Part shown: piece by piece, positions 1-64,000 of the stretch
How the letters are laid out: each line of letters starts with the position of its first letter
Position numbering within the stretch: position 1 is the first letter of the stretch
Assembly: GCF_008634025.1 (NCBI RefSeq)
Contig: NZ_PDCM01000001.1
Span: forward strand, 4,124,501 to 4,188,500
Origin: Streptomyces albofaciens JCM 4342
Lineage (GTDB): Bacteria; Actinomycetota; Actinomycetes; Streptomycetales; Streptomycetaceae
DNA: 64,000 nt
Direction of reading: 5' to 3'
Notes under the pieces: model-generated
Told to the model about the DNA's origin: nothing
The model's database searches: none
Seen by the model: only the letters and a program-made list of their open reading frames with translations
Program-made: the position numbers and the translations under genes

Positions 1-608
1 ACACCCTGACCGCCGAGACCGCCGCCCTGCTGGAGCCGCTGTCCGTCGGCGTATGGGCGGCGCGCAAGGGGCGGATCGGGCCCGGCGCGCGGGTGCTGGT
101 CACCGGGGCCGGGCCGATCGGGCTGGTCGCCGTCCAGACGGCCCGCGCCTTCGGCGCCGGCGAGGTCGTCGTCACCGACATCGCGCCGGAACGGCTCGAC
201 CTGGCACGGGAGCTGGGCGCCACCGCCACGGTGGACGTCCGGAGCGCCCGGCTCGCCGACACCGGGTACGCACCCGACGTCCTCCTGGAGTGCTCCGGCG
301 TCCCGGCCGTCGCCGACGAGGCGATCCGCTCCCTCGGACGCGCGGGCCGGGCGGTGCTGGTCGGCATGGGCGGCGACACCGTGCCGCTGCCGCTGGCCCA
401 TGTGCAAAACTTCGAGATCGAGGTCACCGGGACCTTCCGGTACGCCAACACCTGGCCGGCCGCCATCGCGCTGGCCGCCTCCGGCGACGTACGGCTCGAC
501 CGGCTGGTCTCCCACCGGTACGGCCTGGCGGACGCCGAGCAGGCGCTCACCGCGGCCGCCCGGGACCGTACGACGATCAAGCCCGTGGTGTGCCCGCAGG
601 CCGGCTGA
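1..608 (+). CDS. Zn-type sorbitol/L-iditol dehydrogenase-like MDR enzyme, C-terminal part (5' end outside window)
   Basis: The reading frame is open from the first base (codons begin at base 3), so the N-terminal catalytic half with most zinc ligands lies upstream. The visible ~200 residues begin near the EPLSVG motif, then carry a Rossmann fold with GAGPIG as the dinucleotide-binding glycine loop and an Asp (VVTDIA) at the end of the second strand, which favours NAD over NADP. The segment EVTGTFRYANTWP resembles sorbitol and xylitol dehydrogenases of the medium-chain family, which oxidise polyols to ketoses in the cytoplasm. A DeoR regulator follows 39 bp downstream on the same strand, consistent with a polyol-utilisation operon. 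Family assignment is firm; exact substrate is inferred. Confidence 0.85.
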   Translation, partial: TLTAETAALLEPLSVGVWAARKGRIGPGARVLVTGAGPIGLVAVQTARAFGAGEVVVTDIAPERLDLARELGATATVDVRSARLADTGYAPDVLLECSGVPAVADEAIRSLGRAGRAVLVGMGGDTVPLPLAHVQNFEIEVTGTFRYANTWPAAIALAASGDVRLDRLVSHRYGLADAEQALTAAARDRTTIKPVVCPQAG

Positions 609-647
609 CCACCGGGCGCCACGGGCACGGAGGGGAAGGAGCGCCGC

Positions 648-1454
648 ATGGCCGCCAGGGCACGGCTGTCGCAGGCCGGGGTCGAACAGCGGCGGCAGGC
701 CGTCCTGCGGTACGTCGCCGACCACGGCGCCCTGCGCATCGACGCGCTCGCCGACCGCTTCGACGTCAGCCTGATGACGATGCACCGGGACCTCGACGAC
801 CTCGCCGCCCGCCACCTGCTGCGCAAGGAGCGCGGCCGGGCCGTCGCCTTCCCCGCCCTGACGATGGAGACCGCCACCCGCTTCCGCGAGAGCGCGGGGC
901 TGGCGGCCAAGACGGCGCTGTGTGCCGCGGTGGCCGGCCGGATCACGCCGGGCAGCACCGTGCTGATGGACGACTCCACCACCCTCTACCCGCTGGCCGG
1001 CCTGCTGGCCCGGGGGGACCCGGCCGACCGGATCACGGTCGTCACCAACTCGGTCGGCCTCGCCCAGCGCCTGGGCGCGGTGCCCGGCGTGGACATCACC
1101 CTGCTCGGCGGCCGGTACCACGGCGAGTTCAACTCCTGCACCGGCCCGGAGGTCGGCGGCGCCCTCGCCCGGCTCCACGCCGACCTGGTGCTGATGTCCG
1201 CCACCGCCGTCCTCGACGGGCGCCTGTTCCATCCGCTGCGGGAGTACGTCGAGGTCAAGGAGGCGATGCTGGCCGCCGCCGAGGAGGCCGTACTCCTCGT
1301 GGACCACGCCAAGTTCGGCAAACGCGCCACGTACGCGTACGGCACCGCCGCCCGCTACGGGACGGTCGTCACGGACACCGCCACCCCCGCCGGGGAAGTC
1401 GCCGCCCTGCGGGCCACCGGGGCCGCCGTACAGGTCGTCCGGCCGGAACCGTAG
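648..1454 (+). CDS. DeoR-family transcriptional regulator
   Basis: 268 residues, the usual DeoR length. Residues ~20-65 form the N-terminal winged helix-turn-helix (ALRIDALADRFDVSLMTMHR, then DLDDL), where DeoR proteins normally read TxRRDL; the first Arg is His here. The C-terminal ~160 residues are the DeoR sensor domain, an isomerase-like fold that binds sugar phosphates, with a typical NSVG/TLLGG stretch and a closing VDHAKFGK motif. An ATG follows a GGAAGGAG ribosome site by 7 bases. It lies 39 bp after the polyol dehydrogenase and probably controls that operon in response to a phosphorylated sugar; the effector is unknown. Confidence 0.9.
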   Translation: MAARARLSQAGVEQRRQAVLRYVADHGALRIDALADRFDVSLMTMHRDLDDLAARHLLRKERGRAVAFPALTMETATRFRESAGLAAKTALCAAVAGRITPGSTVLMDDSTTLYPLAGLLARGDPADRITVVTNSVGLAQRLGAVPGVDITLLGGRYHGEFNSCTGPEVGGALARLHADLVLMSATAVLDGRLFHPLREYVEVKEAMLAAAEEAVLLVDHAKFGKRATYAYGTAARYGTVVTDTATPAGEVAALRATGAAVQVVRPEP

Positions 1455-1462
1455 CGCCGCGG

Positions 1463-1801
1463 TCAGATGCCGTCCGGGGGCAGTGCGGCGACCGTGTCGA
1501 GGAGGCGGTTGACCTCGTCCAGGGCCTCACGGCCGGTGTCCGTCTCGCGCTGTTTCGGGTCGTCGAGGAAGTCGGCGGTGCAGGCCATCAGCTGGTACAT
1601 GGCGCCGATGGGCTTCAGGCCCCACGACGCGTTCAGCAGGATGTGGGTGATGATCCGGGCGGTGAGCCGGCCGCCGTTGTCGTCGCGGGCGAGGACCAGG
1701 GTGAGGGCGAGGTTGCGGTCGGCGTCGTCCGGCTGCCACGGCCCGCCGAGGTCGCGGGCGAGGGTGGTGGCCTGGGACCGGATGTCGGATGCCGCGTTCA
1801 T
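1463..1801 (-). CDS. Conserved hypothetical protein, 112 aa
   Basis: Family not recognised. A 112-residue soluble, acidic protein starting MNAASDIRSQ; the frame stays open upstream of this ATG but that extension is Pro/Arg-rich repeat sequence, so this start is preferred. No signal peptide or membrane segment. The sequence contains an amphipathic helical middle (LTARIITHILLNASWG) and a DDPKQRETD segment. It converges on the DeoR gene with only 8 bp between stop codons. Function unknown. Confidence 0.65.
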   Translation of the reverse strand: MNAASDIRSQATTLARDLGGPWQPDDADRNLALTLVLARDDNGGRLTARIITHILLNASWGLKPIGAMYQLMACTADFLDDPKQRETDTGREALDEVNRLLDTVAALPPDGI

Positions 1802-1886
1802 GGTCCGACCGTGCCACACCGCCGCCCGTGCGGGCGGACGCGCCGAACGGACCCCGGGGTGCCTCACCCCGCCGGGTGAAGGCGGC

Positions 1887-1993
1887 GGCCGTCCGGCGTA
1901 CGGAGGCCGTTCGGTGTAGCGCGGCCGTCCGGTGGCGGGGCCGATCGGCGTACGGGGGCCGTCCGGCGTACGGCGGTAGTCCGGCGTACGGCG
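1887..1993. repeat. Intergenic array of six ~18-bp repeats
   Basis: Six copies of a unit close to GGCCGTCCGGCGTACGG begin at 1887, 1905, 1923, 1939, 1957 and 1975, so the step is 18 bp with one 16-bp step. Copies 1 and 5 are identical; copies 2 and 3 are the most diverged. The array fills the gap between the 112-aa gene and the 3' end of the protease gene. Each unit contains a small CGTACG palindrome. It could be a transcription-termination or processing region, or simply slippage-derived sequence. Confidence 0.7.
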
Positions 1994-2055
1994 GGGACCC
2001 GCGTGCGCGAGGGGAGCGTACCGGCGAGCACGCGGGGTGCCCGCCGGTACGGGGA

Positions 2056-2964
2056 CTACGGCTTGGGCAGGACACAGCCCGGGCGGCTCAGGTCCAGCTT
2101 GTTGCCGGTGCCGAAGCACTTGGGTATCTCGTACGTCTCCTGGGCGTAACCGATGCCGCGGCGCACGCTCACGCGGCCGTTGGCGTCGACCTCGCACGGG
2201 TTGTTGAGCGTGCAGCGCTGGCCGCTCTCATTGATCGTGTTGTTGACGGCCGCCACCTTGCCGGAGGCGACGTCGATCACCGGGGAGCCCGAGGTCCCGC
2301 CGATGACGTTGCACGGGGAGGTGTAGCGGACCGAGTCCTTCCAGGTCCAGTTGCCCTCCTTCAGCCGGTAGGCGAAGCCGTCCACATTGCAGTTGTAGGT
2401 CTTCTTCCAGTACCCGGACACGACGGCGATGGCGGCGCCCTTGACCGGGTGGGTGGTGGCCATGTCCAGCGCCTTGATGCCGTAGCGCTGCTTGATCTGG
2501 GCGTAGGTGGAGGAGAGTTCGTAGAGGGAGACGTCGGTGTCGGTCATCGTGCCGTAGACGACCTTGGTGGCGCGGACCGTGCCGAGGTTGCCGGCCGAGG
2601 CGCTGAGCACGGTGAAGCTGCGGCTGGACGGCTGGTCCACGATGACCTCGCCGGCGTCCGGCATGCCGCTCTCCAGGCAGTGGCCGTTGGACAGGACCAG
2701 GGCCGGATCGTTGTCGGTCGAATTGGGCATGCGCACGATCGATCCGGAGCAGTTGCTGAGCGCCACCGTGCCGGCATAGCTCACGGCTCTGGGCACCGCC
2801 TTGGCCGTGGTGGCCGTGGCGTCCGTCGTCCGGTGGAGCGAGGGCGCCGCCGTGTGCCCGGCGGCGTCCGTGACCGTGGCGGCGCCGGCGGTTCCGGCGG
2901 TGCCCACGAGGGCGGCGGTGCCCAGGACGGCCGTGGCCAGGGCACCGACGAGAGGGCTTTTCAT
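2056..2964 (-). CDS. Secreted trypsin-like serine protease
   Basis: 302 residues. Residues 1-28 are a Sec signal peptide with a hydrophobic core and AGA cleavage region, so the product is exported. The mature part has a chymotrypsin-fold peptidase: His95 in LSNGHCLE, Asp144 in TDTDVSLYEL and Ser225 in GGTSGSPV form a plausible triad. Several cysteines (72/96, 192/218 and two near the C-terminus) could pair in disulfides. ATG 2964 is preceded by GAGAGGAC. Related actinobacterial proteins are annotated as trypsin-like peptidases of unknown substrate. It is a monocistronic gene facing away from the acyltransferase. Confidence 0.88.
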   Translation of the reverse strand: MKSPLVGALATAVLGTAALVGTAGTAGAATVTDAAGHTAAPSLHRTTDATATTAKAVPRAVSYAGTVALSNCSGSIVRMPNSTDNDPALVLSNGHCLESGMPDAGEVIVDQPSSRSFTVLSASAGNLGTVRATKVVYGTMTDTDVSLYELSSTYAQIKQRYGIKALDMATTHPVKGAAIAVVSGYWKKTYNCNVDGFAYRLKEGNWTWKDSVRYTSPCNVIGGTSGSPVIDVASGKVAAVNNTINESGQRCTLNNPCEVDANGRVSVRRGIGYAQETYEIPKCFGTGNKLDLSRPGCVLPKP

Positions 2965-3527
2965 GTGGGGGTCCTCTCAGGATCTGTGGCCGAAGTTCCT
3001 TCGGCTTTGACGTGCGCATTGTTGGGGCAACTGAGGCTGCTGGCAACAACTTCGCCGTAACTGGAGGGGGATGGTCCGTGTTCGGGCGGCGGGCCGGAGG
3101 CGGGTCCGGATGCGGGGGCGGGTCCGGCGGCGATGGCGCGCCGGGGCGGGGCGCCCGGTGCGGCGCGAGCGGAGCCCGGGCGGCGCACGCGGCGGCGCGG
3201 ATCGGTACGGAGGGGCGCGCGGCGGCGCGGATCGGTACGGAGGGGCGCGCGGCGCCGGAGCGTGCCGGTTTCCGGCCCGACACCTTTTTCGTCCGTACGG
3301 TTCGCCGACGCCCCGGTTTCTCATCCTTTTCTCACGAATGCCGACGGCGCTGTCCGTCGATACCCCGTTGACCTGCACCGGAAGGCGACCTCGGGAAGTT
3401 CGCCGCTGTTGTGGACATGGGGCAGGTGTGGTGTCGTACGCTAAACTCCGCGATCCGTTCGCGCATTTCCCGTCGTTTACCGTGAAACTCGGACAGGCTG
3501 CCGCCGCACCGTCGCTTAAGGACCCGG
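2965..3527. other. Divergent intergenic region between protease and acyltransferase
   Basis: 563 bp without a convincing gene; the long open frames here are Arg/Gly/Ala-rich shadows of GC-rich DNA. It must hold both divergent promoters. The protease-proximal part (2990-3065) is relatively AT-rich and is the likeliest promoter zone for that gene. The middle holds a tandem 30-bp repeat (3191-3250), and the acyltransferase-proximal part (3290-3525) again falls in GC. No clear operator was seen. Confidence 0.6.
3191..3250. repeat. Two perfect tandem copies of a 30-bp unit
   Basis: Bases 3191-3220 and 3221-3250 are identical; each contains GGATCGGTACGGAGGGG. The identity extends a few bases to the left. 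Exact tandem identity in non-coding DNA suggests a recent slippage duplication. Confidence 0.85.
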
Positions 3528-4712
3528 ATGCTTTACGCCGCGCCAGAACACCCTCCCGGCTCGCGGGGGGAGACGCGGCGGCCCAGACTGCGCGTCCTCG
3601 ACGGACTGCGGCTGCTGGCCGCCCTGATGGTCCTGGCTTATCACTACATCACCCTGCGCGACGGCTGGGGCGGGGACCCGACGGCATTCTCCCCGGTCGT
3701 CTACCACCTGTCGGAGTACGGCTGGCTGGGCGTCGAAGTCTTCTTCCTGATCAGCGGGTTCGTCATCTGCATGAGCGCCTGGGGGCGTTCCCTGGGCGAT
3801 TTCGTGACCTCCCGCGTCTCCCGTCTCTACCCGGCCTATTGGGTCGCCGTACTGCTGACCGCGGCGGTCCTGACCGTGTGGCCGAACGTCCGCAGCGCGG
3901 ACAACTGGGAAACGGTGCTGACGAATCTCACCATGCTCCAGCAGGGGCTCGGCGTCCCCGACGTGGACGACGCCTACTGGACGCTGTTCATCGAGCTGAA
4001 GTTCTACCTGCTGTTCGCGATCGTGGTGTTCCGCGGGGTCACCTACCGCAGGTGTGTGCTGTTCTGCGGCCTGTGGACGGTGGCCGGCGTGGTCGCGCTG
4101 AAGTCCAACAGCGACCTGCTGTCGGTGTGGGCCATAGCGCCGTACTCCCCGTACTTCATCGCGGGCATCGCCTTCTATCTCATGCACCGCTTCCGGCCCA
4201 CCGTCCTGCTGTGGGCGATCGTCGCGATTTCCTTCCTGCTGGCCCAGCACTATCTGCGCGGGCGGCTGGTGATGAATCTCGGCGCGAAGGCGGACCTGGC
4301 CCAGGGATGGCCGGTGCGCCTGGCCGTGCTGCTGGCCTTCGCGCTGATGGCCGCCATCGCGCTGGGGTGGTTCGACAAACTCCAGTGGCGCTGGCTGTCC
4401 ACCGCCGGATCGCTCACGTATCCGCTCTATCTGCTCCACATGTACGTCGGTTTCACCCTCATCGACCTGCTGCGCAGCCGGGTGCCCGCGGCCGTGCTGC
4501 TGCCGGGGATCGTCGTATTCATGCTGGCCCTTTCCTGGGTGGTGCACCGATACGTGGAACGGCCGTTGGGCAGGAAAATCCGGGTTGCCATGCAGAAGAG
4601 CGTGGAGGAAATGCGCTTCCACTCGCGGGGGAAAATGTCCGGCACGCTGCCGGCGAAACAACGGGAAATCGTCCGGGAGGAGCGGAAACCGGATCCGGAA
4701 TTGCTGCACTGA
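3528..4712 (+). CDS. Acyltransferase 3 family membrane protein (OafA/YrhL type)
   Basis: 394 residues with about ten hydrophobic segments spread from residue ~25 to ~350. The N-terminal part has the family pattern LRVLDGLRLLAALMVLAYHY, followed by GVEVFFLISGFVI and the basic RVSRLYPAYW motif; the histidine of YHY and the RLYP region match the proposed active site of integral membrane O-acyltransferases. Such enzymes acetylate sugars of cell-surface polymers or secondary metabolites on the membrane. The last ~45 residues form a hydrophilic cytoplasmic tail. No glycan gene cluster is adjacent, so the acceptor cannot be named. Start ATG at 3528; a weak AAGGA lies upstream. Confidence 0.9.
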   Translation: MLYAAPEHPPGSRGETRRPRLRVLDGLRLLAALMVLAYHYITLRDGWGGDPTAFSPVVYHLSEYGWLGVEVFFLISGFVICMSAWGRSLGDFVTSRVSRLYPAYWVAVLLTAAVLTVWPNVRSADNWETVLTNLTMLQQGLGVPDVDDAYWTLFIELKFYLLFAIVVFRGVTYRRCVLFCGLWTVAGVVALKSNSDLLSVWAIAPYSPYFIAGIAFYLMHRFRPTVLLWAIVAISFLLAQHYLRGRLVMNLGAKADLAQGWPVRLAVLLAFALMAAIALGWFDKLQWRWLSTAGSLTYPLYLLHMYVGFTLIDLLRSRVPAAVLLPGIVVFMLALSWVVHRYVERPLGRKIRVAMQKSVEEMRFHSRGKMSGTLPAKQREIVREERKPDPELLH

Positions 4713-4875
4713 GGACCGCGACGGCCGACGGGGTCCGTGGGAAACTCTGGCCCCGTCCGCCCCATGCGCCGTTTCGCCGCCCCTGATCGCTCGTTGACGT
4801 GGGTGCCGTCCGCACCGGAAGAAGAATGCCGGACGCGGCCGGTATTCCACGGGCGACGGAGGGAAGACGTCAGGA

Positions 4876-5202
4876 ATGAGCGGTGAGATGTGGGCGATCG
4901 TGGTGATCGTCGCGGTGCTGCTGGCGGTGATGGTGGGCGCGGCGATCGTGCTCCTGGTCAAGGTGGTCCGCGCCCGTGCCGTCCTGCGCGAGGCGGGCGT
5001 ACCACTGGAGAACAAGATCGCGTACTGGGGAGCGCTGCTCTATGTGCTCTCCCCGGTCGATCTGCTGCCCGACCCGGTCCTCCTCGACGACATCGGGGTG
5101 CTTCTGCTGGCCCTGCGCTCGCTGCACGCGGCGGCCGAGGCCTCGGGCGTGGGCAGAGGGAAGCGGTCGCCCTCGTCGCGGGAGGTCGAGGCGGGAGCCT
5201 GA
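4876..5202 (+). CDS. DUF1232 (YkvA-like) small membrane protein
   Basis: 108 residues. Residues 5-30 form one strong transmembrane helix. The middle carries the DUF1232 signature YVLSPVDLLPDPVLLDDIG, which matches the family core Y-x-SPxDLxPDxxxxxDD. A second short hydrophobic stretch (VLLLALRSL) follows and the C-terminus is charged. The family is widespread in bacteria and of unknown function, probably membrane-associated. ATG 4876 follows a GGAGGGAAG stretch at 4858-4866. It is separated by 163 bp from the acyltransferase and converges on the LacI gene. Confidence 0.85.
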   Translation: MSGEMWAIVVIVAVLLAVMVGAAIVLLVKVVRARAVLREAGVPLENKIAYWGALLYVLSPVDLLPDPVLLDDIGVLLLALRSLHAAAEASGVGRGKRSPSSREVEAGA

Positions 5203-5326
5203 CGGTTCCGCGTGCGGCCCCGGCCGGTGTACGGCGTCGGGTCCGCGTGCGGCTGCCGCATGCCCGCCCGGCGGTCTCGCCCGCGGCCACACGGGCCGGC
5301 ACGCCAACCGCCCTGCCTCTGTACGG

Positions 5327-6403
5327 CTATTTCCGCCGCCTCGTCGCCCGCGCTACCGACTCCCGCTCGATGAACTCCGTGGGCAGCGTGATGTGTTCCG
5401 GCGGGTGGGTGCCGCCCTGGACACGGGCGATCAGGGACCGTACGGCCGTGGCGCCCAGTTCCTGGACCGGCTGGGCGACGACGGTGACCCGGGGGCGTAC
5501 GGCGCGCGCCCAGTCGGTGTCGTCGAAGGTGACCACGGACAGGTCCTCCGGGACGCGCAGCCCCAGCTCGCGTGCCGCGGACAGGACGCCCAGCGCGATC
5601 AGGCTGTCGGTGGCGAACACGGCGGTCGGCGGCTCGGGGGAGTCCAGCAGGTCGCGGGCGAGCACGGCCGGGTCCTGGCCGTGGAAGGCGCCGGTGCGCA
5701 GGTACGCACCCGTGTCCTCGACGCCCGCCTCGCGCAGCGCGGCGCGGTAGCCCTCGATGCGGGCCAGGCCGGTGGACCCGGGGTCCACCGGGTCGTCGGT
5801 GGCGGCGTTGCCGACCAGGCTGACCAGGGCGATGCGCCGGTGCCCCATGGCGAGCAGGCGCCGTACCGCGTCCTGGGCCGCGCCGTGGTTGTCGACGGTG
5901 ACGGAGTCCAGGTCGAGGCGGGGCACGCGGCGGTCGAGGAGGACGACCGGGCAGCCGCCGTCGTGCGCGGCGGTGAGGTGGGCGGTGTCCGTGGTGGAGG
6001 CGGGGGCGACGATCAGGCCGTCCACGTGCTTGTCGCGCAGCGTCTTGACGGCGGCCCGCTCGGCGGCCGGGTCCTCGTCGGTGTTGGCCAGCAGGATCTG
6101 GTAGCCGGCGGCGCGGGCGGCGTCGGTGATGCCGCGGGTGACCCCCGCGAAGAACGGGTTCTGGATGTCGGCGATCACCGCGCCCAGCGTGTGCGTACGG
6201 CCGGTGATCATGGACCGGGCGAGCTGGTTGGGGCGGTAGCCCAGTTTCTCGGCGGCGGCCCGTACGCGTTCGCGGGCCTCGGGGCTGACGGAGCCGTAGT
6301 CGGCGAGGGCCCGCGAGGCGGTGGAGCGGGAGACGCCCGCCTCACGGGCGACGTCGGGGATGGTGGCGGGCCGGTGCGGGCCGCTGCGTCGGTTCGTCGT
6401 CAT
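5327..6403 (-). CDS. LacI-family repressor, probable regulator of the fructoselysine operon
   Basis: 358 residues. Residues 13-60 are the LacI helix-turn-helix and hinge (TIPDVAREAGVSRSTASRAL, then GYRPNQLARSM). The rest is a periplasmic-binding-protein-like ligand domain starting TLGAVIADIQNPFF and including DGLIVAP, FATDSLIALG and the ending VTFDDTDWA/QPVQELG. The gene is divergent from the frlB-like gene and the 158-bp gap holds three copies of a CG-centred palindrome typical of LacI-family operators, so autoregulation and repression of the sugar operon are very likely. The inducer is inferred to be fructoselysine or its 6-phosphate. Confidence 0.92.
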   Translation of the reverse strand: MTTNRRSGPHRPATIPDVAREAGVSRSTASRALADYGSVSPEARERVRAAAEKLGYRPNQLARSMITGRTHTLGAVIADIQNPFFAGVTRGITDAARAAGYQILLANTDEDPAAERAAVKTLRDKHVDGLIVAPASTTDTAHLTAAHDGGCPVVLLDRRVPRLDLDSVTVDNHGAAQDAVRRLLAMGHRRIALVSLVGNAATDDPVDPGSTGLARIEGYRAALREAGVEDTGAYLRTGAFHGQDPAVLARDLLDSPEPPTAVFATDSLIALGVLSAARELGLRVPEDLSVVTFDDTDWARAVRPRVTVVAQPVQELGATAVRSLIARVQGGTHPPEHITLPTEFIERESVARATRRRK

Positions 6404-6456
6404 GGCGTCGCCAGGCTATCGGCTGCGCAGGGGTATTGACGCTCCGCCGACTGCGG

Positions 6457-6541
6457 TGGGAAGGTTCCCAGCATTCCCGGTGGGAACGTTCCCAATTCTA
6501 CGTCGAGGGGCGTTCCCGGCCTGTATTGGGAACGTTCCCAA
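6457..6541. promoter_or_regulatory. Three LacI-type operators upstream of the fructoselysine operon
   Basis: The perfect palindrome TGGGAACGTTCCCA occurs at 6481-6494 and 6527-6540, and a one-mismatch copy TGGGAAGGTTCCCA at 6457-6470. A half-site GGGGCGTTCCCGG lies at 6507-6519. The outer copy ends 21 bp before the GTG start. Centre-to-centre distances are 24 and 46 bp, which would allow cooperative binding on roughly one face. A TTGAC hexamer at 6436-6440 may belong to a promoter. The CpG-centred palindrome is the form bound by LacI-family proteins. Confidence 0.85.
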
Positions 6542-6561
6542 CCTGCTCGGAGAGGATCCGC

Positions 6562-7590
6562 GTGACCACCGCAACCCTGCCCCTCAAGCCCATCACCGAG
6601 GACTTCAAGGAGGCCGTGGCCTTCGCCCTGAGCCAGCACGAGACGGCCCGCGCCTTCGTGGCCGAGGCCGTCGAAGGCGGCCTGCGCAATGTCTTCCTGG
6701 TCGGCTGCGGAGGCTCGCTCACCGCCTCCTACCCGGTGCACTTCCTGCTGGAGACCCGCGCCGGCTTCCCGGTCTTCCACATGAACAGCGACGAGTTCAA
6801 CCTGCGCAAGCCCGCGCTGCTCGGCGAGGGCTCCCTCGTCCTCGTCTCCTCGCACACCGGCACCACCAAGGAGACCGTCGCCGCCGCCCACTACGCCAAG
6901 TCCACCGGCGCCAAGGTCGCCGCGCTGACCCGCGACGACGACAGCCCGCTGGCGCAGGCCGCCGACATCGCGTTCACCTACCGCAGCGAGGACACCGTCG
7001 TCGCCCCCAAGGGCGTGCTCTTCGGGCAGCTCGCGTACGCGCTGCTGGAGAAGACGGGGGTGGAAGGCGACTACGCGGCCATCCGCAAGGCCTACGAAGC
7101 GCTGCCCGACGCCCTCCACACCGCCCAGGAGGAGGGTGAGGCGCTCGCCCACTCCATCGCCACCGCACTGGCCGACGAGCCGGTGACGTACGTCCTGTCC
7201 GCGGGCCCCAACTACGGCGCGGGCTACGGCTTCACCATGTGCTACCTGATGGAGATGCAGTGGAAGCACGGCGGCAGCTACCACGCCGGCGAGTTCTTCC
7301 ACGGCGCCTTCGAGGTCGTCACCGAGGACCAGCCCGTGATCCTCTTCCTCGGCGAGGACGCCACCCGGCCGATGGCCGAGCGCACCAAGCGGTTCCTCGA
7401 CAAGTACACCCGCAAGGCCCACTACGTCGACTCCCGGATCTTCTCGCTGCCCGGGGTGCCCGAGGAGGTGCGTGGGGACATCACGCCCATCGCGCTGGAC
7501 GTCTTCGGCACCCGGCTGGCCCGCCACTACGAGTCCGTGCGCGGCCACGACCTGGACAAGCGCCGCTACATGTTCCAGGTCGAGTACTGA
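6562..7590 (+). CDS. frlB: SIS-domain sugar-phosphate deglycase, FrlB-like (fructoselysine-6-phosphate deglycase)
   Basis: 342 residues from GTG 6562 (GGAGAGG ends 7 bases upstream); the longer open frame would run through the operators, so this start is chosen. Two SIS domains: residues ~35-170 with GCGGSLTASYP and VSSHTGTTKET phosphosugar-binding serines, and ~190-340. GEFFHGAFE (Glu244) and the late His329 of VRGHDLDKRRYM correspond by position to catalytic residues of GlmS/FraB-type deglycases. FrlB converts fructoselysine 6-phosphate to glucose 6-phosphate and lysine. The next gene is an FrlD-like kinase, matching the order seen in frl operons. Glucoselysine or another Amadori substrate is an alternative. 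Confidence 0.82.
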   Translation: MTTATLPLKPITEDFKEAVAFALSQHETARAFVAEAVEGGLRNVFLVGCGGSLTASYPVHFLLETRAGFPVFHMNSDEFNLRKPALLGEGSLVLVSSHTGTTKETVAAAHYAKSTGAKVAALTRDDDSPLAQAADIAFTYRSEDTVVAPKGVLFGQLAYALLEKTGVEGDYAAIRKAYEALPDALHTAQEEGEALAHSIATALADEPVTYVLSAGPNYGAGYGFTMCYLMEMQWKHGGSYHAGEFFHGAFEVVTEDQPVILFLGEDATRPMAERTKRFLDKYTRKAHYVDSRIFSLPGVPEEVRGDITPIALDVFGTRLARHYESVRGHDLDKRRYMFQVEY

Positions 7591-7672
7591 GTCCGCTCCG
7601 TACCCGCCCGGCCCGGCGCGCTCCGGCACGCCGGGCCGGCCCCCACCGGAGCCAACTGGAGGAAAGAGCGGT

Positions 7673-8506
7673 ATGCGCATCTGCGGACTCGGCGACAACG
7701 TCGTCGATCGCTATCCCCGGCGCGGACTGATGTACCCGGGCGGCAACGCCCTCAACGTCGCCGTGCACGCGGCGCGTTGCGGCGCCGAGGCCGCCTACCT
7801 CGGCGTCACCGGCAGCGACGCGGCGGGCCGGCACGTACGGGCGGCCCTGGCGGCCGAGGGCGTATCGACGGAACGGGCCCGTATCGCCGCAGGACCCAAC
7901 GCGTACGCCACCGTCCACCTCGACGACGACGGCAACCGGACCTTCGGCGACTGCGACGAGACGATCTCCCTCTTCACCCCGGACGACGCCGACCTGCGCT
8001 GGCTGCGCGGCTTCGACCTGGTGCACACCGGCGACTGCAGCGGCATGGAGGAGCACCTGCCGCGGCTGGCCGCCGCCTGCCCGGTGAGCTTCGACTTCTC
8101 GGACCGGCCCTGGAGTTACGCCGAACCGCTGCTGCCCTTCGTCCGCAGCGCGGTCCTCTCCCGGCCCGACGCGGACGCGGACGAGGCCGCCGACCTGCTG
8201 GCCCGCGCGCACCGCCGCGGCGCGAAGCTGGCCGTCGTGACGCGCGGTGCCCGGGGCGCGCTGCTGTCGTACGAGGGCACCACCCACCTCCAGGGCGTCG
8301 TGCCCGTACAGGCCACCGACACCCTCGGCGCCGGCGACTCCTTCATCGCCGCCCTGCACGTCGCCCTGCACCGGGGCCGCCCGCTCGCCGACGCGGCCGG
8401 GTACGCCGCCACGTACGCGGCGGCCGTCTGCACCCTGCCCGGCGCCTTCGGGCGCCCCCTCGCCCTGGACGGCGCGCACCCCCGCGCCCCGTCCCGCCGT
8501 CCCTGA
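7673..8506 (+). CDS. frlD: PfkB-family kinase, FrlD-like (fructoselysine 6-kinase)
   Basis: 277 residues from ATG 7673, preceded by GGAGGAAAG. Ribokinase/PfkB fold: N-terminal GDNVVDRYP and GGNALNVAV, an FDFSDRPWS segment, and the C-terminal DTLGAGDSFIAAL motif with the catalytic Asp. The GDN-VD-YP, GGNA-NVAV and FDFSD elements are characteristic of FrlD rather than of generic fructokinases. The enzyme would phosphorylate imported fructoselysine at O6, giving the substrate of the deglycase encoded just upstream (82-bp gap). Cytoplasmic. Substrate assignment rests on motif likeness plus context. Confidence 0.83.
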   Translation: MRICGLGDNVVDRYPRRGLMYPGGNALNVAVHAARCGAEAAYLGVTGSDAAGRHVRAALAAEGVSTERARIAAGPNAYATVHLDDDGNRTFGDCDETISLFTPDDADLRWLRGFDLVHTGDCSGMEEHLPRLAAACPVSFDFSDRPWSYAEPLLPFVRSAVLSRPDADADEAADLLARAHRRGAKLAVVTRGARGALLSYEGTTHLQGVVPVQATDTLGAGDSFIAALHVALHRGRPLADAAGYAATYAAAVCTLPGAFGRPLALDGAHPRAPSRRP

Positions 8507-8547
8507 CCAGCCTCCTCCCCGCCCGGAGTTCCCCGCCAGGAGAGCCG

Positions 8548-9888
8548 ATGCGCCGCACTCCCGCCGCCGTCGCCGGGACCCTGCTCGTCGCCCTGCTGAC
8601 CCTGCTGGTCAGCGGCTGCGGGCAGGCCCCCGTCCGCGTCACCCCGAACGACTTCGCCCTCGACGGGCCCCCGCGCGGGCATCTCACCATCCTGGAGAAG
8701 TGGGCCGACCCCGAATACGCCCCGTATTTCCGGAGCGCGGTCCGTGCGTACGAGCGCCGGAACCCGGGGGTCACCATCGACCTCCAGGCCGTCGGCGACC
8801 AGCCGTACAAGGACCGCATCGCGGTGCTCGCCGCCTCCCGTGAGATGCCGGACATCTACTTCGCCTGGCCCGGCCGGTACGCGCGCAAGTTCGCCGACGG
8901 CAAGCTGGCCGCCGACCTGTCGGAGCCGCTCAAGGACACCGCGTGGGGCCGCACGTTCGAGCCGGGCGCGCTGAACGCCTTCACCTTCGACGGGCGCCCG
9001 TACGGGGTGCCGCTCGACATGGACGCCAAGGTCTTCGCGTACAACAAGGAGATCTTCGCCGCGGCAGGGGTCGAGCGGAAGCCGCGGACCTTTCCCGAAC
9101 TGCTCGCCGCCTGCGACCGCATCGCCGCGGCGGGCCACACTCCGCTCGCCTTCGGCAACCAGTACGGCTGGCCCGCCGGGCACCTGCTCACCCAGTTCAA
9201 CGCCATGGAGGTGCCGCCCGCCGTCCTGGCCAGGGACTACGACGGTGACGGAGGCGAGGGCGCCTTCACCCACCCCGGCTACCAACGGGCCTTCGAGGAC
9301 CTCGCGCAGCTCAAGAAGCACTGCATGGGCCCGTCCGGTACGAGCATGAGCCACGAGTCCGCGCAGAACCGCCTGCTGTACGGCAAGGCCGCGATGCAGT
9401 ACCTGGAGACGCTGGAATTCTCCTACCTCAGCACCAAGGGCGGCGCCCCCGAGAAGTTCGCGAAGAACTGGGACTTCTTCACCATGCCCGCCATCCCGGG
9501 CGCCGCGGGCTCCGCGCGCGCCGTCGCCGGGGGAGCGGACGGACTGCTGGTCGCCAACTCCTCGCCCAACAAGGCGCTCGCCGTCGACTTCCTCAAGTTC
9601 CTGACCGGCCCCGAACAGGCCCGCAAGGTGGTGCGCGACCTGGGCTGGCTGAGCGCGGTCAAGGGTGCGGCGGACGCCGCGCGCCTGAAGGGGCTGCCCG
9701 AGGCGCAGCGCACCCTCGCGAGCAAGGACATGGCGCTGTGGCTCGACACCCGCGCCGACGACAAGATCGTCAATCCGTACCTCTCGGCGGCCGAAGCGGT
9801 CCTCGGCGGCCGGACCACCGCCGCGCAGGCGGTGCGCCAGGTACGCGAGGGCGCCCGGCAGGCCCACCGCTTCCGCGTCCGCGACTGA
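8548..9888 (+). CDS. ABC transporter substrate-binding lipoprotein (family 1 sugar type)
   Basis: 446 residues from ATG 8548 (CAGGAGAGCC upstream). Residues 1-25 are a lipoprotein signal ending LLVSGCG, so Cys is lipidated and the protein sits on the outer face of the membrane. The rest is an extracellular solute-binding domain of the carbohydrate type (WADPEYAPYF, YKDRIAVLAASREMPDIYFAWPG read across two segments, GVPLDMDAKVFAYNKE). It lies 41 bp after frlD and before two permease genes, the place held by FrlO in Bacillus. Likely ligand: fructoselysine or related glycated amino acid. Confidence 0.9.
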   Translation: MRRTPAAVAGTLLVALLTLLVSGCGQAPVRVTPNDFALDGPPRGHLTILEKWADPEYAPYFRSAVRAYERRNPGVTIDLQAVGDQPYKDRIAVLAASREMPDIYFAWPGRYARKFADGKLAADLSEPLKDTAWGRTFEPGALNAFTFDGRPYGVPLDMDAKVFAYNKEIFAAAGVERKPRTFPELLAACDRIAAAGHTPLAFGNQYGWPAGHLLTQFNAMEVPPAVLARDYDGDGGEGAFTHPGYQRAFEDLAQLKKHCMGPSGTSMSHESAQNRLLYGKAAMQYLETLEFSYLSTKGGAPEKFAKNWDFFTMPAIPGAAGSARAVAGGADGLLVANSSPNKALAVDFLKFLTGPEQARKVVRDLGWLSAVKGAADAARLKGLPEAQRTLASKDMALWLDTRADDKIVNPYLSAAEAVLGGRTTAAQAVRQVREGARQAHRFRVRD

Positions 9889-9967
9889 TTCCCGCGGCTG
9901 ATCCCCATGACCGGTTTCCGTGACCGGTCCCCGTACGCCCCGACGCCCCGAAGGAGGTGCCGCCGTC

Positions 9968-10849
9968 ATGCAGCGACGCCGTTTCCGCCACGCCCTGTAC
10001 GCCGCTCCCGCCCTCGCCCTGATCGCCCTGTTCGTCTACTACCCGATCGTGGAGAACATCCGGCTCAGCCTGTTCAAGTTCAGCGTCTTCCAGCCCGGCA
10101 TGCGCTACGTCGGCCTGGAGAACTACCGGCAAGCCCTCCAGGACCCCGTCTTCTGGAAGGCCCTCGCCAACAACCTGTGCTACGCCGTCACGTCGGTGGT
10201 CTTCCAGGTCGGCGCGGCACTCGTGCTGGCCGCCATCCTGGAGGCGGTCATCGGCCAGCGGCTGCGCGGGCTGCTGCGTACGGTCTACTTCATCCCCGCG
10301 GCCGTCTCCATGACGGTGGCCGGCCTGCTCTTCCAGTTCCTCTACCAGCCCGACGCCGGGCTCATCAACAGCGCGCTGGACACGCTCGGCCTCGGCCGGT
10401 TCGCGCACGACTGGCTGGGCGACCCGGACACCTCCGTCTGGGGCGTCATCAACATGAGCCAGTGGCAGTCCTTCGGCTACACCACGATGCTGCTGACGGT
10501 CGCCGTCCAGCGCATCCCGCGCGAGCTGTACGAGGCGGCGACGGTGGACGGCGCGGGCCGCATCCGCACCTTCTTCGCCGTCACCGTCCCGATGGTCCGC
10601 GAGATGACCACCCTCCTCGTCATCCTCACCGTCTCCGGCGCCTTCCTCGTCTTCAACGAGGTGATGGTGATGACCGGCGGCGGGCCCTCCAACTCCAGCC
10701 AGACGCTCGGCACGTGGCTGTACGCGAGCGCCTTCACCGGGGACGACATGGGGTACGCCGCGGCCATCGGCACCGTCATGTTCGCCATCACCTTCGTGGC
10801 CGGTGCCGTCCAGCTCCTCCACTCGCGCCGGAAGGCGGTAGCGGCATGA
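9968..10849 (+). CDS. ABC transporter permease, carbohydrate uptake CUT1 type (FrlN-like position)
   Basis: 293 residues from ATG 9968; GAAGGAGGTGCC sits just upstream, so this start is preferred to the in-frame ATG 48 bases earlier. Six membrane segments. The EAA loop that docks the ATPase reads ELYEAATVDGAGRIRTFF in the C-terminal third. Residues 55-100 contain the periplasmic LENYRQALQDPVFWKALANN region typical of sugar permeases of this family. Stop overlaps the next ATG by four bases, coupling the two permeases. No ATPase gene is nearby; Streptomyces CUT1 importers commonly share the ATPase MsiK. Confidence 0.92.
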   Translation: MQRRRFRHALYAAPALALIALFVYYPIVENIRLSLFKFSVFQPGMRYVGLENYRQALQDPVFWKALANNLCYAVTSVVFQVGAALVLAAILEAVIGQRLRGLLRTVYFIPAAVSMTVAGLLFQFLYQPDAGLINSALDTLGLGRFAHDWLGDPDTSVWGVINMSQWQSFGYTTMLLTVAVQRIPRELYEAATVDGAGRIRTFFAVTVPMVREMTTLLVILTVSGAFLVFNEVMVMTGGGPSNSSQTLGTWLYASAFTGDDMGYAAAIGTVMFAITFVAGAVQLLHSRRKAVAA

Positions 10850-11742
10850 CCCTGACCCTGCACAAGCCCGCCCCGGCGGACACTCCACCGGCCGCTCCCG
10901 CCGCCCGCCGCGGACCCGCCCGCTCCGGCTCGGTGGTCCTGCGCATCCTGACCTACTGCGGCCTCGCCGCGCTCGCCGTCGCCGTCGTCTACCCGCTGTG
11001 CTGGATGGCCCTGTCCGGCCTGAAGACGAACGGGGAGATCTTCTCCGACCCGTGGGGGCTGCCCGCGCACCCCGACTGGGGAACGTACGCCGACGCGTGG
11101 CACCAAGGCGTGCTCGGCTACCTGCTCAACAGCGCGCTCGTCACCGCCGCCAGCGTCCTCGCCGTCGTCCTGATCAGCGCCTGGGCCGCGTACGGACTGA
11201 CCCGGCTGGCCATCCCCTTCTCCCAGCCCGCGCTGCTGCTCGTCCTCGGCGCCATGATGCTCTCGCCGACCGTGGCGCTGGTCCCGCTGACGCAGCTCCT
11301 CCAGGCGCTGCACATCTACGACACGTACTGGGCGCTGATCGTCCTCTACACCGCCTTCAAGGTGCCCTTCACCACCTTCCTCGTCCGCGCCTACCTGCTG
11401 GGGCAGCCGGTGGAGGTGGAGGAGGCGGCGCTGATCGACGGGGCGAGCCGCTGGCAGACCTTCTGGCGCGTGGTCGTCCCGATGGCCCGCCCGATCCTGG
11501 TCTCCGCCGCGCTCCTCCAGGCGCTGTTCTCCTGGAACGAGTACGCCTTCGCGCTCGTCTTCATCACCGACGACCGCCTCAAGACGCTGCCCGTGGGGCT
11601 CGCAGACATGGCCGGGCGCCTGAACTCCGACTGGCCGATGCTCTTCGCCGGCCTGACCATCGCCGCGCTGCCCATGATCGTGATCTTCCTGGTCGCCCAG
11701 CGGCACTTCGTCCGCGGCCTGTCCGAGGGGTTCGGCAAGTGA
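10846..11742 (+). CDS. ABC transporter permease, carbohydrate uptake CUT1 type (FrlM-like position)
   Basis: 298 residues. ATG overlaps the preceding stop as ATGA. A Pro/Ala-rich N-terminal tail of ~30 residues precedes six transmembrane helices; SGLKTNGEIFSDPWGLP is the usual segment after helix 1, and EVEEAALIDGASRWQTFW is the EAA loop contacting the ATPase. It forms a heterodimer with the upstream permease. The operon ends here, with no nucleotide-binding subunit, as in Bacillus frl where MsmX serves several importers. Confidence 0.92.
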   Translation: MTLTLHKPAPADTPPAAPAARRGPARSGSVVLRILTYCGLAALAVAVVYPLCWMALSGLKTNGEIFSDPWGLPAHPDWGTYADAWHQGVLGYLLNSALVTAASVLAVVLISAWAAYGLTRLAIPFSQPALLLVLGAMMLSPTVALVPLTQLLQALHIYDTYWALIVLYTAFKVPFTTFLVRAYLLGQPVEVEEAALIDGASRWQTFWRVVVPMARPILVSAALLQALFSWNEYAFALVFITDDRLKTLPVGLADMAGRLNSDWPMLFAGLTIAALPMIVIFLVAQRHFVRGLSEGFGK

Positions 11743-11841
11743 GCGCGGGCGGCCCGGTGCGGCGGTGCCCTGGTGACGGCGGTGCGGCGCACCGGCTCCG
11801 GTGATCGTGCGGGGGCGGCGCGAGCGTTGCAGGATGTTGCC

Positions 11842-13446
11842 ATGCTGCTGGCCCGACTCGCACAGGTGTCCGGGGAGGTCGCCGCCACCTCGGCGCGGTC
11901 CCAGAAGATCAAGCTGCTGGCCGAGCTGTTCCGCCAGGCCGAACCGGACGACGCGCCGGTGGCCATCGCGTATCTGGCCGGGCGGCTGCCGCAGGGGCGG
12001 ATCGGCGTCGGCTGGAGCGTGCTGCGCCACCCCGTACCGCCCGCGGACACCGCCACGCTGACCGTCCTCGGTACGGACGCGGCCCTGACCGCCCTGGCCG
12101 CCGTCGCCGGGCCGGGCTCCCAGGCCGAGCGGCGCCGCCTCGTCCAGGAGCTGCTGGGCGCCGCGACCGAGGAGGAGCAGCGGTTCCTCGTCGGCCTGCT
12201 GACCGGCGAGGTGCGGCAGGGCGCGCTCGACGCCGTCGCCGCCGAGGCGATCGCCGCGGCGGCCGAGGTGCCGGTCGCGGACGTACGGCGGGCCGTGATG
12301 CTGGCCGGGTCCCTGGAGGAGGTGGCCCGCGGTCTGCTCGCCGAGGGGGCCCCGGCGCTGGCGGAGTTCCGGCTGACGGTGGGGCGGCCCGTCGGGCCCA
12401 TGCTGGCGCACGGCGCGAAGTCCCTGGCGGAGGCGGTCGACAAGGCCGGCCGGTGCGCCGTGGAGGAGAAGCTGGACGGCATCCGGGTGCAGGTGCACCG
12501 GGACGGCTCGTACGTACGGATCTACACCCGCACCCTCGATGACGTCACCGACCGGCTCCCCGAGATCACCGAGGCCGCGCTGGCGCTCGACGCGCCGTGC
12601 TTCATCCTGGACGGCGAGGCCATCGCCCTCGGCGACGACGGGCGCCCGCTGCCGTTCCAGCAGATCGCGGGCCGGTTCGGCTCCCGCGTGGACGTGGCCG
12701 CCGCCCGGGCCGCGCTGCCGCTCTCCCCGGTCTTCTTCGACGTACTCGCCGTGGGCGACCGGGACCTCCTGGACCTGCCCGGCGACCGGCGGCACGCGGA
12801 GCTGGTCCGGCTGGTCCCGGAGGAGCGGCGGGTACGGCGCGTGGTGGTCGAGGACCCGGCCGACACCGCCGCGCGCGAGGCCGCCGAGGACTTCTGGGCC
12901 GAGACGCTGCGTCGGGGCCACGAGGGCGTCATGGTCAAGGCGCTGGACGCGCCGTACAGCGCGGGCCGCCGCGGCGCCGCCTGGCTGAAGGTGAAGCCGG
13001 TGCACACGCTCGACCTGGTGGTGCTGGCCGCCGAGTGGGGACACGGCCGCCGCACCGGCAAGCTCTCCAACCTCCATCTCGGCGCCCGCGGCCCGGACGG
13101 CACGTTCGTGATGCTCGGCAAGACCTTCAAGGGCCTCACCGACGTCATGCTGGCCTGGCAGACGGAACGTTTGCGCGAGCTGTCCGTGGACGAGACCGGC
13201 TACGTCGTGACCGTACGCCCCGAGCTGGTCGTCGAGATCGCGTACGACGGCCTGCAGACCTCGACCCGCTACCCGGCGGGGGTGACGCTGAGATTCGCTC
13301 GCGTGGTGCGCTATCGCGAGGACAAGACGGCCGCCGAGGCGGACACGATCGAAACCGTCCTCGCCGCGCACGACCGGCCGGTGCCGGGCGGCCCGGCCGG
13401 CACCGGCCCGCCGGGCGCCGCCGGGGAGCCGGGCCCCGACGGCTGA
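11842..13446 (+). CDS. ligB: ATP-dependent DNA ligase (LigB type)
   Basis: 534 residues from ATG 11842; the frame is open further up but that part is low-complexity. Residues ~1-190 form the helical DNA-binding domain (LLARLAQVSGEVAATSARSQ). The nucleotidyltransferase motif I is EEKLDGIRVQVH with Lys210 as the adenylated residue; motifs III (FILDGEAIAL), IV (EGVMVKAL) and V (AAWLKVKPVHTLDLVV) follow, then an OB-fold domain. Length and order match mycobacterial LigB, an accessory nick-sealing enzyme distinct from the essential NAD ligase. C-terminal ~20 residues are Gly/Pro-rich. Unlinked functionally to its neighbours. Confidence 0.93.
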   Translation: MLLARLAQVSGEVAATSARSQKIKLLAELFRQAEPDDAPVAIAYLAGRLPQGRIGVGWSVLRHPVPPADTATLTVLGTDAALTALAAVAGPGSQAERRRLVQELLGAATEEEQRFLVGLLTGEVRQGALDAVAAEAIAAAAEVPVADVRRAVMLAGSLEEVARGLLAEGAPALAEFRLTVGRPVGPMLAHGAKSLAEAVDKAGRCAVEEKLDGIRVQVHRDGSYVRIYTRTLDDVTDRLPEITEAALALDAPCFILDGEAIALGDDGRPLPFQQIAGRFGSRVDVAAARAALPLSPVFFDVLAVGDRDLLDLPGDRRHAELVRLVPEERRVRRVVVEDPADTAAREAAEDFWAETLRRGHEGVMVKALDAPYSAGRRGAAWLKVKPVHTLDLVVLAAEWGHGRRTGKLSNLHLGARGPDGTFVMLGKTFKGLTDVMLAWQTERLRELSVDETGYVVTVRPELVVEIAYDGLQTSTRYPAGVTLRFARVVRYREDKTAAEADTIETVLAAHDRPVPGGPAGTGPPGAAGEPGPDG

Positions 13447-13750
13447 CCGGAGACCGCCGGACGCTTGCGTCCCGCCGCGGCCCCGGATGTCCGCCCCGCC
13501 CGTTTGCTCTGGCACTATGACGGGACAGGGCCCCGATCGCTGGTCAGGGCCCTGGACGGAGGCACCGCCTGCGTGAAATCGATTACCCGACCCATGGCGA
13601 AGGAGAGGTGTCCGGGTCGCACCAGCCGTGGGCGCTCCGTCCGCCGGGCCGGTGCGCCGCCGTCCGTCCGCGCTCTTTCGGTAACAGCCCTTCAGCTGTG
13701 CACCAAGAGATCCACTTCAACACCTTCAGCTGAGCAAAGGGGCTCTTCCG
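13447..13750. other. Intergenic region with a 14-bp direct repeat upstream of the nucleoside operon
   Basis: 304 bp with no supported gene. Two near-identical direct repeats, CCTTCAGCTGTGCA at 13689-13702 and CCTTCAGCTGAGCA at 13723-13736, are 34 bp apart and flank the probable promoter or leader of the nucleoside hydrolase gene. Each contains the palindrome CAGCTG. The second overlaps the ribosome-binding stretch GAGCAAAGGGG. They are candidate binding sites for a repressor of nucleoside catabolism. Confidence 0.55.
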
Positions 13751-14698
13751 TTGGCCAGAAAGATCATTCTCGACTGCGACCCCGGGCACGACGACGCCAT
13801 CGCCATGCTCCTGGCGCACGGCAATCCCGACATCGACCTGGTCGCCGTGACGACCGTGGTCGGGAACCAGACCCTGGAGAAGGTCACCCGTAACGCGCTG
13901 TCCGTCGCCCGGATCGCCGGCATCACCGGCGTGCCGTTCGCGGCCGGCTGCCCCCGGCCCCTCGTACGGACCATCGAGAACGCGCCGGAGATCCACGGCG
14001 ACACCGGCCTGGACGGCCCGGACCTGCCCGAGCCGGACATCGAACTCGACCGCCGGCACGCCGTCGACCTCATCATCGACACGGTGATGTCGCACGAGCC
14101 GGGCGAGATCACCATCGTCCCCACCGCGGGCCTGACGAACATCGCGATGGCCGTGCGCAAGGAGCCCCGGATCGCCGAGCGCGTCCGCGAGGTCGTGCTG
14201 ATGGGCGGCGGCTACCACGAGGGCAACTGGAGCGCGGTCGCCGAGTTCAACATCGTCATCGACCCGCACGCCGCGCACATCGTCTTCAACGAGCGCTGGC
14301 CCGTCACCATGGTCGGCCTGGACCTCACCCACCAGGCGCTGGCCACCCCCGAGGTCACCAAGAAGATCGCCGACGTCGGCACCAAGCCCGCCACGTTCGT
14401 CCTGGAACTGCTGGACTTCTTCCGCGACGCCTACCGGGAGAACCAGGGCTTCGAGTACCCGCCCGTGCACGACCCGTGCGCCGTCGCGTACGTCATCGAC
14501 CCGGACGTGATGACCGTCCGCAAGGCCCCGGTGGACATCGAGCTGACCGGCGGCCTGACCATGGGCATGACCGTCACCGACTTCCGCTGGCCGATCCCCG
14601 AGGACTGCCGCACCCAGGTCGCCGTCCAGCTCGACCACGAACGGTTCTGGAACCTGGTGGTGGACGCCCTCGAACGCATCGGTGACGTTCAGGCATGA
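13751..14698 (+). CDS. Inosine-uridine preferring nucleoside hydrolase family enzyme
   Basis: 315 residues starting at TTG 13751, the only start that precedes the conserved N-terminus. The metal and ribose binding signature KIILDCDPGHDDAIAML lies at residues 4-20 (family DxDxGxDD). Further hallmarks: VVGNQTLEKVTRNAL, a GGG pair in VVLMGGGYHEGNW, AEFNIVIDPHAA, and HDPCAVAYVIDP near the C-terminus with the catalytic His-Asp. It cleaves the N-glycosidic bond of ribonucleosides to base plus ribose in the cytoplasm. The following MFS gene overlaps by four bases, suggesting co-translation of importer and hydrolase. Confidence 0.93.
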   Translation: MARKIILDCDPGHDDAIAMLLAHGNPDIDLVAVTTVVGNQTLEKVTRNALSVARIAGITGVPFAAGCPRPLVRTIENAPEIHGDTGLDGPDLPEPDIELDRRHAVDLIIDTVMSHEPGEITIVPTAGLTNIAMAVRKEPRIAERVREVVLMGGGYHEGNWSAVAEFNIVIDPHAAHIVFNERWPVTMVGLDLTHQALATPEVTKKIADVGTKPATFVLELLDFFRDAYRENQGFEYPPVHDPCAVAYVIDPDVMTVRKAPVDIELTGGLTMGMTVTDFRWPIPEDCRTQVAVQLDHERFWNLVVDALERIGDVQA

Positions 14699-16134
14699 GC
14701 GCACCGCACATCGCACGGCCCGCCGAAACGGCGGGTCCGGGGCGCACCGTACGGGTCGGCGTGCTGGTCACCGCGCTGCTGACGGCCTGCATCGCCTTCC
14801 AGCTCAACGCCAGCATGCTCAGCCCCGCGCTGAAGAACATCGAGGACAGCCTCGGCGCCACCTCCGCCGAGATCGGGCTGACCCAGACCGCGTTCTTCAC
14901 CTCGGCGGCGCTGTTCTCGCTGTTCCTGCCGCGGCTCGGGGACATCGTCGGCCGCCGCAAGGTGCTCGCCGGGATGATGGCGCTGATGGTCGTCGGCTGT
15001 GTGGTCGCGGCGCTGGCGCAGAGCGTGCCGATGCTGTTCGTCGGCCGCGCCATCCAGGGCGTCTCCGGCCCGACCGTACCGCTGTGTCTGATCATGCTGC
15101 GGGTCGAGGTCACCGAGCCCAAGCGCTACGGCACCCTGCTCGGCGTGATCACCGCGGTCAACGGCGGCATCGCCGGCGTCGACTCGCTCGCCGGCGGCTA
15201 CCTCGCCGACCGGCACGGCTTCGCGGCGGTCTTCTGGGCGATGGCCGTCGTCGCCGCGATCGCCACCGCCCTCGTCGCCACCATGGCCCCCGAGTCCAAG
15301 GTGCCCGAGAGCCACCGCATGGACTGGCCGGGCGTCGTGCTGCTGGTCGTCTCCGTCGGCTCGCTGCTCGTCGCGCTCAACGAGGCGGGCAAGCTGGCCG
15401 CCGCCGACTGGCCGCTGATCGCGGTCCTGGTGGTCGTGGCCGCGGCCGCGTTCTGGCTGTTCTGGCGCACCGAGGACCGCTCCGGGCACCCCCTGGTCGC
15501 CACGCGGCACCTGCGGCAGCGCTCCACCTGGGCGACGCTGCTGACCACGATGCTCACGATGACCGGCGTCTTCGCCGTCATGAACGGGCTCATCCCGGCG
15601 TTCGCCCAGGATGCCCAGGCCGGGCTCGGCATGTCGGCCGAGCAGTCCGCGTGGTGGACGCTGACCCCGTACGCCATCGCCGGGCTCGCCATGGGCCCGC
15701 TCGCCGGCCGGCTGGCGGCCACCTTCGGGTACGGCCGGGTGCTGCGCCTGGGCCTGGTCGGCGCGGCGGCGACCGTCGTGCTGATGATCGTCACGCTCTC
15801 CGCCCACTCCCGGGGGCTGCTGCTGGCCGCCTCCATCCTCGTGGGCATCACCTACGCGGGCGTGGCGAACATCGTCCTCAACGGACTCGGCATCGTCCTG
15901 TCGCCGAAGGAGAACCCGGGCTTCCTGCCCGGCCTGAACGCCGGCGCCTTCAACCTCGGCTCCGGCCTCAGCTTCGCCGCCCTGTACGCGGTCAAGACCG
16001 CCGCACCGGCCGACGACCCCACGTCCGCGTCCGGCTACACCGCCGGAATGATCGCGGGCGTGATCATCATGGCGGTGGCCGTCGGCACCTCGTTCCTGAT
16101 CCCGAAGCCGGTGGAAGCCGAAGCGCACGAGTGA
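14695..16134 (+). CDS. MFS transporter, 14-helix-like, coupled to nucleoside hydrolase
   Basis: 479 residues with 12-14 transmembrane helices. Motif A between helices 2 and 3 reads RLGDIVGRRKVL; helix 5 contains GRAIQGVSGPTVPL, the motif C region of drug:H+ antiporters. ATG overlaps the hydrolase stop codon (ATGA). The topology suggests the DHA2 branch of exporters, but the coupling to a nucleoside hydrolase hints at transport of a nucleoside or its breakdown product; direction cannot be decided from sequence. A strong terminator follows. Confidence 0.88.
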   Translation: MSAPHIARPAETAGPGRTVRVGVLVTALLTACIAFQLNASMLSPALKNIEDSLGATSAEIGLTQTAFFTSAALFSLFLPRLGDIVGRRKVLAGMMALMVVGCVVAALAQSVPMLFVGRAIQGVSGPTVPLCLIMLRVEVTEPKRYGTLLGVITAVNGGIAGVDSLAGGYLADRHGFAAVFWAMAVVAAIATALVATMAPESKVPESHRMDWPGVVLLVVSVGSLLVALNEAGKLAAADWPLIAVLVVVAAAAFWLFWRTEDRSGHPLVATRHLRQRSTWATLLTTMLTMTGVFAVMNGLIPAFAQDAQAGLGMSAEQSAWWTLTPYAIAGLAMGPLAGRLAATFGYGRVLRLGLVGAAATVVLMIVTLSAHSRGLLLAASILVGITYAGVANIVLNGLGIVLSPKENPGFLPGLNAGAFNLGSGLSFAALYAVKTAAPADDPTSASGYTAGMIAGVIIMAVAVGTSFLIPKPVEAEAHE

Positions 16135-16155
16135 GCGGCGCCGAGCGCGCACCGT

Positions 16156-16195
16156 ACGGCCCGGCCCCTTCTCGTCGGAGGAGGGGCCGGGCCGT
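16156..16195. terminator. Bidirectional-type hairpin between convergent genes
   Basis: A perfect 13-bp stem, ACGGCCCGGCCCC paired with its complement at 16183-16195, with a 14-nt loop, sits between the convergent MFS and hydrolase genes. No U tract, as is common in Streptomyces. Confidence 0.8.
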
Positions 16196-16235
16196 TGCGT
16201 ACCGCCCTCGGACGGGCATCGAGCCGCCCGCCGCG

Positions 16236-16943
16236 TCAGCTTTCCGTGGCCCCGGAGGCGATCCGCCCGAGCAGGGCGGCCAGTTCGGCGGGCGCGGCGA
16301 GGAAGGGGGAGTGGCCGGTGCCCAGCCGCTCGACGTGGGCGGCGTTCGCGGACATCTTCGTCTGCATCGCGGGCCGCAGCGCCCGGTCGCCCTCGCAGAC
16401 GACGTAGGTGGCGGGCACGGTCCGCCACGCCGCCCGTGTCACCGGCTCCTGGAACGACCGCCGGCTCTGCACGACGAGTTCGCCGGTGGCCCACTCGGCC
16501 ACCTCGTCGGGTACGTCCGAGTACAGCGACGTACGCGGGTCCTCGAAGATGGGCGGCCGCACACCGTCGGGGTCCACCGGCCCGGACGACTCGCGGCCGT
16601 GCAGACTGCCGAGCGATTCGCCCTCGGCGGGCATGTAGGCCGCGAGATAGACGAGGTGGACGACGTGCGGATGCGCGGCGGCCGCCTCGGTGACGGGAAT
16701 GCCGCCGTACGAATGGCCGACGGCCACCACCGGCCCGTCGATCTCGCGCAGCCGCGCGGAGATCGCCTCGGCGTCGTCGTACACACCGGCGGCGGGCGTG
16801 CCCTGCGGGCCGGAACTGGGCAACGCGACCGTGTGGGACCGCAGGCCGTCGGCGGCGAGGGCGTCCTGGAGAGGCCCCCAGCACGCGGGCCGGTGCCAGG
16901 CGCCGTGGACGAGGAGGAAGGAGGGCGGGGCTGCGGTGGGCAT
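16236..16943 (-). CDS. Alpha/beta hydrolase
   Basis: 235 residues from ATG 16943, preceded by CAGGAG; a longer frame exists but lacks a ribosome site. Family features: SFLLVHGAWH (oxyanion-hole HG), nucleophile elbow VGHSYGGIPV with Ser near residue 80, and a late His in GTGHSPFLA. This subgroup (short esterase-like proteins with an HGAWH start) is common in actinobacteria and includes many of unknown substrate. No export signal. Single gene, convergent with the MFS transporter. Confidence 0.88.
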   Translation of the reverse strand: MPTAAPPSFLLVHGAWHRPACWGPLQDALAADGLRSHTVALPSSGPQGTPAAGVYDDAEAISARLREIDGPVVAVGHSYGGIPVTEAAAAHPHVVHLVYLAAYMPAEGESLGSLHGRESSGPVDPDGVRPPIFEDPRTSLYSDVPDEVAEWATGELVVQSRRSFQEPVTRAAWRTVPATYVVCEGDRALRPAMQTKMSANAAHVERLGTGHSPFLAAPAELAALLGRIASGATES

Positions 16944-17079
16944 GCGGGTACTCCTGGTGGCTTGGAGGGATGCGGCCGGGCCGGAACAGGAGGTGTACCG
17001 CGCGACCGTGCCGAAGATCATGGAACACCACGGGAGTTCCACGGACCAGTGAATTGGCGGCCCGCTCCGGCGGCGGGCG

Positions 17080-17946
17080 TCAATGGTCCGCCAGGGCGTC
17101 GTCGATCACCATGGCCATGTAGTCCAAGGCGGCCCGGCGGCGGGCGAAGGGGCTCCGCAGCCGGGCGGCGGTGACTCGGGGAGCCGCGGAATCCGCGACC
17201 GGACCATGGAGGCGCAGCGCCTCTTAGATCACGGGATGCCAATCGGCGCCGAAGGCCCGCAAGGCGTAGCGGCCCGCACCCCCTTTGGAAGTGATCTCCC
17301 CGGTGGCCAGGGTGTAATGGAGCCGGGTGACGCCCAGCATGCCCCAGGCGACGGCCCGACCGCCGAGTGCCCACACGCCTCTGGCCGACAGCGGTTTGCC
17401 GTGCGCGATCCGCCAGCCGCGCCAGTAGCCGTCGAGGTTTTCCCGCGTCCAGTCGCGCAGCGCGGCCCCGTCCACGGCAACGTCGAACTTCCCCGGGACG
17501 GGGCCGCGTACCGGCACGGCGTGCTTCGCGAGCACGGCCCACGTCACCGGATTGACCTCGAAGCCGCCGCCCGTGCGGAACCGCCCCATATGAGTGCGCG
17601 CGGCGCCGGGGCAATCGGCGAAATGTCCCGCGAGATCGCTCCATGTGACGTGGACTCCGTCGAAGTACGGGCGGCGGTGCCGGGCGCGCGTCGCGGCATG
17701 GGCCTGTTCCAGGGCCGCGACGTCCGCGTCCGAAGGGCGGCGCCCGGTGACCGCCACGTAATCGATGTCGCTGTGCCCCGGCCGGAAATCCCCCAGCGCG
17801 ACCGACCCCGTCAGATACAGCCCTTCGACCAGGCCGGGGCAGAGCCGGTCCGCATGGGAGAGGAAGTCGCGCACGACGGCTTCCGCCGATGGGTGCACCG
17901 CGCGTTCCGGCGTGGGTTCCGGTGTGCATTCCGATTCCTTGTGCAC
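17080..17946 (-). pseudogene. Nucleotidyltransferase-domain protein interrupted by an in-frame stop
   Basis: GTG 17946 follows AAAGGAA; an upstream in-frame ATG at 18012 is the alternative start. Translation gives 240 residues to a TAA at 17224-17226. The N-terminal half has the Pol-beta-type motif YLTGSVALGDFRPGHSDIDY (GS...DxD). Beyond the TAA the same frame continues for 47 clean codons, EALRLHGPVADSAAPRV to a TGA at 17080-17082, ending MVIDDALADH, which looks like the normal helical C-terminus of the streptomycin adenylyltransferase-like family. So a point mutation has probably removed the last ~48 residues. The truncated product may or may not work; readthrough or a base error are alternatives. 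Confidence 0.75.
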
Positions 17947-18046
17947 GGCGTGGAATTCCTTTGTCCGTGGCTGGATATGGCCGACTCGCGGATATCCGTC
18001 TCGTCCTGCCACGCGCCCGGCCGGGAATCGGTTGCGGCGGAAGCGG

Positions 18047-19552
18047 TCAGGGGTAGCAGTACGAGTCGGACGACGCGTCGCCGCCCTGCAAACGGGTCTG
18101 GTGGACGCGCAGCCCGCGGAAGTCCGCGCCGTGCGGGAAGAAGCGGAGGTCGGGAGTGAGGCCGCCGTTCTCGGTGTCGGCGTCGAGTTTGGCGAGCCAG
18201 GGGTGGATGCCGTCGGGGTAGAACTGGTCGTCCCACGCGCCGTACAGGCTGTTGGTGAGGTACACCCGGCGCCCGTCGCGGCTGAGTTCGACCATCTGCG
18301 GGCCGCCGGTGAGCGGCAGGCCGGGCGCCGCCGGGTGCGGGCGCCGGGCGGTGATGCCGCCGAGCCGCACGGACGCGGTCCTGCGGGGGCGGGCGGGATC
18401 GCGCACGTCGTACTGGTGCAGTTCGCCGGTGCCCCACGCCGACACGTAGAGCCAGCGGTCGTCCACCGACAGATTGATGTCGGTGACCAGCGGCGGCACC
18501 GCGCCGAACGGCTTGAGCGCCGGAGGCAGTTCGTCCTCCTTGGCGGGCTCCGCCGGAATCGTGATCACCTTGTGGGCCGTGAACCGCCCGTCGTCCTCGC
18601 GCCGCCACCGCCACACCGAGGCCGACAGGTCCGCCACGCTCACCACGACACCCGCGAAGCCCCAGGTCGCGGACGGGTCGTGGGCCGGCCGCAGTTCGAG
18701 GACCATCTGGTGCTCGTCACCCAGGTCGACGCGTTGCAGGTGGCGGCCGGAGTCCAGCTCCCAGAAGTGCAGCGCGTGCCCGTAGGAGCGGCCGAGCAGC
18801 AGCTCCGGGTCGACGCCGTTCTCGACCATCGACGGCGTGCCCCACTCGCTGGTCACGGCGATGTTGTGCTGGAGGTGCCACCAGACGTCGTAGGCCAGGC
18901 GCTGCGGCCCCCGGTCCGTCTCCCAGGCGCGCAGTACGTCGAAGGTCTCGTGGTCGAGGAGCGCCACACCGCCCGGCCCGTCGTCGCCCTGCGCGCCGCC
19001 GAGGCAGGACAGCAGGATGCCGCCGGGGCCGCAGTGGAGGGTGTGCGGCCGTGAGTAGCCCGCCCTGCCGGCCAGTTCGGCGGGTTCGATCACCTTCACC
19101 AGACGGGGGCGGGCCGGGTCCGGGTGGGTGTCGAAGACGTGCAGCCGGGAGGAGCGGAGTCCCGGCGTCAGTAAGTAGCGCCGTTCGGGCCGGTGGTGGC
19201 CCTCGTGGGCGAGAGCGCTGGAGCAGGCGTTCCAGCCGAAGTGGTGCAGTTCGTCGCCCAGTCCGGGCACGTCGGCCAGGTGCAGTACCCGTCCGTACGT
19301 ACTCGATCCCGGGTCGGTGTCCACGGTGATCAGCGCGTCCGGGCGCTGTGCGGAGCGGTCGAAGCCGACGAGGTAGGCGAGCTTTTCCGGGGGAGCGGCG
19401 ATGGCGTCGGCGGGTGTCCGGTAGAGGGTCGGATCGGTGTGGCCGGAATGTCCGGCGTGGTCGGTTCGGTCGGCGTGGGTGGAGTGATCGGTGTGGTCGG
19501 CGTGGTTGGTGACAGAGGGCTGGGGCTGACCGGCGTGATCAGAAGTGGTCAT
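18047..19552 (-). CDS. SBP56 family selenium-binding protein / methanethiol oxidase
   Basis: 501 residues. After a His/Asp-rich low-complexity N-terminus (residues 10-45, repeated HADHTDH-like units) the SBP56 domain begins (TLYRTPADAIAAPPEKLAYL). Conserved parts: GDELHHFGWNACSSAL, VTSEWGTP, GYSRPHTLHCGPGG, HQMVLELRPAHDP and LTDINLSVDDRWLYVSAWG read across segments; several His residues are likely copper ligands. Bacterial homologues oxidise methanethiol to formaldehyde, H2S and H2O2. No signal peptide is evident. Start ATG 19552 chosen because the upstream extension is shadow sequence. Monocistronic. Confidence 0.9.
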   Translation of the reverse strand: MTTSDHAGQPQPSVTNHADHTDHSTHADRTDHAGHSGHTDPTLYRTPADAIAAPPEKLAYLVGFDRSAQRPDALITVDTDPGSSTYGRVLHLADVPGLGDELHHFGWNACSSALAHEGHHRPERRYLLTPGLRSSRLHVFDTHPDPARPRLVKVIEPAELAGRAGYSRPHTLHCGPGGILLSCLGGAQGDDGPGGVALLDHETFDVLRAWETDRGPQRLAYDVWWHLQHNIAVTSEWGTPSMVENGVDPELLLGRSYGHALHFWELDSGRHLQRVDLGDEHQMVLELRPAHDPSATWGFAGVVVSVADLSASVWRWRREDDGRFTAHKVITIPAEPAKEDELPPALKPFGAVPPLVTDINLSVDDRWLYVSAWGTGELHQYDVRDPARPRRTASVRLGGITARRPHPAAPGLPLTGGPQMVELSRDGRRVYLTNSLYGAWDDQFYPDGIHPWLAKLDADTENGGLTPDLRFFPHGADFRGLRVHQTRLQGGDASSDSYCYP

Positions 19553-19912
19553 CTTCTGGCTCTCCTTGGCTGCACGGCCGGCCTTCCGGCCCGGTGACCG
19601 GCGCCGTGGGACGCCGCGCCGGGCTGTCCGTAACAGGCGGCCGTATCGGCATTCTTGCGCACCGGGGCCGGCGGGGGTGGCGTGTGCGGGCGGCCCCTGC
19701 TGTGGCAGCGAGCGTCGCACAAGGGGGTTCGGCCGCCAAGTGCGCTGTGGCCGCGGGCCGTCGGGCAGCGGCCGAAACCCGTTGCTCCCCCGGCCGCGTT
19801 GTCAGACCCGTACGCGATGATCGCCAGTACGGGCCGGCCGGATCCGACCGGCGGGCCACACCATGGACGGACCATCGGATCCGATGGGACGCGACGAGAT
19901 ACGGGGTATGTG
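19553..19912. other. Divergent intergenic region with a 16-bp palindrome
   Basis: 360 bp between the SBP56 gene and the AMIN-like gene. The open frames across it look like GC-rich shadows. A perfect 16-bp palindrome CCATCGGATCCGATGG lies at 19872-19887, 25 bp before the ATG of the secreted protein, and a related GGATCCGACCGG lies at 19847-19858. These could be an operator for the downstream gene. No other structure seen. Confidence 0.5.
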
Positions 19913-20491
19913 ATGCGACGATTGGGCACTGCGCTGACCGCGGTCGTGCTGGCGGGCGCGGCGGTGACGGCGACGGCGGCCTCGGCGACGGCGGCGCCCG
20001 CGGCGGGGGCCGCGCCGGCCGCCGCGGCCGCGTGTGACACCGCCGGCTGGGGGAGCGCCCTGAAGTCCGCCGACGCGGACGCCCACAAGCCGCTGACGAA
20101 CATCCGGACCGGTCGGCACGACTGCTTCGACCGGATGGTCTTCGAGGTGCCGACCGCCGGCGGCAAGCCGGTCGGCTACCGGATCGGTTATGTGAAGGAG
20201 CTGCACCAGGACGGCTCCGGCGACCTCATCAAGGTCGGCGGCGGGGCGATCCTGGAGATCCGGGTGGCGGCGCCGAGCTACGACCCGGGCACGGGCAGGC
20301 CGACGTACCCGGGCAAGGCCGGCAAGCCGCTGCCGGGCGTGAACATCTCGGGCTACCGCACCTTCAAGGACACCCGGTTCGCGGCCAGCTTCGAGGGGGA
20401 CACGCAGATAGGTCTGGGAGTCGCCAAGCGGCTCCCCTTCCGGGTCACCCAGCAGAAGAACCAGCTCGTCGTGGATGTCGCCCACTCCTGA
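19913..20491 (+). CDS. Secreted AMIN-like domain protein
   Basis: 192 residues. Residues 1-28 are a signal peptide (MRRLGTALTAVVLAGAAV, then Ala-rich cleavage region), followed by an Ala/Pro linker. The mature domain contains RTGRHDCFDRMVFEVP and the typical C-terminus GVAKRLPFRVTQQKNQLVVDVAH, matching the actinobacterial AMIN-like beta-sandwich family, thought to bind cell-wall components. Two cysteines may form a disulfide. A strong hairpin follows the gene. Confidence 0.85.
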   Translation: MRRLGTALTAVVLAGAAVTATAASATAAPAAGAAPAAAAACDTAGWGSALKSADADAHKPLTNIRTGRHDCFDRMVFEVPTAGGKPVGYRIGYVKELHQDGSGDLIKVGGGAILEIRVAAPSYDPGTGRPTYPGKAGKPLPGVNISGYRTFKDTRFAASFEGDTQIGLGVAKRLPFRVTQQKNQLVVDVAHS

Positions 20492-20522
20492 GCGACAACC
20501 CGCACGGTGAGCCGCTGATGGG

Positions 20523-20560
20523 GTGCCTGCCGGGGGCGTTCCGCCGCCCCCGGCAGGCAC
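20523..20560. terminator. Strong hairpin after the AMIN-like gene
   Basis: A perfect 16-bp stem beginning GTGCCTGCCGGGGGCG, a 6-nt loop and its exact complement ending at 20560; 32 bp after the stop codon. Confidence 0.85.
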
Positions 20561-20698
20561 GCGCGCCAAAAGGCTTGCGCAACCACTACGCCTGAAGCAC
20601 TATGGGCGAAGTGGTTGCGGCGAAGAGGTGTGCCCGTCCGCCACCGCACCGATCCTGACTGCGACGCGACCGCGCGTCACCGGCGGAAAGAGGACCCT

Positions 20699-21283
20699 TT
20701 GCGCAAGCTCACCTACTTCGTGGCCTGCTCGATCGACGGCTTCATCGGCGACCCGAACGGTGACGCGTCGTCGATGATGCAGTTCGTCAACGAGGAGTTC
20801 CTGGAGTTCCTGAAGACGGAATACCCGGAGACCGTATCGGCCGAGGGCCGTCGCGTACTGGACTTCCACGACGTGGCGAACCAGAAGTTCGACACGGTGA
20901 TCCAGGGGCGCGGCAGCTACCAGGTGGGACTGGACGCCGGCGTCACCAGCCCGTACGGCCACCTCCGCGAGTACGTGGCCTCCCGCGGCCTCGGGGAGTC
21001 GCCCGACCCCAACGTGCACCTGATCACCGAGGACCTGGTCGGCGCCGTCCGCGCCCTCAAGGCCGAGGAGGGCGGCCTGGGCATCTGGCTCTGCGGCGGC
21101 TCGCGGGTGGCGGGCGAACTGCTCGACGAGGTCGACGAGCTGGTCATCAAGACCTACCCGCAGGTCTACGGTTCCGGCATGCCGATGTTCGGCACGGACT
21201 TCACGGTCGCGGACTTCACGCTGGACTGGGTCCGCACATTCGACAACGGCGTCCTGGTCCGGAAGTACGTCCGCAAGCGCTGA
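20699..21283 (+). CDS. Dihydrofolate reductase-family (RibD C-terminal-like) protein
   Basis: 194 residues from TTG 20699, preceded by GGAAAGAGG. The RibD_C/DHFR fold is visible: N-terminal RKLTYFVACSIDGFIGDPNG, then FDTVIQGRGSYQVG, a LITEDLVGAVRALKAE helix and the NADPH-binding GGLGIWLCGGSRVAGELL, ending with the strand YPQVYGSGMPMFG. Related YwjB/YyaP-like proteins are putative NADPH-dependent reductases of unknown substrate. Cytoplasmic. It converges on the enolase gene across a small terminator. Confidence 0.88.
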   Translation: MRKLTYFVACSIDGFIGDPNGDASSMMQFVNEEFLEFLKTEYPETVSAEGRRVLDFHDVANQKFDTVIQGRGSYQVGLDAGVTSPYGHLREYVASRGLGESPDPNVHLITEDLVGAVRALKAEEGGLGIWLCGGSRVAGELLDEVDELVIKTYPQVYGSGMPMFGTDFTVADFTLDWVRTFDNGVLVRKYVRKR

Positions 21284-21356
21284 GCCGCCTGGCCCGGTAC
21301 GGGGAGGGTCCGAAAGCCCCGGGCGGGACGGCGGGCCGCGCCGCGTACGGGCGCGG

Positions 21357-21384
21357 GTGCGCCGGACCTCGCGGCCCGGCGCAC
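21357..21384. terminator. Hairpin between convergent reductase-like and enolase genes
   Basis: A 9-bp stem GTGCGCCGG / CCGGCGCAC with a 10-nt loop, 17 bp beyond the enolase stop. Confidence 0.7.
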
Positions 21385-21401
21385 ACCGTGCCGGGCGGCA
21401 T

Positions 21402-22845
<1,444 letters not shown>

Positions 22846-22849
22846 CGGT

Positions 22850-23272
22850 ATGCCCCTTCCGGAATCCGCCGCCGTCGCGGCCGAACTGCGCACCGCGATG
22901 GGAAAGCTCACGCGGCGCGTGAAGCTTGAGGACCAGATGCCGCTCGGCCAGGTGGCCGTCCTCGGCTCGCTGGACCGCAACGGTGCGATGACCACCAGCG
23001 AACTGGCGGCCGACCAGCGGGTGCGCCCGCAGTCCATGGCCCGGGCCGTCGGACTGCTCATGGAGCAGGGACTGATCACCCGCCGGGCGCATCCGACCGA
23101 CGGCCGCAAGAGCCTGGTGGAACTCTCCCCCGCGGGGCGGGTGCTGCTGGAGGAGGAACGGAGCCGCCGGGCGGACTGGCTCGCGCGGGCGATCGAGGCG
23201 GAACTGACGGAGGAGGAGCGGGAGTTGCTGGCGCGGGGGATCGGCCTGGTGGAGCGGATCGCGGCGCACTAG
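22850..23272 (+). CDS. MarR-family transcriptional regulator
   Basis: 140 residues, typical size. Winged helix-turn-helix: QVAVLGSLDRNGAMTTSELA, then RVRPQSMARAVGLLMEQGL (recognition helix) and the wing RRAHPTDGRKSLVELSPAG, which carries the DxR motif of MarR proteins. The C-terminal helix forms the dimer interface. It is divergent from enolase with a phased 13-bp repeat array between them; probable autoregulator and regulator of eno. No Shine-Dalgarno precedes ATG 22850, agreeing with a leaderless transcript. Confidence 0.92.
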   Translation: MPLPESAAVAAELRTAMGKLTRRVKLEDQMPLGQVAVLGSLDRNGAMTTSELAADQRVRPQSMARAVGLLMEQGLITRRAHPTDGRKSLVELSPAGRVLLEEERSRRADWLARAIEAELTEEERELLARGIGLVERIAAH

Positions 23273-23434
23273 GCCGGGCCCGTAGGGCCGTGGGCGAGCG
23301 ACCGCGCTCACCGTCGACCGGCCGATGCGGGCTTCCGCGTCGGCCGTTGCCGTACTCCCGTACAGCCGTGCTCCCGTACAGCCCCGAGCTCCGGGCCAAG
23401 GCCGCCCCGGACCCGTACGAAGGGAACCTGGGCC

Positions 23435-23593
23435 TTACGACGGCCGTGCCGCCACCACCCCGACCGTCACCAGGGCCAGCACGACCCAGGCGAACCAGAG
23501 CCAGCCACTGCTGCCGAGCGCCACGGTGTAGGCCGTCGCCACGACCAGTCCGCCCACCGTGCACGCCGCCATCGCCTTAGCGGATCCGGGCAT
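23435..23593 (-). CDS. Small hydrophobic membrane protein, 52 aa
   Basis: 52 residues, MPGSAKAMAACTVGGLVVAT to VGVVAARPS. Two hydrophobic segments (residues ~8-26 and ~30-47) with a short GSSGW turn give a helical hairpin in the membrane. A strong GAGGAGG ribosome site lies 8 bases before the ATG. It sits downstream of ctaG on the same strand (133 bp), so it may be cotranscribed with that cytochrome oxidase assembly gene. No family recognised. Confidence 0.75.
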   Translation of the reverse strand: MPGSAKAMAACTVGGLVVATAYTVALGSSGWLWFAWVVLALVTVGVVAARPS

Positions 23594-23726
23594 CCCCGCA
23601 ACCTCCTCACGGCGGCCCGGTGGCCCAACGCCGCGGGCCGCGGCCTTGAGGACATGGTCCCCGGCCGCGGCCCGTACCGCCAGCTGTCGTGCGAGAGAGC
23701 CTGTGTCGGCTCCGGTCAGCCCTCCG

Positions 23727-24692
23727 TCACCCCGCGCGGCCCTGCTGGCCGCGGGCCTGGAGGGAGGCGAGGTAGGCGTTGTACGCCGCCAGCTCCTGGT
23801 CGCCGTCGCGGGCCGCCGCGCGGTCCTTGCGCTGGTTCTGGCGCTCCTCGGACTTGTACCACTGGTAGAGGAGGGCGACGAGCACCAGCACGGACGGGAT
23901 CTCGCTGAAGGCCCAGGCGATGCCGCCGGCCGCGCTCTGGTCGCCGAGGGCGTCGACGCCCAGGGAGGCCGGCGGGTTCTCGAACGTCTTGATCATCGTC
24001 TCGGTGCCCATCATCAGGGCGATGCCGAAGAACGCGTGGAACGGCATGCCCGCGAACAGCTCCAGCATCCGCATCACGTGGCCCGGCCGGTGCGGGCCCG
24101 GGTCCACGCCCATGATCGGCCAGAAGAAGACCAGGCCCACCACCAGGAAGTGCACCATCATCGCGATGTGCCCGACCCGGTACTGCATCAGGAAGTCGAA
24201 GAGCGGCGTGAAGTACAGCGCGTACAGGCTCGCGATGAACATCGGGATGGTGAACGCCGCATGCGTGATCACCCGCATGTACCGGCTGTGCAGCAGCGCC
24301 ACCAGCAGCTCACGGGGCCCCTTGCGGCCCCGTCCGGCGGCCGGCAGCGCGCGCAGCGCCAGCGTCACCGGCCCGCCGAGCAGCAGCAGGATCGGCGACA
24401 GCATGCTGATCACCATGTGCTGCACCATGTGCACGCTGAACATGACCATGCCGTAGTCGTTCAGCTTGGTGCACATCACCAGCGCCACGGTGAGCACCCC
24501 GATGACCCACGCGACCGTACGGGCCACCGGCCAGTGGTCGCCGCGCCGCCGCAGCCGCAGCACGGCCCAGCCGTACAGTCCCAGCCCCACCAGGCAGCCG
24601 ATCAGGAAGAACGGGTCCCCGCCGAACTCCATGCCGCGCCCCAGCGTGAACGGCGGCAGATCCATGTTCATGCCGTGCCCGCCGTGATCCAT
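23727..24692 (-). CDS. ctaG: Cytochrome c oxidase assembly factor CtaG
   Basis: 321 residues. N-terminal HGGHGMNM metal-binding-like stretch, then about seven transmembrane helices. The caa3-type CtaG family features are visible: MFSVHMVQHMVISMLSPILL, LHSRYMRVITHAAFTIPMF, VGHIAMMVHFLVVGLVFFWP, and a final FSEIPSVLVLVALLYQW helix; multiple conserved His residues probably handle copper for the CuB/CuA sites. The C-terminal ~45 residues are a charged cytoplasmic tail. ATG 24692. Confidence 0.93.
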   Translation of the reverse strand: MDHGGHGMNMDLPPFTLGRGMEFGGDPFFLIGCLVGLGLYGWAVLRLRRRGDHWPVARTVAWVIGVLTVALVMCTKLNDYGMVMFSVHMVQHMVISMLSPILLLLGGPVTLALRALPAAGRGRKGPRELLVALLHSRYMRVITHAAFTIPMFIASLYALYFTPLFDFLMQYRVGHIAMMVHFLVVGLVFFWPIMGVDPGPHRPGHVMRMLELFAGMPFHAFFGIALMMGTETMIKTFENPPASLGVDALGDQSAAGGIAWAFSEIPSVLVLVALLYQWYKSEERQNQRKDRAAARDGDQELAAYNAYLASLQARGQQGRAG

Positions 24693-24736
24693 CCGCTCGC
24701 TCCTGATTCGTACCGATACTCCGGGACCAGACTAGA

Positions 24737-24770
24737 ACCGCCCCCGGCCGAGGCCACGGCCGGGGGCGGT
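24737..24770. terminator. Perfect 14-bp hairpin after pfkA
   Basis: ACCGCCCCCGGCCG and its exact complement with a 6-nt loop, between the stop of the phosphofructokinase gene and the start of ctaG. Confidence 0.85.
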
Positions 24771-24845
24771 CGAACGGGCCGCGCGGCGGCCCGCACGGCG
24801 GGGTCAAGGGGCGGTCATGGAGCGGTCACGCGGAAGTCGGGCGTG

Positions 24846-25871
24846 CTACAGAACGCAATCCACCTCGGCGTACCGCTCCCCGGGCACCGTCTTGAGCGAT
24901 TCCACCGCCTCGGCCAGCGGCACCAGCGTGATGTCCGTGCCGCGCAGCGCCGTCATCATGCCGAACGCGCCGCGGTGCGCCGCCTCCACCGCGTGCCACC
25001 CGAAGCGGGTCGCCAGCACCCGGTCGTAAGCGGTCGGCGTGCCGCCCCGCTGGACGTGGCCCAGGATCACCGCGCGGGCCTCCTTGCCGAGCCGCCGTTC
25101 CAGCTCCAGGGACAGCTGCCGGGCCACCCCGGCGAACCGCTCGTGCCCGTAGACGTCGGTGCCGCCCTCGTCGAAGGCCATCGAGCCCTCGCGCGGCTTG
25201 GCGCCCTCGGCGACCACCACGATCGCGAACTTCTTGCCCGCCTCGAAGCGCTCACCGACCTTGCGGGTCAGCTCGGCCACGTCGAACGGGCGCTCCGGCA
25301 CCACGATGGCGTGCGCGCCCGCCGCCATCCCGGAGTGCAGCGCGATCCAGCCCGTGTGGCGGCCCATGACCTCGACGATCAGTACCCGCTGGTGCGACTC
25401 CGCGGTGGTCTTCAGACGGTCCAGCGCGTCGGTGGCCACGCCCACCGCCGTGTCGAAGCCGAAGGTGACGTCGGTCGCGGCGATGTCGTTGTCGATCGTC
25501 TTGGGCACGCCCACGATCGGCAGGCCGGCGTCGGACAGCAGCCGGGCCGCCTTGAGCGTCCCCTCGCCGCCGATCGGGATGATCGCGTCCAGGCCCAGGT
25601 CGGCCACATGGCCGCGGGCCCGCTCCACACCGTCCCGCAGATGGGCGGGCTGCACCCGGGACGAGCCCAGGATGGTGCCGCCGCGCGCCAGGATGCCGTT
25701 GACCGCGTCCAGGTCCAGCTTGCGGTAGTCACACTCCAGCAGGCCCTTCCAGCCGTCCCGGAAGCCGATCACCTCGTCGCCGTGGTCGGCGGTGGCGCGG
25801 TGGACGACGGAGCGGATGACGGCGTTCAGCCCGGGGCAGTCGCCACCGGAGGTGAGCACACCAATACGCAT
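24846..25871 (-). CDS. pfkA: ATP-dependent 6-phosphofructokinase
   Basis: 341 residues, the length of Streptomyces PfkA. Phosphorylates fructose 6-phosphate at O1 in glycolysis. Motifs: MRIGVLTSGGDCPGLNAVIR (ATP binding), IIPIGGEGTLKAA, VPKTIDNDI with catalytic Asp, VEVMGRHTGWIA and a VILGHVQRGGTPTAYDR sugar-phosphate site. The GGEGT motif keeps Gly where PPi-dependent enzymes carry a second Asp, so ATP is the expected donor. Start ATG 25871; a longer frame adds only seven residues. Confidence 0.95.
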   Translation of the reverse strand: MRIGVLTSGGDCPGLNAVIRSVVHRATADHGDEVIGFRDGWKGLLECDYRKLDLDAVNGILARGGTILGSSRVQPAHLRDGVERARGHVADLGLDAIIPIGGEGTLKAARLLSDAGLPIVGVPKTIDNDIAATDVTFGFDTAVGVATDALDRLKTTAESHQRVLIVEVMGRHTGWIALHSGMAAGAHAIVVPERPFDVAELTRKVGERFEAGKKFAIVVVAEGAKPREGSMAFDEGGTDVYGHERFAGVARQLSLELERRLGKEARAVILGHVQRGGTPTAYDRVLATRFGWHAVEAAHRGAFGMMTALRGTDITLVPLAEAVESLKTVPGERYAEVDCVL

Positions 25872-26011
25872 TGTTTCGCAGACCCTCTGCACTACAGAGC
25901 CCGCCCGCCGGGCCGTGGCCGGGCGCGGGCAGGGGCTCTCAACCGGACGCCCGGACCCCGTCGTCCGGTTGGATTGCGCTCACCCTACAAGCGCGGGGCC
26001 CCCGCGGCACA

Positions 26012-26045
26012 CGTACGCCCGCAGTGCGGACACTGCGGGCGTACG
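26012..26045. terminator. 15-bp hairpin after the murT-gatD operon
   Basis: CGTACGCCCGCAGTG and its exact complement with a 4-nt CGGA loop, 16 bp beyond the gatD stop codon. Confidence 0.85.
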
Positions 26046-26061
26046 GAGTGCGGCGGAACGG

Positions 26062-26790
26062 TTACGCGGGCTGCGTGGCGGCGGCGATGCGTTCCTGCCG
26101 CAGTGCCTCGTACCAGCGGTCGTCGGCCGGCGGCAGCGCGTTGACGTCCAGTGCCAGCTTGATCAGCAGGTCGGCGATGTGCGGGTTGCGCGCCATGACC
26201 GGGCCGTGCATGTACGTACCGAAAACGGTGTCGTTGTACGCGCCCTCGTAGCCGTCGCCGACGCCGTTGCCCTTGCCGAAGCGGACCCGGGCGAACGGGC
26301 GGGCCGTCTGCCCCAGGTGGGTCACGCCCTGGTGGTTCTCGAAACCGGTCAGCGGCGGCAGGTTCAGCTGCGGGTCGATGTCGGCCAGTACGTCGCCGAC
26401 GCACCGCTCGCCCTCGCCGCGGGTGCTGACCACGTCGAGCAGGCCCAGGCCCTGCTCCCGCTCCCCGAGGTCGTTGATGAACTCGTGGCCCAGGATCTGG
26501 TAGCCGGCGCACACCGAGAAGACGATCGCGCCGTTGGCGACCGCGCGGTTCAGGCCGCCGTCGCGGCGCAGCCGCTCGGCCGCCAGCCGCTGCGGCCGGT
26601 CCTCGCCGCCGCCGATCAGGTAGATGTCGCCGGAGGTGGGGATCTGCTGGTCGGAGCGGACGTCGAGGCGCTGGACGTCCAGGCCGCGCTGGCGGGCCCG
26701 GCGCTCCACCACCAGGGCGTTGCCCTGGTCCCCGTACGTGCTCAGCAGGTCCGGGTAGATCCACACCAGCCGCAGGCTGTTGTCACTCAT
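26062..26790 (-). CDS. gatD: Lipid II amidotransferase glutaminase subunit GatD
   Basis: 242 residues from ATG 26790. Class I glutamine amidotransferase (CobB/CobQ-like): YPDLLSTYGDQGNALVV at the N-terminus, catalytic Cys in VFSVCAGYQILG, and catalytic His in GTYMHGPVMARNP. With MurT it amidates the D-Glu of lipid II stem peptide to D-isoglutamine. murT lies 37 bp upstream on the same strand, the usual operon. A strong terminator follows. Confidence 0.95.
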   Translation of the reverse strand: MSDNSLRLVWIYPDLLSTYGDQGNALVVERRARQRGLDVQRLDVRSDQQIPTSGDIYLIGGGEDRPQRLAAERLRRDGGLNRAVANGAIVFSVCAGYQILGHEFINDLGEREQGLGLLDVVSTRGEGERCVGDVLADIDPQLNLPPLTGFENHQGVTHLGQTARPFARVRFGKGNGVGDGYEGAYNDTVFGTYMHGPVMARNPHIADLLIKLALDVNALPPADDRWYEALRQERIAAATQPA

Positions 26791-26827
26791 GCTCGCTCGT
26801 CCTTGTCGTGAAGGTCGCTGGTTCACG

Positions 26828-28066
26828 TCAGTTGCCCACGCGCCTGCGGAGGTCCTGGAAGGCCGTGTAGTTGGCGATGACCTCGATGCGGCCCGGAGGG
26901 GCCATCTGCACCGCCTCGTCCAGCGTGTCACAGACCCGGAAGTCCAGGTTCGCGACCTCCAGGCGGACCGCCAGGTCGAGCTTGCGGTCACCGAGCACGA
27001 AGATCGGGTGCCCGGCCAGCCGGGTGTAGTCGACGTCCCACAGCCAGGAGGTGTCGGTGCCGTCCGCGCCGCGCGCGTTCACCGAGAGGATCACCGGGGT
27101 GGGCGGCGGGTCGATCAGCGAGAACGTCTCCAGCCAGCCCGCCGGGTTCTTCGCCAGCAGCAGGCGCAGATCGCGCTGCTGGAACGAGACGACGTCGTAG
27201 CGGCCGGCGACGGCCTGCACCGAGTACATCCGCTCCAGGGCGACCTGCGGGGGCACGCCGAACGCCGCGGCGACCGCCGCCGACGTCGCGGCGTTGGCCT
27301 TGTTCGCCCGGCCCGGCAGCTGGAGCCGGATCGGCCAGGCGCTGCCGTGCGGGTCGAGCACGTGGTCGCCGGACAGGGCCCAGCTCGGCGTGGGGCGGCG
27401 GAAGCCGCACTCGGCGCAGAACCAGTCGTCGCCGGGGCGCTGCATCACGCCACCGCACGACGGGCAGGACCAGGCGTCGTCCTTCCACTCCTGGCCCGCC
27501 GCGACCCACACCACGTTCGTCGACGACGAGGCCGCCCACACGATCAGCGGGTCGTCGCAGTTGGCGATGATCAGCGCCTTGGAGCCGACCAGGCCCTCGC
27601 GCCAGCGCTCGGCCAGCATGCGGGTCTCCGCGGCCCGGTCGAGCTGGTCGCGCGAGAGGTTCAGCAGCGCTATGGCCTTGGGCGTCACGTCCCGCGCCAC
27701 GCCCGCCAGGTACTTCTCGTCCACCTCGATGACGCCGAAGCGGGCGTCGGAGCCGCCGGCCAGGGCGGAGGTGATGCCCGCCGGCATGTTGGCGCCGAGC
27801 GCGTTGGAGACCACCGGGCCGCTGGCCCGCAGCGCCTCCGCGATCAGCCGCGTCGTCGTCGTCTTTCCGTTGGTCGCCGACACCAGCACCACGTCCAGGT
27901 GCCGGGCGAGCCGGGCCAGCAGGTCGGGGTCGAGCCGGAGCGCCACCTTACCGCCGATCACCGATCCGCTGCCGCGCCCCGCCGCGCGCGACACCGCCGC
28001 CGCGGCCTTGCCCGCCGTCACGGCCAGCTTGGCCCGCGGCGACAGCGGCTCCGTGTTGCCTGCCAT
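26828..28066 (-). CDS. murT: Lipid II isoglutaminyl synthase, Mur ligase-like subunit MurT
   Basis: 412 residues from ATG 28066. Mur-ligase ATP site VVLVSATNGKTTTTRLIAE at residues ~60-80, then ANMPAGIT, VDEKYLAGVA and LNLSRDQLDR. A MurT-specific zinc ribbon (CPSCGGVM ... CAECGF) is inserted in the central domain. The C-terminal DUF1727 domain carries the residues activating the glutamate carboxylate. It works with GatD in cell-wall precursor amidation. Start choice: seven in-frame residues upstream are possible but less likely. Confidence 0.95.
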   Translation of the reverse strand: MAGNTEPLSPRAKLAVTAGKAAAAVSRAAGRGSGSVIGGKVALRLDPDLLARLARHLDVVLVSATNGKTTTTRLIAEALRASGPVVSNALGANMPAGITSALAGGSDARFGVIEVDEKYLAGVARDVTPKAIALLNLSRDQLDRAAETRMLAERWREGLVGSKALIIANCDDPLIVWAASSSTNVVWVAAGQEWKDDAWSCPSCGGVMQRPGDDWFCAECGFRRPTPSWALSGDHVLDPHGSAWPIRLQLPGRANKANAATSAAVAAAFGVPPQVALERMYSVQAVAGRYDVVSFQQRDLRLLLAKNPAGWLETFSLIDPPPTPVILSVNARGADGTDTSWLWDVDYTRLAGHPIFVLGDRKLDLAVRLEVANLDFRVCDTLDEAVQMAPPGRIEVIANYTAFQDLRRRVGN

Positions 28067-28251
28067 CGTCCTTGATCCTCCTTGCATCCGGCGCCCTCCC
28101 GCCCTTGGGGCTGCCGGTGGAACGCCTCCTCCGGAGCCGATGACCGGCCGGAGGCTTCGGTCGGGGATCAGCCTATCGAGATCCGGCGGCGGCCCCGAAT
28201 CCCGCTACCCGTGCCGCGACCCCGGCACCGTGCGACGACCTGCGACGTCGC

Positions 28252-28265
28252 ACGTTCCAGAACGT
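28252..28265. promoter_or_regulatory. Palindrome in murT/def divergent promoter region
   Basis: ACGTTC-CA-GAACGT, a 6-bp-arm inverted repeat, lies 12 bp before the deformylase ATG and ~185 bp before murT. The region also contains GACGTCG. Possible operator; no regulator assigned. Confidence 0.4.
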
Positions 28266-28277
28266 ACGCTTACCCGC

Positions 28278-28835
28278 ATGCGTTCCCGCTCGATCCCCGG
28301 CAGCTCCGGCCGCCCGCGCCCCCTGCGCCTCCTCGGCGACCCGGCCCTGACCGGCGCCTGCGAGGAGGTCACCGCCTTCGACGCCGGCCTCGCCGAACTC
28401 GTCGAGGACATGTTCGCGACGATGTACGCGGCCCGGGGCGTGGGCCTGGCGGCCAACCAGATCGGCGTCCCGCTGCGGGTGTTCGTCTACGACTGCCCGG
28501 ACGACGAGGACCGGCGGCACCTCGGACACCTCGTCAACCCGCGGCTGGTGGAGGCCGACGGCGTCGTCGTGCGCGGTCCCGAGGGCTGTCTGTCGGTGCC
28601 CGGCATCGAAGCCGGTACGCCGCGCCACGACCACGCGGTGGTGGAGGGGTTCGACATGACGGGCGAGCCGCGCACGGTCTCCGGCACCGGCTTCTTCGCC
28701 CGCTGCCTCCAGCACGAGTGCGACCACCTGGCGGGCGGCCTCTACCTGGACCGCCTCACCGGCCTGCGCCGCCGCCGGGCCCTGCGGGCGGCGTCGCGGG
28801 CGCCGTGGGCGGGGGAGCGGGCGGCTGGGGCGTAG
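28278..28835 (+). CDS. def: Peptide deformylase
   Basis: 185 residues from ATG 28278. The three deformylase motifs are intact: GVGLAANQIG (motif 1), EGCLSVPG (motif 2, Cys metal ligand) and QHECDHL (motif 3, two His ligands and catalytic Glu). The enzyme removes the formyl group from nascent N-terminal Met using Fe2+. No Shine-Dalgarno is obvious and the ATG is close to a possible promoter, so a short or leaderless transcript is plausible. Streptomyces genomes carry several def paralogues; which one this is cannot be told. Confidence 0.94.
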   Translation: MRSRSIPGSSGRPRPLRLLGDPALTGACEEVTAFDAGLAELVEDMFATMYAARGVGLAANQIGVPLRVFVYDCPDDEDRRHLGHLVNPRLVEADGVVVRGPEGCLSVPGIEAGTPRHDHAVVEGFDMTGEPRTVSGTGFFARCLQHECDHLAGGLYLDRLTGLRRRRALRAASRAPWAGERAAGA

Positions 28836-28908
28836 CGGGGCGGCGATCGGGCCGTACGGCGATGGGCTCACGCGTACGGCCGCCGGCTCGCGCGTACCTC
28901 GTCGGCCC

Positions 28909-29649
28909 TCAGAACCCCGGCCCGCCCAGCCGGTCCCCGGCCGCCGCCAGCCGTCCCCACAGCAGGTCGGCCAGGTGCTGTACCAACTGCGCCCGTGAGC
29001 ACGGGCGTTCGCGCAGCCACCAGTCGCCGGCCGCGTGCATCATGCCGACGATGCCGTGGCCCCAGACGCGGGCCAGCTCCTCGCCGCCCGGCCCCAGGTC
29101 CAGCCGCTCGCCTATGACCTTCGCCAGCTCCTCGCCGAGCCGGCGCAGCAGCGGCGCGGAGTGCCGGCCGACGTCGAAGCCGGTGTCCTTGTCAGCCCCC
29201 GGCTTCTCGTCCGGCTTCTCGTCGGCCGGGTGCATCAGGAACCGGTAGACCTGCGGGCGGGTCTCGATCGCCGTCAGGTACGTGTCGAGCGTCGCCTCGA
29301 CGCGGTCCCGGCGCGGTACGGGGGAGTCCAGCGCCGCCCGCAGCCCGTCGAGCAGCGCGTCGGTGTGCCGTACCGCCAGTGCCCGGTAGAGCCCGCCCTT
29401 GTCGCCGAAGTGCCGGTAGAGGATCGGCTTGGTGATCCCGGCCTCCGCCGCGATGGCGTTCATCGAGGCGTCCGGGCCGTCGCGCAGCACGACGCGGTCG
29501 GCGGCCTCCAGCAGTTCACGGCGCCGGCGCTCGGTCGCCGTCTGCTGCCGCCGGGCCGGGTCCGGCGGGGCCGCCGCGGCGCCGTGCCCCGCGGCGGACT
29601 GCTCCACCGCGGTGGCCCGCTGCCGCCCGTTGTACTGGGTGTTCTCCAT
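28909..29649 (-). CDS. TetR-family transcriptional regulator
   Basis: 246 residues from ATG 29649 with GGGGAG upstream. A disordered Ala/Gln-rich N-terminus (~40 residues) precedes the TetR helix-turn-helix: RRRELLEAADRVVLRDG, MNAIAAEAGITKPILYRHFG with the YRHF signature of the recognition helix. The remaining ~150 residues form the ligand domain, with a DEKPDEKPGADKD loop. It is divergent from an acyl-CoA dehydrogenase gene with palindromes between, suggesting a fatty-acid-related repressor. Confidence 0.92.
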   Translation of the reverse strand: MENTQYNGRQRATAVEQSAAGHGAAAAPPDPARRQQTATERRRRELLEAADRVVLRDGPDASMNAIAAEAGITKPILYRHFGDKGGLYRALAVRHTDALLDGLRAALDSPVPRRDRVEATLDTYLTAIETRPQVYRFLMHPADEKPDEKPGADKDTGFDVGRHSAPLLRRLGEELAKVIGERLDLGPGGEELARVWGHGIVGMMHAAGDWWLRERPCSRAQLVQHLADLLWGRLAAAGDRLGGPGF

Positions 29650-29684
29650 GTCCCACTCCCCGCCCTTGTGAATCCGTGACGCTC

Positions 29685-29780
29685 GCGCAACGTAACACCC
29701 CCACCGCGGGGTGAATGCGCGGCCGGGGGAGTTGACATCCCTTACTGACGGGTAACAGACTCGTGTTACCGCAAGTAACA
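29685..29780. promoter_or_regulatory. TetR-acyl-CoA dehydrogenase divergent operator region
   Basis: Inverted repeats built from GTAAC/GTTAC half-sites: TGTTAC-N5-GTAACA at 29764-29780, TTAC-N6-GTAA at 29742-29755, and a lone CGTAACAC near 29688. A TTGACA -35-like hexamer lies at 29732-29737, reading towards the dehydrogenase. The arrangement fits repression of both genes by the adjacent TetR protein. Confidence 0.6.
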
Positions 29781-29820
29781 TTCCTGGGCGGGCGCCCGGG
29801 AACGCAGCGCTGGAGGGGTC

Positions 29821-31050
29821 ATGGCCGAGTTCACCATGGAGCTGAGCGACGAGCAGAAGGAGGTCCGGGACTGGATCCACGGCTTCGCCGCCGACGTGAT
29901 GCGCCCCGCGGCCGCCGAGTGGGACGAGCGCGAGGAGACCCCCTGGCCGGTGATCCAGGAAGCCGCCAAGATCGGCCTGTACTCGCTGGACTTCTACGCC
30001 CAGCAGTTCTTCGACCCGACCGGCCTCGGCATCCCCATGGCCATGGAGGAGCTGTTCTGGGGCGACGCCGGCATCGGCCTGTCGATCGTCGGCACCGGCC
30101 TGGCCGCCGTCGGCGTGCTGGCCAACGGCACCGAGGAGCAGATCGGCACCTGGATACCGCAGATGTACGGCGACGCCGACGATGTGAAGGTGGCCGCCTT
30201 CTGCTCCTCCGAACCGGACGCGGGCTCCGACGTGTCCGCGATGCGCACCCGCGCCGTCTACGACGAGGCCAAGGACGAGTGGGTGCTCAACGGCACCAAG
30301 ACCTGGGCGACCAACGGCGGTATCGCGAGCGTCCACGTCGTCGTCGCGGTCGTCGACCCCGACCTCGGGCCCAAGGGCCACGCCTCCTTCATCGTCCCGC
30401 CGGACACCCCCGGCCTCTCCCAGGGCCAGAAGTTCAAGAAGCACGGCATCCGCGCCTCGCACACCGCCGAGGTCGTCCTGGAGGACGTGCGCGTGCCCGG
30501 CCACTGCCTGCTCGGCGGCAAGGAGAAGCTGGACGAGCGGCTGGCGCGGGCGCGGGAGCGGGCGAAGAACCCCGGCGGGGAACGCGTGAAGAACGCCGCG
30601 ATGGCCACCTTCGAGGCGTCCCGCCCGGCGGTCGGCGCCCAGGCCGTCGGCATCGCCCGCGCCGCGTACGAGGTGGCGCTCGACTACGCCAGGACCCGCG
30701 TCCAGTTCGGCCGCCCGATCATCGACAACCAGGGTGTCGCCTTCCAACTGGCCGACATGCGCACCCAGATCGACGCCGCCCGCCTCCTGGTCTGGCGCGC
30801 CTCCTGGATGGCCACCACGGGCAAGCCGTTCACCTCCGCCGAGGGCTCCATGTCCAAGCTCTTCGCCGGCGAGACCGCCAAGAAGGTCACCGCCCAGGCG
30901 ATGCAGATCCTCGGCGGCAACGGCTACACCCGCGAGTACCCGGTCGAGCGCATGCACAGGGACGCCGCCATCTACACCATCTTCGAGGGCACGAGCGAGA
31001 TACAGCGGCTCGTCATCGCCAGGACGGTGGCCGGGGTGCCGATCCGGTAG
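29821..31050 (+). CDS. Acyl-CoA dehydrogenase
   Basis: 409 residues. FAD enzyme of fatty-acid beta-oxidation. N-terminal helical domain ([20 protein letters not shown]), FAD/substrate strand [27 protein letters not shown], then [21 protein letters not shown] and the C-terminal [15 protein letters not shown] with the catalytic Glu of EGTSE. Residues ~365-395 contain [17 protein letters not shown]. The final 93 bp, coding [16 protein letters not shown] to the stop, are repeated exactly 10.9 kb downstream because a genomic island has inserted here, so the 3' end is element-borne or recombined but identical and in frame. Regulated probably by the divergent TetR protein. Confidence 0.94.
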
Positions 31051-31051
31051 G
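30959..31051. repeat. attL-like 93-bp direct repeat (left island boundary)
   Basis: Identical over 93 bp to 41898-41990, starting GGGACGCCGCCATC and ending GATCCGGTAGG. It covers the last ~29 codons and stop of the acyl-CoA dehydrogenase gene. No mismatch was found. Confidence 0.93.
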
Positions 31052-31086
31052 GCGTTCGTCCAGCAGGACACGTGTAGATGCGCTGG

Positions 31087-31128
31087 CCAATGAAAGTCTC
31101 GCTCGGATTGCCGAGCGAGGCCCATTGG
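31087..31128. other. Nested hairpin near the left island end
   Basis: An outer 7-bp stem GCCAATG / CATTGGC (31086-31129) encloses a perfect 9-bp stem CTCGCTCGG / CCGAGCGAG with a 4-nt ATTG loop. It starts 35 bp inside the left att repeat. It may be a recombination or transcription-blocking structure. Confidence 0.6.
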
Positions 31129-31153
31129 CGCTATCGATCACTCGGAAGCCGAG

Positions 31154-31172
31154 TTTGGGAGGTATTTGGGAG
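31154..31172 (+). other. Paired TTTGGGAG sites, left end (integrase arm-type candidate)
   Basis: TTTGGGAG at 31154-31161 and again at 31165-31172, 11 bp apart. The same spacing and near-identical sequence recur at 41772 and 41783 beside the right repeat. Sites lie ~105-115 bp from the att repeat at each end, as arm-type binding sites of tyrosine recombinases often do. Confidence 0.5.
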
Positions 31173-31288
31173 ATCGCTTGCGGCGGGGAGGCGTGAACGG
31201 GGGGAACGGCCCGTACTCGCGGCGGTCGATGACCGGCTGGAGGGAGTCCTCCCCGCATCCGATCGGCTCGCCGGGACTGTACCCGCTG

Positions 31289-32101
31289 TCGGACGTCGTC
31301 CTCAGCGGTCGGTACGCGGTAGCAGATGAGGACGCTGGCCAGGCCGACGAAGGCCAGGAAGTGCTCGGCCTTGCGCTCATAACGGCGGTGCAGGCGACGG
31401 CAGCCGCTCAGCCAGGACAGCGTACGCTCGATCACCCAACGGTGCCGCCCCAGCCTGCTGGAGGACTCCACCCCGCGGCGCGCGATGCGTGGCACGATCC
31501 GCCTGCGTCGCAGCCAGCTGCGCAGGCAGTCGAAGTCGTAACCCTTGTCTGCGTGGAGCTGGTCCGGGCGGCGACGCCGGGGACCACGGCGCGAGCGGAT
31601 GGGAGGGATGCCGCGCATCAGCGGGATAAGGGCCTGACTGTCGTGCACGTTGGCGGCGGAGATGCCCACCGAGATCGGCAGGCCGTTGCGGTCACAGATG
31701 ACGTGGACCTTCGCCCCGTTCTTGCCGCGATCGGTCGGATTCGGTCCCGTCAGAGGCCCCCTTTGACAGCGCGGACACTGATCGAGTCGATTGCGCAGCG
31801 CGACCAGTCCACGCCGCCGATGGCACCGAGCTGGTCCAGCAGCACCCGGTGCAACTTGGCCCACACCCGGGCCGCGGACCATTCCGTGAAACGCCGGTGC
31901 ACCGTCTGCCAGGAGGCACTGAAGACCGGCGGCAACTGCCGCCAGGTACAGCCCGTGGTCGCCACAAAGACGATCGCGGCCAGCACTGCACGGATCACAG
32001 CGCCGACGTCCCCCTCCCTGCGGGCGCTGCGGCGCCGACGGCACCACGTCCTGAAACAGCTCCCACAGCCTGTCCGGCACCAACCGCTCGACTATCCCCA
32101 T
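31289..32101 (-). pseudogene. IS5-family transposase, frameshifted
   Basis: Starts MGIVERLVPDRLWELFQ at 32101. After RPQGGGRRR near 32000 the frame is lost by one base, and the correct sequence RAVLAAIVFVATTGCTWRQL continues in another frame; this breaks the protein. A second frame change at AAAGGGGG (about 31762-31770) joins AVKGG to PLTGPNPTDRGKNG and is the -1 slippage site usual in this IS group. DDE-domain parts: VDWSRCAIDSISVRA (first Asp), KVHVICDRNGLPISV, HADKGYDFDCLR (second Asp), RWVIERTLSWL (Glu). No stop occurs before the IS end. Confidence 0.8.
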
Positions 32102-32142
32102 GCCCAGAACAACGAGTCACCGCCAACTGAGACATCGTCTTA
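31289..32142 (-). mobile_element. IS5-family (IS427/IS1647-like) insertion sequence copy
   Basis: About 850 bp. The left end (GACGTCGTCCTCAGC region, 31292-31306) and right end (CTGAGACATCGTCTTA, 32127-32142) form an imperfect inverted repeat. The interior encodes an IS5-type DDE transposase on the minus strand. Ends are estimated to within several bases, and no target duplication could be confirmed. Confidence 0.75.
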
Positions 32143-32761
32143 GCTGTGCCTATGGCGGCGCAGGGCTGCAATCTGCGCAATCTGCCGGCTTTATTCGCAA
32201 CTCGGTGCAACTTCCTGGTATCGGCGACGTCGCTGCGGAAGGCTAGTGCCGACCGGCTTCGCAGCATCTCCCGGCATGGAGCCCGGTGGCCGACTGCGAA
32301 GCAGAGTAGCCAGGGTTTCGGCGTCCACCCCACCCACGTTTTCCAGCCACTTCCTGAGGGCGCCAGACCGTGCCGAGAAAGGGGGAGAGCGTGCGCAGAA
32401 CGGCTGCCCAAGCGGCAACACCAGGGATAATGGCAGGTCAGAGAAAAGAGCACAGCTCTTGTTGTGCTTCTTATGTGCACCTATTGATTTCTTGATCTAG
32501 CTGCACACGCGTGGCCCGATCTTGTCGATCGGCTACGGTCCTCATTCACCAGCGACCACCGGCCCGCCCGCAGGGCCCTGTGTCACTTCTATGTCAACTG
32601 ATCTTGTGTTCGGCCGGTTGACCGGAGAGGTCGACCCGCGACTCACGTGAGTCACGGGGGTCCGAGGCGCTTGCACCATCCGTCCAGTACGGCGGACGGG
32701 CCGCTAGTCCCAACTGTCGCCTTATCCCGGGTTAACACATCGGACTACCTGGAGGTTTGTG
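32143..32761. other. Island non-coding stretch with palindrome and remnant frame
   Basis: 619 bp without a firm gene. A 76-codon minus-strand frame at 32191-32421 has a protein-like stretch (LRKWLENVGGVDAETLATLL) and may be a remnant cut by the IS. The perfect 14-bp palindrome GACTCACGTGAGTC lies at 32640-32653; half of it (ACGTGAGTCAC) recurs at 33216-33226. GTCAACTGATCTTGTGTTC near 32593 resembles the CATCAACTGATGTTC motif found elsewhere in the island. Confidence 0.5.
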
Positions 32762-33031
32762 ATGTTCCGAAGGTACCGGTCGGACACCGGCCTGCGCGGG
32801 GGTTCGGCGCTTCCCGGGCCCGAGGGCTGGCGGCAGGTGCAGGGTGGTTTCGCCGTCGATCACTACCCCCGAAATTTCGGGGGTGGTGGCTCTGGGGCGG
32901 CCGGCAGACCACGTCCCAACGTTGGGAGGTGGCCCGGCTCTGCCCGACGTCAGTCGGTGCTCCTGAGTTGCTCCTGGACCTCGGGGGTGACCGCTCGGGT
33001 GGATGTTACCGGTCGTGGCTTCTTCAGGTAG
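32762..33031 (+). CDS. Micro-ORF 1, MFRRYR family (hypothetical)
   Basis: 89 codons from ATG 32762 with GGAGGT eight bases upstream. The first ~30 residues (MFRRYRSDTGLRGGSAL ... WRQVQGG) resemble those of a second small frame at 33060, at both DNA and protein level. The later part runs across the palindromes and is Gly/Arg-rich, so the true gene may be shorter or decayed. Basic N-terminus, no membrane segment. No family recognised. Confidence 0.4.
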   Translation: MFRRYRSDTGLRGGSALPGPEGWRQVQGGFAVDHYPRNFGGGGSGAAGRPRPNVGRWPGSARRQSVLLSCSWTSGVTARVDVTGRGFFR

Positions 33032-33059
33032 TAGAGCGGCAACAATCGGGAGGTCAGCG

Positions 33060-33170
33060 ATGTTTCGAAGGTACCGGCTAGCAGCTGGGCTCCGTGGGAG
33101 GTCGGCGGTTTCCATGCCGGTGAACCGGCGGCAGGTGCAGGGTGGTCCGGGTGCCAGCGGCAGTACCTAA
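33060..33170 (+). CDS. Micro-ORF 2, MFRRYR family (36 aa, hypothetical)
   Basis: 36 residues from ATG 33060, preceded by GGGAGGT at a good distance. Sequence MFRRYRLAAGLRGRSAV ... RRQVQGGPGASGST. Nine of the first 14 residues and the RQVQGG block match micro-ORF 1; the surrounding DNA (GATGTTYCGAAGGTACCGG, then GGCGGCAGGTGCAGGGTGGT) is a diverged duplication. Whether the peptide is made is unknown. Confidence 0.4.
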   Translation: MFRRYRLAAGLRGRSAVSMPVNRRQVQGGPGASGST

Positions 33171-33652
33171 CCACCTCCCATTAATGGTAGGTGCCGGGGC
33201 TCAGGCCCGTGACTGACGTGAGTCACAGACCACCTCCCAACGTTGAGGGCTGGTCACCACCTCCCAACGTTGGGAGGTGGTCAACTGGGCAGTGCTGCTT
33301 CACGTGCAGCGCTGCCGGGGGCCACACAGGGACGTTCCGGCCCGGTCTCGGTCGGGCTGGCCGGTGGGCGACTCTGGTCCGCAAAAGACTTTCCCCGCCG
33401 AAGCTGCGGGATGAGCTATTCCGCGAGCTTTCCCTAAACTTGCCTTATGAGGTGCCGCTTCGCCGAATTACCGAAGACGGAAAGAGGTGACTGAACATCT
33501 ATTGATGACCTCTTGACCATCAACTGATGTTCAGGAGCGCAGCTCAGAGGCAGAAACGGAATACAACATTCCGCCAGGAGAATGTTGCGAGCACCCTCGT
33601 AAGAATGCAATGCTTCCCCGCAGCGAATTTCCCCGACCGGAGGTTCCCGGTG
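33171..33652. other. Island intergenic region with operators and hairpins
   Basis: 482 bp without a supported gene. It begins with three of the palindromes, then becomes AT-richer from 33380. It contains the long hairpin at 33492-33535 and a second inverted repeat CAACATTC-N8-GAATGTTG at 33565-33588, both just beyond the 3' end of the toxin gene. Confidence 0.6.
33492..33535. other. 44-bp two-tier hairpin with a recurring motif
   Basis: Outer 9-bp arms CTGAACATC / GATGTTCAG, two unpaired bases each side, then inner 6-bp arms TTGATG / CATCAA around a 10-nt loop. The right half, CATCAACTGATGTTC, recurs as CATCAGTTGATGTTC near 34400, and in weaker form near 32593. It may be a terminator for the convergent transcript or an operator. 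Confidence 0.6.
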
Positions 33653-33891
33653 TTATACCTCGACGTATGCCACGACGGTGATCGTGCCGAGTGTGGTGGC
33701 GTAGTAGATGACGCGCACGCTGTCCTGCTGGTATTCGCGCAGGGGCTGTCGGCGAGGGGCCGGCCGACCTCGGGGTCGGCGGCGATGGCGTCGAGGACGG
33801 GGTCGAGCCGGGCGAGGTCGTCGTCGGTGAGGGTGGCGAGCTGGCGTTCGGCGGTCTCGTGGAAGGTGACGAGGGCGCGGCGCTTAAGCAA
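33653..33891 (-). pseudogene. RelE/ParE-type toxin, frameshifted
   Basis: Begins at TTG 33891, overlapping the antitoxin stop: LKRRALVTFHETAERQLATL, then DPVLDAIAADPEVGRPLAD. At about 33748 one base is missing; the next frame gives PLREYQQDSVRVIYYATTLG and TITVVAYVEV up to a TAA at 33653-33655. Joined, the protein would be ~79 residues with the RelE/ParE pattern (basic helix, PLREY, VRVIYY strands). Such toxins cleave ribosome-bound mRNA or poison gyrase. The frameshift should inactivate it, unless it is a base-calling error. Confidence 0.75.
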
Positions 33892-34087
33892 CGTGGTGGG
33901 CCGCGTCACGGGGCGGGAGGCCGCGTTCGGCGCGGATGTCGTCCCAGGTGCTGCAGTTCTCCAGGTCGACGCCTTCGTCGGCGAGTTGGAGGAGCGCGTA
34001 GGCGAGGGCTGGGTCCTGGGGGAAGGCGTCGCGTGCGGCGCGCCGCATGGAGTCGGCTTCGTCGGGGTCGAACACGATGCGGGCCAT
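33884..34087 (-). CDS. Antitoxin of type II toxin-antitoxin pair
   Basis: 67 residues from ATG 34087, with AGGAGG upstream. Sequence MARIVFDPDEADSMRRAARD to GLPPRDAAHHVA. Short, acidic, with an N-terminal strand and a helix, as in RelB-like antitoxins; the end overlaps the toxin start by eight bases, which is the usual coupling. The antitoxin appears intact while the toxin is frameshifted. An AT-rich upstream region could carry its promoter and operator. Confidence 0.75.
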   Translation of the reverse strand: MARIVFDPDEADSMRRAARDAFPQDPALAYALLQLADEGVDLENCSTWDDIRAERGLPPRDAAHHVA

Positions 34088-34604
34088 GGGGTCCTCCTGG
34101 CGCTGGTCCCGGCACGACGGTAGCGCAGGGGGCGGCATGTCAGCGCCACCCTTCAACCGCCCCTTCAGGGGAAGGTGCGCGAGAACGATTCCGCAGGAAC
34201 GAGAATCAGCCATCTCGCGCACTAGCAGAACGCCCTACATGCCCACTTTTCTTCTAATTCGTCAAGTGGTTACTCGCCTCCGACTGCACCCCTCCCGCGC
34301 AATTGCGACGCACTTGCGCACCGTAACACCGCTGGCCAGAGGGCAGAAAAACTAATTAAACACGCAGGTTAACAAGGGGGCAAGATTGAATCACGTGATC
34401 ATCAGTTGATGTTCGGCTGATCTCGTTGCTGACGTTCGGCCGGATCCCGCCTATCGACTACCGTCCTGCCCAAGCAAGGCCATCAGCACCACAGCACAAC
34501 GGCCGGGTGCCCCGCGTGTTCGCGAAGCCCCGGCCGCTGCAGGAACAGGCGAGCGCCAACTCGCCTGCAGCAAGCAATCCCGTCTGTCCAAGGAAGGAAT
34601 CGCT
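34088..34604. other. Island intergenic region, AT-rich, divergent promoters
   Basis: 517 bp between the antitoxin and the DUF6907 gene. The 34200-34420 part is notably AT-rich for this genome. CATCAGTTGATGTTC lies near 34400, and CACGTGATC just before it. No gene is supported; short frames here look random. Likely holds promoters in both directions. Confidence 0.55.
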
Positions 34605-35051
34605 ATGTCTTCGAGCGTACCGTCAAGCCTCCCCTCCGCCCACGCGGGCTCTGAGGCCGTCCCCCTCCCCCGCCTTTCCGCGACGTCGGTGCGCGGTGTC
34701 CCGGTGCACGTGGAGTGCCCGTCGTGGTGCGTGACGGATCACGCGGCCGAGGATCTGGCGTTCCTGGAGGACGTGCACCACTACGGGCCCGCAGTGGGCG
34801 TGACGGTGCCGGTGTTCGGTGGCGGCACGGAGACCGTGCTGGTGGCGCACCTCGCGCTGTGGCCCGCGGACGGCAAGGGCGTCTACGTGGTCGTGAACAT
34901 CGACGGTTCCGCTTTCGAGCGGGGGCGTTCTTGTGCTCCTGAGGGGCGCGATGCGCCGCTGCTACTCCAGGATGCCGCGATCCTTCAGTTCTTCGAGGAT
35001 GCGCTGCGAGAGGTCGCGGATCTGAGCGGCTGTAAGTGTGTCGGAGGATGA
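34605..35051 (+). CDS. DUF6907-like protein
   Basis: 148 residues from ATG 34605 with AAGGAAGG upstream. After a Ser/Pro-rich start, the core reads HVECPSWCVTDHAAEDLAFL and later VHHYGPAVGVTVP, the Cys/His-containing signature of DUF6907, common on actinobacterial mobile elements and phages. The C-terminal ~45 residues differ from the usual family end and overlap the convergent XRE gene by 90 bp, so the 3' part may be rearranged. Function unknown; probably zinc-binding. Confidence 0.7.
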   Translation: MSSSVPSSLPSAHAGSEAVPLPRLSATSVRGVPVHVECPSWCVTDHAAEDLAFLEDVHHYGPAVGVTVPVFGGGTETVLVAHLALWPADGKGVYVVVNIDGSAFERGRSCAPEGRDAPLLLQDAAILQFFEDALREVADLSGCKCVGG

Positions 35052-35378
35052 GATGACGGCACTGGCCACCGCGTCGCGCACCGCAGTCTCCAGCGATACC
35101 GCCAAGGCGGCGGTGCGTCCACGGTCAGGCGGCGCCGCCGTCGCGGCAGCCTCCGCTCCTTCCAGGACGGCCAGGCAGGATCCAGGGGCTAGCTGCAACG
35201 CCTTGTCGATCTTGCCGTAGCTCGCCTCGCGAATGGGCTTCCCCATCTCCACGCGTTTATAGGTGTCCTTGGACATGCCGGCCGCTTCGGCCACGGCGGT
35301 AATCGCCAAGCCAAGCTCCAGCCGAACCTCGCGCACGAAGCGAGCAAGGTGGTCATAGTCGTAAGAGGCACCCGTCAT
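34962..35378 (-). CDS. XRE-family helix-turn-helix regulator
   Basis: 138 residues from ATG 35378 (or ATG 35387). Helix-turn-helix in residues ~12-65: LARFVREVRLELGLAITAVA, EAAGMSKDTYKRVEMGKPI, with the SKDTYKRVE recognition helix. The C-terminal helices (DTLTAAQIRDLSQRILEELK) may dimerise. No Shine-Dalgarno is present, and a CATAAT box sits six bases before ATG 35378, suggesting a leaderless mRNA. It is divergent from the antirepressor gene with a 179-bp gap, a layout like a phage immunity switch. Confidence 0.85.
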   Translation of the reverse strand: MTGASYDYDHLARFVREVRLELGLAITAVAEAAGMSKDTYKRVEMGKPIREASYGKIDKALQLAPGSCLAVLEGAEAAATAAPPDRGRTAALAVSLETAVRDAVASAVISSSDTLTAAQIRDLSQRILEELKDRGILE

Positions 35379-35557
35379 GGCAGACATTATGCCAACTGCG
35401 GGGCACTTTAAACCAGCATGCTCGCGGAAGTTAGTCGAAGTTCTAGCGAGATAGCGCACAGGAGGGCTACAGTGGAGTGGCGGGCCCGCCCTGAACCGCC
35501 AAGTACTGAGCGGGCCCAGTCGATCAATCCGCTGTGTCCAAACAGATCGGAGAGACC

Positions 35558-36397
35558 ATGTCCATGGTCGCATCCTCGAACGCCGCCCCGCAGATCGGAT
35601 CCTTCGAATTCCACGGCGACACCGTCACCGTGGTCACCAACGACCGCGGCAGTTGGGCCGTCCTCGGCCAGCTGTGCCGCAATCTCACCCTGGACCCCGA
35701 AGCGCAGCGACAGGCTCTGAGTCGAAAGTCCTGGTCACAGGGACGGACCTGCATTACACAGGTCCGTCTCCCGGAGGATGACCGGGCCCGTCAGCACTTC
35801 CTCATCCACGAGCGCATCGTGCCGATGTGGCTGGCCAACATCACGACCAGCCGTATTACCGACGAGGCGAAGCGAGACAAGGTAGAGCGCGCTCAGGTCG
35901 AGCTGGCCGACGCGCTGTACAACTTCGTCTCTGGTCGCCCGTCGGCTCCAGTTCCTCGCCCCGAGATGACGAAGCTGGAGGCGCTTCGGGCAGCACTGGA
36001 GTCGGAGGAGGGACGGCTCGCCGCCGAGGCCCGCGTCAAGGAGCTGGAGGCCCCGGCAGCGGCGTGGAACGTCCTCGCCGACGCGTCGGGCGACTACTCG
36101 CTGCGCGACGCCGCCCACATCCTCAACAGGGATCCGGGCATCTCGACCGGCCAGCACCGGCTGATGAAGTTCATCCGTGAGCTGGAGATGGTGGACCGCA
36201 AGGGCGTGCCCTACGCGAAGCACAACGCCCACCTGACGGAGCGGCCCCAGACGTACCTGCACCCGCAGACCCGCGAGGTGATGCTGGCCAAGCCCCAGAT
36301 CCGCATCACGGTCCGCGGCCTGCAGTACCTGCACGGCAAGCTCGGCGGCGTCGCGCCGCTGCAGTACGAGCAGCCGGGGCTTGACGGCGCTGCCTGA
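35558..36397 (+). CDS. Phage antirepressor-like protein (P22AR N-terminal domain plus KilA-C-like domain)
   Basis: 279 residues from ATG 35558 (CGGAGAG upstream). Residues ~15-110 match the P22 antirepressor N-terminal type: FEFHGDTVTVVTNDRGSWAV, then ALSRKSWSQGRTCITQVRLP and FLIHERIVPMWLANI. A helical linker follows, and residues ~175-265 resemble a KilA-C DNA-binding domain (SLRDAAHILNRDPGISTGQH, TYLHPQTREVML, ITVRGLQYLHGKL). Such proteins inactivate a phage or island repressor. It lies divergent from the XRE gene, its plausible target. Confidence 0.85.
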   Translation: MSMVASSNAAPQIGSFEFHGDTVTVVTNDRGSWAVLGQLCRNLTLDPEAQRQALSRKSWSQGRTCITQVRLPEDDRARQHFLIHERIVPMWLANITTSRITDEAKRDKVERAQVELADALYNFVSGRPSAPVPRPEMTKLEALRAALESEEGRLAAEARVKELEAPAAAWNVLADASGDYSLRDAAHILNRDPGISTGQHRLMKFIRELEMVDRKGVPYAKHNAHLTERPQTYLHPQTREVMLAKPQIRITVRGLQYLHGKLGGVAPLQYEQPGLDGAA

Positions 36398-36477
36398 CGC
36401 TCCTGTGCGCGCCGTGTGCGCCGTCGCCATTCGGTCTGCACGCGCTCACGGTGGACTGCAGACGGAAGGGGTTCCCC

Positions 36478-36555
36478 ATGGCGGACTGCGATCACGAGTG
36501 GGTGCCGTGGAGCGGCGAGCAGCGGTGCCGGAAGTGCGGTGCGACGAAGCGCTAG
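36478..36555 (+). CDS. Zinc-knuckle micro-protein, 25 aa
   Basis: MADCDHEWVPWSGEQRCRKC plus GATKR. Cys4, His6, Cys17 and Cys20 form a C-x-H-x10-C-x2-C pattern able to hold one zinc. GGAAGGGG lies seven bases upstream of the ATG. Such very short zinc-ribbon genes occur on actinobacterial phages and mobile elements; function unknown. It sits between the antirepressor and phosphotransferase genes on the same strand. Confidence 0.6.
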   Translation: MADCDHEWVPWSGEQRCRKCGATKR

Positions 36556-36619
36556 GTTGCTCGTTGAGCTGGTGAGGGGTCGCGCCTGCGGCCCCTCGTC
36601 TCGTCGTGAGGGGGTCGGG

Positions 36620-37399
36620 GTGTCGCGTACTGGGTGGTGGGAGCTGCCGGCCGGGGTGTGGGCGGCCGTCGAAGAGCGCACGGGCCCGGTGGCCGGTGCA
36701 CGGGATGTCGCGGACGGTCTGACGTGCAGTACGGCGGCCGTGCTCACGACCGCCTCGGGCCCGGTGTTCATGAAGGGTGTCCCGGCCGGCGACGCGAGGG
36801 GCCGGGCAGCGCAAGCGATGGAGGCCGCGGTGAACGCGGCGGTGCTCGGCGTGGGCCCGCGCCTGCTGTGGCGGGTCGTGGCTGGGGGCTGGGACCTGCT
36901 CGGCTTCGAGTACGTCGAGGGTCGGCACGCGGACTTGTCGACTGGCTCGGCGGACCTGGCTCTGGTGGCCGGCGTGCTGCGCGCGGCTCAGGCCGTGCGG
37001 GCGCCGGAGGGTGTGCCGTCGTTCGCCGACCGGTTCGCCGAGGTGCTGCCTCCCGGCCAGCTGGAGCTGCTGCGCGGCGACAGCCTGCTGCACACCGATA
37101 CGAATCCGCACAATCTGCTCGTCGGCGACGGCCGGGCGTGGCTGGTGGACTGGGCGATGCCTGCGGCCGGCCCGGCGTGGGTGGACGTGGCGTACACGAC
37201 CGTGCGGCTCATGGAAGCCGACTGCCCGCCGGGCGAGGCGCTGGAGTGGGCGGCGCAGTTCCCCGCCTGGGCTGCGGCCGACCCGCGCGCCGTGGGAGCG
37301 TTCGTGGCGGGCGCGTGCCGGCTGTGGGAGCGGCAGGTGGGGGCCCGGGATGCCCGGCCGAGCAATGGCCGCTTCACCGTCTTGGGGATGGCTGCGTGA
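36620..37399 (+). CDS. Aminoglycoside phosphotransferase-fold (APH) protein
   Basis: 259 residues from GTG 36620, with GAGGGGG upstream. The kinase C-lobe is clear: LLHTDTNPHNLLVGDGRAWL is the catalytic loop (HxDxxxxN) and VDWAMPAAGP supplies the metal-binding Asp (DFG equivalent). The N-lobe has VFMKGVPAG with the ATP Lys. The family phosphorylates antibiotics or small metabolites; this divergent short member occurs on Streptomyces mobile elements and its substrate cannot be named. Resistance is not implied. Confidence 0.8.
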   Translation: MSRTGWWELPAGVWAAVEERTGPVAGARDVADGLTCSTAAVLTTASGPVFMKGVPAGDARGRAAQAMEAAVNAAVLGVGPRLLWRVVAGGWDLLGFEYVEGRHADLSTGSADLALVAGVLRAAQAVRAPEGVPSFADRFAEVLPPGQLELLRGDSLLHTDTNPHNLLVGDGRAWLVDWAMPAAGPAWVDVAYTTVRLMEADCPPGEALEWAAQFPAWAAADPRAVGAFVAGACRLWERQVGARDARPSNGRFTVLGMAA

Positions 37400-37465
37400 C
37401 GTCGGGCGGCGCGCTGGCGCTCCGGTCTCCCCCCTTCCGGGTCGAGATGTCGCGCGGCATGGGCG

Positions 37466-37906
37466 CTACGGGTTCTGTCTACGCTCGCGCCAGCGCCTGC
37501 GGACGACCAGGAACACGAACAGGCCGACGATGGGGCAGGACGCAACGACCGTGGGGAGGCCCGCCGGCCACCCCTCACCGACAGGCGCGGGGATGGCCAA
37601 TGCGGTGATCAGTGGAACACCGCACAGGAGAATTGCCACTCCCCACGACCAGACCGTTGCAAAACTGTTCCACCAGCTCCGAGATTGCACCCACGGTTCG
37701 ATGTACAGAAGTCCGGCTGAAACCGGCCACACGACGGCCAGGGCAATGACCGGGGAAAGGGCGAGCCCCTTTTGGCCGATCAGCTCGCGGATGAAGGACG
37801 CCCCCGGATAAGCCAGAGCGAAGCCCAGAGTCACACCGACGGTGCTGTAGCCAAAGGCTTGCTTCACGCTTACCTGCTCGCTGTCTTCTGATGCTTTCCC
37901 TAGCAT
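37466..37906 (-). CDS. Integral membrane protein, unknown function
   Basis: 146 residues from ATG 37906. Four hydrophobic segments at about 20-36, 50-70, 85-105 and 117-136, and a basic C-terminus (RRRWRERRQNP) that should stay inside the cell. No recognised family. The secreted-protein gene lies 40 bp upstream on the same strand, so the two are likely cotranscribed and may work together. Confidence 0.7.
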   Translation of the reverse strand: MLGKASEDSEQVSVKQAFGYSTVGVTLGFALAYPGASFIRELIGQKGLALSPVIALAVVWPVSAGLLYIEPWVQSRSWWNSFATVWSWGVAILLCGVPLITALAIPAPVGEGWPAGLPTVVASCPIVGLFVFLVVRRRWRERRQNP

Positions 37907-37946
37907 GGCTGCTCCTGGCTATCGTGTGGCCGGTACTCTCTTGCCG

Positions 37947-38480
37947 TCAGGAGCAGGCGCTGGCGACTGCGCCGAGGCCGCTCACGGCCATGACGAAGTC
38001 GGCGAACTCCTGGCCGGCCTCCGGCGGGGCGTACCCTTCCTTGAGGTATCTCCAGGCGTACTTGACGAACTTTGCGTATCCGCCGAGCTTGCCGACGATG
38101 CGGGCGACCTTCGCGACCGGTATGCCGTTCTCCGCGGCGAACTTCGCGACGGCGACACTGCAGCCCAGCCAGTTGATACGCAGGACCGTACCGTCGTTGG
38201 TGGCTGCGACCGACCCGCTGCCCTTCATGGCCCGGTTCAGGTACTCGATGACCTCACGGTCGTTGAGGTTCTTCCTCTGCAGGTGGTCCGGGGCGTTTTC
38301 GATGGCGTGCGCGAAACGTTCCAGGGCCTTGGTCGCTGCCGCGTCGCTGACGTTCGGTGCAGCCGACACGGCGGCCGGAGCCGCGCGGTGGGTGACGGCG
38401 TTGGCTGCCGGGCTGGCGAGCCCGAGTGTCACCGCCGCCAGCGCCGTTGTCGCAGCGATCCGTATCGTATTAGACTTCAC
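37947..38480 (-). CDS. Secreted protein, unknown function
   Basis: 177 residues from GTG 38480 (GGAGTG eight bases upstream). Residues 1-28 are a signal peptide (KSNTIRIAATTALAAVTLGL, ending ANA). The mature part begins with an Ala-rich linker and is mainly helical: ATKALERFAHAIENAP, DREVIEYLNRAMKG, NWLGCSVAVAKFAAENGIP, and a C-terminal SACS. Two cysteines may pair. The LGCSVAVAKF...GIPVAKVARIVGKLGGY pattern recalls small actinobacterial exported proteins of unknown role. Upstream of the membrane-protein gene. Confidence 0.72.
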   Translation of the reverse strand: MKSNTIRIAATTALAAVTLGLASPAANAVTHRAAPAAVSAAPNVSDAAATKALERFAHAIENAPDHLQRKNLNDREVIEYLNRAMKGSGSVAATNDGTVLRINWLGCSVAVAKFAAENGIPVAKVARIVGKLGGYAKFVKYAWRYLKEGYAPPEAGQEFADFVMAVSGLGAVASACS

Positions 38481-39238
38481 TTGTTGCACTCCTTGTGCGA
38501 TGCCGGGGAAGAGGGCATAGCGGAGTGACCGGTGAATAGCCTGCAAGCATAGACCGGTTACCCCGAGCCTTCTTCCCCATTCTTCTTCCTCAGGTCGCAG
38601 CAGCCGGGATCAGTGCCGCGTTAACGGGAAGCTAACACATCAAAAGGCATGCCCCCAGCGATCTTCCGCGATAAGCAACATGCCGCCCAACGGACTAACG
38701 CACATCGATATGCCAGGGGTTCGCGGTGGCGCCGTTTGGCCCGTGGAGCATCGCGGCCGGGAAGCGGCAGACGTGTCCCGGCTCCGGCCAGCCGGCCCAG
38801 TAGAGCAACGCAGCGAACCCCCGCCCGACCACCAGGCGGGGCTTTCTTCGTCAGCTTCGAAGCGTGCCCGGGCTTCGACGACGGTCACGTTGATCGTGAG
38901 GTCGTAGATGATGGCATCGTGCGTCGGCTCGGCCTGTAGCAGCCTGGGCACCATGGCCGTAGCACGTGGTGGGGGCATGGCAGGAGACAGCCTACCCGCC
39001 CCGGTTCAGGGCGAAGAGCCCTCCTGAGCACGTTAGTTGCCTGCTGGCCACCTTATAGTTCGCATCACAGGTACGAGATTCAGCCGTTCAATGACAACCA
39101 ACAACGACCGTCAGTGACCGTCAGTGGACGCCAATGAACAATGACGGACGCCCCTGGACGAGCGGCAGGTGCGTCGCGCCTGGCCGAGGCGCATCCGCGG
39201 CCTGCGCACTGCTCAGACGAGTGCGGCACACTCCAGGC
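38481..39238. other. Island gene-poor region with a plus-strand terminator
   Basis: 758 bp without a firm gene. A short plus-strand frame ending TCPGSGQPAQ before a stop at about 38803 resembles tails of small zinc-finger proteins of phages, but its only start is a GTG giving ~22 residues. A terminator follows it (38818-38848). A minus-strand 112-codon frame at 38640-38978 looks like shadow sequence. Two tandem 10-bp repeats GACCGTCAGT lie at 39106-39125, before the nuclease gene. Confidence 0.5.
38818..38848 (+). terminator. Rho-independent terminator
   Basis: CCCCGCC - 9-nt loop - GGCGGGG followed by CTTTCTT on the plus strand, a classic hairpin plus U-rich tail, unusual in this genome. 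It supports a short plus-strand transcript upstream. Confidence 0.75.
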
Positions 39239-39736
39239 ATGGCGAGCTACCAGCAGCGGAAAGCCATCGGCGGCGCACACGAAGAACACGTCGCGCACGA
39301 ACTCACCCTGCGTGGTTGGGACGTCAGTCCCTGGGGGCAGGGCACTCTGACCGCGAACGTTCGCCGGGTCCTACGGACAACAGACAGCTCGATCCGGTGG
39401 ATGCCTGACCTGATTGCCGTGCGGGGCGAAGACCTTGCTTTGGTCGACTGCAAGAGCCGCATGACCAGCGGCACAACTCACCGGCATGCGGTGGAACGCG
39501 CGGCGGTGCGCGCTCACCTCCAGCTCACCGCGTGGACTTACCTTCCTGTCTTCTATGTGTTCGACGATCTGGGCGTGCTCAGCGCTCACGACGTGCTGAC
39601 ACACGGCCGGAACGGACCATGGGCGTCACGGGGGTCGCGCGCGGCCTACTACCTGATCAGTACTGCGGTCGCTGTGCCGTTCGATGCTGTCTTTGGCGTG
39701 CACGAACACCGTGACCAGCTGGACACTGCCGCTTGA
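39239..39736 (+). CDS. PD-(D/E)XK nuclease-like protein
   Basis: 165 residues from ATG 39239. N-terminal GGAHEEHVAHELTLRGWDVS is the helix with the conserved Glu; MPDLIAVRGEDLALVDCKSR supplies the PD...(D)xK catalytic pair with Lys in DCK. The fold is that of restriction-endonuclease-like or Holliday-junction-resolvase-like nucleases. No methylase is nearby, so a repair, transfer or defence role is possible. No Shine-Dalgarno is obvious; two tandem 10-bp repeats sit ~115-135 bp upstream. Confidence 0.72.
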   Translation: MASYQQRKAIGGAHEEHVAHELTLRGWDVSPWGQGTLTANVRRVLRTTDSSIRWMPDLIAVRGEDLALVDCKSRMTSGTTHRHAVERAAVRAHLQLTAWTYLPVFYVFDDLGVLSAHDVLTHGRNGPWASRGSRAAYYLISTAVAVPFDAVFGVHEHRDQLDTAA

Positions 39737-40060
39737 CGGGCAGTGCCTGCCTGTCGCACCGTTCCCACCCCGGTGCCTGCCGCGAAAAGGAAGCACATCG
39801 CCTGCTGAAGGAGTGCGACCACGGGCACGCCGCAGATAGCACAGCCCGGACGGAAGACGCCCCGAGTGGAAGTCGGCGTTACATGGGCCTTCCGTATTCT
39901 CGCAGCGTCCTCGCGGCTCATGGTCCATACCGCTCGAAGTGCCGCCGCCCTTTGGGCGCTGGTTGAGGACGAGCGGACCGTGCGGTGGCAGCCGGTGGCT
40001 GTGAACGGGGAGTGGCCTGGGAGGGGCTTCGGTCTGAAGAAACCCCGCCCCCGATCGGGG
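39737..40060. other. Island intergenic region
   Basis: 324 bp between the convergent nuclease and HNH-nuclease genes. It contains GGGGCTTC...GAAG..CCCC (40022-40046) and the 12-bp palindrome CCCCGATCGGGG (40049-40060) directly at the HNH stop codon, probably a terminator pair. Weak open frames on both strands are not supported. Confidence 0.5.
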
Positions 40061-41396
40061 TCAGTTGGCGGTGTGCTCGCGGTGCCAGGCGAAGAACGGG
40101 GCCCGGTGTTCGTCGTAGTCGGCCACGGTCCGTCCGGCGAGATGGGCCGCCGCGGCTGCCAGGTCCGTGGTGTCGTTGCTGCGCGGGCTGGCCGCGATGA
40201 CCCCGTCGGTGTCGACGTAGACGAAGCCGTGCTCGAAGAGTTCGTCGCAGCCCATGAGGCAGGCGGGCATGATGTTGGCCATCAGGAGCCGCTCTTCGTG
40301 GGTGGCTTCGCTGCGGCGTTTGATGTGCGCGGCCCTGATCATGCGGGTGGGCAGGGTCCGGCCGCACAGCGCGCAGGTCGCGTGCGGGTGACTGCCGAGG
40401 AGTCGGCGCCGGAGCTTCTGCTGTTCGCGTCGGACGAGGACCTGTGCGACCGCGTTGGATTCACCGTCGTGCTGGACGCTGCCTTCGCCGGGAGGCGGGG
40501 CTACCGGCGGCAGTTCGGTGGCGAGCTGGGCTACCGAGGCAGTGCCCGAAAGAAGGAGGGCGGCGCCCTGCTTGTTCGCCGACAGCCGCAGGGCTTCCAT
40601 GGCCTCGTCGCCCAGGGCAGCTCCGTGGACCTGCTGTTCTTCGTCGAATACGTCGATGCCGATGCGTTCGGGGTAGTCGTCGTCGGGCCAGACGGGCTTG
40701 GTGTCGGTGAACAGGGGCCGGGTGACCTGGGTGATGATGACCCGCTGGAGTGTGGCATCGGCCCAGCCGCCCGCCGCCCAGGATCGGCTGCTCCCAGGGA
40801 AGGTCGATACGGAAGAAGTCCGCATTGTGGGCGGCGATGTCCGCAAGCGCGGTCTTGATATGCCCGGCGTAGGCTTCGCACGCGTTGGCCAACTGGGTGC
40901 ACGCGCCGACCAGGTCCGCGATCAGCGGCTCATCCGCCTGAGCCTGGGAAGGCGGGGCGCCTGTCCCGATGCAGCGCTTGAAGTAGCGCTGGAAGCTGTC
41001 TGCGGCTTCACCGGCGTGGCTGGCCCGTACCGTGGTCGCACACGCCTGGGCCTCGCCGAGGAACCGTTCCATCAGTTTCGCAGCGTGCCGCCAGGAGGCG
41101 GCAGCGTCCTGGGCCTTCTCGGCGGAACCCCGGTAGCGGTCACCACCTCCGGGCGCGAACTGGTCGTACCAGGCGGTGTCGCCGACGACCTCGGGCAGCT
41201 CACTTCCCAGGCCCAAAAAGCGGGAGGTGCAGTTCGTGGATGGGTCTCCCATGCCGTTGGTCGCGTCTTCCTGCTTGCCGAGCAGGTCGGCGCTGATCTG
41301 GTTCCCGGTGGCCATGTAGGCGCGGGCGCTGCGCATCAGGCCCGCGCCGGTGGCGCCCATGACGTAGGAGCTGTATCCGATCTGGTCCAGGGTGGT
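40061..41396 (-). pseudogene. Large protein with helical N-terminal domain, EVE-like segment and HNH nuclease; 5'-truncated and frameshifted
   Basis: The C-terminal frame (40061 to about 40800) has ITQVTRPLFTDTKPVWPDDD, resembling EVE-type domains, then CALCGRTLPTRMIRAAHIKR, NIMPACLMGCDELFEHG and a final AFFAWHREHTAN, an HNH nuclease with two CxxC-like metal sites. One base out of frame, at a GGC run near 40795, the upstream part reads DQIGYSSYVMGATGAGLMRS to IDLPWEQPILGG, a helical WXG100/ESX-like domain. This part has no start codon context and ends abruptly where the integrase remnant begins at ~41397. Either one toxin-like gene was broken twice, or two genes were fused. Confidence 0.65.
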
Positions 41397-41839
41397 GGCT
41401 GCGGCCGGCGGAGGTATGCGGCCAGCGCTGGACGGCCATCGACTTGAACCTCGGCACGCTGGAGGTCGCCAACACGCGGACGATGGTCGGCAACACGAGG
41501 GTGCTGGAGAAGGACACCAAGACGGTGTCCGTTGAGCGGGCGCTGCCGCTGCCGAAGTGGCCGTGGGAGGCACTGAACAGGTTCCGTGCCCAGCAGGCGC
41601 GGGAGAAGCTGGCCGCGGGTGCGGGGTACACCGACACCGGGTACGTCCTCGTGGACGAACTGGGGCTGGCGCTGAACACGCGGCACTTGCGGGAGCACGC
41701 CTACCGGCTCATGGAGGAGCTGGGACTGCGCCGCGTGCGGCCAATCTCGCCGTGGCTAAGTGATCTCCCTGTGTGGGAGAAATTTGGGAGACGATCATGC
41801 GGACGGAACCCGGAGGAACCAGTAAGCAAACCGGCGTAA
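41397..41839 (+). pseudogene. Tyrosine integrase remnant, truncated at both ends
   Basis: Homology starts abruptly with LRPAEVCGQRWTAIDL, which is the GLRRGE box containing the first catalytic Arg. It continues through a DTKTVSVERALPLPKW stretch, YVLVDELGLALNTRHLREHA and LMEELGLRRVRP, then departs just before the HxLRH box. The His-Arg and nucleophilic Tyr are therefore missing. The N-terminal SAM-like and core-binding domains are also missing. The gene points towards the right att repeat 58 bp away, the normal place for an integrase. It cannot excise the island. Confidence 0.8.
41772..41790 (+). other. Paired TGTGGGAG/TTTGGGAG sites, right end (integrase arm-type candidate)
   Basis: TGTGGGAG at 41772-41779 and TTTGGGAG at 41783-41790, 11 bp apart, in the same orientation and spacing as the pair at 31154/31165; the next bases (GAYCG..TGCGG) are also similar. 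Confidence 0.5.
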
Positions 41840-41897
41840 CCCCCGTCAAATGAGGTGGGTGAGCTGGGGAACGAGTAGGTTCCAAAGGTCACCGATC

Positions 41898-41990
41898 GGG
41901 ACGCCGCCATCTACACCATCTTCGAGGGCACGAGCGAGATACAGCGGCTCGTCATCGCCAGGACGGTGGCCGGGGTGCCGATCCGGTAGG
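41898..41990. repeat. attR-like 93-bp direct repeat (right island boundary)
   Basis: Exact copy of 30959-31051. It contains the coding end of the acyl-CoA dehydrogenase with its TAG at 41987-41989 but has no gene in front of it. The sequence beyond (41991 on) should be the original downstream flank of the dehydrogenase gene. Confidence 0.93.
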
Positions 41991-42070
41991 CGGCCCGCAC
42001 CGGGAGGCACGGCCCGTACCGGGCGCCGCCCGCCGGCAGTACCTTGGCGCCCTGTACCGGAGGAGGCGCC

Positions 42071-42416
42071 GTGGACGAGGAACTCGCCGCCCTCCTGGCC
42101 GGAGCGATCGGGCTCGCCGGGGCGGTGATCGGGGCCGCGGTCGGCGGGCCGGCCGGCTATTGCGCGGCTAAGCACAGCGCGGAGGGCCATGCTCGGGCCG
42201 GTGGAGGTCCACGACGCCGCACGCGCGCTGATCAGCGCGGCCGATGCCTTCGTGGCGGCGTACCGTGAACCGACCGTGCTGCCGCAGGCCGAGGAACCGG
42301 TACGGCTCGACGACGTACGGGAGCGGGTCGCAGGCCGCAGGGCGGACGTACCCGCCTGCCTGAGCACCTTCTCCGCCGCCTGCCGCAACGTCCTGTTGCG
42401 GCAGGGCGACAGCTGA
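42071..42416 (+). pseudogene. Small membrane-anchored hypothetical protein, apparently frameshifted
   Basis: GTG 42071 (GGAGGAGGCGCC upstream) starts DEELAALLAGAIGLAGAVIG and continues through one membrane helix to AAKHSAEGHARA. About 42213 an extra base shifts the frame; the natural continuation VEVHDAARALISAADAFVAA to LLRQGDS ends at 42416. Joined, a ~114-residue protein with an N-terminal anchor and helical cytoplasmic part. Alternatively a second ATG at 42189 starts a separate 75-residue gene. Family unknown. It is the first gene beyond the island. Confidence 0.55.
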
Positions 42417-42436
42417 CCGGGGCGGCCCCGGCCCGT

Positions 42437-42649
42437 TCAGGCGGCCATGTCCTGCCGCGGCACCACCTTGAACACGTCGCCGTGTGCGGAGTACACCACG
42501 TGCACATCCTCCCCGGCGGCGCGCAACACCTCCACCACCGCGTCCAGCATCGGCAGCGACCGGGCACTGCCCGCGGGCAGCTGGCGCGGTAACGACACGG
42601 TGGGCACGCGGAGCGGTTCTTCAACGACGTTCATCACAGATGTCCCCAT
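42437..42649 (-). CDS. Small hypothetical protein, 70 aa
   Basis: 70 residues from ATG 42649 (an in-frame ATG at 42634 is an alternative). Sequence includes PMLDAVVEVLRAAGEDVHVV then YSAHGDVFKVVPRQDMAA, suggesting a compact alpha-beta fold. No signal or membrane segment. No family recognised. Separated from neighbours by 20 and 135 bp. Confidence 0.55.
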   Translation of the reverse strand: MGTSVMNVVEEPLRVPTVSLPRQLPAGSARSLPMLDAVVEVLRAAGEDVHVVYSAHGDVFKVVPRQDMAA

Positions 42650-42784
42650 CTCGGCACGGAACTTCCCCCGTCCGCCGGCACCACCGTGCCGACGGCATGG
42701 CCAGCATCCGGCAGGGCGATGAACGGAAGCTCAACGACTGCGGGACGGCGTCAATCCGTGCAGGCCGGGGCGGTTTCGGCCGGT

Positions 42785-43564
42785 TCAGCCGGCGGCTTGC
42801 GGCGCCAGCGCCGCCGCGACCGCGCGGACGTACCCCTCCGGGTTGTCCAGCATGATGTTGTGCCCGCAGTCGGGCACCGGCACCACCCGTACACCGGCCG
42901 CCGTCAATTCCTCGGCGCCCGGCAGCGGGGCATCGGCCCCGGGCAGCAGGTACGTACGCGGAATCGCCAGCTTCAGCAGCAGCTCGCGCATCACCGGTTC
43001 GCTGCCCCGGGTGAGGTGCACGGCGCTGCGGTGCAGCGCCTCCAGACCGGCCAGCCGCATCGTGGACCACCAGTGCGCGCCCGCGGCGTCCCGTACCCGC
43101 TCCCAGCCGCCCGCGAGGAACTCCTCCTCGGAGAGCGCGGCGATGCCCCCGCTGCCCGGCCGGTCCCGCCGTGGGGTGACCGGGTCGAGGTTGGCGTCGA
43201 TCAGGACGAGCCGCGCCACCAGGTCCGGGTGCCGGGCGGCGAGCACGATCGCCACCGAGCCGCCCATGCTGTGGGCGATCACGTCCGCCGCGCTCACCCC
43301 GGCGGCCCGCAGCGCCTCGGCGACGGCGTCGGCGTGTGCCTCCAGGGTGTAGGAGAAGCCGGTGGGCCGGTCGCTGATGCCGAACCCGAGCAGGTCCAGG
43401 AGCAGCGAGCGGTGGCCCGCCAGACGCGGGTGCACGGCCGTCTCGGCGAAGTAGGCGGGTGAAGTGGCGCCAAGGCCGTGCAGGTAGACGCGGACCGGCT
43501 CCTCGCCCGGCAGTTCCACCCAGCGGATACGGTCGCCCTCGGGCGTCACCACGGCGTTGCGCAC
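42785..43564 (-). CDS. Alpha/beta hydrolase
   Basis: 259 residues from ATG 43564 with CAGGAGAG upstream. VYLHGLGATSPAYF gives the oxyanion-hole HG; LLDLLGFGISDRPTGFSYTL is the typical haloalkane dehalogenase/epoxide hydrolase-like segment; nucleophile Ser in VIAHSMGGSVAIVLAARHPD; acid in LLPGADAPLP region; His in PVPDCGHNIMLDNPEG. Probably a cytoplasmic esterase or hydrolase; substrate unknown. Monocistronic, divergent from the P-loop gene. Confidence 0.9.
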   Translation of the reverse strand: MRNAVVTPEGDRIRWVELPGEEPVRVYLHGLGATSPAYFAETAVHPRLAGHRSLLLDLLGFGISDRPTGFSYTLEAHADAVAEALRAAGVSAADVIAHSMGGSVAIVLAARHPDLVARLVLIDANLDPVTPRRDRPGSGGIAALSEEEFLAGGWERVRDAAGAHWWSTMRLAGLEALHRSAVHLTRGSEPVMRELLLKLAIPRTYLLPGADAPLPGAEELTAAGVRVVPVPDCGHNIMLDNPEGYVRAVAAALAPQAAG

Positions 43565-43712
43565 GGTCGTCTCTCCTGCTCCTCGGACCCGGGCGGTGGC
43601 CCGGAACGGCTGCGGACGCGGGCCCGGCTGCGCGCGGCGCGGCGCGTGCGGGCGCAGGACAGCTTGCCAGGCCCGTGAATTCGCTGGCGGGTCGGGTCAC
43701 GGTCCACCGATC

Positions 43713-44267
43713 ATGGCGGTGATGCAGCCCACGACGAAGGTCCTCGTCCTGTGCGGCGCCGCCGGGGTCGGCAAGTCCACGACGGCGTACGAGATCTCCC
43801 ACCAGCTCGGCCGCGCGGACGTCCCGCACGCCGTCATCGACACCGACCAGCTGGACCAGGTGCACCCCTGGCCGCCGCCCGGCCTGGCGCCGAGCGAACT
43901 GTCCCGCCGCAACCTGGCCGCGGTCTGGGCGAACCTGGCCGAGGTGGGCCACACCCGGCTGCTCCTGACGGGCGTGTTCGTCACGCTGGAACGGGAGTTG
44001 GCGTGGATCGCCGACGCCGTACCGGGCGCCGACATCACCTCCGTACGGCTGACCGCCGACGTACCCACCCTGGAACACCGGGTCCGCCGCCGGGAGATCG
44101 GCTCCGAGACGGCCGGCCAACTCGCCCGCACCCTCCGCCAGCACGCCGCGCTCCGGCGCCCGGAGCCGCCGGGCACGACGGTGATCGACACCACCGGCCG
44201 GACGGTGGCCGCCGTCGCGGCCGAGGTGGTGCGGGTGTGGCTGGGCGGGGGAGAGGGAGAGGGGTAG
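43713..44267 (+). CDS. P-loop NTPase, small kinase-like (AAA_33 type)
   Basis: 184 residues from ATG 43713. Walker A is VLVLCGAAGVGKSTTAYEIS near residues 9-28; a DTDQLDQVHPWPP segment follows where nucleotide/nucleoside kinases bind substrate; the LID-like RRREIGSE region is near residue 130; VIDTTGRTV is close to the end. Related short P-loop proteins in Streptomyces are annotated as ATP-binding or adenylylsulfate-kinase-like; target unknown. It converges on the amidotransferase gene with 37 bp between stops. Confidence 0.82.
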   Translation: MAVMQPTTKVLVLCGAAGVGKSTTAYEISHQLGRADVPHAVIDTDQLDQVHPWPPPGLAPSELSRRNLAAVWANLAEVGHTRLLLTGVFVTLERELAWIADAVPGADITSVRLTADVPTLEHRVRRREIGSETAGQLARTLRQHAALRRPEPPGTTVIDTTGRTVAAVAAEVVRVWLGGGEGEG

Positions 44268-44304
44268 TGACAGGGGGTAGGGCGGATCCGCGGGGCCGTA
44301 CCCG

Positions 44305-45057
44305 TCAGAGGCCGGCGCGCTCCATGAAGAGGGTCCGCAGGTGGGCCAGGCTCTTCTCGGCCAGGGGGCGCAGGGCCGGGGCGGCGGCGAGGGCGTCGGC
44401 GCGCAGCCGGGCCGTGGCGTCGCGGCCGAGGGCGTCCTCGGCCTCGGTGGTGAAGGACGGTTCGGCGAGCCAGTCGTCCTGGAGGGCGGGGGTGACCTCC
44501 AGGTGGAACTGGAGGCCCCAGGCGGCCGGTCCGGCACGGAACGCCTGGCATTCGGTCGTCTCGGTACGCGCCAGGACGCGGGTGTCCGCGCCCGGGACGA
44601 TGCGGTCGCCGTGCCAGTGGAGCACGGCGGGGGCGTCCGCCAGCGGGCCGACGACCGGGTCGTCGCGGTCCACGCCCCGCAGCGGTGCCCAGCCGATCTC
44701 GCCGGGGCGGCCCAGCTCGGCGCTCGTGCGTACGGCCAGGCCCTGGGCGCGGGCGAGGAGCTGAGCGCCGAGGCACACGCCCAGCGTCGGTATCCCGGCG
44801 CGCAGCGCGTCGGCCAGAAGGTCCCGCTCCAGCTTCAGCGCGGGGTGGCCCGTCAGGTCGTCCGCGTTCATGGGGCCGCCCATGACGACCAGCCCCGCCA
44901 GGCCGGACACCGGCGGCAGGGCGTCCGCCGCGGCGCCCGGCGTGTCGATCAGGTTGCGGATGTCGACGTGGAGACCGCTGCCGTCCAGCGCGTCGAGGAT
45001 CAGTCCGGGCTTCTCGACCTCGATGTGCTGGAGGATCAGGACGGTACGGGCGGACAT
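44305..45057 (-). CDS. Class I glutamine amidotransferase-like protein
   Basis: 250 residues from ATG 45057. GATase1 fold: [12 protein letters not shown], catalytic Cys in [16 protein letters not shown], and His-Glu in [11 protein letters not shown] complete the triad. The closest type is the GMP-synthase-like stand-alone amidotransferase; no synthase partner is adjacent, so the ammonia acceptor is unknown (some relatives hydrolyse gamma-glutamyl compounds). Soluble. Confidence 0.88.
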
Positions 45058-45451
45058 GGGGCGGTCTCCTCGGGGCGGGGCTGTGGGCCGACCGGGGCGG
45101 CAATGGCGTGACGCGCATCTTAACGCGCAGGTCAGGGCGGTGTTCCTGTGTGCGGGCGGGGTTCTCGCGTGCGGGCGGGGCCCTGTGCGGCGGGCGGCCC
45201 GAGCGGCCTGGCCGCCGCCGTCCGCGATCTGCCGGCCCCGGCACGGCACGGCTCGTACCGAAGCCGGACTCCGGCTCCGCGCACCCCGCTCACTCTCCGA
45301 GAGCTCCCTTGACGGCTGGAGGGGTGCGCTCTACTTTCTTTCTACTTCCGTCAAGCAAAACAAAGATTCCGTAATGCGGAAATTGAATAGCTCGCGCTTC
45401 CGCCCCCTCCGGGCCGGAAGCGACCCCGACAGGCCGACGCAGGAGTACTCG
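45058..45451. promoter_or_regulatory. gcl upstream region with inverted repeat TTCCG-N5-CGGAA
   Basis: 394 bp without a gene. AT-richer part at 45330-45395 is the likely promoter. A TTCCG-TAATG-CGGAA inverted repeat lies at 45367-45381, 71 bp before the gcl ATG. The form (TTCCG/CGGAA arms, 5-bp centre) is compatible with an IclR-family operator such as regulators of allantoin/glyoxylate genes, though no regulator gene is next to it. Confidence 0.5.
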
Positions 45452-47230
<1,779 letters not shown>

Positions 47231-47353
47231 TCCGGGCGGGCGGGGCCCGCCGCCCCCGCCCTGCCGCTTCCGCGCCCCGCGTGGGCCGAAGTCCCGGGGC
47301 TCCTTCAGCGGTCCGGCCAGTCGTCGCCCGCGATACGGGCGTGCAAGTGCTCG

Positions 47354-47716
47354 TCAGAGGAACTCGGCGCTGCCGCCGCGGAGGTCGATGTCCGCGATCC
47401 CGGCCAGTCCCACCGCCGCACCGCCCGCCGCGCCCGCCACGGCCCAGATGGCGGACTGTTCGTCGTGCCACCGCTGATGCCAGTGGGCGATCTTGTCCCG
47501 GGCACCGTCCGGCGACATCCGCGCGGGCCGGTTCCAGTGGCGGATGTCCGGGTCCTCATGGGCGGCGACCAGTACCTGTGCGTCGGCGGGCCGCCACGGG
47601 CGCAACTCGGCGTCCGCGGACAGCGGGAGGGTGGGCTGCTCGCTGTCGCGCAGCCGGCCGGCGGGCACGACGGGAGGGATGGGGGAAGCGACGGGCGGGG
47701 TCATGGGTCGGGGCAT
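47354..47716 (-). pseudogene. GNAT acetyltransferase fragment, C-terminally truncated
   Basis: From ATG 47716 (or 47704). After a Pro-rich start, ELRPWRPADAQVLVAAHEDP then DIRHWNRPARMSPDGARDKI form the N-terminal half of a RimJ/RimL-like GNAT domain. It stops at a TGA after GGSAEFL, just where the acetyl-CoA-binding motif (R/Q-x-x-G-x-G/A) should follow. No homologous continuation is visible in other frames, so the 3' half was deleted rather than frameshifted. Probably inactive. Confidence 0.6.
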
Positions 47717-47893
47717 GCGGGGATCTTGCCAAAGGCCGGGTACGGGCGGCGTATGGCCCGCTGCCCTGCCCCCGACCCCCGGCCCTCGGTCCCGGCTTCC
47801 GGTCCCCGGCCCCCTGCCCCGGCTCCTGGTCTCCGGCCCCCGGCTCCCGCTCCCCTGGCCTCCGGTCCCTGGCCTCCGGCCTCCGGCCGTACC

Positions 47894-49717
47894 TCAGCCG
47901 CCCGCTTCCACCCCCGCGGGCCGCCCCAGAACCCGCAGCCCCCGCAGCCGGTTCAGGGCCGCGGCCACCTCGTGGCGGCGCGGCAGCGCGAAGTCCTCGT
48001 CGCGGACGGCCAGGAGGCGGTGGGCGCCGTCCTCCAGGTCGGCGTCGAGCAGGTCGAGCGCTTCGGCCAGCGTGCGCCTGCCGTCCACGTACCCGCGCCG
48101 CACCATCAGTTCGAGGGCCAGGCCGATGCCCACCACCTGGCGCGCGTCCGCGATCTGCTCGACGGCCCGCAGGTCGACGTCGTGCTCGCCGAAGGTCAGC
48201 GCGTCGTCGCCGCGCGCCCGGACACGGGAGCGGCCGCGTACCGACGTGTCGAGCGAGCCGGGGTCCGGGCGGCGGTGCGCGACGCCGGGGAAGGACTCCG
48301 CCTCCGCGGTCCGGCCGGTCGGCACCGCCGCGAGCTGCCGCGCCCGCGCGGTGACATCGGACGGCAGGTACGCGTCCATCATGAGCACCTGGTCCGCGAC
48401 CTCCATGTAGTCGCCGGAGCCGCCCATCACCAGCACGGTGGAGACGCCGTGGTCCCGGTGCAGCGAGCGCACCAGGTCCACGAACGGCGTCAGCGGCTCC
48501 CGCTCCTTGGCCACCAGCGCCTGCATCCGCGCGTCGCGGATCATGAGGTTGGTGGCCGCGGTGTCCTCGTCGATGAGCAGTACCCGGGCGCCCGCCTCGA
48601 CGGCCTCGCAGAGGGCGGCGGCCTGCGAGGTGGAGCCGGAGGCGTTGTCCGTACGGAAGTCGGTGGTGTCCGCGCCGCTCGGCAGATGGTCCACGAAGGC
48701 GTGGACGTCCACCCGCTCGACCCGCCGGCCGTCCTCCGAGCGGATCTTGACGGTGTCGGGCCGGGCCACCACCAGTTCGCGGCCGTCGCCGGGCACATGG
48801 TCCCAGATGCCGGTCTCCAGGGCGCGCAGCAGTGTCGACTTGCCGTGGAAGCCGCCGCCGACGATCAGGGTGACGCCCTCGCGCACCCCCATGCCGGTGA
48901 CCGTCCCGGCGTGCGGCAGGTCCACGGAGACCCGTAGCTCCTCGGGCGAGGCGAAGGGGACGACCCCGCCGCCGGTCGCCGGGCGGTCGTCCACGCCGCT
49001 GCGCCGGGGCAGCACCGCGCCGTCCGCGACGAACGCCACCAGGCCGAGGCCGGGCAGCGCGGCCCGCAGCGCGTCCGAGTCCTCGACGGTGTCCGCGAAG
49101 GCCCGTACGTCGTCGGCGTCCAGGGACGGGTAGCGCAGTGCGCGCTCGGCCACCTCCGGCAGCAGTTCGCACAGGACGTGCTCCGCCGCGTGCCCGTCGA
49201 TCCGGCGGCCGTGCCCCGGCAGGTCCACGCCCAGCCGCAGCGTCACCGCGCCGTCCCGCGCGTCCACCAGGCAGGAGCTGCGTTCCAGCACCTCCTGGCC
49301 GCCCGCGTCCACACGCAGCGACCGGTGGTCCGCCGCCTCGGCGGCCCGCCGGGCCAGATAGCTCGCCAGCGCCCGCCGCCGTACCGGCGACTCCCACAGA
49401 TCCGCCGGGAATCCGGCCTCCTCGGCCGGTACGCGCAGGGCGACCCGCGCGGGCGGCGCGTACGGGTCGGACTGCCCGCGGATCACCTCCAGGGTGAAGC
49501 CGGGCATGGCCCAGGTGCCGAGGAGGGACTTGTACCTGCCGTACGAGGCGCCGTCCATCCGGCGCAGCTCCCCGGCCAGGCCGTCCCGGATCCCCTGCGG
49601 GCGTCCGGCCGGCCGCCGGTCGGAGGTACGGCCGTGGCCACGGTCCCGGCCGTATTCGCGGCCTCGGCCGTATCCGTGGCCTCGGTCATGGTGGTCACGG
49701 CCTTGAGGGCGTCGCAC
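47894..49717 (-). CDS. ABC-class ATPase (COG3044-type, P-loop)
   Basis: About 607 residues. The first ~40 residues are a low-complexity GRD/RGHG/HDR-rich tail; the conserved protein begins LAGELRRMDGASYGRYKSLL. The ATP site is LIVGGGFHGKSTLLRALETG around residue 300, the Walker B region is ARVLLIDEDTAATNLMIRDA, and STVLVMGGSGDYMEVADQVL follows. This matches the stand-alone predicted ABC-class ATPase family, found singly and of unknown role. Start is uncertain because the upstream tail is repetitive. Confidence 0.85.
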   Translation of the reverse strand: MRRPQGRDHHDRGHGYGRGREYGRDRGHGRTSDRRPAGRPQGIRDGLAGELRRMDGASYGRYKSLLGTWAMPGFTLEVIRGQSDPYAPPARVALRVPAEEAGFPADLWESPVRRRALASYLARRAAEAADHRSLRVDAGGQEVLERSSCLVDARDGAVTLRLGVDLPGHGRRIDGHAAEHVLCELLPEVAERALRYPSLDADDVRAFADTVEDSDALRAALPGLGLVAFVADGAVLPRRSGVDDRPATGGGVVPFASPEELRVSVDLPHAGTVTGMGVREGVTLIVGGGFHGKSTLLRALETGIWDHVPGDGRELVVARPDTVKIRSEDGRRVERVDVHAFVDHLPSGADTTDFRTDNASGSTSQAAALCEAVEAGARVLLIDEDTAATNLMIRDARMQALVAKEREPLTPFVDLVRSLHRDHGVSTVLVMGGSGDYMEVADQVLMMDAYLPSDVTARARQLAAVPTGRTAEAESFPGVAHRRPDPGSLDTSVRGRSRVRARGDDALTFGEHDVDLRAVEQIADARQVVGIGLALELMVRRGYVDGRRTLAEALDLLDADLEDGAHRLLAVRDEDFALPRRHEVAAALNRLRGLRVLGRPAGVEAGG

Positions 49718-49940
49718 AGCGCCTGCACCTTTCGCATCGCGTCATCCGGTCGCCGGTCGATCACCGGCCCGACGGCCGACGATACCCAGACGGACGGCGT
49801 ACCGTCGCACGCCGATGGTGTGCCGCTTTCCGCACCGCCCCGTGTTGCGCGCCCTGCGCCACGCCCGTGCCGCCCGTGCTGTGTGAAGGGCGGGGCTCTG
49901 GGCGGCCCCGCCCTTCCGTACCCGTATCCCGCCCGCTCCG

Positions 49941-50168
49941 TCAGTACACGGTGAACGGGAACAGCCGCCGGGTTTCGTCCGCCCGCGCGTCCCGGCCGCC
50001 ACCCGTGCGTACCGGCCGCACGCCGACCAGCGTGGCTTCACCGCACGCGCAGATCACGGACGTGGCGATCCGCAGCCGGCCGGAGCAGTCGACGACCGGG
50101 GTGGTGAAGGTGCGCGGCTCCGGCGCACCGCACCGGCGGCACACCGCCGCCTCCGGCGATCCGCTCAC
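49941..50168 (-). CDS. Small zinc-ribbon-like protein, 75 aa
   Basis: 75 residues from GTG 50168, which overlaps the preceding stop as GTGA. VCRRCGAPEPRTFTTPV and VICACGEATLVGVRPV each carry CxxC/CxC pairs that could bind one zinc; the end is ETRRLFPFTVY. No signal peptide. Translationally coupled to the tiny membrane protein, so the two probably act together. Function unknown. Confidence 0.6.
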   Translation of the reverse strand: MSGSPEAAVCRRCGAPEPRTFTTPVVDCSGRLRIATSVICACGEATLVGVRPVRTGGGRDARADETRRLFPFTVY

Positions 50169-50356
50169 CGTCCCCACCTCGCTCCGCCCGCCGCGGCGGC
50201 CGGCGTCAGGGCCGACGCCGCGAGCAGGACCCAGAGGGCCTCCGGCGGGAGGGGGAAACCGGAAGGGGCGGGCGTCACCAGCGTGACGCCCACGATGAGC
50301 ACCGCCAGGAAGGCGGCGCCCGTACAGCGAAGGGCTATCCTGCAATGGACGAACAT
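50165..50356 (-). CDS. Small membrane protein, 63 aa
   Basis: 63 residues from ATG 50356 with AAGGAGA upstream. Two hydrophobic helices, CTGAAFLAVLIVGVTLVTPA and LWVLLAASALTPAAAAG, separated by a Pro-rich turn; N-terminus FVHCRIALR is positive. The stop overlaps the start of the zinc-ribbon gene. Family unknown. Confidence 0.65.
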   Translation of the reverse strand: MFVHCRIALRCTGAAFLAVLIVGVTLVTPAPSGFPLPPEALWVLLAASALTPAAAAGGARWGR

Positions 50357-50767
50357 GAGGTCTCCTTGTGCGTGACGTGCATGGGGTCTCGTGAGGTCGG
50401 CAGAAGGCCGTTCCCTGCTTCCCGCCAGAAGCACCAGGGAGCGGCCTCCGCGTTTTCCTGCGGGGTGCGGGTTGCTCCCGGGCTCCCGCCCCCGTCCGGC
50501 CGCGGTCACCGGTCAGTTCACATGGCGTGCTCCTTCCGTCCCGTCGGGGCCGTGCGTGGTGGCGCGGCCCGTAACCGCAGTCTCGGCCCCGCGCTCACCT
50601 GCGCCCATGCCTGGGCGACGGGCGGCGGAATTCATGAGCAGCACGACGGCGTGCACGGACACTGGCGAACACCCGTGACACGGGCGGACAATGACGGACG
50701 GCCACGGAACATCTGTGTCACCGCGTCCGTGCCACCGCCGTCACCGCGCTCCCGGGGGGATGAACCA
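50357..50767. other. Divergent intergenic region upstream of the XRE gene
   Basis: 411 bp without a supported gene; longer frames across it are shadow sequence. It separates two divergent units and should hold both promoters. GGACAATGACGG and ACACTGGCGAACACC stretches near 50660-50700 are less GC-rich. No palindrome stands out. Confidence 0.5.
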
Positions 50768-51646
50768 TTGACCGGCCGGCCCCCGTCCTCGCCCGCACCG
50801 CAACCCGTACCGGAACCCGTGGCGGCGTTCGCCGAGCAACTGCGTGAACTGCGCCTGCGCTGCTTCGAGCCCACGGAGGCCCGCCTCGCCCTCCAGATGA
50901 AGTGCGGACGCAGCTCGGTGTCCGCGATGCTCAACGGCCGCCGCTTTCCCAGCTGGGAGCTGACCTGCGCCTTCGTGACCGCGTGCGGGGAGGAGCCGGC
51001 GGACTGGCTGGACCGGTGGCGGAACGCGAAGCGCCGCCTGGACGCGCTGCGCAGGGAGCCGGACGGCCGCGCCGGGGCGGTGCGCCCGGCCGCGCTGCCG
51101 GACGTCGGGGGCGACGCGCTGCTCGCCGCGACCTGGTACCGCAGCAATCCCGAGTTCTACTCCGCCGCGGCGCGCAGCGTCCGGTCGGCGCGGTCGGAGA
51201 TCCGGGTCACCTACACCCGCCGCTACCCGCCCGACCAGTACACGACCAAGGCGTCCGCCGACTACTTCGCGGACATCCTGGCCTGGGCCCGCGAGGACAC
51301 CGAGGACCAGCGCAGCGTCCGCCGCATCATCGGCATCCCGGAGACGGACGGCGTGCCCGACAAGGACGTCCTCGCCTGGGCCCGGCGGCACCGCGCGGAG
51401 ACCGACGACATCCTCAACTACGAGGCCAGTGTGCTGCGGTGGACGGCCGCCGCGGACGGCCTGAACATGGCCCTGATCGACGACAGCGTCGTCTTCCTGG
51501 CCTTCTCCGGCGGCGCCCGCCAGAAGCTGAACGGCTTCAGCGTCCAGGACCGCACCTACATGTCCTACTTCGCCGCCTACTTCGAACAGCTGTGGACCCC
51601 GCTCCAGCCGCTGGGCGCCTATCTGGACGCGACGGCCGGCTCCTGA
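50768..51646 (+). CDS. XRE-type helix-turn-helix protein with large C-terminal domain
   Basis: 292 residues from TTG 50768 (GGGGGGA upstream); an in-frame GTG further up is possible. Residues ~18-75: FAEQLRELRLRCFEPTEARL, SSVSAMLNGRRFPSWELTCA, an XRE helix-turn-helix. Residues ~115-290 form one domain: TWYRSNPEFYSAAARSVRSA, EIRVTYTRRYPPDQYTTKAS, RRIIGIP, NMALIDDSVVFLAFSGGARQ. The last pattern resembles phospholipase-D-like sensor domains (DUF5919-type) found behind helix-turn-helix modules. It may sense a small molecule or act as an enzyme. Confidence 0.72.
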   Translation: MTGRPPSSPAPQPVPEPVAAFAEQLRELRLRCFEPTEARLALQMKCGRSSVSAMLNGRRFPSWELTCAFVTACGEEPADWLDRWRNAKRRLDALRREPDGRAGAVRPAALPDVGGDALLAATWYRSNPEFYSAAARSVRSARSEIRVTYTRRYPPDQYTTKASADYFADILAWAREDTEDQRSVRRIIGIPETDGVPDKDVLAWARRHRAETDDILNYEASVLRWTAAADGLNMALIDDSVVFLAFSGGARQKLNGFSVQDRTYMSYFAAYFEQLWTPLQPLGAYLDATAGS

Positions 51647-51698
51647 ACGCCGGCGCGCCCGGCCGCCGCAGTGCGTGACGTGTGCGGCGTGCGGGTGC

Positions 51699-53075
51699 TC
51701 AGGCGTCGTAATGCTGTACGCGGTCGCCGTGGCCGCGGTCCAGCAGGGCGGGCAGCCGGGTGCGGATCTCCGCGGTGATCGCGGGGACGTCTAGGGTCAG
51801 CAGGCGGCGGTCGCGCATGAGGACGCGGCCGTCGACCACGGTGGTGCGCACATCGCCGGAGCGGACGCTGTGCACCAGCGCGGTGGCCAGGTCGTGCACC
51901 GGCTGGACGTGCGGCCCGGTGAGGTCCACCAGCACGATGTCCGCCCGGTGCCCCGGCGCGATCCGCCCCACCCGCCCGTCCAGGCCGAGTGCGCGGGCGC
52001 TCTGCGTCGTCGCGTGGTCGAGCGCCTGGCGGGCGGTCAGCCACCGCGGGTCCCGTTCCGCCGCCTTCTGGACGAGGGCGGTGAGGGTCATGCTCTCCCA
52101 GACGTCCAGGGTGTTGTTCGACGCGGCACCGTCCGTCGCCAGGCCGACCGGGACGCCGATCGAACGCAGCAGCCGTACGGGCGTCGTGTCCCACGCGAAC
52201 TTCAGATAGCCCCTGGGGGCGGTGGCGACGCCGACGCGCGCGGTGGCGCGGCCGAGGACCGGGAGGTCCCGCTCCAGGATGCCGGTGCCGTGGGCGATCA
52301 GCACGTCCACGTCCAGCAGACCGGCGCGGTGCAGCGTCTCGACGGGCGTGCGGCCGCGGCGGGCGAGGCTGTGTTCGGTCTGTTCGCGGTTCTCGGCCGC
52401 GTGGAGGTGGACCGGCAGGCCGTGCTCGTCGGCGAGTCCGGCGGTCGCGCGCAGGTCCGCGTCGGAGACGGTGTACGGCGCGTGCGGCGCGAGCGAGGTG
52501 GTGATCCGGCCGCCGGCGCCGCCGCGGTGGCGCAGCGCGAAGTCCAGGGAGCGTTCGCGGCCCGCCGGGCCCATCGAGGAGAAGTACGCCCAGCCGAGGT
52601 TCGCCCGCAGCCCGCTCACCTCCACGGCGTGTGCCACCTCGTCCATCGCGAAGTAGTGGTCGGCGAACGTGGTGACGCCGCAGCGGATCAGCTCGGCGCA
52701 GGCGAGCAGCGCGCCGAGCCGCACGTCGTGGTCGGTGAGGTTGGTCTCGGCCGGCCAGATCCGCTCGTTGAACCACTCCTCGGTGGGCAGGTCCTCGGCG
52801 CTGCCCCGGAAGAGCACCATCGGCGCGTGGGTATGGCAGTTGACCAGGCCGGGCACGACGGCCTGGCCGCGGGCGTCGAGGCGTTCGGCGGCGGGCAGGT
52901 CCGCCACCGCCGCGGCCGTGGTGACCGCGTCGATGCGGCCGTCCCGTACGACGACCGCGGCGTCCTCGGCGAAGCCGATGCCGTCGTGGTCGTCGTGGAC
53001 GAGTACGGTGCCGCCCTCGATCACCAGGTCGGCGGCGTCGGGGCGGGCGGGGGTGTGCGCGGTGCGGTCGGACAC
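51699..53075 (-). CDS. TRZ/ATZ-family amidohydrolase (cytosine/5'-deoxyadenosine/SAH deaminase-like)
   Basis: 458 residues from GTG 53075 (CAGGGAG upstream). Metal-dependent hydrolase: NCHTHAPMVLFRG (HxH ligands), HLHAAENREQTEH (His), IAHGTGILE (His) and LATDGAASNNTLDVWESM (Asp). The DxxAASNN sequence is characteristic of S-adenosylhomocysteine/5'-methylthioadenosine deaminase-type enzymes, which convert adenosyl compounds to inosyl ones; guanine or triazine-type substrates are alternatives. N-terminal beta-sandwich (DLVIEGGTVLV) and C-terminal completion are both present. Single gene. Confidence 0.88.
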   Translation of the reverse strand: MSDRTAHTPARPDAADLVIEGGTVLVHDDHDGIGFAEDAAVVVRDGRIDAVTTAAAVADLPAAERLDARGQAVVPGLVNCHTHAPMVLFRGSAEDLPTEEWFNERIWPAETNLTDHDVRLGALLACAELIRCGVTTFADHYFAMDEVAHAVEVSGLRANLGWAYFSSMGPAGRERSLDFALRHRGGAGGRITTSLAPHAPYTVSDADLRATAGLADEHGLPVHLHAAENREQTEHSLARRGRTPVETLHRAGLLDVDVLIAHGTGILERDLPVLGRATARVGVATAPRGYLKFAWDTTPVRLLRSIGVPVGLATDGAASNNTLDVWESMTLTALVQKAAERDPRWLTARQALDHATTQSARALGLDGRVGRIAPGHRADIVLVDLTGPHVQPVHDLATALVHSVRSGDVRTTVVDGRVLMRDRRLLTLDVPAITAEIRTRLPALLDRGHGDRVQHYDA

Positions 53076-53197
53076 GGTGGCTCCCTGGGGTGGGGCGGTG
53101 TGCCACGACCATGGCACGGGAGGGGCGCGGGTGGGGGAGGGGCGTGGCAACCGGCCGTCCGGCCCCGCGCCTGCCGCGCCCCTCGGCGCCCCTGCGC

Positions 53198-54175
53198 CTA
53201 CCGCGCGTCGGCCGGGGCCAGTACGTCGTCCGCGAACCGCGGAACCTCCGCGTTCTCGTTCTGCCCGCCGTTCTTCTCGCGGATCCACTTGCCGGCCAGG
53301 GCGGGGATCCACGCCGAGAACTCGCTCTGCGTCAGGTCGCCCGGGACCTCGCCGCCCAGCTTGTTGATGTCGGCGGCGGGCAGGCCGCCGGGCGCGTCGA
53401 GGCGTTCGCCCGGGGCGTCCTTCATCGTCGCGTCCCAGACCTGGAGGGCGAAGGTGGTGCAGTTGCGGGCGGACGTGCCCGCCCAGCCACCGGTGAGGAC
53501 GAAATTCCAGCTCGGCAGGAGCGTGTATTTCTCGTTGAGTTCCGCCCGCCGGCCGATTTCCTGGCGGAAAGCCTTCTGCTGTGCGCCGGTCAGCTTCTTG
53601 CAGCGTGCGGCGCGCGGGGAATAGGCCTGGCCCTGGTCCTGCTTGCGGCTCGGCCGGTCCCATTCGACGAGCGGCTTGCCCGGGACGTTGATGTCGTAGC
53701 CGGTGTAATTGACGGACATGCCGTCGACCGGCGAGCCGTCGCCGTTGGTGCCGTCCGGGTCGTTCGGCTGGAACGAATAGGTGTCGTAGCGGGCCTCTTC
53801 GCCCCCGTCGAGTTTCCGGTGCAGCGCGCCGCCGGAATTGAAGTGCACGAGCCAGCTGTGGCCGAAGACGTGCTGGCTCACGTTCAGTTCGTACAGCAGC
53901 TTGTTCATCTGCTCGGCGTAGGACAGCTTCCCGTACTTGCGCTGGAAGTCCTCGCTCTTCCACAGCGCGTGGGCCCGCTTGGCGACGTCCCAGACGTACC
54001 CGCCGGTGGTGCGGTCGGTGATCTCGGTGCTGTAGATGCACAGCACGTTGTCCGTCGCGCGGGCACCGGACGGCGGCGGACCGCCCGCGGCCTGGGCGGC
54101 GGGCGCCTGGAGCAGCCCCACGAACAGGGCCGTCGCGACGGCCGGGGCGAGCATGGCGGGCTTGCGTAATGTCAT
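53198..54175 (-). CDS. Secreted protein, possible permuted NlpC/P60- or LRAT-like hydrolase
   Basis: 325 residues. Residues 1-29 form a signal peptide (MTLRKPAMLAPAVATALFVG, cleavage after AQA). The mature protein contains VFGHSWLVHFNSGG and, 170 residues later, GTSARNCTTFALQVW. A His followed by an NC-x-x-F motif recalls permuted papain-like enzymes (H-box then NCxxF). Between them lies a Lys/Asp-rich region with Cys in RAARCKKLTG. Substrate might be peptidoglycan or lipid. The assignment is motif-level only. Monocistronic; divergent from the dehydratase gene. Confidence 0.65.
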   Translation of the reverse strand: MTLRKPAMLAPAVATALFVGLLQAPAAQAAGGPPPSGARATDNVLCIYSTEITDRTTGGYVWDVAKRAHALWKSEDFQRKYGKLSYAEQMNKLLYELNVSQHVFGHSWLVHFNSGGALHRKLDGGEEARYDTYSFQPNDPDGTNGDGSPVDGMSVNYTGYDINVPGKPLVEWDRPSRKQDQGQAYSPRAARCKKLTGAQQKAFRQEIGRRAELNEKYTLLPSWNFVLTGGWAGTSARNCTTFALQVWDATMKDAPGERLDAPGGLPAADINKLGGEVPGDLTQSEFSAWIPALAGKWIREKNGGQNENAEVPRFADDVLAPADAR

Positions 54176-54420
54176 GACGTGCGGAGATTTCCCTTCGGTC
54201 GGCCGGCGGCCAGGACGCGCCGCCGGCCCGGCGTACCAAGATCATTTCGCCGTACGGTCCGCGCACCAAGGGCGGAAAGTCCTGACGGGGCGGGACTTTC
54301 GCCCCCTGGTCGCGGTGGGGCCCACGGGGGCGCGTGATCAACTGGACCGGTCCGGGCGGGAGGCGGGCCTCCCGGCCGGCGGCATGGCCGACGACGTTCC
54401 CACCGGGAGAGTGATCCGTG

Positions 54421-55380
54421 ATGAGCAGCAGCATCAGCTACGAGGACGTGCGGGCGGCGGCCGGCCGGATCGCCGGGGACGTGCGCCCGGTGACCGTCGC
54501 GGCGGTCGACCCGGGCACCTTCGGGCCCGCCGAGGGCTGGCTCGCCTACGAGTTCACCCAGCACACCGGATCGTTCAAGGCCCGCGGCGCGGCGAACTTC
54601 ATCGCGGCGCACCGCGCGGCCGGCGCCGTGCCCGAGGCCGGCGTGGTCATCGCCTCCGGCGGCAACGCCGGGCTGGCCTGCGCCTGGGCCGCGGCCCGGC
54701 ACGGCATCCGGGCGACCGTGTTCGTGCCGGAGACCGCGCCGCCGGTCAAGGTCGCCAGACTGCGGCTGCTCGGCGCCGACGTGCGCCGGGTGGGCACCGA
54801 GTACGCCGCCGCCCTGGAGGCGTCCCGCGAGCATGTGGCGCGGACCGGGGCGCTGGAGTCGCACGCGTACGACCACCCGCTGATCGCGGCCGGCGCCGGC
54901 ACCCTGCTGGAGGAGATCCGCGCCGCGCTGCCCGGCCTGGACACGGTGGTGGTCGCGGTCGGCGGCGGTGGTCTGTTCAGCGGGGTCGCGGCGGCCGCGC
55001 ACCACCACGGCGTACGGGTCGTGGCCGTCGAACCGGAGAACTGCCGGGCGCTGAACGCGGCGATCGAGGCGGGCCGGGTGGTCGACGTACCGGTGCGCTC
55101 CGTCGCCGCAGACTCGCTGGGCGCCCGCCGCGCCACCGGAATGGCCCTGGACTGGGCCCGGCGCGCCGACGTGGTCTCGGTGCTCGTACCGGACGAGGCG
55201 ATCCTCGACGCGCGCCGCGCGCTGTGGGACGACCGCAAACTGGCGGTCGAGCACGGCACGGCGGCCGCCTACGCCGCGCTCCGCTCGGGCGCGTACCGGC
55301 CCGCGCCGGGGGAGCGGGTGTGTGTCGTCGTGTGCGGCGCGAACACCGACCCGTCGGACCTCGTACGCCCCGGAGAGTGA
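54421..55380 (+). CDS. PLP-dependent threonine/serine dehydratase-like enzyme
   Basis: 319 residues from ATG 54421; an adjacent GTG at 54418 is equally possible. Fold-type II PLP enzyme: FTQHTGSFKARGAANF contains the Schiff-base Lys; VIASGGNAGLACAWAA binds the PLP phosphate region; VAVGGGGLFSGVAAAAH is the glycine loop; CGANTDP is near the end. It lacks an ACT regulatory domain, so it is the short catabolic type, deaminating Ser/Thr, or possibly a racemase/desulfhydrase. Upstream NRPS gene is 326 bp further on; a link (supply of an amino acid) is only conceivable. Confidence 0.88.
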   Translation: MSSSISYEDVRAAAGRIAGDVRPVTVAAVDPGTFGPAEGWLAYEFTQHTGSFKARGAANFIAAHRAAGAVPEAGVVIASGGNAGLACAWAAARHGIRATVFVPETAPPVKVARLRLLGADVRRVGTEYAAALEASREHVARTGALESHAYDHPLIAAGAGTLLEEIRAALPGLDTVVVAVGGGGLFSGVAAAAHHHGVRVVAVEPENCRALNAAIEAGRVVDVPVRSVAADSLGARRATGMALDWARRADVVSVLVPDEAILDARRALWDDRKLAVEHGTAAAYAALRSGAYRPAPGERVCVVVCGANTDPSDLVRPGE

Positions 55381-55706
55381 CCCCGGCAGCACGCTTTGGC
55401 GCACGCGTTCGACGCACGCGTGACCGCCGGACCGGGGGCCGGCCCGCCGCCCGGCCCCCGGCGCCGCTCCGCGCTCCCCCCGGAATTCCGCCGGTGAGCC
55501 GCGCGTGAGCGGCCGTGCGGGCGGTCCGCGCACCGTGCTCCGTCCCCGTCAGCGCACACCCGTGCAAAGAGATTTGCCGACGAACCGATACACCCGTCAT
55601 GTGCGCTCGTTGGCCCTGTATGGCGCGTGAGGTGCGACCGGTCGGGTGGCCCCGCCACCGGCCCGGCCGCCGTGAAGACCAGCACCTTCGTCAGGAGACG
55701 GCAAGC
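55381..55706. other. Intergenic region upstream of the NRPS gene
   Basis: 326 bp; no gene supported. A less GC-rich stretch at 55555-55600 (CAAAGAGATTTGCCGACG) is the likeliest promoter. No clear operator. AGGAGACGGC provides the ribosome site for the NRPS start. Confidence 0.5.
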
Positions 55707-58700
55707 ATGAACAGGAAGCCAGGCAACCGCGGCCGCCGGATGCCGCTGACCGTCGCGCAGACGGGGATGTGGTTCTCCCAGGAGCTGGACACGGAGAACC
55801 CGATCTACCGTGCCGCCGAGTACGTGGACATCCACGGCCCGGTCGACCTGGCCCTGCTCGACGCCGCGGTGCGCCACACCGTGGCCGGCGTCGACACCGT
55901 ACGGGTCCGCTTCGAGACCGACGCGGACGGCGGTGTGTGGCAGGTGCCCGATCTGGCGGACGACTGGGCGCTGCCCGTCGTGGACCTGCGGGGCCCGGGC
56001 GACCCGTGGGCCCGGGCCGAGGAATGGATGTGGGCCGACCTGCGCGAGCCCGTCGACCTGCGCCGCTCCCCGCTGTTCAGCTTCGCGGTGCTGCGGCTGC
56101 CGGACGACCACTGCGTGCTGTACATGGCCCTGCACCACATCGTCCTGGACGGCTACGGCTTCTCCCTCTTCATCCAGCGCATCGCCGAGGTCTACACCGC
56201 GCTGGAGGAGGGCCGGGACATTCCCCCCTGCCGGCTGAACACGCTGGCGGAACTGCTGGCCGACGAGGCCGCGTACCACGCCTCCGAACGGTTCACCCGC
56301 GACCGCGCGTTCTGGGCCGAGCGGTTCGCCGGCCGGGCCACCGACACCGATCTCGCGAGCCGCCTGGCCACCGTCCCGCACCGCTTCGTCCGCGAGACCG
56401 CCCACCTGCCCGCGCCCGCCGCCGACGGGCTGCGCTCGCTGGCCCGGCAGACCCGGTCCGGGCTGCCCGTCGTCGCGATGGCGGCCCTCGCGCTGTACGT
56501 GCACCGGATGAGCGGCAACCCCGATGTGACGCTGGACCTGACCGTCACCGGCCGGGTCGGCGCCGTGGCCCGCAACGCGCCGTCCATGCTCGCCAACGTG
56601 CTGCCGCTGCACGTCGAGCTGGGCCCGTACACGACCGTACGGGAACTGGTGCGCCACACCTCCGAGCGGGCCCGCGGACTGCTGCGCCACCAGCGCTACC
56701 CGTCGCCGTACCTCGTCCAGGAGCTGGGCGCCGCGCACACCGGCGGCCCCCTCGGCGACTGGGGCATCAACATCATGAGCTACGACCCGGAGCTGAGCTT
56801 CGGGCGGCACCCGGCCACCTTGCACAACCTCTCCAACGGGCCGGTCACCGGCCTCGGCGTCAACGTCTACGAGCGCACCGACGACGGCCGCCTGCGCATC
56901 GACTTCCAGGCCGACCCGGGCCTCTACGACGCCGAGATCACCGCCGCCCACCAGCGCCGCTTCCTGGCCCTGCTCGACACGCTCGCCGCGGTCGACCCCG
57001 GGCAGCCCGTCGGCGGCATCGACCTGCTGCCGGCCGCCGAGCGCCGCCGGGTGACCACCGGCTGGAACGACACCGCCCGTACCGTCCCGGTCACCACCCT
57101 GCCCGACCTGTTCCAGGAACAGGCCCGCCGCACACCCGACGCCACCGCGCTCGTCTGCGGCGCCACCACCTGGACCTACGCCGAACTGAACGCCCGCGCC
57201 AACCGGCTGGCGCACGCGCTGATCGCACGCGGCGCCGGGCCCGAGACGTTCGTGGCGCTGGCGCTGCCGCGGACGGCCGAGCACATCGCGGGCCTGCTGG
57301 CGGTGCTCAAGACCGGCGCCGCGTATGTGCCGGTCGACCCGGAGCTGCCCGCCGAGCGGATCCGCTTCCTGCTCGCCGACACCCGCCCCCGGTGCGTCCT
57401 CACCACGACGGCGGCCGGCGGGCGCCTGCCGGACACCGCCGCCGCGCTGTGCCTCGACGACCCCGCCATCGGGCGGGACCTGGCGAACCGGCCGGTCACC
57501 GACCCCACCGACGCCGACCGGCGGAGCCCGCTGACGCCCGGCCACCCGGCCTATGTGAGCTACACCTCCGGGTCCACCGGGCAGCCCAAGGGCGTCGTCG
57601 TCGAACACCGGCAGCTGACGAACCTCTTCTTCGACCACAAGGCCGAACTGATCGACCCGGAGACGGCCGCGGCCCGGCGCCGCCTGCGGGTCGCCCTGAC
57701 CGCCGCGTTCTCCTTCGACACCGCCTGGGAGGGCCCGCTGTTCCTGGCCGCCGGCCACGAACTCCACCTGGTCGAGGACGCCGTACGCCTCGACCCGGCC
57801 GCCCTCGTCGCCTACATCGCCGACCGGCGCATCGACTTCCTCGACCTCACCCCCACCTACCTCCACCAGCTCCTCGCCGCCGGGCTGTTCACCGGCGAGC
57901 GGCACCGGCCGCGCATCCTCATGGTGGGCGGCGAGGCCGTCGACACCGCCCTGTGGGAGAAGCTGCGCACGCTGCCCGGCACCACGGCGTACAACTACTA
58001 CGGGCCGACCGAGTGCACCGTCGACGCGGTCTACTGCCGCATCGCCGACCAGGACGGACCGCCCGTCATCGGGCGCCCCGGGCGCAACGTCCAGGCGTAC
58101 GTCCTCGACGCCGCCCTCAACCCGGTGCCGCCCGGCGTGCCCGGCGAGCTCTACCTGGCCGGCGACCAGATCGCGCGCGGCTACCTCGGCCGGCCGGCGC
58201 TCACCGCGGAGCGGTTCGTCGCCAACCCGTTCGCCCACGCGGGCAGCGGATCGGCCGGCGGCACCTGCGGTGACCCCGGCGTGCCCTGCACCTGCGGCGC
58301 GCCGGGCTCACGCATGTACCGCACCGGCGACCGGGCGCGCTGGACACCCGACGGCATCCTCGAATACCTCGGCCGCGCCGACGGGCAGGTCAAGGTGCGC
58401 GGCTTCCGCATCGAGCCCGGCGAGATCGAGACGGCCCTGGCCCGGCACCCCGGCGTCGCCCACGCGGTGGTCACCGTACGGGAGGACACCCCCGGCGACC
58501 GCCGCCTGGCCGCCTACGTGGTCCCCGGCGGGGCCCCCGGCCGCACCGCGCCCGCCCGCATCCCCGCCTCACGGCGCGCCGACGGCCGTACGCCCCCCGT
58601 GCCCGCGCCGGTCGACGCCGAGACCCTGCGCGCCTGGGCCGCCGCCCGCCTGCCCGAATACATGGTCCCCAGCGCCTTCGTCCTCCTGGACCAGCTGCCG

Positions 58701-59837
58701 CTGACCTCGAACGGCAAGCTCGACCGCGCCGCGCTGCCCGCCCCCGAGGCCCCCGCCGCCCGCAACGGCCGGGCCCCGCGCGGCGCCCGAGAGAAGGTGC
58801 TGTGCTCGCTGTTCGCCGAAGTGCTCGGGGTACGGCAGGTCGGCATCGACGACGACTTCTTCGCCCTCGGCGGGCATTCCCTGCTGGCGGCCAAGCTCAT
58901 CAGCCGTATCCGTTCCGCCCTGGGCGCCGAACTCTCCATCCGCGCGCTCTTCGAAGCGCCGACCGTCGCCGAGCTCGTCGAGGCGCTGGAGACCGGCGGC
59001 GCGACGGACGGCTTCGAGGTGTTGCTGCCGCTGCGCTCCCAGGGCACCCGGCCCCCGCTGTTCTGCGTCCACCCCTCCGGCGGCCTCAGCTGGTGCTACG
59101 CGGGGCTGCTGCGCCACCTGAGCCCGGACGTGCCGGTGTACGGACTCCAGGCGCGCGGTCTGGCACAGCGGACGGCGCTGCCCGCCACGTTCGAGGACAT
59201 GGTCGCCGACTACGTCGCCCAGATCCGCGCCGTCCAGCCCACCGGCCCCTACCACCTGCTGGGCTGGTCCCTCGGCGGTGCGCTGGCCCACGCCATCGCC
59301 GTCCGGCTCCAGGCCGGGGACGAGCGGGTGGCGCTGCTGGCCATGCTCGACTCGCGCCCCATCGACCCGCACGGAGCGGCCGGCACCGCCGTGACGGAAC
59401 ACGACATCCTCGCGCTCCTCCTGGAGGCGGCGGGCCACGATCCGGACCGGTTCCCGCGCCCGCTGACGGTCCCCGGCGTGGCAGCGGTGCTACGGGGGCA
59501 GAACGGCGGCGGCGCACTGCTCGACGCGCTCAAGGAGCACCCCGCACTCGGCGAGGACCGCCTCACCGCCGTCACCGAGGTGTTCACCAACTCGGTCAAG
59601 CTGCTGCCGACCTTCTCCGAGGGCGTCTTCGACGGTGACCTCCTCTACTTCCACGCCACCGAGGACAAGCCCGCCCACGCCCCCACCGCCGACTCCTGGC
59701 GGCATCTGGTCACCGGGCACATCGAGAACCACGACATCGGCTGCACGCATCACGCGATGACCCAGCCGGGGCCGTTGGCGCGGGTCGGCCGGGTGGTGGG
59801 GGCGCGCTTGGAGGCGGGGGTGGGGACGCGTCGGTGA
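55707..59837 (+). CDS. Single-module non-ribosomal peptide synthetase (C-A-T-TE, EntF-like organisation)
   Basis: 1376 residues. Condensation domain ~10-450 with [10 protein letters not shown]; adenylation domain ~460-1000 with [36 protein letters not shown] and NGKLDR; thiolation domain with [15 protein letters not shown]; thioesterase with [10 protein letters not shown] and a late His in [10 protein letters not shown]. Reading the specificity pocket by alignment to the motifs gives roughly D-T-E-D-M-G-Y-V-D-K; the E and D are typical of pockets binding basic amino acids such as Lys or beta-Lys. A Cys-rich insert ([18 protein letters not shown]) sits just before MYRTGD. No MbtH or other cluster gene lies within the window. 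Confidence 0.93.
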
Positions 59838-59886
59838 CCCGGCGGAGCCGCACCCGGGAGGACGCGGGCGCGGCCCGCGGGATCGC

Positions 59887-60288
59887 TCAGCGGCAGGACC
59901 AGACGGTCGGCATGTCCTTGCCGCCGGGGAACTTCCAGCTCCGGCCGGCGACCGTGCCGGCGCCGTCCACGCCTGCGACGGTGACCCAGTTCCGGTATCC
60001 GGGGCCGGTCAGGTTGCCGAATGCGGTGAACTTCCCGTTCTTCCACAGGGCGGCGCGCTCGCCTTGTACGGGATCCGCGCCGTAAGAGACCGTGCCCGCG
60101 TATCCGCCGCTTCCGTCGGCCGCGATCACCTCGCCGGTGAGCGCGCCGGCGGGCAGCGGGAGGGTGGCCGGTGTCCACACGCAGGCTTGTGGCGCAGCGG
60201 CGGCGGTGGAGGGCGCCACGGTGCCGGCCATCGTCGCGACCAGCGCCGCCGAAAGCAGGACGCGAGCGACACCATTCGTACGTCTCAT
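59887..60288 (-). CDS. Small secreted protein
   Basis: 133 residues from ATG 60288 with GGGGAG upstream. Residues 1-32 are a signal peptide (MRRTNGVARVLLSAALVAT, cleavage after Ala-rich region). The mature part has three short beta-repeat-like segments (GSGGYAGTVSYG, GNLTGPGYRNWVTVAGVDG, GTVAGRSWKFPG) that recall HAF/beta-propeller-like exported proteins; cysteines near each end may pair. Function unknown. It converges on the NRPS gene. Confidence 0.7.
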   Translation of the reverse strand: MRRTNGVARVLLSAALVATMAGTVAPSTAAAAPQACVWTPATLPLPAGALTGEVIAADGSGGYAGTVSYGADPVQGERAALWKNGKFTAFGNLTGPGYRNWVTVAGVDGAGTVAGRSWKFPGGKDMPTVWSCR

Positions 60289-60529
60289 ACTTCTCCCCGG
60301 TCCGTGCGCGGTACGGAAAGCCCGGAATTCCGCCGACGACGAAAGGCGCCGGGGCAGGGGCATGCCGGCCCCGGTGCCTCGCCGATGTGGTGGACCCCGT
60401 CGCTGTTGCCGCACCAGGGTGAGGCGGAACTCCGGCCGGGGCCAACGCCTTTCGTTCCTGCGTTGATGTGGCGAGCGGCACCTGGGCGAACGACATCCGT
60501 ACCAGCTGTACTACGGGCTGAGCCGGTCA

Positions 60530-61534
60530 TCAGGCTCCGGGGAACGACACCCCGTACCGTTCCGCCAACCCGGCCACCGCCTCCGCCACCCCCGCGCGAA
60601 GCTCCGGCGGTCCCAGCACCTCGGCCTCGGTGCCGAGTCTGAGGAGGTCGCCGACGGCCACCGCCGCGGTCTCGACCGGGAGATCGACCTCCGTCCAGCC
60701 CTCGTGGTCCGGTGGTCCGGCGGTTTCGAGGGCCTGGGTGCCTGCCGCGCCGAACTGCATGGGGAGCAGGCGCCGGGCGCGGGGGGAGATGCGCAGGCGG
60801 GCCGTGCCCTGATGGAGCTTGGATTCCAGGCGGCGGGAGGAGTCCGTCCAGTAGGCGGCCAGGTCGAAGGCGGGTGGCCGGTCGAAGGAGATGTCCGTCG
60901 CCTCGGCGGACAGGAGGCGGGAGACGCGGTAGGTGCGGGGGCCGGGCGGGCCGTTGTCGGGCGGGACGGCCGGGGCGGCGACCGCGTACCAGATGCCGCT
61001 TTTGAGGACGAGGCCGAGCGGGTGCAGATCCCGTTCCGCCACGGTGTCGCCCCAGGCCCGGTAGCGGACGCGCAGGGTGCGCTGTTCCCCCACGGCGCGT
61101 GCCACGGACGCCAGGTGGGGGACCGGGTCGGTGTCCCGGAACCAGGCGGGGGCGTCCAGGTGGAAGCGGTCCTGGAGGCGGCGGGCCCGGTCCGCCGGGC
61201 CGGGCGGGAGCGCGGCCTGGAGTTTGAGCTGGGCGGTCGCCAGGACCGCGCCCAGGCCCAGTTCGCGGGCGGCGTCCGGCACGCCCGCGAGGAACAGGGA
61301 CTCCGCCTCGGCGTCGGACAGTCCGGTCAGGCGGGTGCGGTAGCCGTCCATGAGCGAGTAGCCGCCGTCCGGGCCGCGTTCGGAGCGGACCGGCACGCCC
61401 GCGGCGCCGAGGGCTTCGACGTCCCGGTAGACCGTGCGCGGCGACACCTCCAGTTCGGCGGCCAGTTCGGTGGCGGTCATCCGGCCGCGGTTCTGGAGCA
61501 GCAGCAGGAGGGAGAGCAGACGGTCGGCACGCAT
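60530..61534 (-). CDS. WYL-domain (YafY/DeoR-type) transcriptional regulator
   Basis: 334 residues from ATG 61534. Residues 1-55: helix-turn-helix MRADRLLSLLLLLQNRGRMT, ATELAAELEVSPRTVYRDVE. The middle contains the WYL module (RYRAWGDTVAERDLHPLGLV, LKSGIWYAVA) and the C-terminal extension WCX. Such proteins respond to small molecules or nucleic acids. A 12-bp-arm palindrome lies between this gene and the divergent DUF3224 gene, pointing to repression or activation of both. Confidence 0.92.
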   Translation of the reverse strand: MRADRLLSLLLLLQNRGRMTATELAAELEVSPRTVYRDVEALGAAGVPVRSERGPDGGYSLMDGYRTRLTGLSDAEAESLFLAGVPDAARELGLGAVLATAQLKLQAALPPGPADRARRLQDRFHLDAPAWFRDTDPVPHLASVARAVGEQRTLRVRYRAWGDTVAERDLHPLGLVLKSGIWYAVAAPAVPPDNGPPGPRTYRVSRLLSAEATDISFDRPPAFDLAAYWTDSSRRLESKLHQGTARLRISPRARRLLPMQFGAAGTQALETAGPPDHEGWTEVDLPVETAAVAVGDLLRLGTEAEVLGPPELRAGVAEAVAGLAERYGVSFPGA

Positions 61535-61549
61535 GCGGTCATTGTCGCG

Positions 61550-61578
61550 CCGTACCTGACAGAAGGTGTCAGGTACGG
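61550..61578. promoter_or_regulatory. 29-bp operator, 12-bp perfect arms
   Basis: CCGTACCTGACA - GAAGG - TGTCAGGTACGG. It begins 16 bp before the WYL regulator ATG and ends 70 bp before the DUF3224 ATG, so binding would block both promoters. The TGACA/TGTCA core is usual for YafY-type regulators that control DUF3224 or related genes. Confidence 0.85.
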
Positions 61579-61648
61579 GCGTCAGACTGTGACCGACCGC
61601 CGCGCGGACCGACCACGTCGCGCCGTGCCACCGACCGGAAGGATCACC

Positions 61649-62067
61649 ATGTCCCCGCAGAACAGCGCCGCCCGTACGCGGCTCACCGGCCACTTCACCT
61701 ATGCCGACTGGCAGGAACGCGCCCTCGGGAACCGCCCGGACGGCACCTGCCCGCGCCTCGCGCACGCCGCCGTCGTCAACGCCTTCTCCGGCGGCATCGA
61801 GGCGGCGGGAACGACCTGCGAGTACACCATCGTCTATGTCACCGGGAAGACCGGCACGTTCACCGGCATGGAACTGCTGGACGGCAGCGTGGACGGGCGC
61901 CGGGGCACGTTCGTCGTGGAGGAGCGCGGCTCGTTCGACGAGCGGGGGAGCGTGCGCTGCGCCTTCGAGGTCGTGCCGGGCTCGGGCACCGGGGACCTGG
62001 CCGGGCTGCGCGGCACCGGCGCGTTCACGCACGAGCCCGGGCAGACGGCCGTCCCGTACACCTTCGA

Positions 62068-62083
<16 letters not shown>
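61649..62083 (+). CDS. DUF3224 domain protein
   Basis: 144 residues from ATG 61649 with GAAGGA upstream. A lipocalin-like beta-barrel: RTRLTGHFTYADWQE, VNAFSGGIEAAGTTCEYTIV, GTFTGMELLDGSVDGRRGTF, VPGSGTGDLAGLRGTGAF. Such small proteins in actinobacteria are typically divergent from a YafY-like regulator, as here, and their ligand is unknown. Last 16 bp overlap the convergent ATPase gene. Confidence 0.88.

Positions 62084-64000
<1,917 letters not shown>

Follow-up and report, generated by a model that had tools for sequence, protein, structure and literature searches.

The island in the DNA analysed here (a 64-kb stretch, referred to as the window) is very probably a decayed phage or phage-like integrative element whose tyrosine integrase used the 3' end of an acyl-CoA dehydrogenase gene as attB. 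The first-pass annotation of this DNA had proposed site-specific insertion at this gene end with the frame left complete. That proposal is supported by an empty site in a close relative (G047), by attP regions on viral contigs and by islands in the genomes G174 and G335.

In the proposed mechanism, attB would be a short region within the 3' end of the conserved dehydrogenase gene, and the attP of the element would bear this gene end in a second copy. Recombination of attP with attB by the tyrosine integrase would give attL, comprising the gene with an unchanged protein and with final codons that come from the element, and attR, comprising an orphan gene end plus the former downstream flank. 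Judged from the sequences, the reaction would be performed by an integrase of the cognate family, with the crossover positioned inside the core. Subsequent decay would have cut the integrase to a tail beside an IS5-family element and left a foreign integrase fragment next to attR. Feature coordinates are given in Table 1.

Table 1. Features of the island and its flanks (window positions).
Feature	Position	Strand	Basis
Acyl-CoA dehydrogenase gene, complete, 409 aa; 3' end is the putative attachment site	29821..31050	+	Pfam Acyl-CoA_dh_1/M/N, full-length domains
attL core, final 93 bp of the gene, from the FEGTSEIQR motif to one base beyond the stop codon	30959..31051	+	Repeat; G047 empty-site comparison
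attP arm, stop-codon side of core, overlapping the cognate integrase tail	31052..31253	.	blastn; attP alignment
Putative cognate tyrosine integrase, last ~38 codons (remainder missing)	31138..31260	-	tblastn
Arm-type direct repeat pair, 11-bp period, left end	31154..31172	+	TGGGAG-N5-TGGGAG
IS5-family insertion sequence (outer similarity limits), beside truncated integrase	31298..32154	-	NCBIfam NF033580 above cut-off; plasmid matches
Helix-turn-helix regulator	34962..35573	-	Pfam HTH_31
Phage antirepressor-type protein (P22_AR_N + KilAC)	35534..36397	+	Pfam; PHROGs anti-repressor Ant
Phosphotransferase-like ORF (APH family), putative cargo	36416..37399	+	Pfam APH 28.8 bits, cut-off 23.2
Non-cognate tyrosine integrase fragment, lacking the N-terminal part and the catalytic C-terminal part	41396..41740	+	Sequence identity
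attP arm, 5' side of core	41741..41897	.	Matches to viral contigs; attP alignment
Arm-type direct repeat pair, 11-bp period, right end	41772..41790	+	TGGGAG-N5-TGGGAG
attR core, orphan gene-end copy	41898..41990	+	93-bp repeat
Host flank	41991..43500	.	Directly follows the dehydrogenase gene in G047

The repeated gene end and the empty site

The attL and attR cores are 100% identical over 93 bp, as had been claimed, and identity ends exactly at either edge. They account for the sole same-strand repeated 40-mers in the 64-kb window, and a whole-genome search of G000 returned two copies of the block in total. The left copy was correctly described as the end of a complete gene: the ORF has full-length domains and the nearest solved structures to its product are acyl-CoA dehydrogenases. 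The right copy is an orphan, also as described, with a frame open for just ~15 codons ahead of the motif. A tRNA attachment site was ruled out, since zero tRNA genes were found in the window. The G+C content of the island was 0.64-0.69 in 1-kb bins, with one exception (0.725), compared to 0.71-0.75 in the adjoining bins; a dip (0.665-0.69) was also present at 2-5 kb of the window. Searches with the 93-bp block matched 34 plasmid records, and the 20 listed carried either an acyl-CoA dehydrogenase annotation or no annotated feature at the match. Named phages gave no DNA match to either the block or the island.

The flanks of the island were joined and compared with G047, which lacks the island. 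Query positions 1-695 aligned in one piece at 92%, with a 17-base gap directly after the stop codon. The empty-site check suggested in the first-pass annotation thus gave contiguous flanks with a single block copy. Island-free close relatives with two copies, which that annotation had named as evidence against it, were not encountered: G047 and G375 carry one copy each.

Foreign origin of the block, argued from its excess divergence relative to G047, was considered and set aside. The window and G047 differ at 9 of 93 positions in the block and at 34 of 800 upstream (p 0.035). G047 and G375 differ at 8 of 93 and 40 of 802 positions, respectively (p 0.15), a similar but non-significant excess. 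The argument was dropped because of this second comparison and because the variation between close orthologues runs either way.

Attachment regions and integrases

Eleven IMG/VR loci carried the dehydrogenase gene end. Nine were clearly orphans, with DNA other than the gene upstream; the sequence of L121 and L123 stops at the edge, and both were left out of this class. An integrase of a single tyrosine-integrase family lies 97-207 bp from the gene end in 10 of the 11 loci, with 60-100% identity to the L129 integrase. All ten have their 3' end facing the core, on the stop-codon side in eight loci and on the other side in two (L124 and L131). Scanning with the integrase itself returned seven viral loci, four of them contigs of the first set. 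The gene end adjoins the integrase in six of these; in one of the six, L165, it is gene sequence that continues as far as the edge of the contig. L167, the remaining locus, stops at the integrase stop codon. Other elements with this gene end beside an integrase, of the kind that the first-pass annotation had advised seeking, include ten loci of the first viral set and the G174 and G335 islands.

The arrangement of the viral contigs suggests that they are free, non-integrated forms of the element. Of 14 related viral records, four had a terminase-family match (two of these with an internal stop) and four had an FtsK-type match. No structural gene was detected in a PHROGs scan of ten ORFs from L169, L164 and L131. 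Some of the related contigs may be conjugative elements or fragments.

Both island ends matched DNA surrounding the viral cores. On the stop-codon side, the arm matched viral contigs L121, L122, L125, L126, L128 and L129 at 68-75%, and positions 31113-31253 matched the G174 locus (L098) at 77% over 141 bp (blastn, E 9e-28). The 5'-side arm plus core matched L122, L125 and L127-L130 at 67-77% over ~206-218 bp. Both window arms were matched around a single core in L122, L125, L128 and L129, and the island ends, when joined in silico, aligned along the viral attPs. The sequence TGGGAG-N5-TGGGAG occurred twice in 64 kb, once per island end, against an expectation of 0.01. Using a relaxed pattern (11 matches in the whole window, both strands), an arm repeat pair was located at +174 to +177 in the window, in G174, in G335 and in nine of the 13 viral att regions.

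The cognate integrase of the island appears to be the one at the left end, surviving as a tail between the intact dehydrogenase gene and the IS5-family insertion. The G174 integrase matched this tail at 71% over 38 aa (tblastn, E 2e-6). With the L129 integrase as query, the tail was matched only at E 0.11 (60% over 35 aa). Complete or near-complete frames of this integrase family are present in viral contigs and in G174. Proteins related to the family numbered 341 at E <= 1e-80, not all of which need share the dehydrogenase address. The attB of actinophage RP3, a Streptomyces phage, is a tRNA gene. Its integrase (X80661) ranked first in the phage collection against the L129 integrase, with 27% identity over 93%, and lies far outside the L129 family. 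All integrase matches among named phages were below 60% identity.

The first-pass annotation also placed an integrase remnant 58 bp from the right copy. An integrase-like ORF does stop there, at 41839, but integrase similarity stops at ~41740 and the final ~33 codons are read-through of attachment-arm DNA. It is very unlikely that this fragment represents the element's own integrase and the chooser of the dehydrogenase site, even though its ORF points at the orphan, as integrases often do, and ACAD-site contigs L124 and L131 carry their integrase on that same side. The fragment belongs to another family: it shares 85% identity with L146 and 79% with L132, and none of the ACAD-site integrases tested matched it significantly. 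Its relatives were covered at 29 genus loci (L004-L032, ~1.5 kb to either side), at 14 loci from genomes and at five viral loci, in partly overlapping sets in which some sequences stop close to the integrase, and the dehydrogenase-end motif was absent from the sequence covered. The DNA from the fragment to attR resembles the arm of the other family. The integrase closest to an att site need not be its maker.

Occupied sites in other genomes and contents of the island

Two more Streptomyces genomes contained islands with a cognate-family integrase at the same gene. G174 has a complete dehydrogenase gene, a nearly full-length integrase frame and an orphan 5.5 kb away, with an exact repeat of 81 bp. 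G335 has a complete gene, an integrase C-terminus (74%, 124-residue alignment) and an orphan 8.6 kb away; one mismatch near the 5' end of the repeat breaks its exactness. In G328, the gene and an orphan gene end are 7.4 kb apart, and neither an integrase nor an arm pair was found. This orphan matches its own gene end at 87 of 93 bases and has an altered motif. An orphan therefore need not derive from a cognate-family integrase.

Among six genus genomes with the integrase, the dehydrogenase-end motif was absent from the stretch examined in four (G095, G049, G059 and G173; integrase identity 67-43%). G040 has an integrase of 80% identity next to the end of another dehydrogenase, whose motif is FEGTNQIQR, and the far end of the element was not found within ~25 kb. 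On viral contig L177, an integrase of 56% identity adjoins an orphan of this FEGTNQIQR type. It is tentatively suggested that one integrase family addresses the catalytic-motif-end DNA of the ACAD superfamily and has moved between paralogues. If so, each insertion would swap up to the last 26-31 codons of the enzyme for the element's copy.

The IS5-family element had no terminal repeats above the script threshold, and its limits in Table 1 are for this reason similarity limits. Fourteen plasmid records matched the island, over the IS5-family part only. PHROGs matches among 10 window ORFs comprised the integrase fragment, the antirepressor, the regulator and one weak unknown. No FtsK match was found in 10 window ORFs using Pfam, and PADLOC matches to defence genes were weak only. 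Outside the attachment module, nothing convincing among the matches listed was common to the island and the viral contigs as cargo, and the basis for the label 'phage' is therefore the attP family together with a single antirepressor. As only an integrase tail remains, the interior is not recognisably akin to the viral DNA compared and a foreign integrase fragment lies at attR, the island has probably lost the capacity for self-excision.

Truncation of the cognate integrase alongside two intact att cores and two intact arm pairs is a state also expected of an integrase-less, cis-mobilizable passenger that has kept its att sites and is moved, if at all, by the integrase of a related phage in trans. 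This reading is considered unlikely, as there was no sign of movement and no full cognate integrase in G000 at E <= 1e-60. Long exact repeats can likewise result from partial duplication of the gene, whether by slippage, by transposition or by homologous recombination, in which site-specific recombination plays no part; an IS element lies nearby, and the G328 orphan has no integrase found beside it. Such an origin is extremely improbable for the 93-bp repeat and is already largely contradicted by the G047 empty site, by attP modules beside one integrase family, by arm repeats at a fixed offset and by the G174 and G335 islands, where a cognate-family integrase accompanies the same codons.

Comparison with known systems and significance

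The claim that such sites are much less common than tRNA genes is fair for actinobacteria, where tRNA genes are the target of 100 of 144 ICEs (as cited in PMC4701971). Elsewhere, conserved protein-gene 3' ends are well-known targets according to the available part of the same source. Streptococcal ICEs described there carry tyrosine integrases and occupy the 3' end of rplL, rpsI, rpmG, lysS and guaA. As in the window, a conserved protein-gene 3' end is targeted, the product is kept and the repeats may hold exactly the 3' end of the gene. In contrast to the island, these ICEs belong to another phylum, use mostly translation genes and are conjugative, and their direct repeats are 12-54 bp rather than the 73-93 bp (exact) observed here. 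AICEs of the pSAM2, SLP1 and pSE211 types share with the island an actinobacterial host, a tyrosine integrase adjoining att and a gene-3'-end target, but their targets are mostly tRNA genes. The words 'acyl-CoA' and 'dehydrogenase' are both absent from the main text of PMC3218068, which describes them.

Acyl-CoA dehydrogenase genes have been reported as integration sites in two other actinobacterial cases. In the available part of PMC9934374, the Mycobacterium abscessus prophage prophiT49-3 occupies attB-21 in fadE MAB_1851. Unlike the island, it uses a serine integrase at ~position 280 of a 1140-bp gene, which is probably inactivated. In Streptomyces rimosus, a phiC31 pseudo-attB lies in an acyl-CoA dehydrogenase gene (PMC7890619, available part); here too the enzyme is a serine integrase, and a plasmid entered a secondary site with disruption of the gene. 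In the accessible text of the open-licence literature searched, no paper was found that describes an attB at the 3' end of an acyl-CoA dehydrogenase gene. The strategy is known, and the address was not found in print within that text.

As viral sequences carry the same gene end beside one integrase family, the dehydrogenase 3' end looks like a recurrent mobile-element address in Streptomyces rather than a one-off. A metabolic gene, at its conserved catalytic-motif codons, would join the addresses of Streptomyces phages and islands, where the targets known for tyrosine integrases are for the most part tRNA genes. An integrase family with predictable attP and attB is named. The orphan fragment from FEGTSEIQR to the stop codon provides a search tag to find and delimit such elements, and the dehydrogenase 3' end may offer Streptomyces vectors an integration site that spares the gene.

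Repeat blocks and the empty site

The two 93-bp blocks were identical and lay exactly where the first-pass annotation had placed them, the left one ending an intact acyl-CoA dehydrogenase (ACAD) gene and the right one being an orphan. They were the sole 40-mers repeated on the same strand within the 64-kb window, and a search of the whole genome (9.25 Mb) returned two copies and no more. The FEGTSEIQR motif could be aligned with a solved relative; the Glu of FEGT is presumably the catalytic base, as in the enzyme family. Island G+C was mostly below that of the adjoining bins.

The gene end joined to the window's right flank was used as an empty-site query. In the Streptomyces genome G047, query positions 1-695 aligned as one piece at 92% identity, with a 17-base gap at the junction itself, just past the stop codon. 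G047 thus carries the uninterrupted gene and matching downstream flank expected from the first-pass reading of an insertion. The remaining right flank resumed beyond a 232-bp insertion that G047 has relative to the window (contig C72, 35809-36040), placed in the gene that follows the empty site. A second genome, G375, showed a later part of the right flank (85% over 319 bp) a few bases after the gene. G047 and G375 each held one block copy.

Features of the island and its borders, in window coordinates
Feature	Coordinates	Remark
Acyl-CoA dehydrogenase gene	29821-31050	intact
Left block (attL)	30959-31051	end of gene
Cognate integrase tail	ending at 31138	points at core
Left end matched in viral contigs	31113-31253	
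TGGGAG-N5-TGGGAG pairs	31156-31172; 41774-41790	
105-bp direct repeat, 73% identical	32744-32848; 33042-33146	adjoins palindromes
26-bp palindrome	32907-32932; 33228-33254; 33256-33282	two copies 1 bp apart
Divergent HTH regulator and antirepressor	34962-36397	P22_AR_N + KilAC
Non-cognate integrase fragment	41396-41740	
Right end matched in viral contigs	41772-41990	
Right block (attR)	41898-41990	orphan

Viral relatives and the cognate integrase

IMG/VR was scanned for the motif with a degenerate DNA pattern. Eleven contigs were recovered, and the gene end ran to the stop codon in all of them. The copy was clearly an orphan in nine, the upstream DNA not being the gene; L121 and L123, cut off by the sequence edge, fall outside this count. 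In 10/11 contigs a tyrosine integrase had its 3' end turned towards the copy of the gene end (the core), at a distance of 97-207 bp. These ten enzymes belong to a single family, 60-100% identical to the integrase of viral contig L129. No cognate-family integrase was found in L123 in 1.4 kb on one side. The integrase lay on the stop-codon side of the core in eight of the ten and on the opposite side in L124 and L131. Both of these had 60% integrase identity and a terminase-family match in their records, and after integration their integrase would adjoin the orphan copy. Scanning with the integrase as the starting point recovered seven loci, six with the gene end (in L165 as gene sequence reaching the contig edge); the seventh, L167, ends at the integrase stop codon. 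Four of these loci (L164, L168, L169, L170) are the contigs of L129, L130, L122 and L125 in the motif set.

By blastn, the left and right island ends each matched six viral contigs of the gene-end set, and in L122, L125, L128 and L129 both ends matched around a single core. The island ends, joined in silico, aligned with the viral attP regions; for L124 and L131 good alignment was confined to the core. The TGGGAG-N5-TGGGAG pair occurred twice in 64 kb against 0.01 expected. A relaxed pattern gave 11 matches in the window, both strands counted. With it, 9/13 viral att regions had a pair on the stop-codon side, +174 to +177 relative to the motif, and so did the window and two further Streptomyces genomes, G174 and G335; no such pair was found in the att regions of L123, L124, L126 and L131. 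Judged from sequence, these repeats are probably integrase arm sites.

The island itself retains approximately 38 codons of cognate integrase tail at its left end, 71% identical to the G174 integrase over 38 residues (E 2e-6); IS5-family similarity begins 38 bp beyond. The annotation had instead noted an integrase remnant near the right copy. That this fragment is the island's own integrase was not supported. It shares 85% and 79% identity with members of a different integrase family and matched none of the tested ACAD-site integrases significantly. No dehydrogenase end was found beside its relatives among 29 genus-search, 14 genome and 5 viral loci, sets that partly overlap and in which some loci stop near the integrase. 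It was rejected as the cognate integrase on its other-family identity and this lack of an adjacent dehydrogenase end. Some of its relatives occupy other sites, beside tRNA genes or upstream of a conserved gene labelled hydrolase-like by eye; nine (L008, L009, L010, L011, L017, L019, L020, L021, L022) share an address just upstream of one such gene's start. Between the fragment and attR lies arm DNA belonging to the cognate family.

Island interior and further islands

The interior carries a phage-type antirepressor, an HTH regulator and an APH-like ORF, and comparison with the related viral DNA gave nothing convincing in common. The divergent regulator and antirepressor resemble a lysogeny switch remnant. 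Among 14 related viral records, four had an FtsK-type match and four matched phrog_2, which we take to be the terminase large subunit; two of the latter had an internal stop, and the phrog_2 profile gave a match in 11/14 control genomes. No structural gene was found among ten ORFs from three related contigs. From its sequence we call the island a phage-type element, which may have originated as a phage, as a satellite or as a conjugative element. Three copies of a near-perfect palindrome (CCACCTCCCAACGTTGGGAGGTGG) sit in the part without recognised genes and are possibly operator or replication sites.

Thirty genomes with two block matches were picked by eye from a 392-genome table. Three had both matches less than 10 kb apart on one contig, and orphan status was read for these three, each of which had an orphan; the other 27 are outside the count. 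In G174 the gene is complete, an orphan lies 5.5 kb away and the exact repeat measures 81 bp. Its cognate integrase frame is close to full length: the alignment begins at residue 18, and the longest start-to-stop ORF listed is 372 aa. G335 has a complete gene, an integrase C-terminus and an orphan 8.6 kb away. Its repeat has one mismatch, near the 5' end; provided that both copies have stayed unmutated there, this would put the crossover on the downstream side of the mismatch. In G328 (L173, G328:C1:4591500-4604500) the orphan lies 7.4 kb from the complete gene, matches that gene's own end at 87/93 bases and remains similar beyond the stop codon; the DNA between them yielded neither an arm pair nor an integrase of the two families. 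It may mark a decayed island, or an old one that arose in a different way. Because of this integrase-less orphan and the gap of 17 bases at the G047 junction, confidence in the site-specific reading was lowered slightly, by one hundredth.

Dehydrogenase genes as integration addresses

Insertion of tyrosine-integrase elements into the 3' ends of conserved protein-coding genes is established, with 30/73 such streptococcal ICEs and decayed ICEs and repeats of 12-54 bp (PMC4701971). Elements at guaA and prfC are further protein-gene cases (PMC8138268), and tRNA genes are the main targets of actinobacterial AICEs (PMC3218068). Acyl-CoA dehydrogenase genes are recorded as serine-integrase sites, and there the gene is disrupted (PMC9934374, PMC7890619). 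A search of open-licence PMC literature found no description of an acyl-CoA dehydrogenase 3' end as an attachment address.

The cognate integrase was present at E <= 1e-60 in 6/392 genus genomes and in 1/394 of a class sample, that one also Streptomyces. Of the six, G174 has it at the same dehydrogenase gene; no dehydrogenase-end motif was found in the stretch examined around the integrase in G095, G049, G059 and G173. In G040 an 80%-identical integrase adjoins the end of a different, paralogous acyl-CoA dehydrogenase (MQIFEGTNQIQRLVISRGLAR); the element's other end was not found within about 25 kb. A second pattern scan, for this type of end, gave two viral contigs. No cognate-family integrase was found in the sequence examined of L176, and L177 carries an orphan flanked on the 5' side by a 56%-identical integrase. 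The arrangements in G040 and L177 support, short of proof, the view that this integrase family can switch from one dehydrogenase gene to another as its address.
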